Shown here in pieces: positions 1 to 64,000 of a DNA stretch of 64,000 nt. The position numbers and the translations under genes were made by a program. Every line of letters starts with the position of its first letter. The stretch's first letter is position 1. The stretch is from Bacteroidota bacterium. GTDB taxonomy: Bacteria > Bacteroidota > Ignavibacteria > UBA10030. The notes below the pieces were generated by a model. That model did no database searches. It was not told the origin of the DNA and worked only from the letters and a program-made list of their open reading frames with translations. The stretch covers positions 1-64,000 of the forward strand of contig JAKAJH010000006.1 in NCBI GenBank assembly GCA_021813905.1, given 5' to 3'.

Positions 1-87
1 GTGTGGCATGGTCCGGTTCTCCCATTGGTGATGTTGGTAGTATGAGAACCAGATACCATTTTCGCAATGACGAATTCTCTTATTCTC
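1..87. other. Window edge, no supported gene
   Basis: These first bases are less GC-rich than the rest of the window. The forward frame 1 reads a short tail that stops at base 45 and could be the end of a gene outside the window, but nothing in it is recognisable. A 7-bp inverted repeat (GGTTCTC at 15-21, GAGAACC at 44-50) flanks a 22-base loop; one such pair by chance is not surprising. Confidence 0.3.
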
Positions 88-402
88 TCAACCTCCTGGC
101 TGTCTCATCGTCGTGGGGGGCAATATAGGATTCTTCGCGCCCATGGCGGTGGGATTCTTCACATGGGCGGGCGGGGGACCCGCAATGAAGACTTTCTCGA
201 TCGTCGCCACGTCGCCCACTTTGTCGTACCAGAGCACATCGTCGATCGCTTTCGCCAGCTGGTCGAGCCGGTGATCCAGCGCCTCGAAGCGCCGATCGAT
301 CTGTTTCTGGAGATCAGAATTCTGTCCCCCATCCTGCGCCCGGCCTGTAACGGACAGGCCGCAGAGCAGGGCAATAATTGCGATCCGAGAGTGTTGCTTC
401 AT
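88..402 (-). CDS. Short secreted protein, probable N-terminal remnant of an S9/esterase-like alpha/beta hydrolase
   Basis: The 104-residue product opens with a convincing signal peptide (about residues 1-22, cut after GRA-Q), and AAGGAG sits 7 bases before the ATG. A charged, probably helical stretch (about 30-56) follows, then WYDKVGDVATIEKV and GPPPAHVKNPTAMGAKNP. From memory, that last segment resembles the conserved start of large secreted alpha/beta hydrolases (prolyl-oligopeptidase or acetyl-xylan-esterase type), where it leads into the catalytic domain. Here the frame ends almost at once and no hydrolase domain follows in any frame before the window edge. I infer a truncated gene. An alternative is a genuine small periplasmic protein that shares only this motif. 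Confidence 0.55.
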   Translation of the reverse strand: MKQHSRIAIIALLCGLSVTGRAQDGGQNSDLQKQIDRRFEALDHRLDQLAKAIDDVLWYDKVGDVATIEKVFIAGPPPAHVKNPTAMGAKNPILPPTTMRQPGG

Positions 403-506
403 GACTGCTCCTTCCGCAAGACGTCAATTCGTGCCGCTTTCGACACCGGCAGGGACCTCATTGTGCGCGGCGCACGCACTCTTTTTTCTCCCTCCCCCTC
501 ATTCGT

Positions 507-576
507 CATTCTCCATCCTCCATCCTCCATCCTCCATCCTCCATCCTCCATTCTTCATTCTTCATTCTTCATTCCC
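507..576. repeat. Ten-unit heptanucleotide tandem array
   Basis: Seventy bases divide exactly into ten 7-bp units on the + strand: one CATTCTC, five CATCCTC, three CATTCTT and one CATTCCC. In the orientation of the neighbouring minus-strand S46 gene the unit reads GAATGAA/GATGGAG, and the array begins at that gene's stop codon (bases 569-571 lie inside unit 9). Bases 403-506 upstream hold nothing else I recognise. Forward ORFs that read through the array as SILHPPS repeats are artefacts. Confidence 0.93.
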
Positions 577-2713
577 CGACCCCCATCTCTTCCAGCAAGA
601 ATCCCGCTCCTCCCACCTTTTCCGTCACCCACAGCACATACCGGATGTCCACGGCGATGGAGCGGCTGTACGATTCGCTCCAGGCGAAATCATTGATCGT
701 GGCCTCGAACGTGCGGTCGAAGTTGATGCCGATCATCTCGCCCCGGGCGTTCATCACCGGGCTGCCGGAGTTACCGCCGGTCGTGTCCGTATCGTACAGG
801 ATCGCCACCGGCACGTCATCCAGTTTCGGGTGCCGGAAGCGGCCGAAATCCTTCTTTGCCGCCAGCTCGCGGATCTTCGCGGGCGTGTTATAGAGGTCAC
901 GATCACGCGTCTTCTCGATGACGCCGCGGAGCGTGGTGATGGGCGAATACCACACGGCGTCGGCGGGCGAATAGCCGCGCACATGGCCGTAGGTGAACCG
1001 GAGCGTGCTGTTAGCGTCGGGAATGAACGTCGCCTGCTGGAAGCGGGACTTCATGTCAACCAGCACGGCCATGGCTTTCGACAAGGCACCCTCACGTCGC
1101 TGACGGATCTCGCGCAGCTGCCGGTACGACGGCTCGAGGGCAAGCGCCAGCCGGATGAACGGATCGTTCGTCTGTTCCAGCGCCTCGGGACTCAGTGCGA
1201 GCGCGCCGAGGATGAAGTCTGCATTGCTGAGTCGTGTGCGGGCGACGGCGGTATCGACAAACCGGTCGAGCGACGTATCGGAGTAATCGTTGCCCAGCGC
1301 GGAATCCAGCGGGGCGATGCGCTGATCGGACGGCAGGGCGCCGGCCAGCGAAAGCATCTTCTTCAGGAAGAGTCGCTGCGTGGGCGCGTACAGATCGCGG
1401 ATCGTCTGCTGATACGATTCCCGCAATGCGTCACGGTTACGGTCCGCGTAGCGGGACACCCGTTCACTGTCGGGCTTCTGGAATTCGTGCGTGGCGTCGA
1501 GCAGCGAGAAGGCAAGACTCAGCAGTGTCGAGGAAGGTCGCAGATAATCGAGCACGAGCTCGGAGGGTGCCCGGGAAGTCATCTCGCGATACACAGCAGC
1601 GATGTCGGCAAGTGCGGTTCCCGCGCGGGCCGTCCGTGCCGGGTCGGCGTCGATGTACTGCCGGAGCCGCGCTTCCTCCGCTTCTTTTTGTGCCACGAGA
1701 TGGAGCCGTGCCATGCCTTTCAGCTTTCCGCGATAATTCTTCGAGGTGTTGGCGAGGCCCTTGATCCAGGCGTCGTGCTTGAGTGCCACGGCGCGGTCGT
1801 CCTTGCCCAGCTGTTCCATGGTCGCGATCTGCCACTCGTACAGGTCGGCGACAAAGGGCATACGGACGGATTCCTCGTACGCAAGGTAGTGCGAAGTCCG
1901 GTGACGGAATGTGCGTCCCGGATAGCCGAGAATGAAGACGAGGTCCCCTTCATCCACTCCGTTCGGATTGACCCGCAGGAATTTGCGGGCATGGTACGGC
2001 ACGTTTTGCGGTGAATAAGCGGCCGGACAGCCGTCAGGCCCGACGTAGGCGCGGAGGAACGAAAAATCGCCGGTATGCCGGGGCCACATCCAGTTGTCGT
2101 CCTCGCCGCCGAATTCTCCCACCGACCGCGGCGGAACGTACACCAGTCGCACGTCGCGGATCAGCAGCGAGATGAACAGCACGTACGATTTTCCCGCGAA
2201 CATCTCGGCCACTTCCGCGCGTCGGCCCGGCTGAGCGCTCTCCGTCTCCCGCACAATCCGGCGGATCTGCTCCTCGATGGAGCGCGTCCGCGCGCCCAGA
2301 TCCATCGTGTCCGTGATCCCCGACAGCACCTCCGATGACACATCGCGGTACGATTCGATCAGCCGCACCGTCTGACCCCGGGCGGGGAGTTCGTCGTCCC
2401 GGCGCACAGCGAGATAACCGTTTGTCACGTAATCGTGCTCGGGCGTGCTCGCGGCGGCCACAGAACCGAACGCGCAGTGATGATTCGTCAGGATCAATCC
2501 CTCCGGAGAGACGAATGAGCCCGTGCAGCCGCCGAGATGGACGATGGCGTCGATCAGGCTGACTCCGCGCGGATTGTAGATATCCTGAACGGAGATGGTG
2601 AGCCCGATCGTGCGCAGGTCGAGCTTCTGCAGCTGGGTGACGGGATACATTCCTTCTTCGGCATGAAGGGAGAGAGAAAGACAGCACGCCAGCGCGAGGA
2701 CAAGACGTTTCAT
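569..2713 (-). CDS. S46 family dipeptidyl-peptidase, predicted DPP11-like (acidic P1)
   Basis: A 714-residue exported serine peptidase that should remove dipeptides from the N-termini of extracellular oligopeptides. I start it at MKRLVLALACCL, which gives a clean signal peptide; the track's 22 extra residues do not look like one. The catalytic His lies in LTNHHC (about 77-79) and the nucleophile in TGGNSGSPV (Ser about 649). Eighteen residues after the Ser is Arg in INFDR. In Porphyromonas gingivalis DPP11 the residue at that spacing (Ser655 to Arg673) selects Asp/Glu at P1, so acidic specificity is predicted here. Length matches the family. A second S46 gene at 54252-56426 has Gly at this position. 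No clear Shine-Dalgarno is visible. Confidence 0.93.
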   Translation of the reverse strand: MKRLVLALACCLSLSLHAEEGMYPVTQLQKLDLRTIGLTISVQDIYNPRGVSLIDAIVHLGGCTGSFVSPEGLILTNHHCAFGSVAAASTPEHDYVTNGYLAVRRDDELPARGQTVRLIESYRDVSSEVLSGITDTMDLGARTRSIEEQIRRIVRETESAQPGRRAEVAEMFAGKSYVLFISLLIRDVRLVYVPPRSVGEFGGEDDNWMWPRHTGDFSFLRAYVGPDGCPAAYSPQNVPYHARKFLRVNPNGVDEGDLVFILGYPGRTFRHRTSHYLAYEESVRMPFVADLYEWQIATMEQLGKDDRAVALKHDAWIKGLANTSKNYRGKLKGMARLHLVAQKEAEEARLRQYIDADPARTARAGTALADIAAVYREMTSRAPSELVLDYLRPSSTLLSLAFSLLDATHEFQKPDSERVSRYADRNRDALRESYQQTIRDLYAPTQRLFLKKMLSLAGALPSDQRIAPLDSALGNDYSDTSLDRFVDTAVARTRLSNADFILGALALSPEALEQTNDPFIRLALALEPSYRQLREIRQRREGALSKAMAVLVDMKSRFQQATFIPDANSTLRFTYGHVRGYSPADAVWYSPITTLRGVIEKTRDRDLYNTPAKIRELAAKKDFGRFRHPKLDDVPVAILYDTDTTGGNSGSPVMNARGEMIGINFDRTFEATINDFAWSESYSRSIAVDIRYVLWVTEKVGGAGFLLEEMGVGE

Positions 2714-2795
2714 GGTGAATTCCGGAGGTGAGTGAACGGATGACGCAGGAAGTTCTGACAAAAATGACAGAAATGCCATTCCGGGGGGATTCGCG

Positions 2796-2826
2796 TTGCC
2801 TTTGAGAACACTCTCCGGTATCTTGC
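2796..2826 (+). promoter_or_regulatory. Bacteroidota-type promoter of rsgA
   Basis: TTG at 2796-2798, a 20-base spacer, then TATCTTGC at 2819-2826. This matches the -33 TTG / -7 TAnnTTTG pattern of the Bacteroidota primary sigma factor. The predicted transcript would start about 20 bases before the rsgA ATG. Confidence 0.6.
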
Positions 2827-2850
2827 AGAAAGAAAGGGCTCATACAGAAC

Positions 2851-3933
2851 ATGTCGCAACTCGCACCGCTTGGATGGACACCCGCACTCGATACCGCCGC
2901 TGAATCCCACCGCGCCCAGGGCTTTGACATTGCGCGCGTGACCCAGGAACATCGGGGGGGATACACGATCCGCACTGACCGTTACGAGGTCTCCGCCGAG
3001 GTCTCCGGCCGGCTGATGTTCGACGCCGAAAGCCGGATCGATTATCCCGCGGTCGGCGACTGGGTCGCGGTCACGACCTATGACAACGACACCCACGCGA
3101 TCATTCATGCCATGCTGCCGCGCACCACGGTGCTGCAACGGAAGGCGCCCGGCAAGAAGCTCGAGAACCAGCTGATCGCCACGAACATCGATGCGGTGTT
3201 CGTCGTACAATCGCTGGACGAGACCTTCAATCTGCGCCGCATCGAACGCTTTGTGACCGTCGCCCGGGACAGCGGAGCCCGCGTCATCATCCTGCTCAGC
3301 AAGAAGGATCTTTGCGCACCCGACGATCTTGAGACGCACCGGCAGGAAGCTGCGGGCGTCTCGGCGGACGTTCCGGTGATCGCGTACAGCGCGTTCGACG
3401 CCACGGAAGTGGCTGCGGTGGCCGCCCTGATCAAGCCCGCGATGACTTTCTGCCTCATCGGCGCCTCCGGCGTCGGCAAGTCCACCCTGATCAACGCCCT
3501 GTCGGGGAAGGAACTGCTCGTCACCGGCGAGGTCCGCGAATTCGACGCCAAAGGCCGCCATACCACCTCCTCCCGCGAACTCATCATTTTGGAGACCGGC
3601 GGTATCCTCATTGACACCCCGGGCATGCGGGAACTGGGCCTCATGGAGGAATCGGCGGCGGTCGAGGATACGTTCGACGACATCCTCGAGATCGCCCGCG
3701 AGTGCAAATTCGGCGACTGCACGCACACGCACGAGCCCGATTGTGCCGTTAAGCAGGCGATGGAGGATGGGCGCATCGAAAGCGGCCGGTACGAAAGCTT
3801 TGTACGACTGCTGCGTGAGCGGAAATATCGCATGACGCGCCAGACCAATACCGGCATGATGAAGCGTCAGCTCGAGAACAAGAAGCGCCAGAAGGAACTG
3901 AAAAAGGCGATGAAGAAGAAGGGGAAGAAGTAG
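2851..3933 (+). CDS. rsgA: Ribosome small-subunit-dependent GTPase A
   Basis: A circularly permuted GTPase that helps late 30S subunit maturation by checking the decoding centre. An N-terminal OB-fold (about 1-110) precedes the permuted G domain: LLSKKD (G4, about 148-153) comes before GASGVGKST (P-loop, 204-212), and DTPGMREL (G3) follows, the order that defines the family. A zinc-knuckle region (CKFGDCTHTHEPDC) and a lysine-rich tail close the 360 residues. The gene has its own promoter in the gap shared with the divergent S46 gene. An octanucleotide array begins within 7 bases of the stop codon. Confidence 0.97.
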   Translation: MSQLAPLGWTPALDTAAESHRAQGFDIARVTQEHRGGYTIRTDRYEVSAEVSGRLMFDAESRIDYPAVGDWVAVTTYDNDTHAIIHAMLPRTTVLQRKAPGKKLENQLIATNIDAVFVVQSLDETFNLRRIERFVTVARDSGARVIILLSKKDLCAPDDLETHRQEAAGVSADVPVIAYSAFDATEVAAVAALIKPAMTFCLIGASGVGKSTLINALSGKELLVTGEVREFDAKGRHTTSSRELIILETGGILIDTPGMRELGLMEESAAVEDTFDDILEIARECKFGDCTHTHEPDCAVKQAMEDGRIESGRYESFVRLLRERKYRMTRQTNTGMMKRQLENKKRQKELKKAMKKKGKK

Positions 3934-3939
3934 GGGAGC

Positions 3940-3979
3940 GTACGAGGGTACGATCGTACGAGGGTACGAGAGTACGTAC
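3940..3979 (+). repeat. Octanucleotide GTACGANN array after rsgA
   Basis: Five consecutive 8-bp units: GTACGAGG, GTACGATC, GTACGAGG, GTACGAGA, GTACGTAC. The array starts 6 bases after the rsgA stop. The same unit, in the same orientation relative to the upstream gene, follows the stop codons of the ftsB-like gene (32016-32047) and hpnE (20554-20567). Confidence 0.88.
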
Positions 3980-4021
3980 GATAGGGGGGCCACCAGGTGT
4001 TCAGCTGTCGGGAGACTGCCC

Positions 4022-5542
4022 GTGAAGCGCGGAATTACCCTGCTGTGTCTTGTGCTCACCATTGAATCCATCAGCCCCGGCCAGCCGTCATTCATCCGGG
4101 ATTCGCTCGATGCGTTCATGAAGCGATCTCTGGCGCAGTGGCGCATTCCGGGCGCGGCGATCGCCATCGTAAAGGACGGCCGCATCGTCACTGCGAGCGG
4201 CTACGGCGTCCGCGAAGCCGGCAAGCCGGATCCGGTCGACGCCAACACGCTCTTCGGCATCGGATCGAACACCAAAGCCTTTACCGCGACGGCCATGGCG
4301 ATGCTGCAGGCCGATGGACGGTTGACGCTCAACGACAAGGTCGCGCGCTGGTTGCCGGAGTTCCGTGTTTTTGACACGCTTGCGACCCGTGAGCTGATGA
4401 TCCGGGATCTTTTGTGCCATCGGATCGGCCTGGGCGAATACGAGGGGGATTTTGTGATGTGGGGATCCACGTATCCCCGCGAAGAGATCGTCCGGCGCAT
4501 GCGATTCATGAAGCCGGCGACAAGCTTCCGCAGCACCTATGCGTACTGCAACAGCGCCTTCATCGTCGCCGGCGAAATTATTCCGCGTGCCGCCGGCGTG
4601 AGTTGGGATGCCTTCGTGCGCGACAGCATCCTCACGCCGCTCGGTATGCGCCGCACGAACACCTCGGTCACCGTCTTGGAAAAAGAATCGAACGCCGCCC
4701 GTCCGCACATGCTCATCGGCGGCCGGTCGGTGCCGATCCGCTACGGCAACATCGATAACTCCGCGCCCGCGGGCGCCATCAACTCCTCCGTTGCTGAAAT
4801 GGCGCACTGGCTGCTCATGCAGACCGACAGCGGTCGATACAACGGGCGACCGGTCGTTCCGTGGAGCGCCCTGAGCGAAACACGCACGCCGCAGATGGTG
4901 GTGGGGGAGCCGAGTGAGTACGAGCGGATGTCCGGCGCGGTTCACCTTAAGACCTACGGCCTCGGCTGGACCGTGATGGATTACGCGGGACGCCTCGTCG
5001 TGCGGCACACCGGAGAAGTGGACGGATTCATCTCACTCACCTGCGTCGTGCCGGAAGAACGCCTCGGATTCGTTTTGCTCACGAACTCGCTCGGGCACGA
5101 ATTCCAGTGGCCGGTCTTCTTTCAGGTGCTCGACGCGTATCTGGATCGGTCCTCCCGGGACTGGGAGGATGAGATCTTTGCGATCGTCTCCCGGCGGAAC
5201 GCAGCGGCCGCAGCGGATGAAGCGAAGCGCTTTGCCGTTCCGACGCAGCCGGCGGCTCTCTCCGCGTCGCTGGACGCGTATGCCGGCACCTACCGGCATG
5301 AGCAGTACGGAACGGTGGACGTCAGGAAGGAAGAAGACGGACTGCGCATGCATTTCTCCGCGCATCCGTCGCTGGTCGGCGTGCTGACGCATCAGAGCGG
5401 CGACCGGTTCATCTGCACATTCAGCGATCCGATCTTCGGCCGGAGCATCGTGCCGTTCACGGTGACGGAGGGACGCGCGGTGTCGTTCGTGCTGACCGTC
5501 GATCCGTGGGTGGATCCCACGGAGTACGTGTTCACGCGCTGA
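4022..5542 (+). CDS. Secreted serine beta-lactamase-like hydrolase (class C / S12 fold)
   Basis: A 506-residue periplasmic serine hydrolase of the class C beta-lactamase/D-peptidase superfamily. It begins at GTG with a short signal peptide ending near SPGQ. The three active-site elements are present: SNTK (Ser82-x-x-Lys85), YCN (about 174-176) and HTG (about 335). A C-terminal beta-rich domain from about 420, resembling the DUF3471 or lipocalin-like extension of such esterases and peptidases, completes it. Substrate cannot be told from sequence: D-amino-acid peptides, esters and cell-wall peptides are all possible, and family membership alone is not evidence of antibiotic resistance. It converges with the SpoIID-domain gene, the two stops being 9 bases apart. 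Confidence 0.9.
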   Translation: MKRGITLLCLVLTIESISPGQPSFIRDSLDAFMKRSLAQWRIPGAAIAIVKDGRIVTASGYGVREAGKPDPVDANTLFGIGSNTKAFTATAMAMLQADGRLTLNDKVARWLPEFRVFDTLATRELMIRDLLCHRIGLGEYEGDFVMWGSTYPREEIVRRMRFMKPATSFRSTYAYCNSAFIVAGEIIPRAAGVSWDAFVRDSILTPLGMRRTNTSVTVLEKESNAARPHMLIGGRSVPIRYGNIDNSAPAGAINSSVAEMAHWLLMQTDSGRYNGRPVVPWSALSETRTPQMVVGEPSEYERMSGAVHLKTYGLGWTVMDYAGRLVVRHTGEVDGFISLTCVVPEERLGFVLLTNSLGHEFQWPVFFQVLDAYLDRSSRDWEDEIFAIVSRRNAAAAADEAKRFAVPTQPAALSASLDAYAGTYRHEQYGTVDVRKEEDGLRMHFSAHPSLVGVLTHQSGDRFICTFSDPIFGRSIVPFTVTEGRAVSFVLTVDPWVDPTEYVFTR

Positions 5543-5551
5543 TCCGCACGG

Positions 5552-6835
5552 TCAGTACGCCGGCTGCAGCTCGATCGTCGGAAAGTAGAAGCGCAGGATG
5601 TCGCGGAAGCTCTTCTTCTCCTGCGCCATCCCGATCGCACCCATCTGACACATCCCGACACCGTGTCCCCATCCCGCACCATGTAGAATGAAGTCGCCGG
5701 CCGCGTTCGTGTCGATCACCACGCACGAACTGCGCAGCGGCGGAGACCAGATCTGGCGGAACGCCAGCTGATTCTGCACCCGATATCTCCCGCGCTCCCC
5801 GACGAATGATGCCTTGAGAATCCTGCCCGAGGCGCCGCGCACGAGTGAATCCACCCGCAGCACGCGGCCGACGGGAGCCTTCACATTGACCCAGGCGGTC
5901 AGCGAATCGCCCGGCGTGACCACGCTCCAGCGCCAGTAGCCGGCGCTCGACGCGGGAAGTCCGGGATGCATGGCGGGATTGCAGTTCGCGATAGGATTGG
6001 AGGCGAGCCAGGCACGGAGCGTGGGCTCGTCGCTGAGCGAACCGGCGACGACCGTGTCGGCGTCCGGGTGGGCATGCCAGTACGGTTCGGGCCCGCTCCG
6101 TTCGGGCCAGATGTTCTCCACGTTCTCGGTGAAGCCGCCGCAGGTGGAGGCATAATACCCGCCGACCGGCTGGCCGTTGGCCGTCAGCACCAGCGATCGG
6201 GTTTCGCGGATCGCGCGCTTGACCTCAGGGGTCCGCTGGGCCACGCCGGCATAGACCTGGCACTCGACATCGGCGCACAGATCGAAATCGGGTCCATGGT
6301 ACCGTCCATCGCGCAGTGCCACCACGGTCTCGGATCGCGCGGCGACCGTCTGGGCTTTGAGTGCCTCCAGCGGTGCATCCGTTCCGATCTCGTACGGCAC
6401 CACGCCGCCGAGGTACTGCTCGAGCGGCAGCTGGACGACGACCGACAGATTGCCGTCCGGCATTGCCCGCATCCGGAGCGTCCCTTCGTAGAAGCGGTCC
6501 TGCCGTCCTTCCCACCACCAGCCGATCCCGTACGGAACGCTCAGGATCTTCATCTGGCCGCTCGCCTCGAGCGATTCGAGCACGAGCAGTGAATCGTCGA
6601 ACAGGACGGCGCCGGTCGATTCCAGCACGACGTGATCGTTCGAGACCGAAATGGTCAGCGCCTGGCCGGGACTGAGGACGGCGCGCGTGGCGTCTTCAAT
6701 TTCCCACACGCCTTGCGGAATCAGAACGATGCGCGGAACGGTGTGAACAATCTGCACGCGGACGACCGGCTCTTCGGCGGAGGCACGCAGAACGGAACAG
6801 ACGAGAGCGACAAACAGGAGGAGAGGACGTTTCAT
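5552..6835 (-). CDS. Secreted SpoIID/LytB-domain protein
   Basis: A 427-residue exported protein with a signal peptide (MKRPLLLFVALVCSVLRASA). The SpoIID core begins near residue 140 with LPLEQYLGGVVPYEIG, whose Glu matches the catalytic Glu of SpoIID lytic transglycosylases, followed by APLEALKAQTVAARS. The domain ends with GWGHGVGMCQMGA and a Tyr-Phe-rich tail. SpoIID cleaves glycan strands and LytB enhances amidases; in non-spore-formers these proteins are thought to act on septal or stem-peptide-free peptidoglycan. The region before about residue 130 is beta-rich and not recognised. It is divergent from the M14 gene and has a good promoter. Confidence 0.92.
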   Translation of the reverse strand: MKRPLLLFVALVCSVLRASAEEPVVRVQIVHTVPRIVLIPQGVWEIEDATRAVLSPGQALTISVSNDHVVLESTGAVLFDDSLLVLESLEASGQMKILSVPYGIGWWWEGRQDRFYEGTLRMRAMPDGNLSVVVQLPLEQYLGGVVPYEIGTDAPLEALKAQTVAARSETVVALRDGRYHGPDFDLCADVECQVYAGVAQRTPEVKRAIRETRSLVLTANGQPVGGYYASTCGGFTENVENIWPERSGPEPYWHAHPDADTVVAGSLSDEPTLRAWLASNPIANCNPAMHPGLPASSAGYWRWSVVTPGDSLTAWVNVKAPVGRVLRVDSLVRGASGRILKASFVGERGRYRVQNQLAFRQIWSPPLRSSCVVIDTNAAGDFILHGAGWGHGVGMCQMGAIGMAQEKKSFRDILRFYFPTIELQPAY

Positions 6836-6862
6836 CGGCGTTTCCCGGGTGGTGAGGGTGAG

Positions 6863-6893
6863 GCAAGATACAGAAATGTGTCCGGACGGGCAA
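6863..6893 (-). promoter_or_regulatory. Bacteroidota-type promoter of the SpoIID-domain gene
   Basis: On the minus strand TTG (6893-6891), exactly 20 bases, then TATCTTGC (6870-6863), 28 bases before the ATG at 6835. The -7 element is identical to those before rsgA and the response regulator gene. Confidence 0.6.
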
Positions 6894-6970
6894 CGAATTC
6901 TCGTGCGGGATCAGTCGCGCGGCAACGATCTATCTGCTATATTACCCGTCCGAATCTCCGGAGACCCGAC

Positions 6971-8758
6971 ATGACCCGCTGCATCCTCGCTGTCTTGCTT
7001 CTCCCTGTTGTTCTGTTCGCCCAAACGCCGGACCGGTGGCGTACCGAGTACGAAACAAGCGGATACCTTCGCACAGGCCGATACGCGGAGACCGTCACGT
7101 ACTGTCAGCGCCTTGCCCACGCCTCGCCGTGGGTGCGGTACGAGAGCTTCGGTACGAGTCCCCAAGGGCGCGATCTGCCGCTGGTCATTCTCTCGCGTGA
7201 CGGGGCGTTCACCCCCGAGGCCGCACGAAAGAGCGGCAAGGCGATCGTCATGATCCAGAGCGGTATTCACGCGGGGGAGATCGACGGGAAGGATGCGTCG
7301 CTCATCCTCATGCGCGAGATTGCGATCACGAAAGAGCGCGCCGCGCTCCTGGATCACGCCGTCGTTCTCTTCATCCCCATCTTCAATGTCGACGGACATG
7401 AACGCTTCGGCCCCTCCAACCGCATCAACCAGAACGGTCCGGAGGAGATGGGCTGGCGCGTCACTGCGCAGAATCTGAACCTGAACCGCGACTACATGAA
7501 AGCCGACGCGCCGGAGATGCAGGCGTGGCTGAAGCTGTTCAACGCGTGGATGCCGGATTTCTTCGTCGATTGCCACGTCACCGACGGCATCGACTTCCAG
7601 TATGATGTCACCTTCGAGATGGAACCGTACCCCAATGCGGATCGCACGCTCGCCGCATGGTACGAGCGCACCTTCATTCCGCGCATGATCGCGGACGTGC
7701 AAAACGCCGGTCACCTGATCGCGCCGTATGTCGTCGCCCGCGAGGACAACGATCTGTCGAAGGGCCTCGTTTGCAGCACCAGCGGCCCCCGGCTCTCCAC
7801 GGGGTATTGCGCCAAGCAGAACTGTCCGGCGCTGCTGATTGAAACGCACATGCTGAAGCCGTACCGGCAGCGCGTCTCGGCAACTCATGATATCCTTGTG
7901 TCCACGCTCTCGTTCGTGAATGAGAACACCGCGTCATTGCATCGCGTCATCGCCGAGGCTGATGCGCGGACGAAGACGATGGCTGACGCGTCGGACCGGC
8001 CGTTTCTTCCCCTGCGCTACGAGCTGACTCCTGCGTTTCATCTCGTGCCGTTCAAGGGCGTCGTTGCCCGATTCGAACCGAGCGAGATCTCCGGTACGGT
8101 CCGGCGGATCTACACGTCGGAGCCGCAGGACACGGTGATCCCGTACTTCGACGTGTTTCGCGTGACGGATTCTGTCCGTTTGCCGGCGGCGTACGCCATC
8201 CCCAAGGAATGGAACGCAGTGATCGAGCGATTGCACTGGCACGGGATCCGGACCGAGCGTCTGACGCGCGACACGGATGTCGCGGTGTCGATCTACCGGC
8301 TGAACAATCCCCAATGGCAGCAACGTCCCTTCGAAGGGCACCACGCGGTGAGCTTTACACCGGAGCTGTTGCACGAGCGCTCTCGTCTGGCTGCGGGCAC
8401 GGTCATTGTCCCCGCCGATCAACGGCGCGCCGCGCTCGTTGCGGGATTGCTGGAGCCGTCGGCTCCGGATGCGCTGGTGGGATGGGGATTCTTCGACGCG
8501 ATCTTCGAGCAGAAGGAGTACGGCGAGAGCTACGTGCTGGAGAAGCTGGCGCGGGAGATGATCGCGAAGGACCCGGAACTGAAGAAAGCATTCGACGCGA
8601 AGGTCGCGTCCGATTCCGTGTTCGCGAAGAATCCGTACGCCCGGCTGAATTTCTTCTACCAACGGTCGCCGTACCGGGATGCAAGCCTCGGCATGTATCC
8701 GGTCGTGCGCATTGAGGATCGCGCCGCCATGCGGGCGCTGCCGGTGACTGACCGGTGA
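6971..8758 (+). CDS. Secreted M14 zinc carboxypeptidase
   Basis: A 595-residue exported metallopeptidase. The start is MTRCILAVLLLPVV, which gives a signal peptide ending at FAQ; the 113 upstream residues of the track ORF are non-coding. Zinc ligands HAGEIDG (His100, Glu103) and a later His in DCHVTDG, plus NLNLNRDYMK for substrate binding, place it in the M14 carboxypeptidase fold, with a likely catalytic Glu in LLIETHMLKPY. A further 200 residues of unknown role follow the catalytic domain, as in the long M14 proteins of this lineage. It probably trims C-terminal residues from peptides outside the cytoplasm. No clean TTG/-7 pair precedes it, although TATATTAC lies about 30 bases upstream. 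Confidence 0.92.
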   Translation: MTRCILAVLLLPVVLFAQTPDRWRTEYETSGYLRTGRYAETVTYCQRLAHASPWVRYESFGTSPQGRDLPLVILSRDGAFTPEAARKSGKAIVMIQSGIHAGEIDGKDASLILMREIAITKERAALLDHAVVLFIPIFNVDGHERFGPSNRINQNGPEEMGWRVTAQNLNLNRDYMKADAPEMQAWLKLFNAWMPDFFVDCHVTDGIDFQYDVTFEMEPYPNADRTLAAWYERTFIPRMIADVQNAGHLIAPYVVAREDNDLSKGLVCSTSGPRLSTGYCAKQNCPALLIETHMLKPYRQRVSATHDILVSTLSFVNENTASLHRVIAEADARTKTMADASDRPFLPLRYELTPAFHLVPFKGVVARFEPSEISGTVRRIYTSEPQDTVIPYFDVFRVTDSVRLPAAYAIPKEWNAVIERLHWHGIRTERLTRDTDVAVSIYRLNNPQWQQRPFEGHHAVSFTPELLHERSRLAAGTVIVPADQRRAALVAGLLEPSAPDALVGWGFFDAIFEQKEYGESYVLEKLAREMIAKDPELKKAFDAKVASDSVFAKNPYARLNFFYQRSPYRDASLGMYPVVRIEDRAAMRALPVTDR

Positions 8759-8776
8759 ACGGCCGGATGGCGAGCG

Positions 8777-8807
8777 TTGCTTTTCGGACAACATTGCTGT
8801 ACCATGC
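8777..8807 (+). promoter_or_regulatory. Candidate promoter of the ITPase-like gene
   Basis: TTG (8777-8779), 20-base spacer, TACCATGC (8800-8807). The spacing is exact and the -7 is a moderate match. It lies between the M14 stop and the chosen ATG at 8839, which supports that shorter start. Confidence 0.45.
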
Positions 8808-8838
8808 TGCCGACGTGTGCACCCCGGACTCCCCACAG

Positions 8839-9408
8839 ATGCGCATCGCCATCGGAAGCACGCGACGGCCGAAGGTGGATGCCGTGCGCGCCGTTCTGGA
8901 GCGACTGGCTCCGCTGTTCGGCATTCCGTTCGATGGCATCGCCTTCCTGACGTTCGACGTCTCCTCCGGCGTCGACGAGACACCCCGATCCCTTGAACAC
9001 CTCATGACCGGCGCACGGAACCGTGTGGACGCAGTGCAGCAGGTGTTGCGCGGGCGCGCGGAGCATGCCGACCTGATCATCGGACTCGAAGGCGGTCTCT
9101 GGCGCACCGATCATACCGTCTTCCTGCAGAGTTGGGCGTGCGTCAGCGACGGCAGCCGTGCAACGTTCGGGTCCAGCGGAGCGGTCCCGGTGTCGGATGC
9201 CATCGCGGGGGCGGTGCTGGACCGGGGAGAGAGCCTCTCCGCCGTGATCGACCGGCTGGCGGAGCGAAAAGACATCCGCAGCCATGAAGGCACGTGGGGT
9301 GTGCTCACGCGCGATCTGCTGACGCGGCGCGAATCGTTTGAGACCGCGCTGCTCTGCGCATTAGCGCCGTATTACAATGGAGCCTTCTATCGGCAGGGGA
9401 CTCCCTGA
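8839..9408 (+). CDS. Inosine/xanthosine triphosphatase-like protein (YjjX/DUF84 family)
   Basis: A 189-residue cytosolic protein expected to hydrolyse damaged purine nucleoside triphosphates (ITP, XTP) so they stay out of nucleic acids. I use the ATG at 8839: MRIAIGSTRRPKVDAV is the typical family start (GSTNPxKxxAV), and the 28 earlier residues would overlap the promoter and the M14 stop. Supporting motifs are VSSGVDETPRS, GARNRVDAV, GLEGGLW and a C-terminal SHEGTWGVLTRDLLTRRESF, which resembles the conserved end of the family. It is 17 bases upstream of waaA, so the two may be cotranscribed. Confidence 0.88.
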   Translation: MRIAIGSTRRPKVDAVRAVLERLAPLFGIPFDGIAFLTFDVSSGVDETPRSLEHLMTGARNRVDAVQQVLRGRAEHADLIIGLEGGLWRTDHTVFLQSWACVSDGSRATFGSSGAVPVSDAIAGAVLDRGESLSAVIDRLAERKDIRSHEGTWGVLTRDLLTRRESFETALLCALAPYYNGAFYRQGTP

Positions 9409-9425
9409 CGGATCGTCGGACAATC

Positions 9426-10709
9426 ATGCAGACATTCTGGATCTGGTTCTATAACGCGCTGGTCATTCCGGTCTTCTGGACGCTGGTGCACATCGCCGGA
9501 TGGTTCAACCCGAAAGTGCGGCGGGCCATCCGCGGGCGACAGACGATGTTCGACAAGCTCGCGGCCGATGTCGGCCGGCTGACGAGTACGCGGCGCATCT
9601 GGTTCCATTCCTCCTCCATGGGAGAATTCGAGCAGGCCAAGCCGATCATCGCGGCGCTCCGCGCCCGGTTCAGGGATCTGAACATCATCGTCAGTTTCTT
9701 TTCTCCCTCCGGTTACGATCACTCGAAGAACTACAAATTGGCGGATGTCATTACGTACATTCCGTTCGATTCGCGGACGCAGGCGCGGCGGTTCCTCGAC
9801 CTGATCCGTCCGACGGCGGCAGTGATGGTGCGCTACGACGTGTGGCCCAACCACATCTGGGAGCTGCGCCGCCGGAATGTGCCGACGTTCATCGCAAACG
9901 CGACCATGCGGGACAACTCGTCGCGGTTCCTTCCGATTGTCCGCAGCTTCCATCGCGCCTTGTATAACAATCTGACGGCGATTCTGACCGTGTCGGAGAA
10001 AGACGTCCGGAATTTCCGGCGGTTCGGCATCAGCAACGGACGGCTGGAAGCCATCGGCGAGACGCGCTATGACCAGGTCTGGCAGCGCAGCGAGGATGCG
10101 CGGCAGAAACATGTCATGCCGCCGCAGATCATCCGGAAGCGCAAGGTCATCGTGGTGGGAAGCAGCTGGCCGGACGATGAAGAGGTGCTGCTGCCGACCT
10201 TCCGCAAGATACTGAAGTACGATCCGCGGGTGCTGATGATCCTCGTTCCGCACGAGCCAACCGTCGAAGCGCTGGATGCCATCGAAATGTCGCTCGGTCA
10301 GCGTCCGAAATCCATCCGCTTTTCGGTCCTCAACGACTACAACAGCGAGCCGATCATCGTCGTGGACAGCGTGGGCATCCTCATGTCCCTGTACCAGTAC
10401 GCCGACGTGTCGTACGTGGGGGGAAGTTTTCGGCAAGGGATCCACAATGTTCTGGAACCCGCCGTCTATGGCATTCCGGTGGTGTATGGTCCGAAGCACG
10501 AGAATTCCCAGGAAGCGCAGGAACTCGTGCGTCGCGGCGGGGGATTCGTCGTGCGCGACCAGCAGGAATGCTACCGCACGCTTCGGACGCTGCTGGGTGA
10601 TGATGCTGTTCGCAGCAACGCCGGCGCCGCCTCTCTCGCCCTCGTAAAAGAAAACATCGGCGCCACGGAGCGGTTTGTGAAGAAGATGGAAGGAGTACTG
10701 AAGCCGTAG
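9426..10709 (+). CDS. waaA: 3-deoxy-D-manno-octulosonic acid (Kdo) transferase
   Basis: A GT30 glycosyltransferase that adds Kdo from CMP-Kdo to lipid A at the inner face of the cytoplasmic membrane. The 427 residues begin with a hydrophobic anchor (about 3-25). HSSSMGEFEQAKPII (about 60-74) holds the Gly-Glu pair typical of the active site. YDVWPNHIWE, ANATMRDNSSRF, VSEKDVRNFRRFGI, VGSSWPDDEE and EPAVYGIPVVYGP follow the expected order of the N- and C-terminal Rossmann domains. Its presence shows a Gram-negative LPS-type outer membrane. It is downstream of the ITPase-like gene and followed 14 bases after its stop by a heptad array that can fold into a hairpin. Confidence 0.95.
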   Translation: MQTFWIWFYNALVIPVFWTLVHIAGWFNPKVRRAIRGRQTMFDKLAADVGRLTSTRRIWFHSSSMGEFEQAKPIIAALRARFRDLNIIVSFFSPSGYDHSKNYKLADVITYIPFDSRTQARRFLDLIRPTAAVMVRYDVWPNHIWELRRRNVPTFIANATMRDNSSRFLPIVRSFHRALYNNLTAILTVSEKDVRNFRRFGISNGRLEAIGETRYDQVWQRSEDARQKHVMPPQIIRKRKVIVVGSSWPDDEEVLLPTFRKILKYDPRVLMILVPHEPTVEALDAIEMSLGQRPKSIRFSVLNDYNSEPIIVVDSVGILMSLYQYADVSYVGGSFRQGIHNVLEPAVYGIPVVYGPKHENSQEAQELVRRGGGFVVRDQQECYRTLRTLLGDDAVRSNAGAASLALVKENIGATERFVKKMEGVLKP

Positions 10710-10721
10710 AGGAACCGGGTT

Positions 10722-10758
10722 GAATTGTCAATTGGCAAGGGGCAATTGACAATTCTGC
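10722..10758 (+). repeat. ATTGNCA heptad array forming a 13-bp perfect hairpin
   Basis: From 10724 the sequence divides into heptads ATTGTCA, ATTGGCA, AGGGGCA, ATTGACA, ATTCTGC. It also forms a perfect 13-bp inverted repeat (GAATTGTCAATTG / CAATTGACAATTC) around an 8-base loop. It lies just after the waaA stop and is AT-rich in a GC-rich context. There is no T-tract, so it is not a standard terminator. Related heptads follow hpnD at 22046-22066. Confidence 0.85.
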
Positions 10759-10824
10759 GGACCAGAGCGCTGAAGCGCCATCCATCGCCCACTGTGATTT
10801 GCCAATTGTTCGATCATCCGACCT

Positions 10825-12003
10825 ATGAGAGTCTGCTATTTTGATACCATCGGCGGCATCAGCGGAGACATGGCGCTCGGTGCGCTGGTCAACGCCGGCG
10901 TGCCGCTGACCGAGCTGTCGGATGCGCTGAAGTCGCTGAACATCCCCGGCTTTGAGCTGGAAGCGCGTCACATCGAGCGCAGCGGGATCGTCGCGACCAA
11001 AGTGGATGTGGTGCTGGGGGCGCACGACCATCATCATCGGCATCTCAGCGACATCGAAACCATCATCGACGGCAGCGGCCTGACCGGCCGGGTGAAAGAG
11101 CGATCGAAGAAGATCTTCCGCGAGGTGGCGATCGCCGAAGCCAAAGTGCATAACGTGGATATTGCGGAGGTGCACTTCCACGAGGTCGGCGCGCTCGATT
11201 CGCTCGCGGATATCGTCGGCGTCGCGGTGTGCCTGGAGATGCTCGGGATCGAGGCCGTCTATTCCTCGCCGATGAAAGTCGGACGGAGCGGACTGGTGGA
11301 CTCCCAGCACGGCAAGCTTCCGGTGCCGACCCCCGCCACGATGGAAATTCTGCGCGGATATCCGTTGATGTTCACGGAAGCCCCGTACGAGCTGACCACC
11401 CCCACCGGTGCGGCGATCATCAAAGCGCTGTCGTCCGGCGTGCTTGCCACCGAACTGCTCTCGACGGAGGCGATCGGCTACGGCGCGGGATCGCGGGAGA
11501 TCGAGCAACTGCCGAATCTGCTGCGCGTGGTCATCGGAACACTCGATCCTGACTATCGGACCGACGAACTCGTGAGCGTCGAAACGAACATCGACGACAT
11601 GAATCCGGAGATCTATCCGTACGTCGTCGAACAGCTCCTGGCGGCCGGCGCGAACGACGCATACCTGGCACCGATCCAGATGAAGAAAGGCCGCCCCGGC
11701 ATGCTGCTGTCGGTGCTTGTGAGCCGTCTGCATCTGGATGCCATCCTCGCGGTAATCTTCCGCGAAACCACGACCCTCGGCGTCCGCCTTCAGCCGGTCG
11801 AGCGACGCAAGCTGCAACGCAGCCAACGCCGGGTGCGGACCTCGCTGGGGATGGTGACCGTGAAAGCGGTCATCCGGGACGGGCGGGAAGAACTCGCCGC
11901 AGAGTTCGAAGATTGCAGACGCATTGCGACCGAGAAGAACATGGCGCTGGTGGATGTCATACAACAGGTTGACGCCGAACTGAAGGCAAAACCCAATTCC
12001 TAA
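10825..12003 (+). CDS. larC: Nickel-pincer cofactor biosynthesis protein LarC, single ORF
   Basis: A 392-residue CTP-dependent nickel insertase that completes the pincer cofactor of lactate racemase and related LarA enzymes. Recognisable segments are YFDTIGGISGDMALGALV at the start, a His-rich stretch (DHHHRHLSDIE, about 66-76), VHFHEVGALDSLADIVG, TPTGAAI, and ETNIDDMNPEIYPYV opening the C-terminal (LarC2) half. In Lactobacillus plantarum the two halves are joined by programmed frameshifting; here they are one continuous frame. No larA, larB or larE lies in the window. Bases 10759-10824 before it show nothing notable. Confidence 0.93.
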   Translation: MRVCYFDTIGGISGDMALGALVNAGVPLTELSDALKSLNIPGFELEARHIERSGIVATKVDVVLGAHDHHHRHLSDIETIIDGSGLTGRVKERSKKIFREVAIAEAKVHNVDIAEVHFHEVGALDSLADIVGVAVCLEMLGIEAVYSSPMKVGRSGLVDSQHGKLPVPTPATMEILRGYPLMFTEAPYELTTPTGAAIIKALSSGVLATELLSTEAIGYGAGSREIEQLPNLLRVVIGTLDPDYRTDELVSVETNIDDMNPEIYPYVVEQLLAAGANDAYLAPIQMKKGRPGMLLSVLVSRLHLDAILAVIFRETTTLGVRLQPVERRKLQRSQRRVRTSLGMVTVKAVIRDGREELAAEFEDCRRIATEKNMALVDVIQQVDAELKAKPNS

Positions 12004-12092
12004 GCTCCACGCACCAGAAAACCCACCGAACAGCGTAATCACCAACAAGGGGGCGTGACCGCATACGCCTGGAAGTCGACAAGGGGGATACC

Positions 12093-12509
12093 ATGGATTC
12101 CGGAAGAACGAAGCCGTTCGACTTGGGTGAGCGGACGCTCTTATTCGCGCAACGGACGGTACGATTTGTGGATCGAGTCTGCTATGGCGTGGCGAATGTG
12201 GAAATCGCCAGACAACTTGTCCGTTCAAGCGGGTCGGTGGGCGCGAACTACATCGAGGCCGGTGAATCACTGGGCAAAAAGGACTTCATGATGCACATCC
12301 GCATCTGCGCAAAGGAAGCAAAAGAAAGCAGATACTGGCTTCGCCTCATCTCCTGCGAGACCGTCCTCGAGTCAGAGCGGGAATCACTCATCGCAGAAGC
12401 CTCTGAGCTCACGAGGATATTTGGAGCAATGATCCGCAATGCGCGCTTGCGGCAAGAGACGGAACATCTCAAACGGAAACATGGCAATACACTGTCTGGA
12501 CTTGAATAG
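12093..12509 (+). CDS. Four-helix-bundle protein (23S rRNA intervening-sequence protein family)
   Basis: A 138-residue helical protein of the S23/IVP type, first found inside intervening sequences of bacterial 23S rRNA genes but also common as free-standing genes in Bacteroidota. Family signatures are VCYGVANVEIARQLVRSSGSVGANYIEAGE and later KEAKESRYWLRLI. No biochemical role is established. The gene is less GC-rich than its neighbours and uses more A-ending codons, which hints at a separate origin. No rRNA is nearby, so it is not in an intervening sequence here. Confidence 0.88.
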   Translation: MDSGRTKPFDLGERTLLFAQRTVRFVDRVCYGVANVEIARQLVRSSGSVGANYIEAGESLGKKDFMMHIRICAKEAKESRYWLRLISCETVLESERESLIAEASELTRIFGAMIRNARLRQETEHLKRKHGNTLSGLE

Positions 12510-12527
12510 CCTATTGCATCTTCCATT

Positions 12528-12558
12528 TTGACTGTTTCATTGTCTCTTGATACGTGAT
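12528..12558 (+). promoter_or_regulatory. Candidate promoter of the antiporter gene
   Basis: TTG (12528-12530), 20-base spacer, TACGTGAT (12551-12558), about 26 bases before the ATG at 12585. Spacing is exact; only the TA and the first T of the -7 match. Confidence 0.42.
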
Positions 12559-12584
12559 CGTTGACTTCTTGCACCAGGATCTGA

Positions 12585-14060
12585 ATGTCTCCTCTTCCCC
12601 TCGACCATATGCTCTTCATCGGCGCCCTGTTGGTCGTTCTCAGCGTGGCGATCACGAAGCTGTCGGATACGCTCGGTATTCCGGCGCTGCTGCTCTTTCT
12701 TGCGATGGGCATGCTGGCCGGATCGGAGGGACCGGGAGGGATCTATTTCGACAATGCGGCCGTGGCGCAGTCGGTCGGAACCGTCGCGCTGGCCTTTATC
12801 CTCTTCGCGGGCGGACTCGATACGCACTGGAGCGCGGTGCGGCCCGTCGTGACTCAGGCGGCGATCCTCTCGACCGTCGGCGTGCTGCTGACGACGGGGG
12901 CCGTAGGCGTGTTCGCCTGGCAGGTATTCGATCTGCCGCTCCCGGTGGGTCTGCTGCTGGGCGCGGTCGTCTCCTCCACCGACGCGGCGGCAGTGTTTTC
13001 GGTCCTGCGGTCGAAGCAGGTCAGCCTCCGCGGAACGGTCGCGCCGCTGCTCGAGCTGGAATCCGGAAGCAACGATCCGATGGCCGTGTTCCTGACCATC
13101 GGCATGATCCAGTACATCACCACGCCCGGCACGACGCTCGGCACGATCGGGATCCTCTTTCTGCAGCAGATGTCGCTGGGAGCCGTCTGCGGGATCCTTC
13201 TCGGCAGGGCCCTGGTGGCGTTCGTCAACCGCCTGAATCTGTACACGGAAGGCATCTATCCGGTCTTCGTGATCGCATTTGCCGCGCTCATCTACGCCGG
13301 TACTGCCGCGATCGGAGGAAGCGGATTTCTGGCGGTGTATCTGGCCGGTCTGGTCGCGGGCAACAGCGACTTCGTGCAGAAGAAGAGTCTCATCCGCTTC
13401 TTCGACGGCTTCGCCTGGCTGAGCCAGATCGCGATGTTCCTGACGATGGGGCTGCTTGTGTTTCCGTCACGCATCGTTCCGGTCGTCGGCATGGGCATGG
13501 GCATCGCCGCATTCCTGATCTTCATCGCGCGACCGGTCGCGGTGTTCCTGTGCCTGCACGGCGCAGGCTTCGGATGGCGAGAAAAGACATTCGTTGCGTG
13601 GGTGGGATTGCGCGGCGCGGCCCCGATCATTCTGGCGACGTTTCCGCTGCTGGCACGCGTGCCGCAGGCCGGAATGATCTTCAACGTGATCTTCTTTGTC
13701 GTGCTCATGTCCGTGCTCCTGCAGGGGTGGTCGATCCCGCAGGTGGCACGGTGGCTGCGCCTGGACAGGCCGATGGAGCGTCGCCGCTCGCTGCTCGAAT
13801 TCACGCCGGCGCCCGGCAGCGACACGCAACTGGTCGATCTGATCGTTCCCTACAATGCCGCCGTCGTCGGTTCTCCGCTCGTGAGCGTCGGCTTTCCCGA
13901 GGAAAGTCTCGTCGTGCTCATCAGCCGCAACGACGGTTTCATCGTGCCGCGGGGGAATACGATCCTGCAGGAAGGAGACACGCTGCTCGTCCTCGCGAAT
14001 TCACGCGACCTCTCCGTCGTCCGTCAGCTGCTTTCCGTGACCCGTCCGCCGGAGCGTTGA
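12585..14060 (+). CDS. Potassium/proton antiporter, CPA1 (NhaP2/CvrA) type
   Basis: A 491-residue inner-membrane antiporter expected to exchange K+ (or Na+) for H+ in ion and pH homeostasis. About twelve membrane segments span residues 5-395. The ion-binding core shows SSTDAAAVFSVLRS (about 125-138), ELESGSNDPMAVFL, and the later Arg-rich GLRGAAPIILATFPLL. A soluble TrkA-C-like domain (about 415-485) contains VGSPLVSVGFPEESLVVLISR and LQEGDTLLVLA, as in the NhaP2 branch where it binds a regulatory ligand. Start: ATG following a plausible promoter. A heptad repeat block follows the stop. The overlapping 504-aa ORF in another frame is a GC shadow. Confidence 0.92.
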   Translation: MSPLPLDHMLFIGALLVVLSVAITKLSDTLGIPALLLFLAMGMLAGSEGPGGIYFDNAAVAQSVGTVALAFILFAGGLDTHWSAVRPVVTQAAILSTVGVLLTTGAVGVFAWQVFDLPLPVGLLLGAVVSSTDAAAVFSVLRSKQVSLRGTVAPLLELESGSNDPMAVFLTIGMIQYITTPGTTLGTIGILFLQQMSLGAVCGILLGRALVAFVNRLNLYTEGIYPVFVIAFAALIYAGTAAIGGSGFLAVYLAGLVAGNSDFVQKKSLIRFFDGFAWLSQIAMFLTMGLLVFPSRIVPVVGMGMGIAAFLIFIARPVAVFLCLHGAGFGWREKTFVAWVGLRGAAPIILATFPLLARVPQAGMIFNVIFFVVLMSVLLQGWSIPQVARWLRLDRPMERRRSLLEFTPAPGSDTQLVDLIVPYNAAVVGSPLVSVGFPEESLVVLISRNDGFIVPRGNTILQEGDTLLVLANSRDLSVVRQLLSVTRPPER

Positions 14061-14086
14061 TCGAATAGAAGTCGTTTACCGCGGCT

Positions 14087-14207
14087 TCGGTGTTCGTGCT
14101 TCCCTCGAGGTTCGAAATTCGGTATTCGTGCTTCCTTCGAGTTTCGACATTCGGATTTCGTATTTTCCACATTTGCTCTTCTTCCTTCGTATCTCGATAT
14201 TCGATCT
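14087..14207. repeat. Higher-order TCGNNNT heptad repeat between antiporter and priA
   Basis: The gap is built of TCGNNNT heptads grouped into 32-base blocks: four heptads plus a TCCT/TTCC spacer. Two full blocks are 14105-14136 (TCGAGGT, TCGAAAT, TCGGTAT, TCGTGCT, TCCT) and 14137-14168 (TCGAGTT, TCGACAT, TCGGATT, TCGTATT, TTCC). Partial blocks lie at 14087-14104 and 14187-14207. No promoter or ribosome-binding site for priA stands out within it. Confidence 0.88.
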
Positions 14208-14213
14208 CCGGAT

Positions 14214-16748
14214 GTGATCCCAGTGCTCTCTCGCTACGCCGATATCGCCCTTCCCGTTCCCGTCCCGCATGCGTTCACCTATCTGGTGCCGGATGAGCTT
14301 GATTCGCAGGCCGTGCCGGGCGTTCGGGTGCTCGTGCCGTTCGGCTCCAAAACGCTCACCGGCGTGGTTGTTGACCGTCCGGTCCGCACGCCGCTGACGA
14401 ATCTCAAGGCCATCCGCGATATCCTTGACGCGACGCCCACCTTTTCGGCGGAAATGCTGGAGTTAACCAAATGGATTGCGGAGTACTACATGGCGCCGTG
14501 GGGAGAAGTGCTTCGCGCCGCCATGCCGCAGGGCCTGAGCCGGGAAAGCAAGCGAACGGTCACGGTGGTGGAGGACGAGGTCGGCAGCGCGCTGGCGGCG
14601 ACCGCGACGCGATCTCCAAAGCAACATGCAGTTCTCATGCTTCTATCAAAAGAAAAGATCCTGCGCGCCGAGCAGATTGCCCTGCGGACAAAGGCAAAAG
14701 GCATCCATGCCGTGCTGGCGTCGCTCGCGGCCCGCGGCTGGATCCGCATCGAAGAATCTGTCGAGGAAGCGGAAGCCCGTCCGAAGACGGAAACGATGGT
14801 CGCCCTGACCGAAGATGGCACGCAAGCCGCGCGCGCTGATGCGTCGCGATTACGGGGGAAGCAGCAGCAAGTACTTGCGGCGCTGGCCGCGGGAGAAAGT
14901 CCGATCGCGATGAAACGCCTCCTTCGGCTCGCGGGCGTGTCATCAACTACTGTTCGCACGCTGGCAAAGAACGGGCTGACCCGAATCTTCGAGCAGGAGG
15001 TCTTGCGACGGTCGCTGTACGACGATGTCGAACCGGCCGTCCCCGTGACGCTGAATCCGGAGCAGCAGCTCGCCCTCGACCGAATCCGTGATGCGATCAG
15101 CGGAGGGTCGTATCGGACATTTCTGCTCCACGGTGTCACCGGCAGCGGGAAGACGCAGGTATACATTGAAGCCATCCGGACCCTTCTGCCGACGGGTCGC
15201 ACGGCCATTGTTCTGGTCCCGGAGATCGCGCTGACGCCCCAGACCGTACGGCGGTTCAAGGCACATTTCGGGGCGGATGTGGCGGTGATGCACAGCCAGA
15301 TGTCGGTCGGCGAGCGCTTCGACGCCTGGCGGCAGGCGCACGACGGGCGTGTGCGGATCGTCATCGGGCCCCGTTCGGCGATCTTTGCGCCGCTGACGAA
15401 CGTTGGCCTCATCGTCGTGGATGAGGAGCACGAGGGATCGTACAAACAGTACGATGCAACGCCGCGCTACCACGCGCGGGATGTGGCGATTGTTCGCGCG
15501 CTGCGCCAGCGGGCCGTGGTCGTGCTGGGATCAGCCACGCCCTCCGTGGAGAGCTACGCCAATGCCATATCGGGCAAGTACACTCTGCTCGAGCTGCCCA
15601 AACGCATTGACGACGCGACGATGCCGGCGATCGAGATCGTGGATATGGCGCGGGAGCGGCGGGACCGATTCGAGGCCATCAAAGCGGATGTGCGATCCGG
15701 CGGAAAGGAATTTCCAAAGCGACTGCCCGTCACATCCGTCTCGCGATTACTGGAGATGCAGATCCGGCAGCGCCTGGAGCGGCGGGAGGGAGTGATCCTG
15801 CTGCAGAACCGGCGCGGATTTTCGCATGTGGTGGAATGTTTCGAGTGCGGCGCCGTCGAGCGCTGCGATAACTGCGACGTGACGCTGACGTTTCATGCGA
15901 CGAAGAAACATCTGCGCTGTCACTATTGCGGCCTCGTGAAGAAGCCGCCGTCGGTCTGCTCTTCGTGCGGCAGCACGGACCTCCGGATGCACGCATTCGG
16001 CACGCAGCAGGTGGAAGGAGAACTCGCGGCGCTCTTTCCGGAGGCGATCATCCTTCGCATGGACCGGGACACCACGGCGCGACGCGGCGCCCATGACCGC
16101 ATCCTCAGTCAGTTCGGAGACGGCCGAGCGGACATTCTGCTGGGAACGCAGATGGTCGCGAAGGGACTCGACTTTCCGCGGGTGACCCTTGTCGGCGTGA
16201 TCTCAGCCGATACGCAGATGCTGCTGCCGGATTTCCGGGCTGCGGAGCAGACATTTCAGCTGCTCACGCAGGTTTCCGGCCGGGCGGGACGAAGCACGCT
16301 GTCGGGCGAGGTCGTGATCCAGACATTGCAGCCCGAACACTACAGTCTGAAGCACGTGGTGGGACACGACTTCCGGGGATTCTACGAGGAGGAGTTGGCG
16401 TACCGGCGCGAGCTTCGCTATCCGCCGTTCTCCCGCGTGGTGCTCGTGGAATTCAGCGGCGAGCAGGAAGTGCAGGTGCAGCGATGCGCGGCGGGATTCG
16501 CCGATCTGCTTGCAAAGACGAACCAGCGGAACGCGTTCACCGTGCTCGGTCCGGCCGACGCCGCAATCCCCCGTGTTCGCAACCGGTTCCGGAAACATGT
16601 GCTCGTGAAAGATGTGAAGGAAAAAGATCCGTCGGGGGAAATCATCCGCCGTGCGATCCGAACTGCCACGGCCCAGCACGAGGCAGCGTTGCGAACCATG
16701 AAAGGCGTCCGCATGGTCGTTGACGTCGATCCGCAGGGACTGATGTAA
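14214..16748 (+). CDS. priA: Primosomal protein N', replication-restart helicase
   Basis: An 844-residue superfamily 2 helicase that recognises abandoned replication forks and reloads the replicative helicase. It starts at GTG, giving the typical opening of the 3'-DNA-binding domain (ADIALPVPVPHAFTYLVP). Walker A is HGVTGSGKTQVY (about 303-314), Walker B DEEHEGSYKQ, with GPRSAIFAP between. The zinc module has the expected cysteine pairs (CFECG, CDNCDVTLTFH, CHYCG, CSSCGS), then LLGTQMVAKGLDFPRVTLVG and a C-terminal domain. About 30 residues between the 3'-binding and helicase domains look helix-rich and variable. The gene lies between two heptad-repeat blocks. Confidence 0.96.
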   Translation: MIPVLSRYADIALPVPVPHAFTYLVPDELDSQAVPGVRVLVPFGSKTLTGVVVDRPVRTPLTNLKAIRDILDATPTFSAEMLELTKWIAEYYMAPWGEVLRAAMPQGLSRESKRTVTVVEDEVGSALAATATRSPKQHAVLMLLSKEKILRAEQIALRTKAKGIHAVLASLAARGWIRIEESVEEAEARPKTETMVALTEDGTQAARADASRLRGKQQQVLAALAAGESPIAMKRLLRLAGVSSTTVRTLAKNGLTRIFEQEVLRRSLYDDVEPAVPVTLNPEQQLALDRIRDAISGGSYRTFLLHGVTGSGKTQVYIEAIRTLLPTGRTAIVLVPEIALTPQTVRRFKAHFGADVAVMHSQMSVGERFDAWRQAHDGRVRIVIGPRSAIFAPLTNVGLIVVDEEHEGSYKQYDATPRYHARDVAIVRALRQRAVVVLGSATPSVESYANAISGKYTLLELPKRIDDATMPAIEIVDMARERRDRFEAIKADVRSGGKEFPKRLPVTSVSRLLEMQIRQRLERREGVILLQNRRGFSHVVECFECGAVERCDNCDVTLTFHATKKHLRCHYCGLVKKPPSVCSSCGSTDLRMHAFGTQQVEGELAALFPEAIILRMDRDTTARRGAHDRILSQFGDGRADILLGTQMVAKGLDFPRVTLVGVISADTQMLLPDFRAAEQTFQLLTQVSGRAGRSTLSGEVVIQTLQPEHYSLKHVVGHDFRGFYEEELAYRRELRYPPFSRVVLVEFSGEQEVQVQRCAAGFADLLAKTNQRNAFTVLGPADAAIPRVRNRFRKHVLVKDVKEKDPSGEIIRRAIRTATAQHEAALRTMKGVRMVVDVDPQGLM

Positions 16749-16783
16749 GCAGATTCTGAAAGAAACACGGACGTACCACTCAT

Positions 16784-16818
16784 CATTCACTATCCTTCAT
16801 TCCCCATCTCCCATGTCC
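16784..16818 (+). repeat. CATNNCC heptad array running into a start codon
   Basis: Five heptads: CATTCAC, TATCCTT, CATTCCC, CATCTCC, CATGTCC. The last unit contains the ATG of the next gene (16813-16815), so the array makes up its immediate leader. The unit resembles the array at 507-576. Confidence 0.7.
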
Positions 16819-17367
16819 CCTTCCCGTACCGTCGGTTGGTCGATCGCGATCTTCTCCGTCATCATGATGCTCTGGGAGTCCGTCGGACTTCTGACCAGCA
16901 GCGCAGCGGAGGATCTCGTGAATGTCCTGAATACGATGCCGGGCGGCGGCGCGTCCGCGACGGCAACCGCGCTTGCGACCATGCACTATGATCGCGCCTG
17001 GTCGGTGTATGCGATCGTCTACTTTGCGTTCACGTTGACCGCGTCGGTCCTGTTCCTGCGCGATCATCCCCGCGGCCGACGACTGCTCGCGATCGCCTGT
17101 TGGGTCGGGATCGCGAACGGGATCGCCGACACCACGGTCAGCATGATGCTGTGGAACCGGATGGAGCAGGCCCTGACATCGCTCGTCGGACCGATGAGCG
17201 TGCGATTCCTCTCCTGGAATCCGTTCGGCCTCGTGCTCATCCTGGCAGGATTCATCCTGTGGCTGATCCCGACGGTCGCACTGCTGGTCTACCTGCGGCG
17301 ATTGCGAAAACCGCCGCAACCGTTGATGCCGCCGGTGTTCGCAGAGCGCAAACCGCCTGTCGGCTGA
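16813..17367 (+). CDS. Four-helix membrane protein, function unknown
   Basis: A 184-residue protein with about four hydrophobic segments (roughly 8-30, 60-82, 90-112, 132-158). Loops contain RDHPRGRRLL and short Arg-rich turns that suggest cytoplasmic sides. I do not recognise a family; general layout resembles small uncharacterised DUF membrane proteins. The leader is the heptad array noted above, with no clear Shine-Dalgarno. It is co-directional with priA upstream and the aldo/keto reductase downstream. Frame and codon use look real, and the membrane topology argues against a shadow ORF. Confidence 0.7.
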   Translation: MSPSRTVGWSIAIFSVIMMLWESVGLLTSSAAEDLVNVLNTMPGGGASATATALATMHYDRAWSVYAIVYFAFTLTASVLFLRDHPRGRRLLAIACWVGIANGIADTTVSMMLWNRMEQALTSLVGPMSVRFLSWNPFGLVLILAGFILWLIPTVALLVYLRRLRKPPQPLMPPVFAERKPPVG

Positions 17368-17452
17368 TCGGGTGGAACCCCTCACGTTCCGCGATCGTTG
17401 AAAGAAATGGAGCAAGCGTTCCACACAGTATGAACCTGATATCGAAAGGATC

Positions 17453-18442
17453 ATGATGCAGCAACGTCATCTTGGGCGCTCCGGTCCCGCCGTTTCGGCG
17501 CTGGGACTCGGATGCATGGGCATGTCCGACTTCTACGGCGGACGGAACGATGAAGAATCCATCCGGGTGATTCACCGGGCCATCGAGCTCGGCGTCACCT
17601 TCTTCGATACGGCGGATATGTACGGCGTCGGACGGAATGAGGAACTCGTCGCCAAGGCGATCCGCGGCAAGCGGGACCAGCTGTTCATCGCCACGAAGTT
17701 CGGTAATGTGCGGGGAGCGGATGGCAGCTTCCTCGGCGTGAGCGGCCGGCCGGAGTACGTCCGCTCCGCGTGCGATGCAAGCCTGAAACGGCTCGGCCTT
17801 GACACAATCGATCTGTATTATCAGCACCGCGTGGATCCGGATACGCCGATCGAAGAGACGGTGGGCGCCATGGCGGAACTGGTGAAGGCCGGAAAGGTCC
17901 GGTTCCTGGGTCTATCGGAAGCTGCCCCGGAAACGATCCGACGGGCGTACAAGATCCACCCGATCACCGCGCTCCAGACCGAGTACTCGCTCTGGACCCG
18001 CGACGTGGAGACGGAGATCCTTGCAACGTGTCGTGCGCTGGGAATCGGATTTGTGCCGTACAGTCCGCTTGGGCGGGGATTCCTGACGGCACGTTTCAAG
18101 AAGTCCGATGATTTCTCCCAGGACGATTTTCGCAAGAACCATCCGCGGTTCCAGCCGGAGAATCTTTCGAAGAACACGCAACTGGTGGCTGTGCTGGAGG
18201 CCTTTGCCGCGGAGCGCAAGAAGACTCCTGCGCAGATCGCGCTTGCCTGGGTTCTTGCGCAGGGAGAAGACATTGTGCCGATCCCCGGAACGAAACGTCT
18301 GAAATACCTGGAGGAGAATCTCGGCGCGTTGGACGTGCGGCTCTCGCCGCAGGACCTTCGAACACTCGGCGAAGCGTTCCCGCCCGGCGTGGCCTCCGGA
18401 GAGCGATACGCTCCCTCGGGAATGGCGCGCGTCAACGGTTGA
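17453..18442 (+). CDS. Aldo/keto reductase
   Basis: A 329-residue NADPH-dependent (beta/alpha)8-barrel oxidoreductase of the large AKR group that includes the YajO and pyridoxal reductase types. Catalytic residues are visible: Asp and Tyr in FFDTADMYG (about 53-61), Lys in ATKFGN and His in YYQHRVDPD. The C-terminal cofactor region reads [26 protein letters not shown] lies just before two in-frame ATGs (17453 and 17456); either could be used. The physiological substrate cannot be read from sequence. GATG-type heptads start at its stop codon. Confidence 0.93.
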
Positions 18443-18461
18443 TGTCGGATGACGGATGGAG
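18441..18461 (+). repeat. GATGNNG heptads at the aldo/keto reductase stop
   Basis: Three heptads GATGTCG, GATGACG, GATGGAG begin inside the TGA stop codon. In gene orientation the unit equals that of the ten-unit array after the first S46 gene (GATGGAG). Confidence 0.65.
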
Positions 18462-18486
18462 GGGCCGACGATCGGTCGGGCCCCTT
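18460..18486 (+). terminator. GC-rich hairpin after the aldo/keto reductase
   Basis: AGGGGCCGA and TCGGGCCCCTT can pair with one bulged base across a 7-base loop. The run that follows is only TT, so this is at best a weak rho-independent terminator. The rest of the 228-base gap (18487-18670) holds no recognisable gene or signal. Confidence 0.4.
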
Positions 18487-18670
18487 CGCCGTTCACGTCA
18501 GGTCCCGTCGCTCCGCTTTCCCGAACCTCCCAGCCCGCACCGGGAACCTTTCGCGAATTCGCTGTCTCAAGTCTTGTCCTCCGGCCGGTAGAACTCACGC
18601 AGGCGCGTCTTGCACCGGAGGACATTTGTTCGGAAATTTGAGTGTCACGATCAGATTCCCGAAAGCAACC

Positions 18671-19579
18671 ATGTCCGAACCACAAGCAGATCCGTCGCTC
18701 GCCCCCGACCGGGAAAAAGCGATCCGTGCCATCAAGATCCTTCTCTTCAGTGCCTCGATCGTCGCGGCGATTGTCGGCGGTGCCGTTGCGGCTTCTGTGG
18801 CGCACGTCAGCCTGTTTCTCTTCTTCCTCGCGACAGCGGGACTGTTCATCGGTCAGGCTGGCGGCGACTATCTCTACTACTATTTCACCCACTTTCACAC
18901 CGACGCGCGTGACGCCCACACGAAGATCTTTGCCGGCTGGCGGCCCTTGTTCACCGGAACAGTCATCCAGCCGGAACAAACGCTGCACGCCGGCATTGTG
19001 TGCCTGGCGCTCGACCTCGCGATTGCAGCATTTTTTGTACTGCGCCTCGGTCCGGATATCCTGTGGTTTGCCCTCGGCGGCGGACTGGTGGCGATCTTCT
19101 TTACGCCGCTCATGCTGCGCGGATTGAAGGAGCCGGTGATCTTCGTGACGTTCGGTCCGCTGTGCATCGTCGGTATGGCGTTCGCCCTCACCGGAAGCTG
19201 GGCGATCCTCGTGCCGGCCCTTGTGGCCTCCGTACCGGTGGGGATCTTTATCACCGTGGTGGCCTATCTGAAAAGCGCGCGGTTCGATGTCGTGGACGCG
19301 GCAGGCGAGTCGGTGGTGCTGAAGCTCAGCCGTGCGGCCATCATTGTGCTGCTGGCGCTCGGCTATCTCAGCCTGATCGTCGGAGTCGTGGCGCGGGTGC
19401 TGCCCCCGCTGTCGCTGCTCGGACTGGTGTCGCTCCCGCTGGCGGTGGGCGTGGTGCGCGTGGTACGCGGGACCAGCAGCCGTGTGTCCGAATATCTGTG
19501 GGCGACGGTCCGGAGCATTGTCGTGTCGGTGGTCGTCGGACTCTTCATCGCAGCCGCATTCGTCATTCCAATCTCATAA
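18671..19579 (+). CDS. UbiA-family prenyltransferase homologue with a degenerate first Asp motif
   Basis: A 302-residue polytopic membrane protein (about eight or nine helices). I start it at MSEPQADPSL; the 74 upstream residues of the track ORF are not protein-like. It aligns by eye with the next gene along its whole length. The first Asp-rich motif, which should bind Mg-prenyl diphosphate, reads GGDYLYYYFTHFH instead of a DDxxD pattern. The second region keeps only a DVVD (ARFDVVDAAGE). It may therefore be a non-catalytic partner or have changed chemistry. The downstream gene begins 14 bases later, so the two are surely one unit. A MenA-like or lycopene-elongase-like role for the pair is speculation. 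Confidence 0.75.
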   Translation: MSEPQADPSLAPDREKAIRAIKILLFSASIVAAIVGGAVAASVAHVSLFLFFLATAGLFIGQAGGDYLYYYFTHFHTDARDAHTKIFAGWRPLFTGTVIQPEQTLHAGIVCLALDLAIAAFFVLRLGPDILWFALGGGLVAIFFTPLMLRGLKEPVIFVTFGPLCIVGMAFALTGSWAILVPALVASVPVGIFITVVAYLKSARFDVVDAAGESVVLKLSRAAIIVLLALGYLSLIVGVVARVLPPLSLLGLVSLPLAVGVVRVVRGTSSRVSEYLWATVRSIVVSVVVGLFIAAAFVIPIS

Positions 19580-19593
19580 TCGCAGGATCCGTC

Positions 19594-20499
19594 ATGACGT
19601 TGAAGCAATACGCTGTCGTCTGGTTCAAAGCGGCCCGAGCGCCGTTTCTGGTGGTTTCGATCATTCCGTCCATTCTTGCGGGGCTGATCGTGTGGAGTCA
19701 TGGTTCCATCGACGCAACGCTGTTCTGGCTGGTGACGATCGGCGTGGTGATGGCGCACTCGGCCGGAGATTTCGTGGATGATTACTTCGACTTCAAGAAG
19801 GGAAATCTGGGGAACAAGGAGAAGCAGTTTCACGACAGCCCGTTGATCGACGGTACGGTGACGGCTCGGCAGGTGATGGTGGCGGCGCTGCTGTGCGTGG
19901 CGATTGCGCTGGCGACGGGGATCTACGCGTTCTCCGTGGTGGGCATGCCGGTCGTGTGGCTGACGATCCTCGGTACCGTCATCGTCTTCTTCTACACCTC
20001 GCCGCCACTGATGCTGAATTACCGGGGCCTTGGTGAAACGGCGTTGTTCGTGGCATTCGGGCCGATGATCGTGGGCGGGATCTCGTACGTCCTGCGTCCG
20101 GTCTTCGACTGGGAGCCGCTGCTGGCATCGATCCCGCTCGGTATCTTCACGATGAATGTCGGACTGGTCAGCAATACGTTTGACCACGATGACGATGTGA
20201 AGTCCGGCAAGCGCACGCTGCCGGTTCGCTTCGGTCAGGCGGCGGCGGTGCGCGTACTCGCGGCCGGGTCGGTCTTCGCGTATGCGGTGATCGTCGCGGG
20301 GGTCGCGCTGAATGTGCTCACGCCGTGGAGTCTGATCGCGCTGCTGGGATCTCCGCTCGCTTTCACGGTGGTGAAAGCGACGAGCCAGTACCACGACACC
20401 GCGCATTACACCGGGGCCATGACGAAAGCCATTGCCTTAACGTCGGTGACCGGGATCCTGCTCTGCGTAGCCTACGGGATGGTGGTGCTGATGCGTTGA
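19594..20499 (+). CDS. UbiA-family prenyltransferase (MenA-like)
   Basis: A 301-residue integral membrane prenyltransferase with both Asp motifs: AGDFVDDYFDFKKGN (about 50-64) and NTFDHDDDVKSGKRTLPVRFG (second motif split at about 190-210). The latter, with the KSGKRTLPVRFG tail, is closest to the MenA/UbiA quinone branch, so 1,4-dihydroxy-2-naphthoate is a candidate acceptor, but UbiA enzymes vary widely. Start is ATG at 19594; the 499-aa track ORF adds a frame-shifted overlap with the preceding gene. It converges on hpnE, whose pathway also handles isoprenoid chains. Confidence 0.85.
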   Translation: MTLKQYAVVWFKAARAPFLVVSIIPSILAGLIVWSHGSIDATLFWLVTIGVVMAHSAGDFVDDYFDFKKGNLGNKEKQFHDSPLIDGTVTARQVMVAALLCVAIALATGIYAFSVVGMPVVWLTILGTVIVFFYTSPPLMLNYRGLGETALFVAFGPMIVGGISYVLRPVFDWEPLLASIPLGIFTMNVGLVSNTFDHDDDVKSGKRTLPVRFGQAAAVRVLAAGSVFAYAVIVAGVALNVLTPWSLIALLGSPLAFTVVKATSQYHDTAHYTGAMTKAIALTSVTGILLCVAYGMVVLMR

Positions 20500-20553
20500 T
20501 CTGTGCCGTGCACGACTCGGGGAAATCCCCCCGTTCACACACTTACGTGCCGT

Positions 20554-20567
20554 CGTACGCTCGTACC
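20554..20567 (-). repeat. Short GTACGAG repeat downstream of hpnE
   Basis: In the orientation of hpnE the convergent gap reads GGTACGAGCGTACGA, two units of the octanucleotide family found after rsgA and the ftsB-like gene. The rest of 20500-20578 shows only a small CGGGG/CCCCG hairpin. Confidence 0.55.
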
Positions 20568-20578
20568 GCGCCGTCCGT

Positions 20579-21928
20579 TTACCCGCCCATCCGCTCCGCG
20601 GCTCTCCGTCCGCTTAATACCGCCCCTTCGATCGTGGCGGGATATCCGGTGTCGGTCCAGTCTCCGGCAAGGAACAAATTCGCCAGGGCAGTGTCCGTGC
20701 GCGGCCGGAACGCCTCCAGTCCCGGCTCCGGTACGAAGGTCGCCCGCTTCTCTCTTATCACTATCGCGTGTCGCAGCGTCGCTTCCTTGACGCGCGGCAG
20801 ATAGCGCTGCAGTTCTTCCACCCCCATCCGCACCACCGCGTCCTTTTCCCAGTTGTCGTATTCATCCGCACCGCTGACCGTCAGGGAGAGCTGCATTCCC
20901 GGCGCTCCGGCTCCCGTCATCCGCGTCCGATTGAAGACCCAGTGAATGCGTGAGCCCAGCAGTGCGGCGAACTCCTGCGTCATTACATCGCGGTCGAACC
21001 AGAGATTGATCCCCAGGATCGTGGACGGACGATAGTGCTGCGACATTGCCCCGGGTGGAACCGGCTTCCTGGCCTTCAGCACCAGTGAAGGAAACACACG
21101 CTCAAAGGCGAAGAACGGCAGCGTGCTGATGCAGGCCGAAGCGGAATAGACCGCACCGCGTTCGGTCTTCACAGCACGGATCGTGTCGCCGAGGATGTCC
21201 ACGGCTGAGATATCTTCGCCGGTGCGAACGGCGCCGCCGTGCTGCTCGATGAACCGGACCGCCGGATCGACCAGGACCTCGCTCAGTCCGGCGCGCGGGA
21301 TGAGCATGCTCGCATTCTGCGCATTGCCCAGGAAAGCCGCACGCAGCACGCGGAAGAACAGCAGAGCCGACACATGCTCCGGGCGTTCATTCAGTGCGCC
21401 GATGGCAATGATGTCCCACAGATGTCGGCGAGCGGCTTCGGATTGACCGAGTTGTCTCAGCCACGCGTCCACCGTTATCGTGTCAAGCCACTGCTCTTTG
21501 CGCGGTGACGTGCCGACGATCGCGGCTCCGACCGTGAGAAGCTTCAGGCGGTCGGTGAAAGAAAGGGAGGACAGATCCAGCATGCCCAACCCGACGTGCA
21601 GGGGGGCGGGGAGTGACGGACAGGCCAGCGATGCGGTGCGTCCCCCGGCATGGATGAAATCGATGCGAAGCGACGGCTGAAGGAATGTCAAATGCTCGGA
21701 GCCGATCAGCGACAGATACCGCCGCGTGGCGGCGTAGCACCCCATCAGGAGATGCTGGCCGTTGTCAATCGTGTCGCCCGTCGTCGGATCGACGAAGGAG
21801 CGCGTGCGTCCCCCGGCATACGGGCGCTGTTCCAGCACAAGCACGCGCATGCCGCGTCGCGTCAGCTCTACGCCGGCGCTGAGACCCGCGAGACCGGCAC
21901 CAAGGATGAGAACGTCGGGAGAAGGCAC
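20579..21928 (-). CDS. hpnE: Hydroxysqualene dehydroxylase
   Basis: A 449-residue FAD-dependent amine-oxidase-fold enzyme that converts hydroxysqualene to squalene, the last step of the bacterial HpnCDE route. The dinucleotide-binding site GAGLAGLSAGVELTRRG (about 8-24) is followed by LEQRPYAGGRTRSF. The C-terminal FAD segment reads FLAGDWTDTGYPATIEGAVLSGRRAAE. It is the last gene of a minus-strand hpnC-hpnD-hpnE unit, 144 bases after hpnD; that gap carries heptad repeats. No squalene-hopene cyclase lies in the window, so the end product (hopanoid, sterol or other) is unknown. Confidence 0.93.
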   Translation of the reverse strand: MPSPDVLILGAGLAGLSAGVELTRRGMRVLVLEQRPYAGGRTRSFVDPTTGDTIDNGQHLLMGCYAATRRYLSLIGSEHLTFLQPSLRIDFIHAGGRTASLACPSLPAPLHVGLGMLDLSSLSFTDRLKLLTVGAAIVGTSPRKEQWLDTITVDAWLRQLGQSEAARRHLWDIIAIGALNERPEHVSALLFFRVLRAAFLGNAQNASMLIPRAGLSEVLVDPAVRFIEQHGGAVRTGEDISAVDILGDTIRAVKTERGAVYSASACISTLPFFAFERVFPSLVLKARKPVPPGAMSQHYRPSTILGINLWFDRDVMTQEFAALLGSRIHWVFNRTRMTGAGAPGMQLSLTVSGADEYDNWEKDAVVRMGVEELQRYLPRVKEATLRHAIVIREKRATFVPEPGLEAFRPRTDTALANLFLAGDWTDTGYPATIEGAVLSGRRAAERMGG

Positions 21929-21934
21929 AAGTCA

Positions 21935-21955
21935 GAATTCAAAATTCAAAAGGAG
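21935..21955. repeat. AAATTCA heptads in the hpnD-hpnE gap
   Basis: GAATTCA, AAATTCA, AAAGGAG in direct succession, an AT-rich heptad run just upstream (in gene orientation) of the hpnE start. Confidence 0.6.
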
Positions 21956-22045
21956 AGAGGGGATTGGCAAACGAAAGCAATCATCGGGCGGCCTTGGAAC
22001 CGGTGGGCAGGCGAAGCGTCTCCATACTCCCGCCATACAACCTTG

Positions 22046-22066
22046 ACTGTCAATTGTCAATTGACA
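22046..22066. repeat. ATTGNCA heptads after hpnD
   Basis: ACTGTCA, ATTGTCA, ATTGACA in direct succession, ending 6 bases from the hpnD stop. The same heptad family follows waaA. Between 21956 and 22045 I see nothing else. Confidence 0.75.
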
Positions 22067-22072
22067 TCCGAT

Positions 22073-22957
22073 CTATGCCGGCAGCTGCGTGCGAATGTAG
22101 CGATGAAAGTTCTTGGGAAACTTGTTCCGCACGCGCAACGCGATGGCGACGAACAGCTTGATCGGCGACGAGAGCCGGATGCGGCGGTCAAAGACGTTGT
22201 AGTGCGACCGCTCGATGCGCCGAAGGAGCAGGTAGTAGATGTTTCCCATCGTTCGGGCGGCAGAGAAGAGCACTTTGTCCTCCTCGGCGAGCGACGATTT
22301 TGCACGGCGAAAATATTCGTGCGCGCGCTGACACTCGAACTTCATCAGTTCCACGAATCGTTCGTTGTACGTTCCGGCAAACAATTCCTCTTCCGTGTAC
22401 CCGAACCGATGAATATCTTCCAGCGGCAGATATATGCGTCCCCGCTTCGCGTCCGACTTGATGTCGCGCAGAATGTTCGTCAACTGAAGCGCGATGCCCA
22501 GATTGATTGCATATTGGCGCGTCTCGGCGTTGCGGTAGCCGAAGACCTCTGCGCAGATTAATCCCACCGTCGACGCAACCCGGTAGCAGTACTGCTCGAG
22601 TTCGCTGAAGGTGCCGTAGCGGTTCTGCGTCAGATCCATTTCCATTCCCTTGATCAGGTCGTAGAAGTGGTCGACCGGAATCCTGAACCGGTGAATGATC
22701 GTCCCCAGCTTGTTCAGTAGCGTGAACGTCGAGACGCCGTACAGTGCTCGTTTCAGCTCATCCGTCCAGTGCAGCAAGCGGGCATGCTTCTCCGTATCGT
22801 CGGGCCCTTCATCGACGATATCGTCCGTCACCCGGCAAAACGTATAGATCGTTTCGATCGCGTCTCGCTGGGGCTTGGGCAGAATCAGGAAGGAGTAGTA
22901 GAAATTACTCTGTCTGTTCTGCGTGATGTCCGGTATGATGGTGTCGGCGGTGTGCAT
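22073..22957 (-). CDS. hpnD: Presqualene diphosphate synthase
   Basis: A 294-residue all-helical enzyme of the trans-head-to-head isoprenyl synthase family. It condenses two farnesyl diphosphates into presqualene diphosphate. The two Asp-rich motifs are FCRVTDDIVDE (about 41-51) and QLTNILRDIKSDAKRGRIYLP, with the typical PLEDIHRFGYTEEEL after it. It starts 3 bases after the hpnC stop, so translation is probably coupled. Assignment of HpnD rather than HpnC rests on gene order and on the FYYSFLILPKPQRDAI opening seen in HpnD proteins. Confidence 0.92.
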   Translation of the reverse strand: MHTADTIIPDITQNRQSNFYYSFLILPKPQRDAIETIYTFCRVTDDIVDEGPDDTEKHARLLHWTDELKRALYGVSTFTLLNKLGTIIHRFRIPVDHFYDLIKGMEMDLTQNRYGTFSELEQYCYRVASTVGLICAEVFGYRNAETRQYAINLGIALQLTNILRDIKSDAKRGRIYLPLEDIHRFGYTEEELFAGTYNERFVELMKFECQRAHEYFRRAKSSLAEEDKVLFSAARTMGNIYYLLLRRIERSHYNVFDRRIRLSSPIKLFVAIALRVRNKFPKNFHRYIRTQLPA

Positions 22958-22960
22958 GAA

Positions 22961-23839
22961 CTAGCGTTTGCGTGCCTGCCAAAGGAGGCCAATCTTGTCG
23001 AACGGCGACAGCGTCGGCCGCCGGCGAAAAACGTCGAAATTCTGAGCCCGGATCTTTCCGAGAATCCGCATCCCGCCGTGCCAGGTCAGCCGCAATTCGG
23101 CAGCAATGTCTCGCCCGACCAGATCCAGCAGCGGGGCGCCCTCGGTGAAGATCTCCTCAGTCCGGCCCACCTCAAATGCCATCAGGTCCTGAAAGCGCTT
23201 GCCGAACCGGCGCGCAAACAGGTCCTGCTCGGTAAAGCCGAACCGGTCCAAATCCTCCAGTGGAAGATACACCCGGTCCTTCGAAAGGTCAACAGTCACG
23301 TCCTGCCAGAAATTGGCCAGCTGGAGCGCCGTGCAGATCGAGTCCGACAGAGCCTGCATGGAATCGCTCCGGTAGTTGAACAGCAGCAGCACCAGCCGCC
23401 CGACCGGATTGGCCGAGTTCTCGCAATACGCCAGCAAATCCTCGAAGGTGTCGTACCGATGCACGGTGACGTCGGTGCGAAACGCGATGAGCAGGCTCTG
23501 GAGCAATTCCACCGGGATCTGGAACCGCTCGATCGTGTCGGCCAGCGCGATGAAGACCGGGTGCGTGGCGTGGCCGTTCACGCAGTCGATCAGTCGCTGT
23601 TCCCACGAGTTCAGATTTTCGATCCGTTCCGCCGGCGTCCAGCCCGGCTCGTCGGCGAAGTCATCCGCGATGCGCGCAAACGCGTAGAGCGCGCTGACGT
23701 ACGGCCGCTTGTCCCGCGGCAGAAACAGTGACGCGACGGGAAAGTTCTCGTAATGACTGCGCGTGACGTGCTCGCAGTGGCGAAAACTCTCCGCCAGAGT
23801 CCAGTGCTTGCGCGCGATGTGAAGTTCCGGTGCGTTCAT
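22961..23839 (-). CDS. hpnC: Hydroxysqualene synthase
   Basis: A 292-residue homologue of HpnD that converts presqualene diphosphate to hydroxysqualene. The start is MNAPELHIARKHWTL; twenty upstream residues of the ORF are discarded. Motifs are FARIADDFADE (about 51-61) and QLANFWQDVTVDLSKDRVYLPLEDLDRFG. The SHYENFPVASLFLPRDKRPYV stretch (given here as a split reference to about 30-50) is typical of HpnC. It is the first gene of the hpnCDE unit. The 80 bases before it show no strong promoter. Conservation of all three steps means the cell should make squalene without a eukaryote-type squalene synthase. Confidence 0.92.
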   Translation of the reverse strand: MNAPELHIARKHWTLAESFRHCEHVTRSHYENFPVASLFLPRDKRPYVSALYAFARIADDFADEPGWTPAERIENLNSWEQRLIDCVNGHATHPVFIALADTIERFQIPVELLQSLLIAFRTDVTVHRYDTFEDLLAYCENSANPVGRLVLLLFNYRSDSMQALSDSICTALQLANFWQDVTVDLSKDRVYLPLEDLDRFGFTEQDLFARRFGKRFQDLMAFEVGRTEEIFTEGAPLLDLVGRDIAAELRLTWHGGMRILGKIRAQNFDVFRRRPTLSPFDKIGLLWQARKR

Positions 23840-23919
23840 TCGGAGCCGATGGCGGATTGATCGGCCATCGTGGTGGGTTGAATATGAAGAACGGCGCAAG
23901 GAAAAGCAAGCGCCCGCGG

Positions 23920-24873
23920 TTAACGCACCAGGGCGATTTGCTGTGCGTGGCGCAGCATCCCGGCCCTGCCCGGCACCGATGCATCGGGCGTCACGACGTA
24001 GAGACCCGACGCGACGGCCGCCTCCCAGAAAACGTGATGCGTCCCTTCCGGGAACTCCCGCTCGGCCAGCACCGCCACGGTGCGACTCAACAGATCATGC
24101 ACGGCCAGCCGGATCCTGCTGCGGACCGGAAGCGTGAATCAAATAACCGTCGGGCCGTTGACCGGATTGGGATACGCCGGATGCAAAAAGTGAGCCCGGA
24201 CGGCGCTGATCTCCCGGTGACGTGAGAAGGGATCGACCGGGCGGTCCAGAAAAGACCGTCGCTGTGTGCGGCGTACACCCGTGATCCCACCACAGCCAAA
24301 TCGCGGATCTCCACGATATGTTGCCAGCGCGGCGACGGCGCCCGAAATGCTTCTTAGCAGGCTGTCGCTCTCGAGGATCCATGTCGCGGCGGATTCGGAC
24401 CAGCGGTATGCACCGCCGCCCGTTCCGCAATACAGCGTATCGTTCCGGACGGCGAGCTTCTGGATCTGCGTTGCGCCAAATGTGCTGAGGCCGGCGGTCA
24501 GATGGGTCCAGTGCGTCCCGTCGTCGGAGCTGCGCACGACGCCGCCGGCGTAGGTCCCTCCGTACAACCAGCCACCGTGGATTGTCAGCGCGGTGAACCC
24601 CTGATCGTCCGACAGCAACGGAGAGATCCCGAACCAGCTCTGCCCGCCGTCGGTCGACCGGTAGGCACACAAGTCGTCCGCCGCCCGGAGAATGCCGTCG
24701 ATCATCCCGCATACGTAGAATGAGGACGCCGGAAGCTCCGTGACGCGGGACCATATCGCGTTCTGCGAGAATGTTGGCGTCAGGGCGCTTGCCTGGAGCA
24801 GAATCACGCCGGAGAGCACCGTCCGTCGCGTCTGCAGAAAGAGATCCACGAGGGTCTGATTCATATCATTCAT
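23920..24873 (-). pseudogene. Broken secreted BNR-repeat protein with T9SS sorting domain
   Basis: The frame starting at 24873 encodes a signal-like N-terminus, then BNR/sialidase-type repeats (YRSTDGGQSW, VRSSDDGTHWTHL) and the start of a T9SS domain, AYPNPVNGPTVI. It is then cut by an in-frame TGA at 24139-24141. Translation past that stop in the same frame gives FTLPVRSRIRLAVHDLL and a full typical sorting domain ending QQIALVR at 23920; a CGA-to-TGA change would explain the stop. Between about 24350 and 24240 the best protein-like reading (RWQHIVEIRDLAVVGSRVYA) is in another frame, which implies two compensating frameshifts as well. Three lesions in one gene suggest a decayed gene; sequencing error could mimic the indels. 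Confidence 0.8.
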
Positions 24874-25025
24874 CTGTGGTTGATGAATATTCCAGCGGGG
24901 GTGACACTGTGATCGGAGGGGGCACCGGTGAGATAACGCGAACGCACCGCCTCCAGGGACCTAAACCGGGAAAGGTCCGCGGAAGTTTCGGGCAAAGGGA
25001 GATGAGCGAAGCGGGGGAATAACGG
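24874..25025. other. Intergenic region after the cyclase gene
   Basis: This 152-base gap separates the cyclase stop from the pseudogene start. The only structure I see is a 5-bp inverted repeat (GGACC/GGTCC, 24957-24978), too weak to call a terminator. Confidence 0.4.
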
Positions 25026-26981
25026 TCAGGACGCTGTGGGAGCGTCTTCGACCAGCACTTCATACACCTGGATCGGCGTCTCGAGGCCTTTGACGAGGAT
25101 CGGCTCCAGCCGGCGGGTCGGCACCTGGTCCTTTACGAACTGCCACGTGCGCTCGGAGATGAGGATCCCCTCGACCGGCGCGTTCGATTCGAGCCGGTTG
25201 GCCAGGTTCACGTCGGAGCCGAGGACGGTGTACGACAGCTTCTTCCGCGTGCCCATGTTGCCGACGACGACATCGCCGGTGTTGATGCCCACGCGAACGC
25301 GGAGCGGGAATAGCCCCTTGACGACCCATTGCTCCTTCAGTTCACGGCATTTGCGCTGCATCTCGATCGCGGCCCGCACACAGCGAAGTGCGTGGTCGGG
25401 CTGCGGCTCCGGGGCGCCGAAGAAGACCATCAAGCCGTCGCCGATGTACTTGTCCACGGTTCCTTCATACTTGAACACGATGTCGACCATGGCCGTGAAG
25501 TACTCGTCCAGCATCTTCTGGATCTGATCCGGGGTCATCGTGGACGAATACGTGGTGAAGCTCTTGATGTCGCTGAAAAGGATCGTGACCGTCTTCTTCT
25601 GCACTTCGAAGGCCGATTCCGGCTGCTGCAGCATGCGCTTGACGACGGTGGGCGGCAGGTACGCCTCGAATGACTGCCGCAGCGTCTCCTTCTCACGCTC
25701 CTCGTTGATGAACCGGTACGCCAGAACGGCGAAGACCGCCAGGACGTTGATCAGCACCGGTCGCACAATGTTCAGGATGACGTTGCCGTAGAGGAAGAGC
25801 GCCACGGCCGCGACGATGTAGCCCACGACGATCAGGATGGCGCCGACCCACATGCCGCGGGACGAAAACTGCAGCGCGAACAGCCCGACGAGTCCGAGCG
25901 TGATCAGCTCGACGACCAGCATACCGGAGGAACCCACATCGCGCAGGAAGTTCTCGGTGAGGATGGTGTTGATGACGTTGGCGTGCACGCCGCTGAGCGG
26001 AAAGTCGTTGTCGGTCGGCACCGGAGCCACATCGGCGGCGCCGGTGGAAGCGACCGAGACGACCGCGATCTTCCCCTGGAAGAGCGGCATCCAGTCGTTT
26101 TCCATCGCGTCGCGGTCGTCGGACAGGTGGTATACCGTCGCGAACTGGTAATGCGTCATCGAGCCGCGCCAGGGGCCGACAAAATTGATGGTGAGATTGC
26201 ACCGCGCATCCACCGGAATGGTGATGTCGTGCGGCTCTCCCCCGGGCCGCCAGGCCCCCTCCAGAATGATGGAGGTGCCGGGACGGACCACCACGCGGTC
26301 CGGCGTGACGTGCAGATAATCACAGACGGCGCGGAACGCGAAGCTCGGATAGTACGCATCCTCATAGCGCACGAGCAACGGCGCGCGCCGGAACACGCCG
26401 TCACGGTCGATGCGCAGGCTGAGATAGCCCAGACCGCGGGCTGAAGAGGCGAGCTCGGGAAACGTCAGGATTGGATTGCCGCCGACATACATCGTGCGCG
26501 GATCGCCCTCCATGCGCACATACCACTTCGTGCGGGAGAGATACTCCCAGTCGGTCTCGGGGCGGGGCGGCCGCACGACCGGAGGCTCGTTGAGCAGGCT
26601 GAAGGCCAGACCGTAGTACGCATTCCCGGCCTTCCGGTTGCATTCGAAGAAGTACTGATCCTCTTCAGGAGATGCGGGGGCGCGGAAGATGTAGTCCCAG
26701 ATCTGCAGGGCCGTCTTCATTTCGCCGAGATTCCGGACGACCTGCGCGTACTGCTGACGTGTCAGGTAGGAACCGGTCAGCGCCTGGACGGTGCTGTCCG
26801 TCTCATCGACGTGCACGATGGTGCTGTCGTACGGAATTCGGGAGGGAAACTCGGAGGCCCGGAGCACGAACAACTGGTCGAAAGCCTGCGCGTTCCAGGT
26901 TTCGAAGACGGACGGGAGGAGCCCGAACAGCAGGTGGCCGAACAACAGAGCGGACACGAGGATGATCCCCGTGTCCCGCAC
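25026..26981 (-). CDS. CHASE2-domain membrane adenylate cyclase (class III)
   Basis: The third gene of the caspase cluster makes cAMP (less likely cGMP) in response to an extracytoplasmic signal. I start it at GTG 26981, 10 bases after the DUF4384 stop, giving 651 residues; a TTG at 27005 is possible. Order: one membrane helix (about 5-25), a CHASE2 sensor (about 35-330, with DSTIVHVDETD), three membrane helices (about 350-430), and a cyclase domain (about 465-640). Metal-binding Asp471 (LFSDIKSF) and Asp515 (IGDGLMVFFG) and transition-state Asn592/Arg596 (VNLANRLES) are all present, so it should be active. CHASE2 ligands are unknown. Cotranscription with a secreted caspase suggests a shared signal. 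Confidence 0.92.
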   Translation of the reverse strand: MRDTGIILVSALLFGHLLFGLLPSVFETWNAQAFDQLFVLRASEFPSRIPYDSTIVHVDETDSTVQALTGSYLTRQQYAQVVRNLGEMKTALQIWDYIFRAPASPEEDQYFFECNRKAGNAYYGLAFSLLNEPPVVRPPRPETDWEYLSRTKWYVRMEGDPRTMYVGGNPILTFPELASSARGLGYLSLRIDRDGVFRRAPLLVRYEDAYYPSFAFRAVCDYLHVTPDRVVVRPGTSIILEGAWRPGGEPHDITIPVDARCNLTINFVGPWRGSMTHYQFATVYHLSDDRDAMENDWMPLFQGKIAVVSVASTGAADVAPVPTDNDFPLSGVHANVINTILTENFLRDVGSSGMLVVELITLGLVGLFALQFSSRGMWVGAILIVVGYIVAAVALFLYGNVILNIVRPVLINVLAVFAVLAYRFINEEREKETLRQSFEAYLPPTVVKRMLQQPESAFEVQKKTVTILFSDIKSFTTYSSTMTPDQIQKMLDEYFTAMVDIVFKYEGTVDKYIGDGLMVFFGAPEPQPDHALRCVRAAIEMQRKCRELKEQWVVKGLFPLRVRVGINTGDVVVGNMGTRKKLSYTVLGSDVNLANRLESNAPVEGILISERTWQFVKDQVPTRRLEPILVKGLETPIQVYEVLVEDAPTAS

Positions 26982-26991
26982 TGTCGTTTGC

Positions 26992-27684
26992 TTACTGGTG
27001 ATCAATGGTGATGGTCTTGCTGTAGAAATTACGGGCCGTGACCTCGGTGGCAATCGTCGTGACATCCGGCCGCTGCGAGACCTCAACCTTCTCTGTGCCG
27101 CGGATATTGCCCCCGATCGTCAGCGGCTTCTCGGCGATGGTGGCAAAGGTCGTGTACCGTCGCCGCAGGTCGCGGATGGTGGATACGATCGCCTTGGCGA
27201 GTGTCTCCTTCTTCGACGCGTCGGCGGAGAGATAGTCGCCGAGCTTCGCTTCCAGATCGAGCTGGCGCTCGGTGGAGGCGACGAGGAAGAACGTCTCCCG
27301 GCCGGTATTCTTGTCCAGCCGGATCCAATCGCGGCCCTTCGGGATAAAATAGTTCTTGCCGGTCTCGTAATCCGACTGGAACTGACGGAACGAGTACGGG
27401 AAGAGCAGATCGATCTCGCCCTTGGAGCCGTAGTGCACGACGTAGACGAAACACTCCTTCGTCAGCTGGACGAACATCTTCAGTTCTTCGCCGGAGTTGA
27501 GCGTCGTGTCGCGGGTGATGGAAACGAACTTGTGGCTCTTCCCGATCACGGCCCCGAACGCCCACTGGAAGCCGATGTTGGCCTGGTTCTGGACGGCGGG
27601 ATCCGGTGTCGGTCCCGGTCCGGGTGACATTCCCATCAGCACGAAGCCGGCGGCAAGCAACAACAGCAGAATCGGTCGGGTCAT
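26992..27684 (-). CDS. DUF4384-domain secreted protein
   Basis: A 230-residue exported protein between the caspase and the cyclase. AAGGAGG ends 9 bases before the ATG at 27684 but abuts the track's ATG at 27693, so the ribosome-binding site decides for MTRPILLLLLAAG. After the signal or anchor, residues about 50-130 match DUF4384: LKMFVQLTKECFVYVV, then LLFPYSF and ETFFLVAS. In other bacteria DUF4384 is often fused to, or next to, caspase-like and FecR-type genes; its role is unknown and may be ligand or carbohydrate binding. It begins 14 bases after the caspase stop and ends 10 before the cyclase start. The C-terminal third is helical then beta-rich and not recognised. Confidence 0.85.
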   Translation of the reverse strand: MTRPILLLLLAAGFVLMGMSPGPGPTPDPAVQNQANIGFQWAFGAVIGKSHKFVSITRDTTLNSGEELKMFVQLTKECFVYVVHYGSKGEIDLLFPYSFRQFQSDYETGKNYFIPKGRDWIRLDKNTGRETFFLVASTERQLDLEAKLGDYLSADASKKETLAKAIVSTIRDLRRRYTTFATIAEKPLTIGGNIRGTEKVEVSQRPDVTTIATEVTARNFYSKTITIDHQ

Positions 27685-27698
27685 GGAACGCATCCTCC

Positions 27699-30098
27699 TT
27701 AATGCGGAATCGTGGAAATCGTCATTTCCTTGTCGTACTCGGTCTGGCTGCGCGTGGGGTTCTGCGCGCCGCGCGTTTTGCGCTTGACCTGCTCCTCCAC
27801 GTACTGCATCAGCTCATTGATCGTTACGGTATAATCGTTGTTGTAGTCCGCCTTGCCCTGCATCCCTTCGAGCAGGTAATAGGTAAAGGCGCCGTGGCCG
27901 AGCTCGGGGAATTCCTGCGAAACCTCGCCGGCCGCGCTGGCCGTGAAGACCACCGTTCCTTCCTTCGTCTTCGACAGATCCGTCAGGTACTGGTTGATCA
28001 GGTTCTGTTCCGTCATGCCCAGCCCGCGTGTCGCGTAGTTGACGCTGATGCCGCCGCTGTGGCAGGCATCCGAGAAGACCACGATCCGCTTGGCGCTGAT
28101 GTACCGGGCAAGTACGTCCTGAATCTGCCACATCGGAAATGCCGTCGTGCCGAGCATGTTCGGGTCCGAATCGTAGGTCAGCAGATACAGAAGGGTGGGA
28201 CGGGCCGGTTCGGGAGCGCCATGGCCCGCAAAATAGATCATGACCAGGTCGATGTCGATGGCCTGATTCAGGAAGTTGATCAACGCATCGCGCAGGTTCG
28301 GCAGCGTCGCATCCTTGTTCAGGAGCAGTCGCAAATGATCGGAGTCATACCCGCCGCCTTCCGGCCGGCGGAGGAAGTTGGCGAACGCTTCCGCGTCGCG
28401 GTCGGCAAATTTCAGCGCCGGGATGCCGGGATTGGCGTATTGAGACACTCCCACCACCACCGCCCACGCCTGCGGACCCGTGCTCTTGTCCCGCTTTGTG
28501 GCCGGCCCGGATGCAATGGGTGTGCTGCTGACCGTCGAACTGCGGTTGATGCCGATCGTTTTCGTGAATTCCTTCCCGGTCGTGCTGACGATCCGGAGCC
28601 GGACCTGATTGTAGCCGGCGACCAGCGGAAATTCCTCGGTGATTTCATCGCCGATGTTCTTGAGGAAGACCGACTGGTTACTGACGATGTCCGTCAGGTT
28701 TACCGACATCGAGTAGGACGCAATGTCGAACCAGCAACGGAAGCGGATCGGCGACGACGTGTTCGGTGTTTCCGCGTTGTCCGTGGGGTACGTGATTTCA
28801 ACCGCCTGATCATCCGCGAGGCGCCGTACCGCGCACGTGGCGGTGGTCGAAAGTCCATACGGGTCCACGGCGGTGATTGACACGGGATTCACGCCGATGG
28901 AATCGAGCGTCAGCGTGAATTTGAACTGCTTTCCTTTCGTCCCCGGCGGGAGTGTCGCCGTGGCAGGGGCCGCGGTCAGAGGAACAGGTTTGCCGTTGAT
29001 GCGGAGCTCTTTGACGTCGGAATTGTCATACGCGATTCCGCGGACTTCACACTGTGTCCCGAACACCTTCACGGGCGCCCCATCTGTGCCGATAACCGGA
29101 TACTCCAGCGCGATTCCCGGCGGCGTTGTGTCGGGCGGTTCGGTAAGGACGGTCCAGCGCTTCAACAGTCCCTTGCTCGTGGTGATAAGCAGCGTCTTCT
29201 CGTTCGTGAATCCGAGCCCGGTGCCGTATTGATCCGGCAAATTCCAGGAAGCGACCTGCGTCCCGGACGCGACGTCGATGATCCGGACGGTGCTATCCGC
29301 GGAGGCTGTGGCCATCCAGCGGGATTTCGGATCGAAGGCAATGGCGGAGATTGTCAGGCGATGGGGGACGATATTCTTCAGAAGCGTGTATCCCTGCGTC
29401 TCGTACAGTCCCACCGCTCCGTCAGCCGTGCTCACGGCAAGCATCTTCCCGTCCGGGCTGTACGCCAGCGCGGAGATCCGCCCCTTCATGTCAGCAATGG
29501 TCTTGATCAGCGCGAACTGGGCGATCGAGTAGATAGACACTTTTCCGGAGGTCATGCCGACGGCAAAGGTCCGGTTCGTCGGATGGAGGATGATGGTCGA
29601 ATAATCTTCGTCGGAGGCGTTCAGCGTTCCGATGGAATTGCCGGTGACCGCATCGAAGACGTGGAGGGTCCGGTCCAGTCCGACCGTGAACACGAGATTT
29701 TCATCCTGCACGGCGACGCCGACGATGCCGCCCGTATGCACTTCGTAGGACTTGGTTTGTGTGCCGGTGGCGGTGTTCCAGACGGCGACCTGACCGTCGG
29801 GTGTGCAGGTGAAGAGTGACTGGCCGGATGCGGAGAAGGTGAGGGCGCTGACGCGTGCGGTGATGCCCGGGAGCACACTCCGCTCGCGGAGTGTCGAAGC
29901 ATCGAACAGCTTTACAGCTTTTTCGGTGGACGCAACCGCGAGGAGGCCCGACGTTGCGCTTAGCGCCGCACGGCCGATGGGAGCCTTGAATGCTTCGGCG
30001 TCACCGGCCGCCTCCGTGTAGAGTTGCTTCTGGCCGAATCCGACACCGCTGCTCCAGAGCAGCACGATGACCGTCAGGCACAAGCGTGTGCACGTCAT
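27699..30098 (-). CDS. Secreted WD40-repeat caspase-like (C14) peptidase
   Basis: The 799-residue first gene of a three-gene cluster. TGAAAGGAGATTGG precedes the ATG. A signal peptide (about 1-22) leads to six or seven WD40-like blades (about 35-330, for example VSALTFSASGQSLFTCTPDGQVAVWN), an Ig-like region (about 340-540), and a C14 caspase domain (about 560-745). The catalytic dyad is intact: His626 in YFAGHGAPE and Cys679 in FSDACHSGG. Right after the caspase fold, DYNNDYTVTINE (about 751-762) has EF-hand loop spacing, suggesting Ca2+ dependence. By family it should cut after Arg/Lys (metacaspase-like) or Asp, which cannot be told here. Export means it acts in the periplasm or outside, unlike most bacterial caspase-type immune effectors. 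Confidence 0.92.
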   Translation of the reverse strand: MTCTRLCLTVIVLLWSSGVGFGQKQLYTEAAGDAEAFKAPIGRAALSATSGLLAVASTEKAVKLFDASTLRERSVLPGITARVSALTFSASGQSLFTCTPDGQVAVWNTATGTQTKSYEVHTGGIVGVAVQDENLVFTVGLDRTLHVFDAVTGNSIGTLNASDEDYSTIILHPTNRTFAVGMTSGKVSIYSIAQFALIKTIADMKGRISALAYSPDGKMLAVSTADGAVGLYETQGYTLLKNIVPHRLTISAIAFDPKSRWMATASADSTVRIIDVASGTQVASWNLPDQYGTGLGFTNEKTLLITTSKGLLKRWTVLTEPPDTTPPGIALEYPVIGTDGAPVKVFGTQCEVRGIAYDNSDVKELRINGKPVPLTAAPATATLPPGTKGKQFKFTLTLDSIGVNPVSITAVDPYGLSTTATCAVRRLADDQAVEITYPTDNAETPNTSSPIRFRCWFDIASYSMSVNLTDIVSNQSVFLKNIGDEITEEFPLVAGYNQVRLRIVSTTGKEFTKTIGINRSSTVSSTPIASGPATKRDKSTGPQAWAVVVGVSQYANPGIPALKFADRDAEAFANFLRRPEGGGYDSDHLRLLLNKDATLPNLRDALINFLNQAIDIDLVMIYFAGHGAPEPARPTLLYLLTYDSDPNMLGTTAFPMWQIQDVLARYISAKRIVVFSDACHSGGISVNYATRGLGMTEQNLINQYLTDLSKTKEGTVVFTASAAGEVSQEFPELGHGAFTYYLLEGMQGKADYNNDYTVTINELMQYVEEQVKRKTRGAQNPTRSQTEYDKEMTISTIPH

Positions 30099-30316
30099 GG
30101 TCCAATCTCCTTTCAGCGCAGGCTCACCCGGAGTTTAGCGATCCTTCTGCTCAACCGGTGTGTCAGGGGTCAAACGGGCTTGTACGACCTGCCCGCTCCG
30201 GTGGGCACGCTCAATGCCGGGCGGCGGAAGTCCGGAAGGCTGGTGAAACGTGGTGGCAACCTCCCGACGACCCAATGTTTCTCATTTTTGTGAGAATGTC
30301 AAGAAATTGCGGTTTT
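30099..30316. other. Leader region of the caspase cluster
   Basis: 218 bases upstream of the caspase gene. Apart from the AAGGAGA ribosome-binding site I find no TTG-N20-TA promoter. A 6-bp inverted repeat (TTCTCA-tttttg-TGAGAA, 30279-30296) sits 20 bases beyond the stop of the gene at 30317; it could be an operator or a weak terminator, but has no T-tract. Confidence 0.4.
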
Positions 30317-30625
30317 TCAGTCGTGTCGCGGGCGGACGGGCACGCTCCCGTCACATAATTCGTCCAGAAACTGCGTCACATCCGCACGGAACGCGTCATC
30401 ACCGCATGCCCGCTCGGGCGACGCTTCAAGGCGGTCCATCCAGCTGCGGAGCAAACTCGGGCCGTATGCGGTTCCAGCCGGGAGTTTTGACGGATAGACG
30501 ATGAATGCGGCGTTCAGCCGCTGGAGGAAGACGAGGAGGTCGTCGGCGAATAGCGTGGCCTCTGCGCCCGAGGCGTTGTGCATCCGCGTGCGGAGATCCA
30601 TCGCCATCGAAAGGAGGTCGCTCAT
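30317..30625 (-). CDS. Small protein of unknown function downstream of rarA
   Basis: A predicted 102-residue soluble protein, mostly helical, starting at MSDLLSMAMDLRTRM, whose start lies 14 bases after the rarA stop (the track's longer start overlaps rarA). It includes FADDLLVFLQRLNAAFIVYPSKL and ends in a Pro/Arg-rich tail. No motif is recognised. Close spacing to rarA and even amino-acid composition favour a real gene, but it could be a chance ORF in GC-rich DNA. Confidence 0.5.
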   Translation of the reverse strand: MSDLLSMAMDLRTRMHNASGAEATLFADDLLVFLQRLNAAFIVYPSKLPAGTAYGPSLLRSWMDRLEASPERACGDDAFRADVTQFLDELCDGSVPVRPRHD

Positions 30626-30639
30626 GTTGCCTCCGAAGT

Positions 30640-31968
30640 TCAGGAACGGCGTTTCTTCCACCACCGCGCCAGCCGGTCGCGGAAATCCTTCTCACGCCCC
30701 TGGTCGGTGGGATGATAATAGAGCTTCGTACGAAGATTGTCCGGAAGGTACTGCTGCTCGGTGAAATGACCGTCGAAGTCGTGACTGTACTTGTAATCCG
30801 CGCCGTAGCCGAGTTCGTCCATCAGTTTCGTCGGAGCGTTACGCAGATGAAGAGGAACCGGAAGATTCGGAAGCGACCGCACATCGCTCCACGCGTCCTC
30901 GATCGCCCGATAAGCGGCGTTGCTCTTGGAGGCGGAAGCGAGATAGACAGCGGTCTGCGCCAGCACGATGCGCGCTTCCGGCATGCCGATGTAATCGACG
31001 GCTGTGAAGCACGATGTCGCCAGTGTGAGGCCGTACGGATCCGCGTTGCCGATGTCCTCAGCCGCGAGGACGATCATTCGTCGCGCGATGAATTTCGGGT
31101 CCTCTCCGCCGTCGAGCATGCGCGCCATCCAGTACACCGCCGCATCGGGATCGCTGCCGCGGATGCTCTTGATGAACGCGGAAATGATGTCATAGTGCTG
31201 TTCCCCCTCCTTGTCATAGAGCGTGAACTTGCGCTGGAACGCCTCTTCGGTCTTCTTCTTCGTGATGATCACGGATCCGTCCGGTGCGGGTTTCGTGAGT
31301 CGGACGGCGTTCTCGAGGCCGTTCAGCAGTTTGCGGGCGTCGCCGCCGGAGAGGAGCATGAGAAATTCACGGTCCTCGATCGTGATCCGGCGTTGCGAGA
31401 GCATGGAGTCCTTCGTGAGCGCAGCAGTGATGAGCGCGTCCAGCGCGTCCCGGTCGAGCGGCTCGAGGATGTAGACCTGACAGCGGGAAAGCAGGGGGGC
31501 GATGACCTCGAACGACGGATTCTCGGTCGTCGCGCCGATGAGCGTGACGATGCCTTCCTCCACCGAATGCAGCAGCGCGTCCTGTTGCGCCTTGTTGAAC
31601 CGGTGGATCTCATCGATGAAGAGCACCGTGCGCCGGCGCAGGGCCCGGAGGTTCTTCTCGGCCGTCGTGATCACCTCGCGCACGTCCTTGACGCCGGAGG
31701 AGACCGCGTTCAGCTGAAAGTATTCCGCCTGGATATGGCGCGCAACCAGACGGGCCAGCGTCGTCTTGCCGACGCCGGGAGGTCCCCACAGGATCATTGA
31801 GCTCAGGTCGCCCTGTTCCAGCATCAGCCGAAGCGGCTTTCCCTCGCCGATCAGATGATCCTGACCGAGGAATTCTTCCAGCGTGGCCGGACGCATCCGC
31901 TCCGCCAGCGGTGCATTCGCCGCCAGCGGTTTCTTCTGGAACTGTTCCCGTGGAAAGAGTTCAGACAT
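30640..31968 (-). CDS. rarA: Replication-associated recombination protein A (MgsA/RarA AAA+ ATPase)
   Basis: A 442-residue clamp-loader-like AAA+ ATPase that acts at stalled replication forks. LRPATLEEFLGQDHLIG (about 29-45) opens the ATPase domain; Walker A is GPPGVGKTTLA (about 62-72), Walker B VLFIDEIHRFNKAQQD, sensor 1 IGATTENPSFEV. The C-terminal tetramerisation region has SAFIKSIRGSDPDAAVYW, MIVLAAEDIGNADP and a YLPDNLRTKLYYHPTDQG end, typical of bacterial and eukaryotic (WRNIP1) members. It heads a minus-strand pair with the small unknown gene. No TTG-N20-TA promoter is evident; an octanucleotide repeat separates it from the ftsB-like gene upstream. Confidence 0.95.
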   Translation of the reverse strand: MSELFPREQFQKKPLAANAPLAERMRPATLEEFLGQDHLIGEGKPLRLMLEQGDLSSMILWGPPGVGKTTLARLVARHIQAEYFQLNAVSSGVKDVREVITTAEKNLRALRRRTVLFIDEIHRFNKAQQDALLHSVEEGIVTLIGATTENPSFEVIAPLLSRCQVYILEPLDRDALDALITAALTKDSMLSQRRITIEDREFLMLLSGGDARKLLNGLENAVRLTKPAPDGSVIITKKKTEEAFQRKFTLYDKEGEQHYDIISAFIKSIRGSDPDAAVYWMARMLDGGEDPKFIARRMIVLAAEDIGNADPYGLTLATSCFTAVDYIGMPEARIVLAQTAVYLASASKSNAAYRAIEDAWSDVRSLPNLPVPLHLRNAPTKLMDELGYGADYKYSHDFDGHFTEQQYLPDNLRTKLYYHPTDQGREKDFRDRLARWWKKRRS

Positions 31969-32015
31969 GCTCGACAGCCCAAACCATGATCTTCAACTAC
32001 TCACTCACCCACCCA

Positions 32016-32047
32016 CGTACGCTCGTACTCTCGTACCCTCGTTCCCT
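32016..32047 (-). repeat. Octanucleotide array after the ftsB-like gene
   Basis: On the + strand: CGTACGCT, CGTACTCT, CGTACCCT, CGTTCCCT. In gene orientation this is GTACGAG-type repeats that begin at the base after the ftsB-like stop codon. It matches the array after rsgA in unit, orientation and position. Confidence 0.85.
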
Positions 32048-32395
32048 TCACTCCTGCTCTTTCTTGATCTTGTACACCGTCTCCCCCTCCCGGATCATGC
32101 CGTACTTCTCGCGGGCGATCTTCTCGACGGTCTTCTTGTCCCCCTGCAGGGCGTTGATCTGCGCCTGCAGTGCGCGAATCTGAACGCTGTCGGCGCGAAC
32201 CTGCTCGATGAGCGCCTGGCGTTCACGCTCGAGCCGGATCCGGGCAAGTATCCCTTTGTTGTCGAAGAAGAAGTAGAGAAAGACGAGAGTCCCGACGGCA
32301 ATGAGGAGTGCGCGCCGTTTGTTGCGGGAGGCAGCGCGACCGATCTGTTTCAAAAACCGTCGCGGCTGAAGATTTCGGTAGAATCGGTCTTCCAT
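32048..32395 (-). CDS. FtsB/DivIC-like septum formation protein
   Basis: A 115-residue bitopic inner-membrane protein. A basic N-terminus (about 1-30), one membrane helix (LLIAVGTLVFLYFFF, about 30-45), then a coiled coil (about 55-85) and a short C-terminal segment EKIAREKYGMIREGETVYKI, which is the classic FtsB/DivIC ending. It should join FtsL and FtsQ in the divisome to activate septal peptidoglycan synthesis. I start at MEDRFYRNL; twelve earlier residues overlap the promoter. The -7 element ends 5 bases before this ATG, so the mRNA may be leaderless. It is next to ddl, another cell-wall gene, but has its own promoter. Confidence 0.88.
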   Translation of the reverse strand: MEDRFYRNLQPRRFLKQIGRAASRNKRRALLIAVGTLVFLYFFFDNKGILARIRLERERQALIEQVRADSVQIRALQAQINALQGDKKTVEKIAREKYGMIREGETVYKIKKEQE

Positions 32396-32400
32396 CGCAT

Positions 32401-32431
32401 CCAACGTAACGGAAAAATGGCGGGAGTGCAA
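32401..32431 (-). promoter_or_regulatory. Promoter of the ftsB-like gene, possible leaderless start
   Basis: Minus strand: TTG (32431-32429), 20 bases, TACGTTGG (32408-32401), then five bases and the ATG at 32395. A start about 5-6 bases after the -7 would put the mRNA 5' end at or next to the start codon. Confidence 0.55.
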
Positions 32432-32449
32432 TCAGCCGCCGGACACCGG

Positions 32450-33571
32450 TCAGCGGTACCATTCCTTCTTGGGCTCGTATCGGGTCTTGAGCGCCTTGCG
32501 CGCGGTGTGCCGCTCGATCGCGAGCGTGATCAGGCGGTCCAGCAGTGCCGGATACGACAGGCCGGACGCCTGCCACAGTTTCGGGTACATGCTGATGGAG
32601 GTGAAGCCGGGGATCGTGTTGATCTCGTTCAGAAAGACGCGGTTGGTTGTCCGGGTGACGAGGAAATCGACGCGCGCCATGCCGCTCCCGTCGAGCGCGC
32701 GGAACGCCGCCACGGCCAGCCGCCGGATCGTCCGCACGGTCGTGCGCGGAAGCTTCGCCGGGATCACGGCGGTGGACTTGCCGTCGACGTACTTCGCGTC
32801 GTAGTCGTAGAACTCGTTGGAGGGGATGATTTCGCCGGGGAGGCTGGCTTCCGGCGCATCGTTGCCGAGCACGCTGCATTCGATCTCGCGTGCATTGCGA
32901 ATGCCCTGCTCGATCAGGATTTTCCGGTCGAACCCGGCCGCCAAACGGATCGCGGCAATGAGTTCCGCGCGATCGTGGGCCTTGCTGATGCCAATGCTGG
33001 AGCCGGAGTTGGACGGCTTGACGAACATCGGATATCGGAGCGACCGCTCCAGTGCCCGGATCATACGCGCGGGCGATGCGTCGAACTCGGGGGCGAGAAA
33101 CCAGATGCTGGGCGCCACCGGGAGCTTCGCATGCCGGAGCACGTCCTTCTGCATTGCCTTGTCCATGCCGACGGCTGATCCGAGCACGCCGGCTCCGACA
33201 TACGGAATGTCCGCCAGCTCAAGCAGTCCCTGCAGTGTACCGTCCTCGCCGAACGTCCCGTGCACGGCGGGAAAGATCACATCCAACGCGGGACCCGCAT
33301 GCGATGCGGCGTTGAGCTCGACGAGCGACTGCTTGCGGGGATCGGGCACGACGAGTAGCTCCGGCTCACGCTCCACGGACCGCTTCTCCGTCAGCAGCCG
33401 CAATGCTTCCCCGGAACTGAGCCAGCGTCCGTCCGGCGTGATGCCGATCGGCACAACGTCGTACCTGGATTTGTCCAGTGCCTCAATGATGGAGGCGGCG
33501 GAGACGAGCGAGACCTCGTGCTCGACCGACCGTCCTCCGAAAATGACTCCCACGCGAAGCTTTCGTTCCAC
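32450..33571 (-). CDS. ddl: D-alanine--D-alanine ligase
   Basis: A 373-residue ATP-grasp ligase that makes the D-Ala-D-Ala dipeptide of peptidoglycan. [15 protein letters not shown] (about 11-25) is the N-terminal signature; [51 protein letters not shown] (ATP lid) and [30 protein letters not shown] (metal and substrate site) follow in order. All key residues look intact, and the length suits the longer VanA/Ddl type. It sits 54 bases before the ftsB-like gene and 26 bases after the class II aldolase stop, all on the minus strand. Confidence 0.96.
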
Positions 33572-33597
33572 GGACTCTGATTCCTTTCGTGAATCCT

Positions 33598-34308
33598 TCA
33601 GGCGCCCGGCTCGGAGGGAAAGACCGCGTCCGGGTCGAGGCCCTCGCTCGGGCGACTGATGGCCCGGAGCCGCTCCAGCTCACCCGCGGTCAATCGGTGC
33701 ACGCCGCCGAGTTGAGCGGCGACGCTGAGGATGTGCGCCGCATGTTCCACTTTCTCCATCCGCAAATACGCCTCCTCTAGCGTCCGTCCCACGGTCAGCA
33801 CGCCGTGATTCGCGAGCAGGATGGCGTTGGCGCTGTCGATGAACGGTGCGATGGATGCGCGCACCTCCGCCGTCGACGGCGTGGCGTAGAACGCCAGCGG
33901 CACACCGCCCAGACCGAGAATGACCTCCGGAAACACCGCGCCGGTCATCGGGATTCGTGCCGCGGCGAATGCGGTGGCATGAACGGGATGCGCGTGCACC
34001 ACCGCATGGATCTCCGGCCGTTGCTCATACACGAACAGATGCATGTCGAGCTCGGTGGATGGTTTCCGGTGTGGATCGAGCGGATGGCCGTCTCGGCGGA
34101 CTTCGATCACGTCGGCAACGGTGACGCGGCGTTTGGGCATTGCGGAGGGCGTGATGAGGATGTTTCCCGACGGCAGGCGGGCGCTGACGTTTCCGTCCGT
34201 TGCGGCGACAAACCCGTGTTCGGCCAGCCGATGGCTGACGTCCACAAGCAGGTGCAGGATATCGTTTCGGTCGGACACGCGGGTTGCGGGGAAAGAGTGC
34301 TGAGCCAT
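33598..34308 (-). CDS. Class II aldolase/adducin family protein
   Basis: A 236-residue zinc aldolase of the L-fuculose-phosphate/ribulose-phosphate epimerase group. The start is [11 protein letters not shown]; the track's 181 further residues are antisense shadow. Active-site elements are DGNVSARL (about 37-44), [11 protein letters not shown] with the catalytic Glu, [11 protein letters not shown] with two zinc His, and ANHGVLTVG with a third. The substrate (a sugar 1-phosphate, or methylthioribulose phosphate in the related MtnB branch) cannot be decided. It starts divergently from the small membrane ORF at 34385, is followed by ddl, and has no obvious functional link to it. Confidence 0.9.
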
Positions 34309-34369
34309 AATAGGGAAAAGAGGCGCCACTCGCAACGAAGCGGCAGGTGGAAGGGAGGGGAGTTTTGCG

Positions 34370-34377
34370 TATCTTGC
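34370..34377 (+). promoter_or_regulatory. Isolated -7 element before the 34385 ORF
   Basis: TATCTTGC, identical to three other -7 elements in the window, 7 bases before the ATG at 34385. The position 20 bases upstream reads GTG rather than TTG, so the -33 is weak. If used, the transcript would be almost leaderless. Confidence 0.4.
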
Positions 34378-34384
34378 GTCCGCT

Positions 34385-34744
34385 ATGTCGGCGACTGCGT
34401 TCATCTCCATCCTTCGTCTGGGCCGTTGCTCCGTGTTGCGGTTGACCGCCGCGGGGTTCTTCACGCTGTTCCTCGCATCGGCACCGATGGCCGGAACCGG
34501 TACGCGGGAGCCGCTCCGCCACGCCCAACTGATCCAGCCGCTGGTAGAGGACTCCGGGACGATCATCATTCGCATTGTCAAGGAGGCAAGCGGTCGCATC
34601 CTCCTCTCGTTCCTCATCCTCTCGGTGGCGGCGTTGCTTCCGCTCAGGCACCGGATTGCGATGCGCTCGGCGGTCGTGCGGCCGTTGCTTACGCCCCTGC
34701 GTCTCGGCTTTCTCTCTACCCGCGTCACCTCGTCGTTCCTCTGA
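34385..34744 (+). CDS. Putative small membrane protein
   Basis: A 119-residue ORF with two hydrophobic stretches (about 17-35 and 70-87: ILLSFLILSVAALLPL), a VEDSGTIIIRIVKEA segment between them, and an Arg-rich C-terminus. No family is recognised. Support comes from the TATCTTGC -7 element just upstream and its position in the only + strand interval of this part of the window. The antisense frame also stays open, as is common in this GC-rich DNA, so the call is tentative. Confidence 0.45.
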   Translation: MSATAFISILRLGRCSVLRLTAAGFFTLFLASAPMAGTGTREPLRHAQLIQPLVEDSGTIIIRIVKEASGRILLSFLILSVAALLPLRHRIAMRSAVVRPLLTPLRLGFLSTRVTSSFL

Positions 34745-34849
34745 CGGACGATTTTCCAGCGATCACGCCGGGTCTGCGATTGGCGTTCGGGAACCTCCCC
34801 GGACGAATGACACCGGTACGTCCACCATTCGATCAAGGAACGTCCGTCC

Positions 34850-34972
34850 ATGGAAACCCCTGAACCCGGAAAAGAGGAGTATCAGTCGGGCACGCAGATC
34901 GTTGTCGGGATTGTTGTTGCCGTTGTCGGCTTTGCCGCGATCCTCATCGCGATCAAGCTGTTGTTCTTCTGA
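34850..34972 (+). CDS. 40-residue single-pass membrane protein (not in ORF track)
   Basis: An ATG at 34850 opens 40 codons ending with TGA at 34970-34972. The peptide has a hydrophilic, acidic start (METPEPGKEEYQSGTQ) and then one strong membrane helix of about 22 residues (IVVGIVVAVVGFAAILIAIK) ending in LLFF. ATCAAGGAACG lies about 10 bases upstream and could supply a ribosome-binding site. A well-formed terminator starts 24 bases after the stop. Small single-pass proteins of this shape often modulate membrane complexes, but no function can be assigned. Confidence 0.7.
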   Translation: METPEPGKEEYQSGTQIVVGIVVAVVGFAAILIAIKLLFF

Positions 34973-34996
34973 TCTCGTCGCAGCACAGAAAACACG

Positions 34997-35024
34997 AACG
35001 CCCTTCCACGGAAGGGCGTTTTTG
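34997..35024 (+). terminator. Rho-independent terminator after the small membrane gene
   Basis: AACGCCCTT and AAGGGCGTT form a perfect 9-bp stem around a 6-base loop (CCACGG), with the stem's final TT running into TTT on the + strand. The reverse strand has AA-rich flank, so it may also serve the convergent methyltransferase gene ending at 35050. Confidence 0.85.
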
Positions 35025-35049
35025 ATGTTCGGGGGCTAAGTCTCCGCCG

Positions 35050-36936
35050 TCAGCGCTTCCGCTGCTCCGGCTGAAGCAACCCGGCGCCTTCGAGGATGCG
35101 CGGAACGATATCGTACTTGTGGAAGGGGGGCATGAGGTATGCGCCGGCGACCAGGCCTTTGATCTTCTCCAAAAAATCCACCGTGATCTCGATGCCGACC
35201 GCAGCCGCGGACGATCCGGCGTTCCGGAGCTGTTCGCGAATGCGCCCGGGAATGCGCATGCCCGGGACCTCGTTGTGCAGGAATTCCGCATGCTTCGCGG
35301 AGCGCAGCGGCAGCAGTCCGACCATCAGCGGCACGCGCAGCGGCTCGATGCGGCGGAGAACTTCCTCCAGCGTGCGCAGCTCGTAGATCGGCTGCGTGTA
35401 GACGATGTGCGCCCCGGCGGCGACTTTCTTCTCGAGCTTCGCGATCTCGCCATCCATGTTCGATGCCGTGGCGTTCAGCGCGCAGGCGATGCAGAATGCG
35501 GTCCGTTGCCCGATCGCATTGCCGAGCAGATCGCGGCCCTGATTCATCGCGGCGGCGGCCCGGATCAGTCCCACCGAATCCACATCGAACACGGATGTCG
35601 CCTGCGGATAATCACCGACCTTCGTCGGATCGCCGGTGACGAGAAGGATGTTCCGGATGCCGAGCGCGTGTGCGCCGAGCAGCTCCGCCTGCAGTCCGAT
35701 CAGATTCCGGTCGCGCGTCGCGAGGTGCATCATCGCCTCAATGCCGCTGTGTCGCTGCACCAGGTGGGAAAGCGCGATCGGGCTCATGCGCAGGCGGGCG
35801 CGGGCACCGTCCGTGATGTTGACGGCGTCGATGTCGAACTTCTTCAGATACTGCGCGCCGTCCACGACGGTCGACATGTCCAGCCCGCGCGGGACATCCA
35901 GTTCAACGCTTGTCAGAAACTTCTTGCCGATGTTCCGCGCGAAGACGGACAACTCGGCAGGGTGCTCCGGCGCGGTCGGCTCCGCGATCTCAATGATCGC
36001 CGGTGAGGGCACTTCCCGCTCTCGGCGGTCCGCGGCCGGTTCCGCCTCCGGACGAGTGCCGGCCTGACGGTTGAATTCATCCAGGACGAGTCTCATCGCG
36101 CGGGTATGGGCAGGCGTGGATCCGCAGCAGGCACCGATAAGCGTGACGCCGGCCTGCAGCAGTTCGCCGGCATACTTGCTCAGGTACTCCGGCGTCGCGT
36201 GATAGATGGACCGTCCGTCAAGCAGCGTCGGGATGCCGGCCGCCGGCTGGGCGGAGAGCACCACGCCGTCCTTGTACATGCCGCGAATGATGCTGAACAT
36301 CCGCTGCGGGCCGACGGTGCAGTTGGCGCCGACCACGTCCACCCCCTTGCCGATCAGGTGCTCCACGACTTCGAGGGGGAAGCTGCCGGACAGAATGGTC
36401 CCGTCCTCGGGGAATGTCTTTTGTGCGACGATCGGGATCGACGTCAGTTCCTTTGCCGCGGCGATCGCTTCGTCCAGTTCCTGCAGGCTCACGAAGGTCT
36501 CGAGGATCAGCAGGTCGACGCCCGCGCTAACGAGTACGCGGATCTGTTCCCGGAACACCTCGCGTGCATCGGCATGTCGCAACTTGCCGACGGGCTCCAG
36601 CAGTTTTCCCGTCGGTCCCACGGCCCCGGCGACGTACGCCGCGTCTCCGGCCGCACGGCGGGCGATCTCCACGCCGGCACGGTTGATGGCTTCGACCTGG
36701 TCCTCGAGGTGAAATTCCGAAAGTCGGATGCGGTTGGCGGAGAAGGTGTTGGTCTCGATGATCTCCGCACCGGCCTCGATGTATTCCCGGTGAACGCGCT
36801 CGACGATGTCGGGATTCTTCAGGTTCTGCAGCTCATGCGGCGGTTCGGAGTACTCGTACAGATCGAGCATCGTCCCCATCGCGCCGTCGCAAAGGATGGG
36901 ACCCTGGGTCAGTCGTTGTCGGAAGTCGGGGTGCAT
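35050..36936 (-). CDS. Bifunctional homocysteine S-methyltransferase / 5,10-methylenetetrahydrofolate reductase
   Basis: A 628-residue fusion. Residues about 1-290 form the (beta/alpha)8 homocysteine methyltransferase with its zinc Cys in GANCTVGPQ and GACCGSTPAHTRAM. Residues about 330-620 form the FAD-dependent reductase (FLTSVELDVPRG, LLVTGDPTKVGDYPQATSVFDVD, YTQPIYE). The same fusion is known as YitJ in Bacillus. It supplies methyl groups for methionine from folate C1 units. It is the last gene of a tight minus-strand string and begins 3 bases after the CusF-like gene. Confidence 0.94.
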   Translation of the reverse strand: MHPDFRQRLTQGPILCDGAMGTMLDLYEYSEPPHELQNLKNPDIVERVHREYIEAGAEIIETNTFSANRIRLSEFHLEDQVEAINRAGVEIARRAAGDAAYVAGAVGPTGKLLEPVGKLRHADAREVFREQIRVLVSAGVDLLILETFVSLQELDEAIAAAKELTSIPIVAQKTFPEDGTILSGSFPLEVVEHLIGKGVDVVGANCTVGPQRMFSIIRGMYKDGVVLSAQPAAGIPTLLDGRSIYHATPEYLSKYAGELLQAGVTLIGACCGSTPAHTRAMRLVLDEFNRQAGTRPEAEPAADRREREVPSPAIIEIAEPTAPEHPAELSVFARNIGKKFLTSVELDVPRGLDMSTVVDGAQYLKKFDIDAVNITDGARARLRMSPIALSHLVQRHSGIEAMMHLATRDRNLIGLQAELLGAHALGIRNILLVTGDPTKVGDYPQATSVFDVDSVGLIRAAAAMNQGRDLLGNAIGQRTAFCIACALNATASNMDGEIAKLEKKVAAGAHIVYTQPIYELRTLEEVLRRIEPLRVPLMVGLLPLRSAKHAEFLHNEVPGMRIPGRIREQLRNAGSSAAAVGIEITVDFLEKIKGLVAGAYLMPPFHKYDIVPRILEGAGLLQPEQRKR

Positions 36937-36939
36937 GGT

Positions 36940-37272
36940 CTAGCGGGACGCGGTGGTGTCGTGCCGGAACACAGTGACGGAGTCGAGCCACGTGCGGGAG
37001 CCCTGGACATTCAGGATCGCCGCCAGTGAATCGCCGATGCGCAGCGTGGAGATCACAGAACTGTCTTTGAGTTCGAACGCCATCGTCATGGCGTCCATGA
37101 ATCCCGGCACCGCGCCGTGCGACAGCGTTACGCGGGCGGGGGAGAGATCGATCCGCACCACTTCGCCGCGGATCGGAAAGGTGGACGGGGGCTGCGGCGC
37201 GTTCTTGGCGCAGGAAGCAATGCCCGTCGCGAGAAGCGCCACGGCCAACGTGAGAGTGCGGGACATGGTCAT
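36940..37272 (-). CDS. CusF-like copper-binding lipoprotein
   Basis: A 110-residue lipoprotein (signal and lipobox ending GIASC; a second ATG two codons later is possible). The mature part is the small beta-barrel of CusF-type domains: GEVVRIDLSPARVTLSHGAVPGFMDAMTMAFELKD. His and two Met of the Cu(I)/Ag(I) site are present in the spacing expected (SHGAVP...MDAMTM), but the Trp that caps the metal in E. coli CusF is Phe here. It may carry periplasmic copper, or be the secondary-complex domain often found with SCO proteins. It overlaps lysA by 4 bases. Confidence 0.85.
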   Translation of the reverse strand: MTMSRTLTLAVALLATGIASCAKNAPQPPSTFPIRGEVVRIDLSPARVTLSHGAVPGFMDAMTMAFELKDSSVISTLRIGDSLAAILNVQGSRTWLDSVTVFRHDTTASR

Positions 37273-38537
37273 GCCAGATCCTCGAACGTCTCGCGCGGAC
37301 GGATCAATCGCACCCGGTCGCCGTTGACGAGCACTTCCGCCGGTCGGGGACGTCCGTTATACTGCGATGCGAGCGCGAAGCCGTACGCGCCGGCGGTCAG
37401 CACTGCGAGAATGTCATTCGGCTTGACCTTCGGCATGACGCGATCGCGGGCAAAAAAATCTCCCGTCTCGCAGACGGGGCCGACGATATCCATCGGCAGG
37501 TGCTCATAGGTGTCAAGCACCGCCGGAACGATCTGATGATACGCCTGGTACAGGCTGGGGCGGATGAGATCGGTCATTGCGGCATCGACGATGGCGAACT
37601 TCTTCTCGCGATTCTCCTTCAGATACAGGACGCGGGTCAGCAGTGTACCCGCTTCGGCCACCAGTGCGCGGCCCGGTTCCACCCAGATCGTGCAGCCCGT
37701 GGACTGCAGGATGGGAAGGATCGAACGGAGCACATCCGCCGGATCTGTCATCGATTCCGCCGTGCCGTTCTCTTCCGGCAGCATCTCATGCCGGATGGCG
37801 TTGCGGTACGGCACCCCGATGCCGCCGCCGAAGTCGATGTGCGACAGATGAATGCCCGCGTCGCGCAGTTGTCCCACGAGTTGCGCCACGAACTGGGCTG
37901 TGGCCGTGAACGGCTCCACCTTGGTGATCTGCGAGCCGATGTGCGTGTGGATGCCGGTCACCTGAAGGCCCGGCAAACCCGCGGCAAAGCGGTACACCTC
38001 GAGCGCTTTGGAGGATTCGATCCCGAACTTGTTCGAGTGGAGTCCGGTCGTGATGTACGGATGGCTTTCGGCGTCGATGTCGGGATTGATGCGAAGCGAG
38101 ATGCGCGTGGAAGTGTTAAGCCGCAGCGCGATGCGGGAGATGGTCTGCAGCTCGCCCGTCGATTCGGCATTGAAAGCGAAGATTTTCTGCTGGAGCGCGT
38201 ACTCGATCTCGTCTTCGCGCTTCCCTACGCCGGCAAAGACGATCCGCTCGGGCGGGAAGCCGGCCTTGAGCGCCTGGTGCAGTTCCCCGGCGGAGACGAC
38301 ATCCGCGCCGGCGCCTTCGTCGGCGAACAGCCGGAGGATCGTCGGATTGGCGTTGGCTTTGACGGCGTAGCAGACCAGATGCGGTTGCTCACCGAACGCG
38401 CCGTTGAGGCTCCGGTACCGGGTGAGGATGTCGTTCTTGCTGTAGACGTAGAGCGGCGTACCGTATTCCTCGGCCAGCTCCCGAACGGGTACATCCTCGC
38501 AGCACAGATCCTGGTCTTTGTAGGCGGTGTGGGTCAT
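37269..38537 (-). CDS. lysA: Diaminopimelate decarboxylase
   Basis: A 422-residue PLP enzyme that makes L-lysine from meso-diaminopimelate, the last step of the pathway. The start is MTHTAYKDQDLC, 4 bases after the DUF1611 stop; 17 earlier residues of the ORF are dropped. The PLP Lys lies in CYAVKANANPTILRL (about 54-68), followed by GAGADVVSAGEL, HIGSQI, DFGGGIGVPY, EPGRALVAEAG and CETGDFFARDR in the usual order of the alanine-racemase-like barrel and the C-terminal beta domain. The context (DUF1611, M50, CusF-like) shows no other lysine gene. Confidence 0.96.
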   Translation of the reverse strand: MTHTAYKDQDLCCEDVPVRELAEEYGTPLYVYSKNDILTRYRSLNGAFGEQPHLVCYAVKANANPTILRLFADEGAGADVVSAGELHQALKAGFPPERIVFAGVGKREDEIEYALQQKIFAFNAESTGELQTISRIALRLNTSTRISLRINPDIDAESHPYITTGLHSNKFGIESSKALEVYRFAAGLPGLQVTGIHTHIGSQITKVEPFTATAQFVAQLVGQLRDAGIHLSHIDFGGGIGVPYRNAIRHEMLPEENGTAESMTDPADVLRSILPILQSTGCTIWVEPGRALVAEAGTLLTRVLYLKENREKKFAIVDAAMTDLIRPSLYQAYHQIVPAVLDTYEHLPMDIVGPVCETGDFFARDRVMPKVKPNDILAVLTAGAYGFALASQYNGRPRPAEVLVNGDRVRLIRPRETFEDLA

Positions 38538-38541
38538 GTCG

Positions 38542-39624
38542 TCAGTGCGTTTCCTGGTGCAATGGAGCGTGGGCAGAAGACGGCGCAAGTGCGTTCAGCA
38601 CGGCGTCCGCAAGCCGTCCGGCGCCTGAGCGGAGCGCGTCCGCCGCCGGCAAACCGGTCTCTGCTTCCGCAGAGTGGACGGCATCGGCGAGGGCGGCGTC
38701 GGTCAGTCCGATTGAGTTCAGTCCGATGGCGACAACCGGGGCGATGCGAAAGTGTCGCAGCACCTCCGTGTGCAGCCGGATCGCGTCCGTCAGTGTGATG
38801 AGCGGAGAGCCGTAATTGTCGACGGTGCGCGTCGGTTGATGGCAAAGGATCAGCGCGTCAGGCATGGAGCCGTGCAGAAGTCCGAGCGTCACGCCGGCAT
38901 ACGCCAGCTGCGTCAGCGCGCCCTGTCCCTCCACAAAGATGTATTCGTATCCTTCCGCCACCGACCGGTCGATCTCACGCTCGATGCAGCCCGAGATGTA
39001 GTCGCTGATGATCGAATCGACGGCGATTCCCCGTCCGCGCAGCAGCATGCCGGTCTGCCCCGTCGCGACGAAGTCGGCGTTCAGGCCGCGGCGGACGAAT
39101 TCGCGCTGCAGCTCGAGTGACACCGTCATCTTGCCGATGTTCGAATCGGTGCCGACGGTGAGGATGACCTTCGCCCGGCGACTCTTCCAGCTGCCGACGG
39201 GGATGACCTCCGCCTCGGGCGGGATCTTCCGGTAGTCGGTGATAGTCACGCTGTGCGTACGGGCAAGCGCCGAAAATTCCGGATCATCCGACAGGATCGT
39301 ATGCAGGCCGCTCAGGATGTGCAGGCCGTGCCCGAGCGCGAAACGGATGTCGTCGCGCCAGGCGTCGGGCAGCAAGCCGCCCGGAGGCGCGATGCCGATG
39401 AGTAAATCTGTCGGACGAAATATCATTCCGTCCGACACGGTACTTACAACCGGTACACCCCCGCCGTACCCGAGCACCTGCGCTGCTGTTTGACCCGCCT
39501 TCGTGCTGTCGACGATCGCGACGACCTCTTCGGGAAGATACCGCAACGCCGCATTGGCTGTCTTGGATTTGAGCGGGCTGAAACGTCCTTCCGCGAGCGC
39601 GAGGATGCGTCGGGGCGTTGTCAT
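38542..39624 (-). CDS. DUF1611 (DgcN-type) P-loop protein
   Basis: A 360-residue protein with a Rossmann-like N-terminal domain (about 1-135) and a C-terminal P-loop-type domain (LTVGTDSNIGKMTVSLEL, about 160-177; FVEGQGAL; ILCHQPTR). This is DUF1611; one studied member, DgcN, is an N-acetyltransferase in D-glutamate/D-amino-acid use, usually paired with a racemase-like DgcA. No dgcA is adjacent here, so the function in this organism is uncertain. The start is MTTPRRILALAEGRF, whose ATG overlaps the M50 stop by 4 bases (ATGA), indicating translational coupling. Confidence 0.85.
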   Translation of the reverse strand: MTTPRRILALAEGRFSPLKSKTANAALRYLPEEVVAIVDSTKAGQTAAQVLGYGGGVPVVSTVSDGMIFRPTDLLIGIAPPGGLLPDAWRDDIRFALGHGLHILSGLHTILSDDPEFSALARTHSVTITDYRKIPPEAEVIPVGSWKSRRAKVILTVGTDSNIGKMTVSLELQREFVRRGLNADFVATGQTGMLLRGRGIAVDSIISDYISGCIEREIDRSVAEGYEYIFVEGQGALTQLAYAGVTLGLLHGSMPDALILCHQPTRTVDNYGSPLITLTDAIRLHTEVLRHFRIAPVVAIGLNSIGLTDAALADAVHSAEAETGLPAADALRSGAGRLADAVLNALAPSSAHAPLHQETH

Positions 39625-40286
39625 AACAGCGTGTTCACCAGCCACGTATACGGCTCACGGATCGTGAGGACGACGGCATACATCGCGTCGCGCACCGGGG
39701 CGACCCGCATCAGCACCAGCACAATGAGAATGCCGAAGAATCCGATCTGGCGGTACCGCTCGCCCAGGTCGGCCGGGAGCAGCGATGCAAGCACGTGCGA
39801 TCCGTCGAGCGGCGGAACGGGAATGAGATTGAACACCGCGAGAAAGATGTTGAGCGTGATGCCGGCCGCGAACATGCGCAGAAGAAACACGGCGATGTTC
39901 TGCGACAGGCCGTCGTTCATGTTTTCCATCGGACCGACCAGCCGGATCGTGAGCACATAAAAGAGCGCGCAGGCGAGCGCCACGACGAGATTCGACAGCG
40001 GACCGACCACGGAGACGAGTATGTCGTCCCTGCGCTGGTTGCGGAAGTACATCGGATTGACCGGCACCGGCTTTGCCCAGGCGATGAACACCGCTCCGGC
40101 GGTCAGATACGACAGGAGCGGAATGGCGATCGAGCCGATCGGATCGATATGGGGGATGGGATTGAGCGTCAGTCGGCCCATGTCGCGGGCGGTCGGATCC
40201 CCGAGACGCAGTGCCATCCAGCCGTGGGCAACTTCGTGCACCACGACGGAAAAAAGGAGGACCGGCAGGACGTACAATGCATCCAC
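39621..40286 (-). CDS. Site-2-protease family (M50) membrane metalloprotease
   Basis: A 221-residue integral membrane protein with HEVAHG (His/Glu zinc motif, about 17-22) and LIPVPPLDGSHVL, the conserved third zinc ligand region. About five membrane helices. This compact form lacks PDZ and CBS domains, and belongs to the uncharacterised short M50 branch. It starts at GTG, with GAAAGGAA 7 bases before it. It heads the string M50, DUF1611, lysA, CusF-like, methyltransferase-reductase. Substrates are unknown. Confidence 0.88.
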   Translation of the reverse strand: MDALYVLPVLLFSVVVHEVAHGWMALRLGDPTARDMGRLTLNPIPHIDPIGSIAIPLLSYLTAGAVFIAWAKPVPVNPMYFRNQRRDDILVSVVGPLSNLVVALACALFYVLTIRLVGPMENMNDGLSQNIAVFLLRMFAAGITLNIFLAVFNLIPVPPLDGSHVLASLLPADLGERYRQIGFFGILIVLVLMRVAPVRDAMYAVVLTIREPYTWLVNTLL

Positions 40287-40310
40287 GTTGAATTCCTTTC
40301 AGAAACGGGA

Positions 40311-40333
40311 CGTCCCGCTACGAAGGCGGGACG
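40311..40333 (-). promoter_or_regulatory. GC-rich hairpin in the leader of the M50 gene
   Basis: CGTCCCGC and GCGGGACG form a perfect 8-bp stem around TACGAAG, 25 bases upstream of the GTG start. A TTG-N20-TA pair lies beyond it (40354-40378, weak -7 TACATAAC), so the hairpin would be in the 5' leader. It could also be chance in GC-rich DNA. The rest of 40334-40476 has nothing else. Confidence 0.35.
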
Positions 40334-40476
40334 GTCGCGTCGTGAATGTTATGTACCAAAAAAACGGAAGGAATTCAACAAAACGTGGCCGGTACGCCCT
40401 CCCGCTCGCAGTACGCTGAAGCCCAACAGCACCGATTCAATCCTGGTTTCAACGGGTTCAGCGCCCCGACTTCAAC

Positions 40477-43400
40477 CTACAGATGATCGAGGATCTGCGC
40501 CTCGACGATGACGGCCAGCTTCAGATGTCGCACGATCCCGAGCTCCGGCAGCTCGATTCGGATCAGATACATGCCGGACGAGATCATGATGCCGTCGCTG
40601 TTCAGCAGGTCCCAGCGCAGCGTCTGCAGATCGTCGTCCTTCACGTAGGTCCGGACGAGGTGCCCGCCGAGGGTCCAGATGCGAATGACAGCCTTGCGTG
40701 GAAGGTGGGTGATGGTGACGAAACGCTGATACTTGGAGGTCTCGTTGAGGTTGAGCCCGAAGTAGGGATTGGGGAAGACGTTGATGAGCGCGGCATCCTG
40801 GCGCTCGAGCTCCGGAGAGCCGGTAATGTTCGCGGGAGCGGTGAAGGAGTACACGTCGTTCGGCGTCGGCGGATGAAACGCCGCAATGTCGAACTCATCG
40901 CCGGACAGGAAATGGTTCGATCGTAGTGCCGGTGTACCGACCCACATCATCGCGGTTTTCGAAGACTGGATGTCTATCTGAAGCGACGGGTCTGGCGTCT
41001 CGCTATAGTCCGCGTCGAAGATGAAGAACCATTCCTGCGGCCCGGCGGATGTCCCGTTGTCCCCTCCGGGCGCAGGCTCGCTGCCCCAAGGAGGGAAGTA
41101 GACGCCGTCCACAAGGCCCGCGGCGACGTTGTTCTCCAGATGTCCGACCGCGAGTCGCCTCGGTGGTGTGCTTTCCATGTCCCATGCCGAGAACGGCACG
41201 CTCTTCTTAAACGCTTGATACGGCATCCCGCTCGCCGCATGGATGATGTACGGAGCGAATGATGATTTCGTGGCAGGCTGGTCCGCATTGCGAAGGTACC
41301 GATAGGCAAACGAATAGTTCGGATCGGTGATGGCAGAATCGGGATTCCAGGGCTGCCAGGCTGTCCCAAACCGGATCTGCACGTTCTTCAATGCGGTCAG
41401 AGGTACCGTTGATCCCGAGTACCAATGCTGATACGCGTTCCCAATGGCGCCGTTGAATCCCTCCATCTTCAATGAATCGGCTCCATACGCCCACGTCCAG
41501 CGCCGCGTGCCGGATGGAATGCTATAATCCTTCATGCCTGTCATCCCGGATCCGGGCGTCAGGATAAGCAACCCGTCCACGACGGGAGATGAGATGGTCC
41601 CGTTCAGGTCTGCGCGTCCGGCAAGGAGCGTTTGCCCCGCCGTCGAGTCAGTGACCGTCCAGCGCACCTGACCTCCACCCGTGTCCGCCGACACGCGATA
41701 CCGGTGGCCGGTCAATGCAAGGGGGTTCACGACGGCGGCACGGACATCCCCGTCGCAATGTCCGGACACATGATCTGCCGGGATGCTCTGACCGACCGTT
41801 GCGCCGTATCGCGATCCCGGGACCACGCCCTCCGGATCAATCGTAACCCAGCGGGGGATGGTCTCGACGACCTTCGGATTCGCGGCAGGATTGTAGAAGT
41901 ACGCGGTGACCGCAAAGTAGTACGGGCGGTAATTCGCCAGCTTCGTGTTGGTCAGCGTGTCCCACGAGGTAGCGTAGAACCGGCACACGCCGTTGTTCTG
42001 TCCGAACTGCACGGCGCGTTCGACGACGGTCCCCGAGACCGGATCGATACACGCGTCCACAATGAGTCCGGTGTTGTCAACGATGTCATACGTTTCCCGC
42101 CGGACGGCACCGTCCCCCGTGGCTGACGCCGCCTGATAGACGTTGTACCCCTGGAACCGATAGCCACCGAAGGCGAACGCTTCAAGCGAATCCGCCAACG
42201 ACGGCTCGCTCCAGTCAAGGACGATCTGAGCATCCAGGCCGCCGGAGCGGACAAGCGGCGGTGGCGGCGTTGTGACGACAAAACCATTGCGGTAGACCGA
42301 TTGCACCTGATCCGCGTACAACTGGAGCCCGCGGATTCCGTAGATATGATCCCCCGGGGGAGAAACCACCACGGCGATCACGACATCCTGTGTGTCTCCT
42401 GCAGCAAACGTGATCGGCCCCGTGCTCATGAATACACGCCGATCGCCCGGGGGATGAATGAGGCCGTCAATCCATCCGATCCGCGAGATCGGATCACCGG
42501 CATCCACGAAGGACGTCGGCAGATTCGTCGATGGATCGATGAACATCCCGCCGCCAGTCTGAAGCCCCATGAGCGCATTGTACAAGCCGATCGTGCCGCT
42601 ATAGATTCCGAGCGAAGGTTCTGAAATCTCGAGGCAGCATTTGAACATATTATTGGCCGAACAGAGAGGCAGATTCCGGAATCCCGGAAGTCGCCGTCCC
42701 ATGAAATTCGCAGTGTCTCCACTTGCCCCGGGAACCACTGGCGTTTGGAGATAGCGATAGCCAACCGCCGGAATACGCTTTCCGTAGTACGAGTCAGTGC
42801 TTCGCCCGTTATAGACATAGACGAGCGTTCGGGATGTGTCGGCGCCGTTGAGGTCGTCCCCTGCGTCTCCAAGATCCGGATCGGCCCACTGTCCGAGGTA
42901 CATCGAGTCGATCGCGCTGCCGCTCTTGTTCACGAGCACGGTACGGACAAACAGTGTATTTCCCAGGGCCCCCGGCTGATTGTACGCCCAGATCGTCCGT
43001 TGCATCTCGAATCCCATCGGGTCGGAACCATACAAATAGCGGGTCCGTTGGCCGTCCAGATCGTTCGACACGTACCAGAGCGTTGCATCGGCACCGGGAA
43101 AACCGGGAATGTCGACCGCAGGGTCGTACTGGCCATCGTGGTTCACATCTTCAAAAGGCGCCCCCTCGTTCGCCGGCCAATCGTTCCAGTCCCGCACGTA
43201 GCGTTCGCGAAGGTACGACACACTCCAGCCTGACATATACCGGAGACTCATGCGCGATTCCTCGGCAAGGGCCTCTTCCGCAACATCGGACGGTGTGGAC
43301 GGCGTGATGTCGCGACGAACGGCGTAAAGCCGATTGTGTGCATCCGCGGGATCTGCGGCAACTGCGCCGGCGCCGGGAGGTCCGGCAACCAGGATGCGCC

Positions 43401-43737
43401 CCGCCTGCAGGCCATAGCGATACGTCGAGCCTCCGCATTTCAACGAGCCGTTCTGTCGGCCTCCCCAGACGAGCCCGTCTTCGAAGACCACCGTATTGCC
43501 GGTTCCTTTCGGATACTCCAGACCGGAATTGCCCGTGAAGAAATTGTACGATCCGCCCCCGTTGTTCTGATACATATTGAACAGATTGTTGATGCAGATG
43601 AACTTCGTGTCATCATTTGTGGTCCGCTTGGACAACACGGAGTCCTTCCCTGCGCCTTCTTTGGCGATGGCCGGAATTGCGGCGATGAACAGCGCGGAAA
43701 GAGCACAGACGACGAAAAGAATCCCAACCCGCTTCAT
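40477..43737 (-). CDS. Very large secreted protein with a T9SS-type C-terminal domain
   Basis: A 1,086-residue exported protein starting at MKRVGILFVVCAL with a signal peptide. It contains a Ca2+-binding-like DVNHDGQYDP (about 205), many aromatic-rich beta segments (YLQTPVVPG), a fibronectin-like domain around 500-600 (VLDWSEPSLADS), and a C-terminal PNPYFGLN...VITHLPRKAVIRIWTLGGHLVRTY sorting domain. Such proteins are common in Ignavibacteria and are exported through T9SS to the cell surface; none has a known function. It is flanked by the M50 gene and xerD on the same strand. An inverted repeat (TACATC-CCC-GATGTA) lies upstream. Confidence 0.85.
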   Translation of the reverse strand: MKRVGILFVVCALSALFIAAIPAIAKEGAGKDSVLSKRTTNDDTKFICINNLFNMYQNNGGGSYNFFTGNSGLEYPKGTGNTVVFEDGLVWGGRQNGSLKCGGSTYRYGLQAGRILVAGPPGAGAVAADPADAHNRLYAVRRDITPSTPSDVAEEALAEESRMSLRYMSGWSVSYLRERYVRDWNDWPANEGAPFEDVNHDGQYDPAVDIPGFPGADATLWYVSNDLDGQRTRYLYGSDPMGFEMQRTIWAYNQPGALGNTLFVRTVLVNKSGSAIDSMYLGQWADPDLGDAGDDLNGADTSRTLVYVYNGRSTDSYYGKRIPAVGYRYLQTPVVPGASGDTANFMGRRLPGFRNLPLCSANNMFKCCLEISEPSLGIYSGTIGLYNALMGLQTGGGMFIDPSTNLPTSFVDAGDPISRIGWIDGLIHPPGDRRVFMSTGPITFAAGDTQDVVIAVVVSPPGDHIYGIRGLQLYADQVQSVYRNGFVVTTPPPPLVRSGGLDAQIVLDWSEPSLADSLEAFAFGGYRFQGYNVYQAASATGDGAVRRETYDIVDNTGLIVDACIDPVSGTVVERAVQFGQNNGVCRFYATSWDTLTNTKLANYRPYYFAVTAYFYNPAANPKVVETIPRWVTIDPEGVVPGSRYGATVGQSIPADHVSGHCDGDVRAAVVNPLALTGHRYRVSADTGGGQVRWTVTDSTAGQTLLAGRADLNGTISSPVVDGLLILTPGSGMTGMKDYSIPSGTRRWTWAYGADSLKMEGFNGAIGNAYQHWYSGSTVPLTALKNVQIRFGTAWQPWNPDSAITDPNYSFAYRYLRNADQPATKSSFAPYIIHAASGMPYQAFKKSVPFSAWDMESTPPRRLAVGHLENNVAAGLVDGVYFPPWGSEPAPGGDNGTSAGPQEWFFIFDADYSETPDPSLQIDIQSSKTAMMWVGTPALRSNHFLSGDEFDIAAFHPPTPNDVYSFTAPANITGSPELERQDAALINVFPNPYFGLNLNETSKYQRFVTITHLPRKAVIRIWTLGGHLVRTYVKDDDLQTLRWDLLNSDGIMISSGMYLIRIELPELGIVRHLKLAVIVEAQILDHL

Positions 43738-43773
43738 GATGTCCCCCGAGGACGGTGAGCAGGAATACAACGG

Positions 43774-43788
43774 TACATCCCCGATGTA
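43774..43788 (-). promoter_or_regulatory. TACATC-CCC-GATGTA palindrome upstream of the large T9SS gene
   Basis: A 6-3-6 palindrome 37 bases before the ATG, inside the 108-base gap after xerD. Its position suits an operator or leader hairpin. No regulator can be named. Confidence 0.35.
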
Positions 43789-43845
43789 TCTTACGAATCC
43801 GCGAAGACACTCGCAAGTCGCGGCACGGAGCCCGGCCTGCGGATA

Positions 43846-44784
43846 CTATCCCCGCGGATGGAACGTGCGGTGCACTTCTTTCAAATATTCGCGATCGATG
43901 TGCGTGTAGATCTGCGTGGTCGAAATGTCCGCGTGCCCCAGCATCTCCTGCACGGCCCGCAGATCCGCGCCGCCTTCGAGCAAGTGCGTCGCGAATGAGT
44001 GCCGGAACGTGTGCGGATGCACTTCCTTCGTGATGCCGGCCCGCCGCGCATACGTCACGATCATCTTCCATACCGACATCCGCGTCAGCTTCGTCCCCCG
44101 CGTGTTGAGGAAGAGCACATCCTGCGACCGCCCCGTTTTGCGCAAATGCACGCGCGTGTTCTTCTGATACTCCCGGATCCACTTGCGCGCGGAGCCGCCG
44201 ATCGGCACCAGGCGCTCCTTCGATCCCTTGCCGAACACCCGCACCAGCTCCTCTTCGAACAGCACATCCCCCTGATGAAGGTTCACCAGCTCCGAGACGC
44301 GCACGCCGGTGGCGTACAACGTCTCCAGGATCGCCCGGTCGCGAATGCCCAACCGATGCGTCACGTCGGGCTGCAGCAGAATCGCATCGACCTCGGCGAT
44401 CGTCAGCACGTCCGGCAACGGGCGCGTTCGTTTGGGAGAATCGATGATCTGCGTGGGATCGTCCTTCGCGAGTCCTTCTCCCAGCAGGAAGCGGTGAAAG
44501 CCCCGGATGGCAGACAGGGCGCGTGCCGAACTGCGGGCCGAGAGACCGCGACGATGGAGCGACGTGATGAATTGCTGGACCTGTGCGTCGGTCACCGCGG
44601 CAGCGTCCGATACTTCGTGAGTGAGCAGAAAAGAGCGATACTTGGCGAAGTCGAACGAGTACGACGCGATGGAATGCTTCGAGAGACTCTTCTCGAGCCG
44701 CAGAAAGTCGAGATACCGGCGAAGCTGCCGGTCCAGCGGCGTGAGTGTTGCGGCGGGGTCCGACGGTGAAGGCCGTGTTCCCAT
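43846..44784 (-). CDS. xerD: Tyrosine recombinase, XerD type
   Basis: A 312-residue site-specific recombinase that, with XerC, resolves chromosome dimers at dif. The N-terminal SAM-like domain (about 17-105: LRRYLDFLRLEKSLSKHSIASY) and C-terminal catalytic domain are complete. Catalytic residues: Arg162 (GVRVSEL), Lys186/189 (GKGSKERLVP), His258 and Arg261 (HPHTFRHSF), His284 (LGHADI), Tyr293 (QIYTH). The chromosomal context and XerD-like SFATHLLEGGADLRAVQEML argue against a phage integrase. It lies 15 bases downstream of the SSS symporter stop and probably shares its transcript. Confidence 0.93.
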   Translation of the reverse strand: MGTRPSPSDPAATLTPLDRQLRRYLDFLRLEKSLSKHSIASYSFDFAKYRSFLLTHEVSDAAAVTDAQVQQFITSLHRRGLSARSSARALSAIRGFHRFLLGEGLAKDDPTQIIDSPKRTRPLPDVLTIAEVDAILLQPDVTHRLGIRDRAILETLYATGVRVSELVNLHQGDVLFEEELVRVFGKGSKERLVPIGGSARKWIREYQKNTRVHLRKTGRSQDVLFLNTRGTKLTRMSVWKMIVTYARRAGITKEVHPHTFRHSFATHLLEGGADLRAVQEMLGHADISTTQIYTHIDREYLKEVHRTFHPRG

Positions 44785-44799
44785 CGGGATCCTTCCGGG

Positions 44800-46278
44800 T
44801 CAGGATGCGGCGCGGCCGGCCGGTCGGATCGCGTGCGACAGATTGCCGACACCGATTGTGACGGCACAGCCGATCAGCGTATGCCACGTGAAATCGATCG
44901 TCGTCATCGTAAGCACGAGTGTCATCGCCAGCAAGCCGCACATGAATCCGATGGTGGCGTCCCGCTGATCGGTGCGGGGAAAGAGCAGTCCGAGGAAAAA
45001 CGTCCCCAGCAATCCGCCGTAGGTGAACGAGGCGATCTTCAGTCCGAGCTCGACCACGGGATTGCGGGTGTCGGTAAACAGCATGGCGCCGCCGATCAGC
45101 ACGATGCCCCACAACAGTGTGAAGAGACGCGACCAGACGATCTCTTTGTGCGGATCGAGATTGCGTCCGCGCGCGGTGTTCTTGAAGAGGTCGAGGAAGG
45201 TCGAGGATGCCAGTGAGCTGATGGAGGACGAGAGCGTCCCCATCGCCGATGCCAGCACGCCGGCAACGACCAGTCCGGCAATGCCGGTGGGAAGGTTCTC
45301 GATGATGAACTTCGGGAACACCTCGTCCGACGTGTTGAGCCCGAGCTGCTGGAACGTTACGCCGTTATAGAACGCGTACAAGCACAGGCCGAGCACGAGG
45401 AAGAACGCGAACTGAATCACGATGAAGCTGGCGTCGAGGATCAGGGCCCGCTGGCTCTCCGCCTTCGACCGGCAGCCGAGCAGCCGCTGCACCAGCAGCT
45501 GGTCCGTCCCGTGCGAGGCCATGGTGAGGAATGTTCCGCCCAGCAGCCCGCCGAGCAGCGTGTACGGCGCGGAAAGGAATTCCCATACACCCGCGCCCCA
45601 GTCCAGATTGACCATCGCGAATTTGTTCTGCCCGTTCGCCGTGGCGAATCGCACCACATCCGACCATCCGCCGGGAAGATGGTGCAGGATCAGCAGCATC
45701 GAGGCCACGGCGCCGCCCAGATAGATGAACAACTGCACCACGTCCATGGCCACAACGGCTTTCAGGCCGCCGAGATACGTGTAGAGCAGCGTGAAGAGTC
45801 CGATGATGAGAATACTTGTGGGATAATCCAGGCCGGTGATGAGGTGGACCGGAATGGCGGTGGCGAACAGCCGCACGCCGGAGGCCAGCACCCGCGTGAC
45901 GATGAAGACGGACGACGTGAACTTCCGGAGCCACGTCCCGAAGCGCTTTCCGAGAAAATCGTACGCTGTCTCGAGATCACCGGCATAATACGCGGGGATG
46001 AAGATGAAGCTGACGAGCAGCCGCCCGACAAAGTAGCCGACCGCCAGCTGCAGAAAGAACATGTTCCCCTTGAACGCCAGACCCGGAATGCTGATGAACG
46101 TCAGCGTACTCGTCTCGCTGGCCACGATGGAGAATCCCACCGACCACCACGCCATCTCCTTGCCGCCGAGAAAGTAATCGCGTGACGAGCGCTGGCGTCC
46201 GGAGATGATGATTCCCGCGACGGTGACGCCGATGAGGTAGACGATGACGATGGCATAATCGATGGCGGCGAATCCCAC
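44800..46278 (-). CDS. Sodium:solute symporter (SSS family)
   Basis: A 492-residue inner-membrane transporter with about 13 helices. I choose GTG at 46278: AGGAG is 7 bases upstream, and MGFAAIDYAIVIVYLIGV gives a proper first helix; the track's 82 extra residues are hydrophilic noise. SSS signatures are GRQRSSRDYFLGGKEMAWW (about 30-48), ASETSTLTFISIPGLAF with the Na+-site Ser/Thr, GLKAVVAMDVVQLFIYLGG and ASAMGTLSSSISSLASST. Substrate (a sugar, sialic acid, or other solute) is unclear; the group is often annotated as sugar or proline permease. Bases 46279-46387 upstream show no clear promoter. Confidence 0.92.
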   Translation of the reverse strand: MGFAAIDYAIVIVYLIGVTVAGIIISGRQRSSRDYFLGGKEMAWWSVGFSIVASETSTLTFISIPGLAFKGNMFFLQLAVGYFVGRLLVSFIFIPAYYAGDLETAYDFLGKRFGTWLRKFTSSVFIVTRVLASGVRLFATAIPVHLITGLDYPTSILIIGLFTLLYTYLGGLKAVVAMDVVQLFIYLGGAVASMLLILHHLPGGWSDVVRFATANGQNKFAMVNLDWGAGVWEFLSAPYTLLGGLLGGTFLTMASHGTDQLLVQRLLGCRSKAESQRALILDASFIVIQFAFFLVLGLCLYAFYNGVTFQQLGLNTSDEVFPKFIIENLPTGIAGLVVAGVLASAMGTLSSSISSLASSTFLDLFKNTARGRNLDPHKEIVWSRLFTLLWGIVLIGGAMLFTDTRNPVVELGLKIASFTYGGLLGTFFLGLLFPRTDQRDATIGFMCGLLAMTLVLTMTTIDFTWHTLIGCAVTIGVGNLSHAIRPAGRAAS

Positions 46279-46387
46279 GAGCAGGCTCCTGAGCGGTGGT
46301 AAAGACGATGTCAAAAGATAGCAGAAACTCGCTGCAAATCCACCCGCCGGAGCAGGTTCCGAGCCCCGACATCGCCGCCGGATCGCC

Positions 46388-46822
46388 TCAGCGTGTCTGC
46401 GGAAGGCGATGCACGAGATCGCGGAAGACGCCGTCGTAGAATTCCTGCACCGCTGCTTCTGTCGCCCGTGCTTCTTCCCATTGGCCGCTGCGTCCGGCCT
46501 GTTCGATGATCGCGAGCGCCACAACGCACGTCCGGTCCGCTTCGATGCGAGAGAGGCGGAACTTGCAGCGTGTCCGAAATGCTGCGCCGATCCCCCGCAG
46601 CGGCGGATTCGTCGGGCGATAGGCGGTACTGATGATACCGGCCGGGTAGTCGGTGACGACGACGGGATACGAATGCTCGGTGCAGTATGACAGAACCGCG
46701 GTGAACGACCGGTCGTAGTCCGCGGCGAGTGTGATCGTGCGGGTTTGCGAAGGTGCGGACGGTCCGCTGAGAACGGCGCATCCCGCGGCCGCGAGGACGA
46801 GAAACAGCGAGAGGATCTTCAT
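46388..46822 (-). CDS. Lipoprotein of unknown function
   Basis: A 144-residue protein starting at MKILSLFLVLAAAGCAV (lipobox LAAAGC), chosen over an ATG six codons upstream because GGGGAG is 6 bases before it. The mature protein has an alternating beta-alpha layout (ADYDRSFTAVLSYCTEHSY, PAGIISTAYRPTN, RCKFRLSRIEADRTCVVALAI), which recalls small periplasmic DUF3568/BamC-like domains; I would not name a family. Its ribosome-binding site lies in a stable hairpin. Confidence 0.75.
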   Translation of the reverse strand: MKILSLFLVLAAAGCAVLSGPSAPSQTRTITLAADYDRSFTAVLSYCTEHSYPVVVTDYPAGIISTAYRPTNPPLRGIGAAFRTRCKFRLSRIEADRTCVVALAIIEQAGRSGQWEEARATEAAVQEFYDGVFRDLVHRLPQTR

Positions 46823-46828
46823 GGAGGT

Positions 46829-46853
46829 CTCCCCGTGCATCGGTGACGGGGAG
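46829..46853 (-). promoter_or_regulatory. Hairpin sequestering the lipoprotein ribosome-binding site
   Basis: On the minus strand CTCCCCGT and ACGGGGAG form a perfect 8-bp stem around a 9-base loop. The 3' arm contains GGGGAG, the Shine-Dalgarno for the ATG at 46822 six bases later. Folding would hide the site. The remainder of 46854-46948 shows nothing else. Confidence 0.55.
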
Positions 46854-46948
46854 TGATGGAAAGAATCAAAGCGCGAGCGCAGCCGCGGTCCGTTCAGCGG
46901 ATCGCCGGCGCCACGGAGGACGCGAACAGGAGGGGGTGAAAGAGCCGG

Positions 46949-47278
46949 CTACTTCGTCGCGCGCGCGACGGTATCGTAGATCTGAAACGCGCGGTCGAGA
47001 TGGGAAATCTTGATGAGGGACAGCACCTTCTTGTGGACACCGGCGAGCTTCACGACGCCGCCGTTCTCCCGCATCTTGCGCTCGGCGATGAGGAGGGCGC
47101 TGAGGCCGCTGCTGTCGCAGAATTCGACATCCGTCAGGTCGACGATCAGCTCTCTGAGCTTCGGCTTGCAGATGACGAGAAATTCTCCTTTCAGGTCCGG
47201 CGATACGCTTGCATCGAGCCGTCGTTCCTTTACCTTCACGACGGTCGTTCCCTCGTTCTTCTTCACGTCAACACGCAT
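46949..47278 (-). CDS. STAS-domain anti-sigma factor antagonist
   Basis: A 109-residue single STAS domain (beta-alpha fold) of the SpoIIAA/RsbV type. The phosphorylation site region is EFCDSSGLSALLIAER (about 52-67), with Ser56 or Ser57 as the candidate. It would bind and neutralise an anti-sigma kinase when unphosphorylated. AAGGAGGAAGC precedes the ATG. No cognate kinase or phosphatase (RsbW or PP2C-like) is in the window. It lies 18 bases after the DUF6913-like gene's stop and is probably cotranscribed with it and the outer-membrane barrel gene. Confidence 0.9.
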   Translation of the reverse strand: MRVDVKKNEGTTVVKVKERRLDASVSPDLKGEFLVICKPKLRELIVDLTDVEFCDSSGLSALLIAERKMRENGGVVKLAGVHKKVLSLIKISHLDRAFQIYDTVARATK

Positions 47279-47296
47279 GCTTCCTCCTTGCCGGAA

Positions 47297-47839
47297 TCAG
47301 GAGAACATATCGAGGCATCGCAGAAGATTGCGGTAGGATGCCGGATTATTCGTGGTCCCCTTGGTCTGGACCTGAAAATTGTAGAACCGGTCGCCGTGGT
47401 TCTTCAGGAAGCTGACGCGCAAAGGGGCGTTCGACGCCTTACAGAGAAACGCGCTGGGGAGCGAGAGCCCGACGTTCAGGTCAAACGCCACGTCGTACGT
47501 CGTGCCCTTCATTCGCTGCACGAGGCTTTTGCGGGGTGTGTGCCAGGTGCTGATGTCGTCCCGGTCATACGTGACCATTTTGACCCAGGGGACCGGACTC
47601 ACCGCCGCCTTAAGATCGTGCCGGATGACAACCACCACCCCGCCGGCGGCGTACCGGCGGGCGATGTATTTCAAAACCGCTGACGATGAATCAGTATCGA
47701 TCGGAGTTTCCGGGAACAGCACCAGCGCGCGCCGCGCCCGGGTGAAGGCTTCAGTGAAACTCAGGATCCGGTCCCGGCTTCCCCGGAAATGAACTCCGGC
47801 ATACCAGAGCCCGATTCTCCTGCGCGCGCCGTCAAACAC
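47297..47839 (-). CDS. DUF6913-like protein of unknown function
   Basis: A 180-residue cytosolic protein starting at GTG 2 bases after the barrel gene's stop. RALVLFPETPIDTDSSSAVLKYI and VAFDLNVGLSLPSAFLCKASNAPLRVSFLKNHGDRFYNFQV (a split reference to about 118-158) recall the ADP-heptose-transferase-like half-domains found in Bacteroidota proteins of the DUF6913 group. That similarity is from memory and modest. Close coupling to an outer-membrane barrel upstream and STAS downstream suggests an envelope link, but no reaction can be proposed. Confidence 0.65.
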   Translation of the reverse strand: MFDGARRRIGLWYAGVHFRGSRDRILSFTEAFTRARRALVLFPETPIDTDSSSAVLKYIARRYAAGGVVVVIRHDLKAAVSPVPWVKMVTYDRDDISTWHTPRKSLVQRMKGTTYDVAFDLNVGLSLPSAFLCKASNAPLRVSFLKNHGDRFYNFQVQTKGTTNNPASYRNLLRCLDMFS

Positions 47840-47841
47840 CC

Positions 47842-48501
47842 TTATTTCTGTCCTTCGTAGCGGGCTTTCAGCGCTTCGAGCAGCTGCGTGATGAAGTCCT
47901 GATCGAAGAAGTAATACCGCACCTGGAGACTCACGCGCATGTACGCGTTGTTGCTCGTTTCCCGCGGATACGCTGCGTAGGTCTTGAGGTTCGTCATCGC
48001 GTACTCCACCTGTCCGGTAATGGAGATGAACTCGCTCGGGAAGTAATCCACGCCACCACCGAACAAGTAGTGGATGTCCGTATTTGTCTGACCAGTCGCC
48101 AGGAGGTATGATCCGTCGGATCCTTTCGGTGCGAAAAGGACGAACCCTCCACCGGCAAGCAGGAACGGATTGAATTCACTGTTCGGCATCATGTCCAGAC
48201 TTGCGTAGAAATTTCCGCTGAACATATCCGAGAATTCTTTTCCGCCCGCGTCATTTTGCCAACCGAGTTGACCGTACCCCCACATCGACCGGATACCGAG
48301 ATATTCCATCGGCGAATACGACAAAGAAATTCCTCCGCCGAATGTGGTGAGCTTCGTCGCACGATTGCTGCCGGTAAAGAGATAGGTAGACCCCGCCACT
48401 CCGACACCGAACTTGCCGGTGCGTAACTGGCCGAAAGACGTTCCCGCTGCCGTCGCGAGGAGAAGGCATACGGCAACGAGACGAAGCATTCGAGTGGTCA
48501 T
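47842..48501 (-). CDS. Outer-membrane beta-barrel protein
   Basis: A 219-residue protein with signal peptide (TTRMLRLVAVCLLLATAAGTSFGQ) and about eight amphipathic beta-strands with Gly and aromatic ends (FGVGVAGSTYLF, GGGISLSYSPMEYLG, MWGYGQLGW, FNPFLLAGGGFVLF, QVRYYFF). This is the OmpA/OmpW-like porin-family layout common in Bacteroidota. The C-terminal strand does not end in Phe; a short helix RYEGQK follows. A GGGGATCGT lies just before the ATG. It probably leads the barrel, DUF6913-like, STAS unit. Confidence 0.8.
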   Translation of the reverse strand: MTTRMLRLVAVCLLLATAAGTSFGQLRTGKFGVGVAGSTYLFTGSNRATKLTTFGGGISLSYSPMEYLGIRSMWGYGQLGWQNDAGGKEFSDMFSGNFYASLDMMPNSEFNPFLLAGGGFVLFAPKGSDGSYLLATGQTNTDIHYLFGGGVDYFPSEFISITGQVEYAMTNLKTYAAYPRETSNNAYMRVSLQVRYYFFDQDFITQLLEALKARYEGQK

Positions 48502-48533
48502 ACGATCCCCTCTGCTAAATGAGTGAAGGTGAG

Positions 48534-51385
<2,852 letters not shown>

Positions 51386-51391
51386 ACGAAC

Positions 51392-51422
51392 GCAGGGTAG
51401 TGATTATTTGACTCCGGTTCAA
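51392..51422 (-). promoter_or_regulatory. Candidate promoter of the rodZ-like gene
   Basis: Minus strand: TTG (51422-51420), 20 bases, TACCCTGC (51399-51392), 6 bases before the ATG at 51385. It fills the short gap after the histidine kinase stop. The -7 is a moderate match. Confidence 0.42.
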
Positions 51423-51423
51423 G

Positions 51424-53652
51424 CTAGCGGTCGAGGACCGAGCGAATGGCGCGCGAGATTTCCACCAGCTGGTACGGCTTCTGGATGAACGCGTCCGCCG
51501 ATTCCCGCAGCGCGGCAATGTCGCTGGCCTGATCGCTGTAACCGGTCGAGATGAGCACGCGAGCCTTCGGCTCGATCGCCCGGATCTTGAGAAACGTGTC
51601 CTTCCCGCTCATCTTCGGCATGTTCAGATCCAGGATGATGACATCGAACCGCTCCTTCTTGCGGAGGATCGCCAGCGCCTTGCGCCCGCTGTCGACGGCG
51701 GTCGTGCGATAGCCGAGGCTCTCGAGCATGCCGCTGATTACCTCGCCGACATGCGGTTCATCGTCGATGATGAGTACGCGCTCCTCACCGCGCGCCAGAC
51801 GCGGCTGGCGTGACGGCCGGCGGAACCCCTCATGTCCGGCTAGCAGCGGGAAATGCAGCGTGATCGTCGTGCCCTTTCCCGGGGCACTGTCCACCGTGAT
51901 AAATCCGCCGTGCGAGTTTACTACACCGTACACCACCGACAGTCCGAGACCGGTGCCTTTGCCCTGTTCTTTGGTGGTGAAGAACGGCTCGAAGATGCGT
52001 TGTTGCGTCTCCGCATCCATGCCGACGCCGGTATCCGCGATGCCCACGGCGATAAACTCACCGCCGGATGCCGGAGCGCTTTCACCGGACAGAGGCGCCT
52101 CGCGGTGCACGCGCTGGCTCTGGATGGTGATCGTCCCGCCATCCGGCATGGCGTCGCGTGCGTTGATCAGCAGATTGAGCAGCGCCTGCTGGATTTGCCC
52201 GTCATCGCCGTTGATGAGACTGAACTCCGCGGACGGCTGATTGCGGATGATGATGGATTTGTCGATGCTGCGCTCGAAGAGGTGCAGCGTCTCGTCGAGG
52301 ATGTCGCTGACGACGACGGGGCGGAAATGCACGGTTCCTTTGCGGGCGAAGGTCAGCAGCTGGCGCGTGAGCGCGGCGCCGCGCTTGGCGGCGGTCTCGA
52401 TGATATCCGCAAAGTGATACCAGGGATCCGAAGGCTTCATCTTCCGTCTCATGATCGCGGTGGATCCCAGGATCGACGTGAGGATATTGTTGAAGTCGTG
52501 CGCGATCCCGCCGGCCAGATTGCCGATGCTGTCGATGCGCTGTGCGTGCATGATGCCCGCTTCGAGTTTCTTCTTCTCGGTGATGTCGCGGGCGGCCACG
52601 CGCGTGAGGATCGGCACGCCGTGTTCGTCATACACCATCGTCGTGTTGACGCTTACATCAATGATCTCGCCGGAGCTCTTGACCATCCGCTCCTCGAACC
52701 CCGTGAGCTGTCGGTTCTGCTCAAAGATTTCCCGCAGCAGCGTCGAGGCCTGCGCGTGGTAGTTCACCGGATACAGCCGGAGGATCGGCTGGCCGACGAG
52801 TTCCTCCTTGCGGTAGCCGAGCCACGACGCTTCGGTCTGATTGCAGCTGACGATGATCCCTTCACGATTGACCAGATGATACATGTCCGGCGAGTGTTCG
52901 AACAGATCCATGTAACGCTCTTCGGACTTGCGCACGCGATCGAAGAGGACGGCATTCTCCACGGCCACGCCGATCTGGTTGGCGAACGCCATCATCAGGT
53001 CGAGCTGTTTGCCGGTGAACGCATCCCTCCGGTCGCTGGCGGTGACGAGCAGACCGAAGAGCTGGTCCTTCATCATGATCGGCACCGATGCCCACGACTG
53101 AATCGGAGCATACGGCCAGCCGGGCTGACCATCGTCGCGCGGTCCGGCCATGGCCTTGCGGATCTGCAGCGTCCGCAGCTCGCGCAGGGTGTCTTCCGTC
53201 AGCTCGCGGGTGGGATCGATGATGGGTCGCTCGATCCGTTCGGCCCCGCGGGAGGCGGAGATGGACAGGCGCGTTCCTTCGATGCGGTAGATCCAGGCAA
53301 ATTCGACGTCCAGCAGCTGTTTGATCGTCTCAAGGCCGTTCTGGAACAGGAAGGAGAGATCGATGGCGCGGTTGACGGATTCGGCCAGCGTTTTCAGCGC
53401 GAGAAGCTCCTGCTTCTGCTCCTCGAGCAGACGGCCGTACTTCAGCGTGAGCAGCACGATGATGAAGCCGAAGACGCCGACCGTGAGGATGCTGCCGAAC
53501 AGCAGCCATTCCGGCGTGCGGTACATGCCGCCGGACATGCGGACGAGCAGGATGGTGACGAGCGTGACGACGACGGCGGTGGAGACCACCACCTGCGCCT
53601 GCTCAACGGGACCGAGGGAGGTGCGAAACCGGCGGAGAAAACTGTTTGCCAT
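51424..53652 (-). CDS. Hybrid sensor histidine kinase
   Basis: A 742-residue sensor kinase. Two N-terminal membrane helices (about 20-70) lead to a GAF domain (about 85-245, ending AFANQIGVAVENAVL), a PAS domain (about 252-372, YMDLFEHSPDMYHLV), HisKA with the phospho-His in AGGIAHDFNNIL, an HATPase domain with NLLINARDAM, GIADTGVGM and GTGLGLSVVYGVV, and a C-terminal receiver (about 625-742, ILDLNMPKMSG with the acceptor Asp). The attached receiver suggests a phosphorelay or feedback. A free single-domain response regulator lies 64 bases upstream and is a likely partner. Signals are unknown. Confidence 0.94.
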   Translation of the reverse strand: MANSFLRRFRTSLGPVEQAQVVVSTAVVVTLVTILLVRMSGGMYRTPEWLLFGSILTVGVFGFIIVLLTLKYGRLLEEQKQELLALKTLAESVNRAIDLSFLFQNGLETIKQLLDVEFAWIYRIEGTRLSISASRGAERIERPIIDPTRELTEDTLRELRTLQIRKAMAGPRDDGQPGWPYAPIQSWASVPIMMKDQLFGLLVTASDRRDAFTGKQLDLMMAFANQIGVAVENAVLFDRVRKSEERYMDLFEHSPDMYHLVNREGIIVSCNQTEASWLGYRKEELVGQPILRLYPVNYHAQASTLLREIFEQNRQLTGFEERMVKSSGEIIDVSVNTTMVYDEHGVPILTRVAARDITEKKKLEAGIMHAQRIDSIGNLAGGIAHDFNNILTSILGSTAIMRRKMKPSDPWYHFADIIETAAKRGAALTRQLLTFARKGTVHFRPVVVSDILDETLHLFERSIDKSIIIRNQPSAEFSLINGDDGQIQQALLNLLINARDAMPDGGTITIQSQRVHREAPLSGESAPASGGEFIAVGIADTGVGMDAETQQRIFEPFFTTKEQGKGTGLGLSVVYGVVNSHGGFITVDSAPGKGTTITLHFPLLAGHEGFRRPSRQPRLARGEERVLIIDDEPHVGEVISGMLESLGYRTTAVDSGRKALAILRKKERFDVIILDLNMPKMSGKDTFLKIRAIEPKARVLISTGYSDQASDIAALRESADAFIQKPYQLVEISRAIRSVLDR

Positions 53653-53716
53653 CAGTGCCTGCGTTCGGATTCAGGTGGACCGATGCTGCGCGTCATGCCT
53701 TCGGATTCCGGGCGGA

Positions 53717-54097
53717 TTACCCGGGGAGGTGCTTCTGCAGGAGAGAACTCACTTCGCCCTCATCGAACGGCTTGACGAGGTAGTCGAGCGCTCCCAGCTC
53801 CTTGGCGATCTTGCGGGCGTCGTAATCGTCGATGGCAGAGAGAAGCACCACAGGGGTGAATTTCGTGGCGGGAAGTCTCTTGATGCTTTCCAGCAGCTCG
53901 AAGCCGTTCATGTCGGGCATGCGGACGTCGCTCAGGATCAGATCGGGCGTGAAGCCGGTCAGCTCGCGAAGCGCCTCGGTGCCGCTCTGCGCGGTGTGCA
54001 CGGCGTATCCGCGGGTGGTCAGGAACCGGGAAAGAATCTGGAGCCACGTCGGCTCGTCGTCCACCACGAGGATGTGCCGCTTGTTCTTCTCTGCCAT
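53717..54097 (-). CDS. Single-domain response regulator
   Basis: A 126-residue CheY-like receiver with no output domain. It starts at MAEKNKRHILVVDDEP; 34 earlier ORF residues overlap its promoter. Acidic pocket DDEP (about 13-16), phosphoacceptor Asp57 in LILSDVRMPDMNGFELLE, Thr/Ser switch in VVLLSAID and Lys in YLVKPFD are all present. With no DNA-binding domain it must act by protein contact or in a phosphorelay, most plausibly with the adjacent hybrid kinase. It has one of the best-matched promoters in the window, so it can be expressed apart from the S46 gene upstream. Confidence 0.93.
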   Translation of the reverse strand: MAEKNKRHILVVDDEPTWLQILSRFLTTRGYAVHTAQSGTEALRELTGFTPDLILSDVRMPDMNGFELLESIKRLPATKFTPVVLLSAIDDYDARKIAKELGALDYLVKPFDEGEVSSLLQKHLPG

Positions 54098-54127
54098 GCG
54101 TTCCCCGAAATTCGAATGAAGGCGCCT

Positions 54128-54158
54128 GCAAGATACGAACGCCGGCTGCCGAATGCAA
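54128..54158 (-). promoter_or_regulatory. Bacteroidota-type promoter of the response regulator gene
   Basis: Minus strand: TTG (54158-54156), 20 bases, TATCTTGC (54135-54128), 31 bases before the ATG at 54097. A perfect 8-bp GC hairpin (54167-54185) lies just upstream. Confidence 0.6.
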
Positions 54159-54201
54159 CTGAACGCGCTCGCGGCGGCCGCGAGCCGTAGCCCGAACATG
54201 A

Positions 54202-54227
54202 AACAGGGCGGACTTGCGCCCGCCCTG
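54202..54227 (-). terminator. Hairpin terminator after the second S46 gene
   Basis: ACAGGGCGG and CCGCCCTGT form a perfect 9-bp stem with an 8-base loop; on the minus strand it is followed by TTTCATG. It sits 25 bases after the S46 stop. Confidence 0.6.
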
Positions 54228-54251
54228 TCGGTGTTGCGTCCGATGAACCGG

Positions 54252-56426
54252 TTACTGCGCGATCTTGCCGTCGCGCAGTTCCTTCACGAGGCGATCGGCC
54301 TTGTAGATCTGGTCGAGTCCTTCGAGCAATCCGGCGGAGTGCACCGCTACGGCGCGGTTCTTCACTTCGTCGAAGATCACGTTGCCCGGCAGGCTCTCGA
54401 TGTTGCCGTCGAAGATCAGACCCACGACCTGAAGGTCCTTGTTGATCACGGGGCTGCCTGAGTTGCCGCCGATGATGTCGCATGTGGAAACGAAATCCAT
54501 CGGGGTGCTCAGGTTGAAGGATGCCGGCGGATTGACCCAGCGCGCGGGCAGATTCCACGGTTCCTTCTTCCCGAAGGAATAGTACCGGTCATACAGTCCG
54601 TAGAACGTGGTGACGGGCGGCGCAATCGTGCCGTTGTAATCGTATCCCTTCACGACGCCGTCCGCGATGCGCAGCGTGAACGTGGCATCAGGCGGGATTT
54701 TGGTGCCGTACACCTCGTACATCGCCTTGCCGAGCACCTGCACCCGGTCGGCCAGCTTCTCGCCGATCTCCGCCAGCTTCCCGCGGATCGACGACGCTTC
54801 GTCGCGCGTGGCGACGATGAACGTGATCAGCGGATCGGTGGAATGCAGGATGTCGTCGGGGGGGCCGGCCAGCAGCTTCTCCAGGCGATCCCGTGATGTC
54901 GTCACACCGGTCCGGAAGATATCCGCCGCGGCCTGTGCCGGCGTGCGGCCGTTCAGCAGGGCGTTGAACGCGGCGTTCTTTCCTTCGAACGCCTTCTCCA
55001 TTCCCTTCAATTGAAGGGCGAGCAGCTGTTCGTCGATCTCGGGCACGAAGGTGCGCGGGAACATGCGGGCCTTCGTGGAATCGAGCATCGATCCGCGCAT
55101 GGTCGGCGGGATCTTGGCTTCCGGTCCCTTCAGCGTGTACGCCATCTCCACCGCTTCGGATGCCATGCTGAGGGCCTGGGATCGTCCGTAGCCGCGGAAT
55201 GTGTACGCATTGACCTTGGCAAAGTACGGCGTGCGCTCCGCCTGGTACGTGGCGATGTCCTTCCACGGATCGCCGTACTTGGCGAGCAGCGTCGGATTGC
55301 CGACCACCGCCGCGCGGAACTTCTTTTCAAAGTCGGCCTTCTTCGCCATCAGGACGGGATCCTGCAGGCCGCCCAGATAGCCGCCGATGGCCTTCTGCGA
55401 ATTCGCCAGGCCGAAGATCTGCGTCTGGTACTTCAGCTTGGTGTCCGGGTGCTTCTCGACGTAGCCGGAGTACACCTTCACCAGGTCGTTCAGCATCGTG
55501 AGCGTGGTGGGATATGCGTAGTCGCGCATGAACTCGAGCTGCGAGAACGTGAGCAGACGGCTGGTGCTGCCGGGGTTGCCGATGACGAACACGGCTTCGC
55601 CGTCCTGTGCGCCGTTCGGGCTGAAGCGGAAGAAGTTCTTCGTCTTCAGCGGCTTGCCGTCGTCATACACGCGGAAGAACGAGCAGTCGAAGTCGTACCG
55701 CGGATAGGTGAAGTTGTCCGGATCGCCGCCGTAGAACGCGATGTCCGTTTCCGGCGCATACACGATGCGAATGTCGGTGTACCGCTTGTAGCCGTACAAC
55801 GAGTAGCGGCCGCCGTTGTAGAATGTCACGACGCTGAATACCATGGAATCCTTGGACGTCTCCTTGAACTTCATCGCGGCGTTGTCCTGGATCTCCTTGA
55901 TCTTCGCCATGCGGTTGGCGACCTTCTCCGCGTCGGTCTTGCCGCTGTCGAATGCCTTCTGCACGTCCGCCGTGACATCCTCGATCATGATCAGCTGATC
56001 GATGTGCAGCCGCGGGACCTTGCGTTCCTCATCGAGCGTCGCGGCGTAGAATCCATCCGACGCGAGCTTCTCGCCCTCACGCGTCACGAGGTCCAACGGA
56101 CCGCGGGCGCAGTGGTGATTCGTCATCACCAGTCCGTCTTCGGAGACGAACGAAGCGCTGCAGTTCGGGAGGCGCAGGGCCGCCAGACGCGCCTGCTCAA
56201 ACCACTCCTTGGAAGGATTGAAGTTGTAGGTCTTGGCGAAGTAATCCATGGGCGGAAAATCGAACGTCCACATCTTGCCCGTGTCGTAGGGACCTGCCTG
56301 GACGGCATCAAGGTTGACGCCGCGCGGCGCTTCGGAGCGCGTCGCCTGCTGCGTCGTGCAGCCGGCGAAGAGCGCGAGCGCCAGCAGCATCAACACCGCA
56401 ATCTGTCTGACCGGTGAACGCATCAT
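54252..56426 (-). CDS. S46 family dipeptidyl-peptidase, predicted DPP7-like (hydrophobic P1), lipoprotein
   Basis: A 724-residue serine exopeptidase. The start is the first of two ATGs at 56426, preceded by AGAGGTG; the track's 290 extra residues are an antisense shadow. The signal ends in a lipobox (ALFAGC, Cys23), so it is membrane-anchored, unlike the first S46 protein. Catalytic His in MTNHHC (about 104-105) and Ser about 656 in IIGGNSGSPV. Eighteen residues after the Ser is Gly (LIFDGN), the residue that in DPP7 gives a P1 pocket for hydrophobic side chains. Together the two genes should cover acidic and non-polar dipeptides. It has its own promoter and terminator. Confidence 0.93.
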   Translation of the reverse strand: MMRSPVRQIAVLMLLALALFAGCTTQQATRSEAPRGVNLDAVQAGPYDTGKMWTFDFPPMDYFAKTYNFNPSKEWFEQARLAALRLPNCSASFVSEDGLVMTNHHCARGPLDLVTREGEKLASDGFYAATLDEERKVPRLHIDQLIMIEDVTADVQKAFDSGKTDAEKVANRMAKIKEIQDNAAMKFKETSKDSMVFSVVTFYNGGRYSLYGYKRYTDIRIVYAPETDIAFYGGDPDNFTYPRYDFDCSFFRVYDDGKPLKTKNFFRFSPNGAQDGEAVFVIGNPGSTSRLLTFSQLEFMRDYAYPTTLTMLNDLVKVYSGYVEKHPDTKLKYQTQIFGLANSQKAIGGYLGGLQDPVLMAKKADFEKKFRAAVVGNPTLLAKYGDPWKDIATYQAERTPYFAKVNAYTFRGYGRSQALSMASEAVEMAYTLKGPEAKIPPTMRGSMLDSTKARMFPRTFVPEIDEQLLALQLKGMEKAFEGKNAAFNALLNGRTPAQAAADIFRTGVTTSRDRLEKLLAGPPDDILHSTDPLITFIVATRDEASSIRGKLAEIGEKLADRVQVLGKAMYEVYGTKIPPDATFTLRIADGVVKGYDYNGTIAPPVTTFYGLYDRYYSFGKKEPWNLPARWVNPPASFNLSTPMDFVSTCDIIGGNSGSPVINKDLQVVGLIFDGNIESLPGNVIFDEVKNRAVAVHSAGLLEGLDQIYKADRLVKELRDGKIAQ

Positions 56427-56475
56427 ATGGAACACCTCTGATTGATTGTGAATGAACGCTATGTGGTGGGGGGCA

Positions 56476-56506
56476 ACAATGTACGAAGAAGGGCGTACGG
56501 GCGCAA
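56476..56506 (-). promoter_or_regulatory. Promoter of the second S46 gene
   Basis: Minus strand: TTG (56506-56504), 20 bases, TACATTGT (56483-56476), giving a leader of about 45 bases before the ATG at 56426. Confidence 0.55.
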
Positions 56507-56552
56507 CGGACGTTTCGACGAACGGCGCCCGCGCGGGACAAGCGGCGGATGC

Positions 56553-56583
56553 TTGTGCATGCGCCAAGAAATCGGTAGTTTCG
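56553..56583 (+). promoter_or_regulatory. Promoter of the 56589 gene, possible leaderless start
   Basis: TTG (56553-56555), 20 bases, TAGTTTCG (56576-56583), five bases, ATG at 56589. As for the ftsB-like gene, the transcript may begin at or next to the start codon; no Shine-Dalgarno can fit between. Confidence 0.55.
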
Positions 56584-56588
56584 GGCGT

Positions 56589-57146
56589 ATGAGGCTTCCG
56601 CAGGCACTGCATGCTTTCCTTCTGATGAGCGCGACCGCTGTGGCGCTCCCGTCGCTCGCCGACGCACAGGATTCCACCGGCACCGTGTCGGTTTCCACCG
56701 GCTGGTACATCGACCAGGCCATTCCGGGCATGAGCTGGACCAGCCATCCCGGCGGCACGAATTTCGCTTTGGAGTGGGAAGCCACACCGGTGCTCTACAG
56801 TTTCGGCATCTCGAAGCTTGTCTCTCCGTGGAAATTCTTCTTCGTCCGCCCCCCGGCGCGGTTCACCGGCTCCGTGGAACTGATCGTTGCCGGACAGGTC
56901 TACACCAGTCGCTTCAATGGTACGCACACGGGGGCGTCCGTAACGTTGCTCGGCCATGTGCCGCTCATCGAATACGGCGAGGACCTCGGGCTGAACCTCG
57001 GCGCAGCGCGTCACTGGATCGCCGGCCTCCCGGAAGATTTCGCGGTGGCGGGCGTGTCGGTGCTCTTCGGATTCCTCGAATACAACATTCGCTGTGCGCC
57101 CCGCGACCATCTCTGGATCCACCAGATCGCAGTCCGGATGTTCTGA
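56589..57146 (+). CDS. Secreted beta-rich protein of unknown function
   Basis: A 185-residue protein with a signal peptide (MRLPQALHAFLLMSATAVALPSLADAQ) and then mostly beta-strands: VSVSTGWYIDQAIPG, TNFALEWEATPVLYSFG, RFTGSVELIVAGQVYT, GASVTLLGHVPL, DLGLNLGAARHWI, FGFLEYNIRCAP. The pattern fits a small outer-membrane barrel or a periplasmic beta-sandwich; no family is recognised. It starts the plus-strand trio ending at 59468; the next gene begins 1 base after its stop. The chosen ATG excludes 49 residues that overlap the promoter. Confidence 0.75.
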   Translation: MRLPQALHAFLLMSATAVALPSLADAQDSTGTVSVSTGWYIDQAIPGMSWTSHPGGTNFALEWEATPVLYSFGISKLVSPWKFFFVRPPARFTGSVELIVAGQVYTSRFNGTHTGASVTLLGHVPLIEYGEDLGLNLGAARHWIAGLPEDFAVAGVSVLFGFLEYNIRCAPRDHLWIHQIAVRMF

Positions 57147-57147
57147 C

Positions 57148-58122
57148 ATGAGATCGACCGCTCGCCGCTTTCGCGCGTTTCTCTGGATCATGGCCGTCAG
57201 TCTCGCCGTCGACGGATGCAGTTCGTTCGTCAGTCGCTTCGTGGTGCGCTCCATCGGGCATATGGGCGATCCCATCGATACGCTGCAGAACCGCATCGCG
57301 GATCCCCTCCGGCCCGGCGCCCGCCTGGCGGTAGTGTGGATCGGTCACGCGTCCTTCTTCATCCAGATGGACGACAAGGTGATTCTCACCGATCCGGTCT
57401 TTGTCAACACGGTGGCGCTCTTCGCACGGCGATCGGTGGAGCCGGGACTCGATCCACGCGCGATCCGGAAGGTCGATCTGGTCACCATCTCCCATTTGCA
57501 TTTCGACCATTTCAACTACAGCAGCGTGGGGATGCTTCCGAAGGAGGGGGCGCTGGTGCTGCCGGCAGGCGGGGCGGAGTACGCGCCGGAGTTCGGCTTC
57601 GCCGAGACTGTCGAGCTCCGCTGGTGGCAGTCATTCGAGCATGACGGGATGCGCGTGACCGCCGTGCCGGTGCAGCACTTCAGCGGCCGGTACGGATTCG
57701 ATGCGGGATGGATGAACCGCATCGGCTACACCGGATATGTCGTGCAGTACCACGGGATCACGATCTTCATCGCGGGCGACACCGCGTACAATCCGGAGAT
57801 GTTCAAAGAGATCGGACGCCGGTTCTCCATCGATCTCGCGCTCATCCCGATCGCACCCATCGGACCGCGGGGCATGATGGGTCGCGTCCACGCCAATCCC
57901 GACGGCGCGGTGCAGATCTTCCGTGATCTCAATGCCCGCTTCATGATCCCGATGCATTACGAAACGTTCTTCCAGGGACTCGACTCGACCCAGCATGAGG
58001 CCCTTGACTGGTTGAAGCAGGACATTGCGGCGGATCATCTCGAACAGCGCATCTTCCCGCTCCGGATCGGGGAAGAGCGCGACTTCACTCCTCTTCTTTC
58101 CACAGCGGAGAATCGTCCGTGA
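57148..58122 (+). CDS. MBL-fold metal-dependent hydrolase, lipoprotein (NAPE-PLD/UlaG-like)
   Basis: A 324-residue metallo-beta-lactamase-fold enzyme. The N-terminus has a lipobox (SLAVDGC, about 18-24), so it is probably attached to the membrane on the outside. Metal ligands are in ISHLHFDHFN (HxHxDH, about 115-124) and IAGDTAYNP (about 210-218), with later PMHYETF. The family includes NAPE-phospholipase D and UlaG-type lactonases; the layout LAVVWIGHASFFIQMDDKVILTDPVF (split, about 65-90) is typical of the NAPE-PLD-like set. The substrate is probably a phosphodiester or lactone, but this is inference. Coupled to the next gene by a GTGA overlap. Confidence 0.88.
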   Translation: MRSTARRFRAFLWIMAVSLAVDGCSSFVSRFVVRSIGHMGDPIDTLQNRIADPLRPGARLAVVWIGHASFFIQMDDKVILTDPVFVNTVALFARRSVEPGLDPRAIRKVDLVTISHLHFDHFNYSSVGMLPKEGALVLPAGGAEYAPEFGFAETVELRWWQSFEHDGMRVTAVPVQHFSGRYGFDAGWMNRIGYTGYVVQYHGITIFIAGDTAYNPEMFKEIGRRFSIDLALIPIAPIGPRGMMGRVHANPDGAVQIFRDLNARFMIPMHYETFFQGLDSTQHEALDWLKQDIAADHLEQRIFPLRIGEERDFTPLLSTAENRP

Positions 58123-59468
58123 GCCGGCGACTGTTCGTCGTGTCGCTGACGTTTGCCTTCCTTGCTTTTGCCGCACCGGCGGCCTGGTCGCAGGAGCGGC
58201 CGTCCGCGATCGTGCGGGCGACGATCTCGCTGGCGGACTGGGGACTGCTCTCGGCGCGCGAAATCCGCTCGGGGACGATCGCCATCATTCACGATTCGAC
58301 CGGTGATCGGCTGACCATCGAGTCGCTCCTGCCGTCGCCGGAACCGGCACCGAAGCCTGCGCGTTCGCCGGAGATGCCGCCGAAATCGGTCAGTGCCGGC
58401 GATACGATCGCGCATCGGGCGACATGGGTGTGGAACACCGCCGCGCTTCTGCAGAGCGATTCACTCCGCCGGTCGCTCGCGGCGTTCCTGCGTTCCGATC
58501 GATTCGAACGGATCTTCCTCCAGCTTCCGGAATCAACGATCGACTCGACGGGCACACGGTCGCTTGCGCTCACGGCGCTGCCGGAGCTTGTGCGGATGAT
58601 CCGCTCGTCCGGCGCGGAGGTTGCGGCGCTGGACGGCGGTGCGGATTACGCGCGTCCCGCCGCTCATGGGACAGCGGTCGCGATCGCGAACGCCGTCGTC
58701 GAGTATAATCGCCGCGTACCGTCGGAATCGCGCTTCGATGCGCTTCATCTAGATGTCGAACCGTACCTCCTGCCCGGATTCGGAAGTGTTCGCCGGAAAG
58801 AGATCGTGAAGCAGTATCTTGATCTGTTCGCGTCGGTTCGCTCGGCGTGCCGCCGGGATTCACTTCCGTTGGGAGCGGATGCGCCGTTCTGGTTCGACGA
58901 TGAGGCGTTGAGCGATGACAGGACGATCCTCGATCGGCTCCTGCCGATGGTGGATGAGATCTGTGTGATGAGTTATCGCACGCGTGCGGGGGGAGAGGAT
59001 GGGGTGATCCGGTTCGCGTCAGGAGGTGTTGCGCGTGCCTCGTCTGCGGGAAAGCGGATCTGGGTGGCGGTGGAGACGACGCCGCTGCCGGATGAGCACG
59101 TCGTTACCGTGGCGGGTGCACCGCGCGACGAGTGGCCTCAGCCGAAGCCGGGCGTCTCCATCGTCGTCATGTGCGATCGGAATGATTCAGCGGACGTGGT
59201 CTTCGCTCCATCCGACCGGATCGATGAAGTGAAACGTCTTCCGGTGATCGCGGCCGGTGAAAGAAGAATCGCGGTGTGGGAACGTTCGTACCTCTCGAGC
59301 GTTCCGGCGGATCGCATCACCTTTGCGCGTCGGAACAAAGCAGAGGTACGGAAGGTTGCTGCTGAGGTCGATGAAGCGTTCCGAGGAATTCCGGGATATC
59401 GCGGCGTGGCGGTCCACCACTGGGAATCGTATCGCTGCCTGCCGTCCGGCGGGCCTCAGGATCCCTGA
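58119..59468 (+). CDS. Secreted protein with a predicted TIM-barrel, function unknown
   Basis: A 449-residue exported protein starting at GTG that overlaps the MBL stop (GTGA). A signal peptide (about 1-24, ending AWSQ) and a beta-rich N-terminal part lead to an alternating beta/alpha region (about 100-370) with DALHLDVEPYLLPGF (about 207-221), ICVMSYRTRAGGEDG and RIWVAVETT. DxExY plus MSYR resembles glycoside hydrolase-type barrels such as GH18-like folds, but the full GH18 motif is absent. I would call it a putative carbohydrate-active enzyme at low confidence. It ends 13 bases into the convergent HAD gene. Confidence 0.7.
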   Translation: MSRRLFVVSLTFAFLAFAAPAAWSQERPSAIVRATISLADWGLLSAREIRSGTIAIIHDSTGDRLTIESLLPSPEPAPKPARSPEMPPKSVSAGDTIAHRATWVWNTAALLQSDSLRRSLAAFLRSDRFERIFLQLPESTIDSTGTRSLALTALPELVRMIRSSGAEVAALDGGADYARPAAHGTAVAIANAVVEYNRRVPSESRFDALHLDVEPYLLPGFGSVRRKEIVKQYLDLFASVRSACRRDSLPLGADAPFWFDDEALSDDRTILDRLLPMVDEICVMSYRTRAGGEDGVIRFASGGVARASSAGKRIWVAVETTPLPDEHVVTVAGAPRDEWPQPKPGVSIVVMCDRNDSADVVFAPSDRIDEVKRLPVIAAGERRIAVWERSYLSSVPADRITFARRNKAEVRKVAAEVDEAFRGIPGYRGVAVHHWESYRCLPSGGPQDP

Positions 59469-60121
59469 CTGTCGCCGACCAGGCGAAGCAGCTCATCGAA
59501 CCGATCGATGATGAGCTGCGGCGATGCCGCTTCGATCCGCGTGCGTGTGAGGGCGCCGAACGTCACGCCGCACGTACGCACGCCTGCGTTCTTCCCCGCC
59601 GCAATGTCGGCGTCCGTGTCGCCCACCATCACCGTCTCTTCCTTTTCCCACTGCTGCTCCGCGACGATCTTGTTGATGATGAACGGATCGGGCTTGAACG
59701 GGAGGTTGTCGCTTCCCTGCACCTGAACGAAGTATTGCGCGATGCCGAAATGACCGAGCACGCGCGTGGTGGTCATTGTCGATTTCGTCGTGGCGACCGC
59801 GAGCCGGATGCCGCGACGGTGAAGCTCGGCCAGCGTGTATTCCACGCCGGGGAAGAGCCGCGTGGTGTCGAGCGCGTGGGCACGGTAGAGTGTCACATAC
59901 ATCGTGTGCGCGTCGGGGATGCAATGATGCAGCGGGGGCGGAAGAAGGATCGCAAAGATCTCCGCCAGCGGCTTGCCGATGAGAGGAAAGATGTCCTCCT
60001 CGGTGCGGTCGTACACGCCGAGAGACCTGAGCACATGCAGCTGCGCAGCCGCGATGTCATGCTTGGAGTCGAGCAGTGTCCCGTCGACATCGAAGATGAA
60101 ATTTCGGATCGGTGTCGTCAT
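59456..60121 (-). CDS. HAD-superfamily phosphoglycolate phosphatase-like hydrolase
   Basis: A 221-residue Mg2+-dependent phosphatase. Motif I FIFDVDGTLLDS (Asp11, Asp13), motif II VATTKST, the Lys in FKPDPFIINKI, and motif IV MVGDTDADIAAGKNAGV are intact; residues about 20-85 are the helical cap of subclass I (Gph/pyrophosphatase PpaX). Starting at MTTPIRNF, its ATG overlaps the upstream gene's TGA by 4 bases. It is the last of four minus-strand genes. The real substrate may be 2-phosphoglycolate or another small phosphate ester. Confidence 0.9.
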   Translation of the reverse strand: MTTPIRNFIFDVDGTLLDSKHDIAAAQLHVLRSLGVYDRTEEDIFPLIGKPLAEIFAILLPPPLHHCIPDAHTMYVTLYRAHALDTTRLFPGVEYTLAELHRRGIRLAVATTKSTMTTTRVLGHFGIAQYFVQVQGSDNLPFKPDPFIINKIVAEQQWEKEETVMVGDTDADIAAGKNAGVRTCGVTFGALTRTRIEAASPQLIIDRFDELLRLVGDSQGS

Positions 60122-60984
60122 CGTGCGGATGTTGTGTCGATGGGATAGAACGGATGCGGAATGGGGCCTTCGTCGCTGAAGAACCGGCACAGAACGGAAT
60201 CGGCCAGCGCCTCGCGCAGCAGCAGACGCCTCCCGCCGATCTCCACGGTGTCACTCACAAACCGGATGCCATGACTGTAGTCCGCCCACGTGTGCTGATG
60301 GCCGTTGTACATGGGCTGAATGGGCGTTCCGTCCTGCCGATGCCAGCCGTAGATCACGACCGGAGCCGGAACGCCGGGGCGCAATCCGCTCCGGATGCTG
60401 TTGGAGATGATGACGTCCTTCTTGTGTCCGGCGATGAGCAGGCCGGGCTTCCGGCGAATCCGTGCTTCCGCCATCTGTGTCTGCACCGAGTCCGTATGCT
60501 GCAGAAACACCGGCACCGTGATCATGGCGGGGCCCGGAGGGATCGGCTGCGGACGCAGCCGTACGGCGGCCTGCTGATAGATCAGATCGACCATGCGCCG
60601 GGTGGGAAGTGACGCGTGTACCCGCGCGGCGATGCGCTGTGCACAATCGGGGGTCATCGGCACGTACACCCAATCGCTGTCCGATCCCGCGCAAAGGTAA
60701 TCGGCGGCCGCAAAAAATGTCGCCGGTGGGCCGTCCGGCGAAGAAGGATCGACGGCGCTGACGGCGATCGTCTCGCGCATGAATGACGGCACGTTGCCGC
60801 GGATGATCTGGGCGAAGAGGGAATCCTCACGAACCGCCAATGGCACATCAGTCAGCGACGTCAGCACTTCCCGTCCGCCGGGCGCATCGGCCGGTCGCGG
60901 CGGGAATGCCAGCGTCTGGCCGAGCAAGGAATGACCCAGGAGCGCGGTGCAGATGCCGACGATGATCGCGGGACGACCCATCAT
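60118..60984 (-). CDS. Secreted protein of unknown function (YGWHRQDGTPIQP family)
   Basis: A 288-residue exported protein starting at the first of two ATGs (MMGRPAIIVGICTALLG, a signal peptide). Conserved-looking motifs are RETIAVSAVDPSSPDG, ITVPVFLQHTDSV, KPGLLIAGHKKDVIISN, VVIYGWHRQDGTPIQPMY and YSHGIRFVSD. I recall the YGWHxxDGxPIQP-YSHG pattern in unnamed secreted proteins of several phyla. The several conserved His, Asp and Ser could be an active site, but none is proven. It lies 5 bases after the GH18 gene's stop and overlaps the HAD gene. Confidence 0.7.
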   Translation of the reverse strand: MMGRPAIIVGICTALLGHSLLGQTLAFPPRPADAPGGREVLTSLTDVPLAVREDSLFAQIIRGNVPSFMRETIAVSAVDPSSPDGPPATFFAAADYLCAGSDSDWVYVPMTPDCAQRIAARVHASLPTRRMVDLIYQQAAVRLRPQPIPPGPAMITVPVFLQHTDSVQTQMAEARIRRKPGLLIAGHKKDVIISNSIRSGLRPGVPAPVVIYGWHRQDGTPIQPMYNGHQHTWADYSHGIRFVSDTVEIGGRRLLLREALADSVLCRFFSDEGPIPHPFYPIDTTSAR

Positions 60985-60989
60985 CTTCC

Positions 60990-62441
60990 TCACCGCATCA
61001 GCAGCATCGGGCGTGTCTGAGAGATCTCGCCGGCGGAGAGTCGCGCGAAGTACACGCCGCTCGCGCAGCCGGCGGCGTTCCATTCGAATGCAGAACGACC
61101 TGCGGCGACGGCTCCGTGAAAGAGTACTGCCACGCGCCGTCCGAGCGGATCATAGACGTCGAGCGTGATCTCCTGCGGCGATGTCACGTCGACCGTGATG
61201 CGGGTGGAGGGATTGAAAGGATTCGGATAGTTCGGCTCAAGCGTGCAGGAGACGGGAACCGGTGACGGTTCGGAAACGGAGGACACCGGTGTGAATGCCG
61301 CCTTGATCCCGCTCCAGATCTCCGGCCGTCCGCCGTCGTAGCTCAGCGCCCAAATGCCGATGCCGCCGAGATTCTTCGCAATCGCCATGGCGTACTTCAT
61401 GCCGAGGCTCATGCTGTCGTCGTACCACACCTGCCGCCAGGTCGAGCTCTGGTACGAAAACCACGGGACATCGTAAATCCCGTCGAACGTCTTTCCGTAC
61501 GTCGCCGCCATCGGTTCCGCCACGGCATATGTCCGTGAGCTTGCCGTTGAGCCGCTCACGGTCGGACTCATGCGTGCGCTGCTTGTGACCACGAAGTCGT
61601 ATCCGTACCATGGCACACCCAGCCAGAGCCGCTCCGGCGCCACGCCCGCGTTCAGATAGGTCATCACCGAATTGGTGACGTTGTACTTCCCGCCGACCAG
61701 CGGCGCCACGGGACCGGCAGTTGTGCTGCCACTCCAATAGTAGTTGTATCCCATCATGACCAGCGCATCGCAGATCTGTCCGAGCTGTGCGTAGTCCCAC
61801 GCGTCCGACCAGTCGACGGCCGGCGTCGCCATGGAGATTTCTGCGCCCGGCACCTGCGCGCGGATGGCATTCGCCGCGCGGCGCATGAAGGAGACGAGAT
61901 TGCTCCGCTGCGCGGCCGGGATCGACTCGAGGTCAAAATTCACTCCATCGCCGTTCCGCGCTTTGAGGAGGGAGATCAGTGTTGTGATCATTGTGTTCTG
62001 CCGCGCCGTGTCGCTCAGAAGCGCGGAGTTCTGCGCGTTGCCGAAGTTGGTGACGGTCAAAAGCACTTTCACGCCGCGTGCGTGCGCGTAGTCGATGATC
62101 GGCGTCGAGTTCCAGGAATGGATGCTCTTGTATCCGCCGGTCGTCGTGTCCGTCTCGTAGCTGAAGTATGCGATATGCGTCATCGCCGAATAATCGTATG
62201 AAAGATACGCCGTAGACGAGGCCCACCACGGATGCCAACCGAGCACATGCCGCGTCAGGGCGGCGCGCTTCGCCAGCGTCAATAGTCGCGGAATTGCCCA
62301 GGCGGTGTCTGCCGATGCCGCGGTGGTATCCGCCGCGTGCAGACGGCTTTCCATCTCATGAATTCCCGGATGCGGCCCGAAGTCCTGTGCGAGCGTCGCC
62401 GATGTGGCGGTCATAAGAAGAGAAAGCAGGACACGTTTCAT
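60990..62441 (-). CDS. GH18-type glycoside hydrolase with T9SS sorting domain
   Basis: A 483-residue secreted enzyme. Signal peptide (MKRVLLSLLMTATSATLAQ), then a GH18 (beta/alpha)8 domain (about 62-385): VLGWHPWW, YARGVKVLLTVTNFG-like AHARGVKVLLTVTNFG, and catalytic DGVNFDLESI (acid Glu, about 178) in place of the DGxDxDxE consensus, with MMGYNYYWSG and WYGYDF lining the cleft. The C-terminal PNYPNPFNPSTRITVDV (from about 400) and SGVYFARLSAGE are a textbook T9SS sorting domain. Chitin or other N-acetylglucosamine polymers, possibly peptidoglycan, are likely substrates. The ATG overlaps the TPR gene's TGA. Confidence 0.93.
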   Translation of the reverse strand: MKRVLLSLLMTATSATLAQDFGPHPGIHEMESRLHAADTTAASADTAWAIPRLLTLAKRAALTRHVLGWHPWWASSTAYLSYDYSAMTHIAYFSYETDTTTGGYKSIHSWNSTPIIDYAHARGVKVLLTVTNFGNAQNSALLSDTARQNTMITTLISLLKARNGDGVNFDLESIPAAQRSNLVSFMRRAANAIRAQVPGAEISMATPAVDWSDAWDYAQLGQICDALVMMGYNYYWSGSTTAGPVAPLVGGKYNVTNSVMTYLNAGVAPERLWLGVPWYGYDFVVTSSARMSPTVSGSTASSRTYAVAEPMAATYGKTFDGIYDVPWFSYQSSTWRQVWYDDSMSLGMKYAMAIAKNLGGIGIWALSYDGGRPEIWSGIKAAFTPVSSVSEPSPVPVSCTLEPNYPNPFNPSTRITVDVTSPQEITLDVYDPLGRRVAVLFHGAVAAGRSAFEWNAAGCASGVYFARLSAGEISQTRPMLLMR

Positions 62442-62848
62442 CGCGACGGAGTTCGTTCCTGAAGGATACGTCGGGTGTTGCGGATGTACTCCAGGCAGGC
62501 GTGATCCCGGTGTCCGCCGTAGGATGCGCGGAACCAGAGCAAGGCGTTGGAAAAATCCCCGCGCTGGTACGCCACGAGACCGAGGTTGAACAGGGCGCGC
62601 GAATTCGACCGGCGGGTGAGGGAGCGGTACATTGCCACCGCCTCGTCGAGCTTGCCGTCGCGTGCAAGGGCATTTGCCCGTTGAAGCTCGGGCACGTCCG
62701 GGTCGGTTTTCAGGTCGTCCCAGCGACGTTCCGCCGCCTTGAGCGCAGGGATGCTGATGCGTCCGCTGTCCGCGCTTTGCCCCCGGGCAAGGGCGGGCAG
62801 GCACAGCGCGACGAGGCCGGCCAGCCACAGAAAGTTCGATCTTTTCAT
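62438..62848 (-). CDS. Small secreted TPR protein
   Basis: A 136-residue protein that begins at MKRSNFLWLAGLVALCL (signal peptide or anchor). It contains two or three tetratricopeptide-like helix pairs (LQRANALARDGKLDEAVAMYRSL, then ALFNLGLVAYQRGDFSNALLWFRAS). It is the first gene of the TPR, GH18, unknown, HAD unit, and probably acts as a periplasmic scaffold. The 17-residue longer start in the track lies over the leader. Confidence 0.78.
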   Translation of the reverse strand: MKRSNFLWLAGLVALCLPALARGQSADSGRISIPALKAAERRWDDLKTDPDVPELQRANALARDGKLDEAVAMYRSLTRRSNSRALFNLGLVAYQRGDFSNALLWFRASYGGHRDHACLEYIRNTRRILQERTPSR

Positions 62849-62868
62849 GCTCACAATATCGTCACCGA

Positions 62869-62899
62869 TGTCGGTACATTCAAGCCGGAATCCCTCCAA
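62869..62899 (-). promoter_or_regulatory. Weak candidate promoter of the TPR-GH18 unit
   Basis: Minus strand: TTG (62899-62897), 20 bases, TACCGACA (62876-62869), 21 bases before the ATG at 62848. The spacing fits; beyond TA the -7 is poor. Confidence 0.35.
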
Positions 62900-62924
62900 C
62901 CGCCTGAAAAATCAAGGTGTTTCG

Positions 62925-62955
62925 TTGATTCTCCCTGAACTAATCGTTACATTTT
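62925..62955 (+). promoter_or_regulatory. Promoter of purN
   Basis: TTG (62925-62927), 20-base spacer, TACATTTT (62948-62955), 14 bases before the ATG at 62970, so the leader would be about 8-10 bases. Confidence 0.6.
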
Positions 62956-62969
62956 GTCGTTCCGAAACG

Positions 62970-63584
62970 ATGAATCTCGCGGTATTCGCATCAGGACGCG
63001 GCTCGAATTTCCTCGCGATCCTCACAGCCATCGACAGCGGCCTGCTGCCGGCGCGGGTGACATTGCTGTTGAGCAACAAATCCGACGTCGGAGCGATCGA
63101 AGCGGCACGAGGCCGCGGCATTCCGACGCTTCATCTTTCGCAGACGATGTTCGATTCCGAAGATGCGTTCGCCGACCGCATGATCGCAGAACTGGCGGCG
63201 CATCGCGCGGATCTGATCGCGCTGGCGGGATATCTCAAGCGCATCCCCCGGCGCGTGGTCGCGATGTACTGCAATCGGATCGTCAACATCCATCCGGCGT
63301 TGTTGCCGGCGTTCGGCGGTCCAGGGATGTTCGGTCACCATGTCCACGAGGCTGTGCTGGCGAGCGGCGTCTCGACCTCCGGAGCGACCGTCCACCTGGT
63401 GGACGAAGAGTATGATCGCGGACCGATCCTGCTGCAGAAGACGGTCCCGGTTTTGCCGGACGACACGGCGGAGACGCTTGCCGCGCGCGTGCTGACGGTG
63501 GAACACGAGATTTTTCCGCTGGCGTTGAAGGCGTTCGCCGAGGGACGTGTGCGGGTGGAAGGAAGAACAGCGAGGATCGAGTGA
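62970..63584 (+). CDS. purN: Phosphoribosylglycinamide formyltransferase
   Basis: A 204-residue folate-dependent enzyme for the third step of purine synthesis (GAR to FGAR). It begins at [18 protein letters not shown], the classic family start; 77 upstream ORF residues are dropped. [28 protein letters not shown], and the catalytic Asn-His pair in [15 protein letters not shown] (about 103-117) plus Asp in [11 protein letters not shown] follow. Folate binding uses [15 protein letters not shown]. It is the first of a purine pair: purH's GTG overlaps its TGA, so the two are translationally coupled. Confidence 0.97.
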
Positions 63585-64000
63585 GCGATGCTTCGAATGG
63601 TTTGCTGAAGGTGCGGCGCGCGCTGCTGAGCGTGTCGAACAAGAAAGGCCTCATCGAGTTTGCCCGCGGCCTCCGCGAGTTCGGCGTCGAGCTGATCTCC
63701 ACCGGCGGCACCCACCGGGCGCTTCGCAACGCCGAGATCCCTGCTGCCGCCGTTTCCGATGTCACCGGATTCCCCGAGATCCTCGACGGGCGCGTGAAAA
63801 CGCTGCACCCCCGCATTCATGCCGGCCTGCTCGCCGTGATGGACAATCCTGATCACGTGAAGCAAATGAAAGAGCACGGTATCGAGTCCATCGATCTGGT
63901 GGCGGTCAATCTCTATCCCTTTGAGCAGACGATTGCCGGCGAGAATGTCCGGCTCGACGATGCCATCGAGCAGATCGACATCGGCGGACCGGCGATGGTG
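63581..64000 (+). CDS. purH: Bifunctional AICAR formyltransferase / IMP cyclohydrolase (partial)
   Basis: The first 140 codons of purH, absent from the ORF track because it runs off the window. It starts at GTG 63581, overlapping the purN TGA (GTGA). [56 protein letters not shown] and [12 protein letters not shown] are the conserved opening of the cyclohydrolase domain that closes the inosine ring; the formyltransferase domain lies beyond base 64000. Confidence 0.96.

Follow-up and report, generated by a model that had tools for sequence, protein, structure and literature searches.

The repeat array directly upstream of priA in the Bacteroidota bacterium studied here is probably the decayed, tandemly amplified terminal arm of an S23/IVS-like intergenic element that carries a four-helix-bundle gene. 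The array lies in the window, the 64,000-nt stretch of DNA that was analyzed (contig JAKAJH010000006.1, positions 1 to 64,000). Its attribution draws on a module of fixed form with sharp edges, on the pairing of this module in inversion, on its linkage to PF05635 genes and on an insertion context between larC and priA.

Structure of the array upstream of priA

The 7-nt/32-nt repeat occupies 14086-14213, slightly more than first noted. It is made up of three 32-nt blocks, one 18-nt degenerate block and one partial block, each 32-nt block being TTCC followed by four heptads, mostly TTCGNNN:

14086..14099, + strand: partial block of two heptads, TTCGGTG TTCGTGC
14100..14131, + strand: 32-nt module 1, TTCC CTCGAGG TTCGAAA TTCGGTA TTCGTGC (module score 17.9)
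14132..14163, + strand: 32-nt module 2, TTCC TTCGAGT TTCGACA TTCGGAT TTCGTAT (module score 40)
14164..14181, + strand: 18-nt degenerate piece, its length equal to 4 + 2 x 7
14182..14213, + strand: 32-nt module 3, more degenerate, TTCC TTCGTAT CTCGATA TTCGATC TCCGGAT
14214..16748, + strand: priA, with an alternative start GTG at 14223

Module 3 ends flush with the listed priA start, the GTG at 14214. Identity within the array was 0.53 at lag 7 and also at lag 32, whereas 5000 shuffles gave a mean of 0.29 at both lags and maxima of 0.42 and 0.45, respectively. Among the 3992 128-nt tiles of the window the array ranked first for lag 32 and seventh for lag 7, and it had the top Tandem Repeats Finder score (110) of the 35 rows in the window. 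These values confirm the nesting of heptads in 32-nt blocks described in the first-pass annotation, which had been made from the sequence alone; its division into two full and two partial blocks was miscounted, the full blocks being three. Module 2 was the top match of the window to the module profile (score 40, compared with a training median of 57 and a minimum of 20), and no match on the shuffled window reached a score of 8. A heptanucleotide microsatellite is defined by near-identical units and no higher structure, which is not what was found: the array is not a plain microsatellite, since a 4-nt spacer comes after every four heptads and TTCG is constant while NNN varies.

The exact 32-mer of the array had no second copy in its own genome. 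Triplets of TTCGNNN were found there at four further places (two on C45, one on C58 and one on C70), and the reversed control pattern gave 0 matches. On C45 of this genome (L091, ~8300-10200) TTCG heptads flank both sides of a 1.7-kb stretch, and one TTCG heptad site of L091 adjoins an apparent interrupted Y1-type transposase reading frame. A second heptamer array, with another word (CATTCTC/CATCCTC, about 10 copies), is present at 494-587 and is the clearest strict 7-bp array in the window.

A 32-nt module recurs in related genomes

Arrays of four TTCGNNN were present in 21 of 41 relatives, with 0 matches for the reversed control pattern. In these genomes the 32-nt module is TTGT(TTCGNNN)4TT, with TTGT as spacer where the window has TTCC. 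The 98 genomes of the order, most of the genomes compared being MAGs, were searched for three or more TTCG heptads preceded by TTGT; 23 of them matched, and reversed controls gave 0. The 83 modules contain four TTCG heptads after TTGT in 65 cases, three in 17 and five in 1, and their edge is sharp, the logo becoming random directly beyond the final TT. The NNN triplets are drawn from a small set of words (GAT, AAT, TGC, ATA, TAT, AGC and others), far from independent letters, and heptad 2 favours ATA. The fixed count supports the earlier remark that the two levels of order go beyond simple slippage alone. The suggestion of a small repeat element amplified as a unit is likewise borne out, the module being found seven times in tandem in G006, judged to be the genome of Bacteroidia bacterium HBSIN02 (L031). 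These seven 32-nt copies (C13, L170 6420-6672) are near-perfect and stand beside an inverted arm, and they illustrate cleanly the amplification that the window shows.

A broader scan for the spacing TTGTTTCG-N{10,40}-TTGTTTCG in 294 genomes of the class was set aside as too unspecific, its matches being mostly background; 32-nt spacing shows up in it in G006 and G254.

Modules pair in inversion to form an intergenic element

An inverted partner was found within 260 nt for 45 of the 83 modules. Two such modules make up an intergenic element of 107-180 nt with the form AAATYCGAA(NNNCGAA)3ACAA - centre - TTGT(TTCGNNN)4TT, the centre measuring 39-114 nt in most. Gene calls from a simple ORF caller place the modules mostly between genes, beside many unrelated neighbours, and the outer tip of the element is in many cases 0-15 nt past the neighbour's stop codon. 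In L252 and L253, elements at shared gene neighbourhoods differ in their words but keep TTCG. Visual inspection of the ends of aligned elements did not reveal a target-site duplication, and no transposition event was observed.

In L254 and L185 the centre between the inverted arms holds an apparent intrinsic-terminator hairpin; the centres of ORF-less elements differ and, judging from these hairpins, may be host-derived. The window also contains short inverted heptad-like sequences at 10723-10754 (TTGTCAATTGGC...GCAATTGACAA) and, at 21916-22063, AGAATTCAAAATTCAAAAG with TGTCAATTGTCAATTGACA about 110 nt away, both similar to further ORF-less elements of this general type.

The paired arms could alternatively act in RNA, as an RNase III stem that is cut from the transcript, and this, in place of DNA mobility, would be how the insertion is tolerated. 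We consider this rather unlikely, with evidence on both sides. RNase III excises IVSs that carry S23p (PMC4990558), the tips just past stop codons lie in transcribed region, and the folds of five full elements lie far below those of shuffles (z -3.4 to -9.3), a result expected by construction of any inverted repeat. On the other hand, the NNN triplets are not complementary between arms: the arm-to-arm triplet match was 0.134, compared with 0.139 when partners were shuffled between elements. Selection for a conserved hairpin at the NNN positions was rejected because these triplets do not match. The window copy has a single arm type and no stable fold, its RNA folding no better than shuffles (z = -0.68). 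Covariance searches with Rfam detected no family at gathering threshold in 18 element loci, tRNAs excepted, and no meaningful match among 4227 families at 13900-14400 of the window.

The element is linked to PF05635 four-helix-bundle genes

A comparison of flanks showed that modules in several genomes are accompanied by one common small protein. In L253, the clearest case, the arms at 2538-2571 (- strand) and 2977-3010 (+ strand) exactly enclose one 121-codon ORF, which is PF05635 23S_rRNA_IVP / TIGR02436 four helix bundle, and the ORF of L182 also matches PF05635. The full form of the element would read AAATYCGAA(NNNCGAA)3ACAA..., then a four-helix-bundle (S23/IVP) gene, then ...TTGT(TTCGNNN)4TT. 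A PF05635 gene lay within 700 nt of 9 of the 83 modules (8 of 62 loci), compared with about 0.4% expected. Arm orientation was identical in all 11 PF05635 genes fetched with arms; fetching these loci by the TTCG pattern biases their frequency and leaves orientation unbiased. PF05635 was found in 82 of the 98 genomes of the order, with up to 18 genes per genome and 8 in the own genome, and in 0 of 14 control genomes. TTGT modules were confined to genomes with PF05635, being present in 23 of these 82 and in none of the other 16 (p = 0.02). A search of viral contigs with a five-sequence alignment of the protein detected no relative, and none in phages.

Loci were also fetched solely by PF05635, independently of the TTCG pattern, and nine periods were compared per flank. 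These loci are flanked by 7-bp arrays whose heptamer changes from copy to copy (TGCCTAA, TTAGCTN, ACTCAAG, GGGTATA and TGTTCAC, for example) and is not of the TTCG type, and PF05635 genes on plasmids of Cyanobacteria, a Chloroflexota and a Bacteroidota species have such flanks as well. Lag 7 outranked the other periods in 40 of the 51 flanks from the order, in 18 of the 20 from plasmids and in 5 of the 10 from the own genome; among control flanks it did so in 55 of 609. In an enlarged plasmid set (20 genes, including Gemmatimonadota and Azospirillum) it was best in 29 of 40 flanks, whereas for other annotated genes on two of these plasmids the figure was 26 of 170 flanks (p = 5e-12); nine of the remaining PF05635 flanks showed period 8 rather than 7. 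The sharing of sequence between the two flanks is inverted: scored by ungapped alignment, the upstream flank gave a median of 26.5 against the reverse complement of the downstream flank, 16 in direct orientation and 16 when swapped with another locus. A 6-mer version of this test was not discriminating, control genes scoring as high, and was replaced. In 530 kb sampled from the own genome, strict arrays of period 7 did not outnumber those of period 8; for this reason the generality of the association rests on the PF05635 flanks.

On several plasmids the PF05635 gene is located between genes of one operon (cas2/cas1 and helicase/methyltransferase, for example), as an inserted unit would be. Four-helix-bundle genes occur inside CRISPR operons on the cyanobacterial plasmids L343, L344, L348, L358 and L364, twice between cas2 and cas1, once beside cas1 and twice between cas6 and cas4.

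A literature search covering few subscription journals returned no paper linking PF05635 genes generally to heptamer arrays. Among bacterial mobile elements still unrecognised, PF05635/S23 genes with inverted heptamer arrays may form one of the most widespread classes, conserved in their 7-nt step and not in sequence; we put this forward tentatively, at somewhat less than even confidence. Two other readings keep the linkage and interpret the arrays differently, either as slippage-prone ends that are tolerated or as host-borne repeats used as landing sites. Were the mobile class real, there would have to be a new mechanism by which DNA or RNA ends are read or written in steps of 7 nt, and a large part of the excess of heptameric repeats long noted in bacteria would be explained.

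The larC-priA gap and the origin of the array

The region upstream of the array contains the following features:

10825..12003, + strand: larC-like gene for nickel insertion, ancestrally next to priA
11988..12021, - strand: candidate for a decayed left arm, extending over the stop codon of larC and 72 nt before the PF05635 gene
12093..12509, + strand: four-helix-bundle gene (PF05635 4.1e-11 / TIGR02436 3.5e-18)
12585..14060, + strand: sodium/proton-exchanger-type antiporter (PF00999 + TrkA_C), between the PF05635 gene and the array

In all 15 relatives with a placeable complete larC end, larC is directly before priA, with a gap of 10-523 nt. In the own genome the PF05635 gene and the antiporter separate the two. 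The antiporter adjoins priA in this genome only among those compared, and its neighbourhoods in relatives showed no PF05635 gene and no heptads. The gene at 12093-12509 is likely the protein of the element, inserted between larC and priA. It has no clear heptad flank and is 1.6 kb from the array, which itself carries no ORF. On the minus strand of the 64 kb no segment matches the arm better than 11988..12021, yet its score is negative; a decayed left arm at the larC stop codon is suggested by the sequence rather than shown. The TTCC spacer of the window in place of TTGT and the lack of a clearly preserved left arm count against attributing the array to the element, as do the missing heptad flank of the window's PF05635 gene and the other heptamers at PF05635 loci fetched without the pattern. 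In HBSIN02, a member of a different genus, the same gap is occupied by a PF05635 gene of that genome (1.1e-27) together with inverted repeats of its own; the gap of a same-genus genome holds a GGATTGC-type heptad array, and that of L033 an apparent short inverted element. These contents indicate that the larC-priA gap has received such elements repeatedly.

We infer that the element moves as a unit, inserting at gene boundaries where it would be co-transcribed and tolerated. The part played by its protein is also inferred: this pentameric four-helix bundle, or else a host enzyme, may recognise the 7-nt steps in the form of DNA ends or of an RNA stem. Copies that lack the ORF could be internally deleted, MITE-like derivatives. 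In the own genome, larC would have been separated from priA by an insertion that carried the PF05635 gene and the antiporter, after which the right arm may have multiplied in 32-nt units by slippage or unequal recombination. At priA the array would today be mainly leader and spacer DNA.

Could the array be an ordinary heptanucleotide simple-sequence repeat, with slippage followed by duplication of a 32-nt sub-block carrying a 3-base indel, and no element at all? Heptameric repeats are over-represented in bacterial intergenic DNA (PMC4692102), the same-genus array in the gap is an unrelated heptamer, and duplication naturally yields higher-order repeats. As a full account this is nevertheless refuted by the recurrence of the same module, sharp-edged and of fixed count (4 + 4 x 7), in 23 genomes; the modules are moreover paired in inversion, and 7-bp arrays track PF05635 genes in several phyla. 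We regard it as improbable.

The proposal of the first-pass annotation that the array is a designed protein- or RNA-binding platform in the priA leader is very improbable: its place in the leader, flush with the listed GTG, and a TTCG spacing that is kept while NNN varies, as in binding sites and as in L252 and L253, would suit it, but in relatives the array is not conserved upstream of priA, the gene before priA there is larC and not the antiporter, the RNA does not fold above shuffles or match an Rfam family, and the module adjoins many unrelated genes. Recurrence of the block and its conservation in the syntenic gap had been named as the tests of that annotation; the block was found again elsewhere but is not conserved at the syntenic gap.

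Read as the arm of an inserted element, an odd promoter-region repeat records an earlier insertion, in this case one between larC and priA. Recognising the element suggests where many 7-base repeats of bacterial genomes, so far unexplained, come from, and it joins two questions, the role of the four helix bundle protein and the excess of heptameric repeats between bacterial genes. If the flanking arrays are the sites of the protein, a single binding or mobility assay would address both.

Comparison with known systems

Heptameric intergenic repeats have been described as GGGAATC/GGGGATT in Xanthomonas and Nostoc (PMC4692102) and as TAACTGA in Beggiatoaceae, Cyanobacteria and Bacteroidetes (PMC4679880). 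The repeats studied here resemble them in being 7-bp intergenic units with variable words at a constant period, often in inverted pairs as in Xanthomonas. The published repeats were not linked to a gene or element, PMC4692102 stating that an association with mobile elements was in general not found, whereas here there is a fixed module and a linkage to PF05635.

Like MITEs and BIME/REP, the elements are short, dispersed and intergenic, with inverted termini, and appear as ORF-less derivatives of a larger element. The MITE traits (short, dispersed, terminal inverted repeats, no ORF) are found in the 107-180-nt elements and not in the one-arm window array. Unlike MITEs and BIME/REP, their termini consist of 7-nt steps with variable words. 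No target duplication or transposase was identified, and the larger relative (L253) carries a PF05635 gene and not a known transposase.

The 23S rRNA IVS of Coxiella burnetii has 28-bp terminal inverted repeats and tandem heptameric repeats, GACAGAT, directly before the S23p ORF (PMC4990558). The present element differs from 23S rRNA IVSs in lying between protein genes, usually at stop codons, and not in a 23S rRNA helix, in being multi-copy, in having 7-bp arrays as arms and in including many copies without an ORF. It shares with them a PF05635/S23 ORF of about 120 codons (the ORFs of L253, L182 and the window match PF05635), terminal inverted repeats (in 45 of the 83 modules and at PF05635 genes in general), a length of about 430-500 nt and a sporadic distribution suggesting mobility. 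As in Coxiella, heptameric repeats stand next to the ORF, lag 7 leading in 40 of the 51 order flanks and 18 of the 20 plasmid flanks. The four-helix-bundle protein matches PDB 2rld over almost its whole length (E 9.6e-18) and probably shares its fold.

Follow-up and report, generated by a model that had tools for sequence, protein, structure and literature searches.

Most discussion of caspase homologues in bacteria treats them as death proteases of the cytosol. In the Ignavibacteria genome studied here, a caspase gene with a secretion signal adjoins genes for an exported DUF4384 protein and a transmembrane nucleotide cyclase, which raises the question of what an exported protease does beside a receptor cyclase. 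The window, i.e. the whole stretch of DNA analysed, covers 64 000 nt, and the three genes (A, B and C) lie on its minus strand (Table 1). The source genome (3.08 Mb in 90 contigs) encodes one C14 peptidase, one DUF4384 protein and two CHASE2 proteins. As its sole C14 and sole DUF4384 genes adjoin here, and do so in all but one related locus, chance adjacency is excluded. A sequence-only reading had described a compact layout with gaps of 14 nt (A–B) and 10 nt (B–C). Genes, strand and gaps are as described provided that GTG 26981 opens gene C (25026–26981), but the gene is most likely longer and begins at TTG 27005. The Shine–Dalgarno sequence AAGGAGG that this reading assigned to gene B is present, 9 nt before ATG 27684. 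A scan for sigma-70 promoters gave matches no more frequent than chance, such a scan being uninformative for this phylum, and an Rfam scan of the region gave no match.

Table 1. Position of the trio genes and of the elements at their junctions
Feature	Position in the window	Strand	Basis
Gene A, exported WD40-caspase, 799 aa	27699..30098	(-)	Pfam, structure model, signal peptides of relatives
Gene B, exported DUF4384 protein, 230 aa	26992..27684	(-)	Pfam, structure model
Gene C, CHASE2 receptor with class IIIb nucleotide cyclase, ~659 aa from TTG	25026..27005	(-)	Pfam, solved relatives, alignment
Probable TTG start codon of gene C, 14-nt overlap with the gene B stop	27003..27005	(-)	TTG kept in 28/32 loci
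Hairpin GGACACGGGGATCATCCTCGTGTCC, within the first codons of gene C	26952..26976	(-)	Codon shuffle, covariation
Shine–Dalgarno AAGGAGG of gene B, overlapping the stop codon of gene A	27694..27700, +/- 1-2 bases	(-)	Read from the sequence

Gene A encodes WD40 repeats and a Peptidase_C14 domain (71 bits, cut-off 21.4). A signal peptide (residues 1–23) is followed by a 7-bladed propeller (~27–318), two beta-sandwich domains (~325–520) and the C14 domain (542–799), an order also seen in the structure model (pLDDT 82), where a low-confidence loop comes directly after the catalytic Cys. The closest solved structures, Metacaspase-4 and GSU0716, are distant. The His/Cys dyad of the p20 type, which characterizes prokaryotic caspase homologues of the orthocaspase kind, is present as His626 and Cys679 and is invariant in 30/30 relatives, so that the exported WD40-caspase with intact dyad of the sequence-only reading stands. 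By these residues, gene A would encode an active protease. The motif D-A-C-H-S-G, with Asp two residues before the catalytic Cys, and an EF-hand-like loop at residues 751–762 (DYNNDYTVTINE), whose key positions are conserved and which may bind Ca, are only suggestive of Arg/Lys-directed, Ca-dependent cleavage. Clear signal peptides, read by eye and often with cleavage before Gln, start genes A and B in essentially all relatives.

The gene B product belongs to DUF4384 (PF14326; 59.7 bits, above the gathering cut-off of 27), a family of unknown molecular function. Its model (pLDDT 86.6) consists of a beta-sandwich core and a helical pair, for which a Foldseek search against the PDB returned no fold match with E <= 0.001. 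The C-terminal tail NFYSKTITIDH(Q/K) is conserved. Gene C combines CHASE2 (116.5 bits, cut-off 26.3, residues 18–367) with Guanylate_cyc (114 bits, cut-off 21.9), and hydrophobic segments read by eye put one membrane helix before the CHASE2 domain and about three after it, as in CHASE2 receptors. In the cyclase domain, both metal-binding Asp, the Lys/Thr base-selecting pair and the Asn/Arg transition-state pair show no variation among the complete copies. Such a Lys/Thr pair is typical of class IIIb cyclases that use ATP. Gene C therefore has the residues of a class III (IIIb) adenylate cyclase, in agreement with the catalytically complete enzyme proposed earlier, and cAMP is its probable product. 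The closest solved cyclase domains are those of 6fht (a bacteriophytochrome–adenylate cyclase fusion), CyaB (3r5g) and 2w01. Six cNMP-binding proteins are encoded in the same genome.

The trio is widespread among relatives. In a sample of 120 related genomes, with neighbourhoods fetched for the trio loci, A, B and C are adjacent, in the same order and on the same strand, in 31/32 loci, distributed over 12 genera of the family of the window (f1) and 5 genera of a second family (f5), i.e. 17 genera. The exception (L053) retains B and C without A in a genome that is 69% complete. This is far from the random neighbourhoods that would have spoken against a conserved module. Trio hosts found by name are uncultured Ignavibacteria-type MAGs, and the same arrangement recurs in trio-type contigs of the GTDB collection. 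Nine further neighbourhoods (L073–L079, L081 and L082) hold a DUF4384 or a C14 gene but not the trio. Trio-type cyclases, defined by >=46% identity and >=620 bits (true members score 620–1487 bits), were sought in 22 relatives without the trio and found in none, the best paralogue there reaching <=238 bits. Genes A, B and C correlate in their pairwise distances (Spearman 0.79–0.87), and f5 forms a clean clade in each of the three gene trees. Collectively, these sequence comparisons indicate that the trio is old, vertically inherited and lost as a unit.

The flanks differ between the families. Squalene/phytoene synthase genes beside the trio are common only within f1, where they adjoin it in many loci, and occur in no f5 locus. 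In the window, two squalene/phytoene-synthase-like genes and one amine-oxidoreductase-like gene lie near the trio at 20579–23899 (-) and probably serve hopanoid or carotenoid synthesis. A short ORF downstream of the trio, at 24139–24873 (-), has repeated S-x-D-G-G-x-x-W-like motifs that look BNR-like by eye; it has no Pfam match and may be a decayed gene.

The B–C junction is where the layout had to be redrawn. Since a TTG is kept at exactly the same place in 28/32 trio loci, gene C almost certainly starts at TTG 27005, 24 nt upstream of GTG 26981. With this start it overlaps gene B by 14 nt, and the operon is therefore tighter than earlier stated. The TTG exists because an Ile codon in the gene B tail is ATT, the codon used at this position in 25/29 cases vs 36% in these genes overall (p=3e-8). 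Within the first codons of gene C, an 11-pair stem (26976–26952) begins ~15 nt past the gene B stop, and no 51-nt stretch elsewhere in the operon is as stable. Shuffling of synonymous codons gives z=-4.42 for the window and a mean z=-2.3 for f1, so that the hairpin goes beyond what the protein sequence requires. Among 19 f1 sequences, 87% of cells pair, 8/11 pairs show compensatory double changes, and covariation reaches 0.521 vs 0.247 (sd 0.028) after shuffling and <= 0.20 for slid partners. Stems of >=10 pairs occur in 14/18 f1 loci with TTG vs 0/4 without TTG (p=0.0096, background 4%). In f5, the hairpin is weak or shifted in most loci, and its significance is therefore claimed for f1.

Post-stop hairpins are by themselves not rare, as 3/40 genes in the window have a comparably strong stem; conservation is the key point. 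A 14-pair stem, stronger than the B–C hairpin, lies 13 nt past the stop of ORF 9342–10709 (window position 10709 onward, +). The B–C hairpin matches a terminator by pattern only, its tail having no clean U-run. A genome-wide search for further copies of the hairpin sequence, as expected of a transcription-factor site, found none; this result and the compensatory changes point to an RNA element. A stable mRNA structure located immediately after a stop is the mark of ribosome termination structures, described as insulators against forward re-initiation (PMC7518266), and the B–C stem (11 pairs at ~+15) has this mark, since it starts where a terminating ribosome ends. The B–C junction departs from these structures in two ways: its start codon precedes the stop, and compensatory changes preserve its stem. 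Because gene C starts before gene B stops, the sign of the effect may differ: the hairpin could hold ribosomes near the TTG or, alternatively, could lower cyclase output.

A fourth exported protein is associated with the trio. Gene D (~640 aa) has a new N-terminal region and C-terminal TPRs, and it lies divergently and directly upstream of gene A in 20/32 loci. As these loci belong to both families, the divergent pairing is probably ancestral. In the source genome, gene D is on another contig (C16:677–2587, locus L090), adjoining tig-clpP-clpX. Among the 120 relatives it is found solely in the two trio-holding families: 29 genomes have both gene D and the trio, 5 gene D only, 3 the trio only and 83 neither, which gives Fisher p=2e-19 overall, 0.019 within f1 and 2e-5 within f5 for a table tallied by hand over related, hence not independent, genomes.

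Exported caspases are less exceptional than the sequence-only reading had held. A 2012 survey had already found that numerous prokaryotic caspase homologues probably carry a signal peptide (PMC3501461), and pairs of exported C14 and DUF4384 proteins are common in Acidobacteria. There and in their relatives (L143–L187), one or two exported DUF4384 genes are directly upstream of an exported C14-TPR gene. Like the trio, these pairs associate an exported C14 protease with adjoining exported DUF4384 protein(s) and a TPR element; unlike it, TPRs are fused to the caspase, the two pairs scanned have no WD40 propeller, and no CHASE2 cyclase is found beside any pair in these loci. Deltaproteobacterial relatives are lipoprotein-like. 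An exported caspase with DUF4384 (and TPR) thus looks like a wider theme, of which the CHASE2 cyclase and the WD40 propeller are the variant found here.

Other systems share parts of the trio. CHASE2 receptor adenylate cyclases CyaD1, CyaD2 and CyaK of Sinorhizobium meliloti, which signal through the outer-membrane protein NsrA (PMC13001267), likewise join CHASE2 to a class III cyclase, with linked exported proteins (one of them with TPRs) and CRP-type receptors in the genome. They differ in that no caspase or DUF4384 protein takes part, no conserved overlapping operon is reported, and the exported proteins SMc02177 (FecR), SMc02178 and SMb20495 (TPR) are Clr/cAMP targets dispensable for signal perception (PMC5498481). 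CHASE2 kinases occur in operons with exported LysM/FecR proteins (PMC5192318); this BiofilmReg arrangement also has an exported partner gene directly before the CHASE2 sensor, but with a histidine kinase output, different exported domains and no protease. The same domains are combined in cyanobacteria, where orthocaspases may carry WD40, DUF4384 or CHASE2 as accessory domains (PMC3501461, PMC8283722, PMC2853523). The C14-CHASE2 fusion of Trichodesmium differs from the trio in being one protein, with C14 predicted to be cytoplasmic and CHASE2 outside, and no cyclase is reported. A Nostoc CHASE2 gene has DUF928 and WD40 genes beside it (PMC5587647). In the genome studied here, the second CHASE2 cyclase (C28, locus L194:5145–9865) is 14 nt behind an 839-aa ORF whose start resembles a signal peptide and which matches no Pfam family; a weak match to DUF928 is found upstream. 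The literature search found no paper joining caspase, CHASE2 and adenylate cyclase, and the operon section of the 2012 survey, supplementary tables apart, does not mention the combination (PMC3501461). The parts of the module are known; their combination appears to be new.

What do these proteins do together? The signal peptides of A and B, the extracytoplasmic CHASE2 domain and complete class IIIb cyclase of C, the inheritance as a unit and the B–C overlap with its hairpin come from computation. From these features it is tempting to propose, with about even chances of being right, that A, B and C form with gene D an envelope-signalling module: the exported proteins would control the CHASE2 ectodomain, and the cyclase would pass the signal on as cAMP. 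The co-occurrence of gene D with the trio and the second CHASE2 cyclase, which also lies 14 nt behind an exported-looking ORF, are counted for this proposal, as are the precedents of NsrA-dependent CHASE2 cyclases and of CHASE2 kinases encoded with exported LysM/FecR proteins. Genes B and C would be translationally coupled, and their products, made in fixed proportion, would probably touch across the periplasm, with the DUF4384 protein as a subunit or ligand of the CHASE2 ectodomain. More speculatively, the WD40-caspase might act as the switch, with an envelope protein, the DUF4384 protein or the CHASE2 domain as substrate; the propeller and beta-sandwiches of the caspase might offer a docking surface. 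That a single envelope signal would be read both as proteolysis and as cAMP, as the sequence-only reading proposed, is likewise conjecture. A CyaD1 construct of Sinorhizobium without CHASE2 produces cAMP constitutively (PMC5498481), which indicates that CHASE2 restrains the enzyme; cleavage or binding that relieves this restraint would therefore turn the cyclase on, and cAMP would act via one or more of the six cNMP-binding proteins. A more elaborate version, which is improbable as a whole, is a protease-gated receptor cyclase: the caspase and its DUF4384/TPR partners would cut or displace an inhibitory part of CHASE2 or a bound inhibitor, so that an envelope insult becomes cAMP inside, and the hairpin would be a backstop steering ribosomes that end gene B to the upstream TTG, fixing the sensor:regulator ratio.

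The direction of the signal, presumably from the exported proteins to the cyclase, may also be the opposite. If it were reversed, the CHASE2 cyclase would sense the envelope alone, cAMP would raise the operon via a CRP-type regulator, and the caspase and its partners would be outputs that process envelope or surface proteins. The strongest precedent for this opposite direction is in S. meliloti, where the targets of cAMP include the exported FecR, TPR and SMc02178 proteins (PMC5498481); it holds the regulatory proposal at even chances and leaves the reversed one unlikely, yet worth weighing. The Acidobacteria pairs speak for outputs too, as a caspase with DUF4384 but without a neighbouring cyclase need not act on one. 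In the trio, however, the cyclase gene shares the operon and appears translationally tied to gene B, so that sensor and output could not be set separately.

Gene D, unlinked in many genomes including the source genome, fits with a looser relationship, in which the proteins share a transcript for the same envelope condition without direct functional interaction. Such mere co-regulation has a low probability in view of the co-loss of A, B and C, the single gene order across two families and the conserved overlapping start with its hairpin. A Pycsar-type system for defence or programmed death, with the caspase as effector triggered by the cyclase product, comes to mind because PADLOC finds matches to its Pycsar cyclase models and to a defence-caspase model, but these matches reflect a shared catalytic domain. 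The Lys/Thr pair is that of ATP users, whereas Pycsar cyclases make cCMP or cUMP; the protease is exported and so out of reach of a cytoplasmic nucleotide, no domain for cNMP binding or of a Pycsar effector is present in either exported partner, and no cyclic-nucleotide-binding effector adjoins. Vertical inheritance and housekeeping neighbours also argue against defence, which is very improbable here.

Preference thus goes to the envelope-signalling module, at the strength given above. An exported caspase whose gene shares an operon with that of a transmembrane cyclase throughout 17 genera offers a concrete, testable case of the caspase fold in signalling, not death. DUF4384 is placed physically next to a caspase and a receptor. 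Finally, the B–C junction, with its natural conserved post-stop hairpin and overlapping TTG start, provides an example in which translational coupling can be studied.
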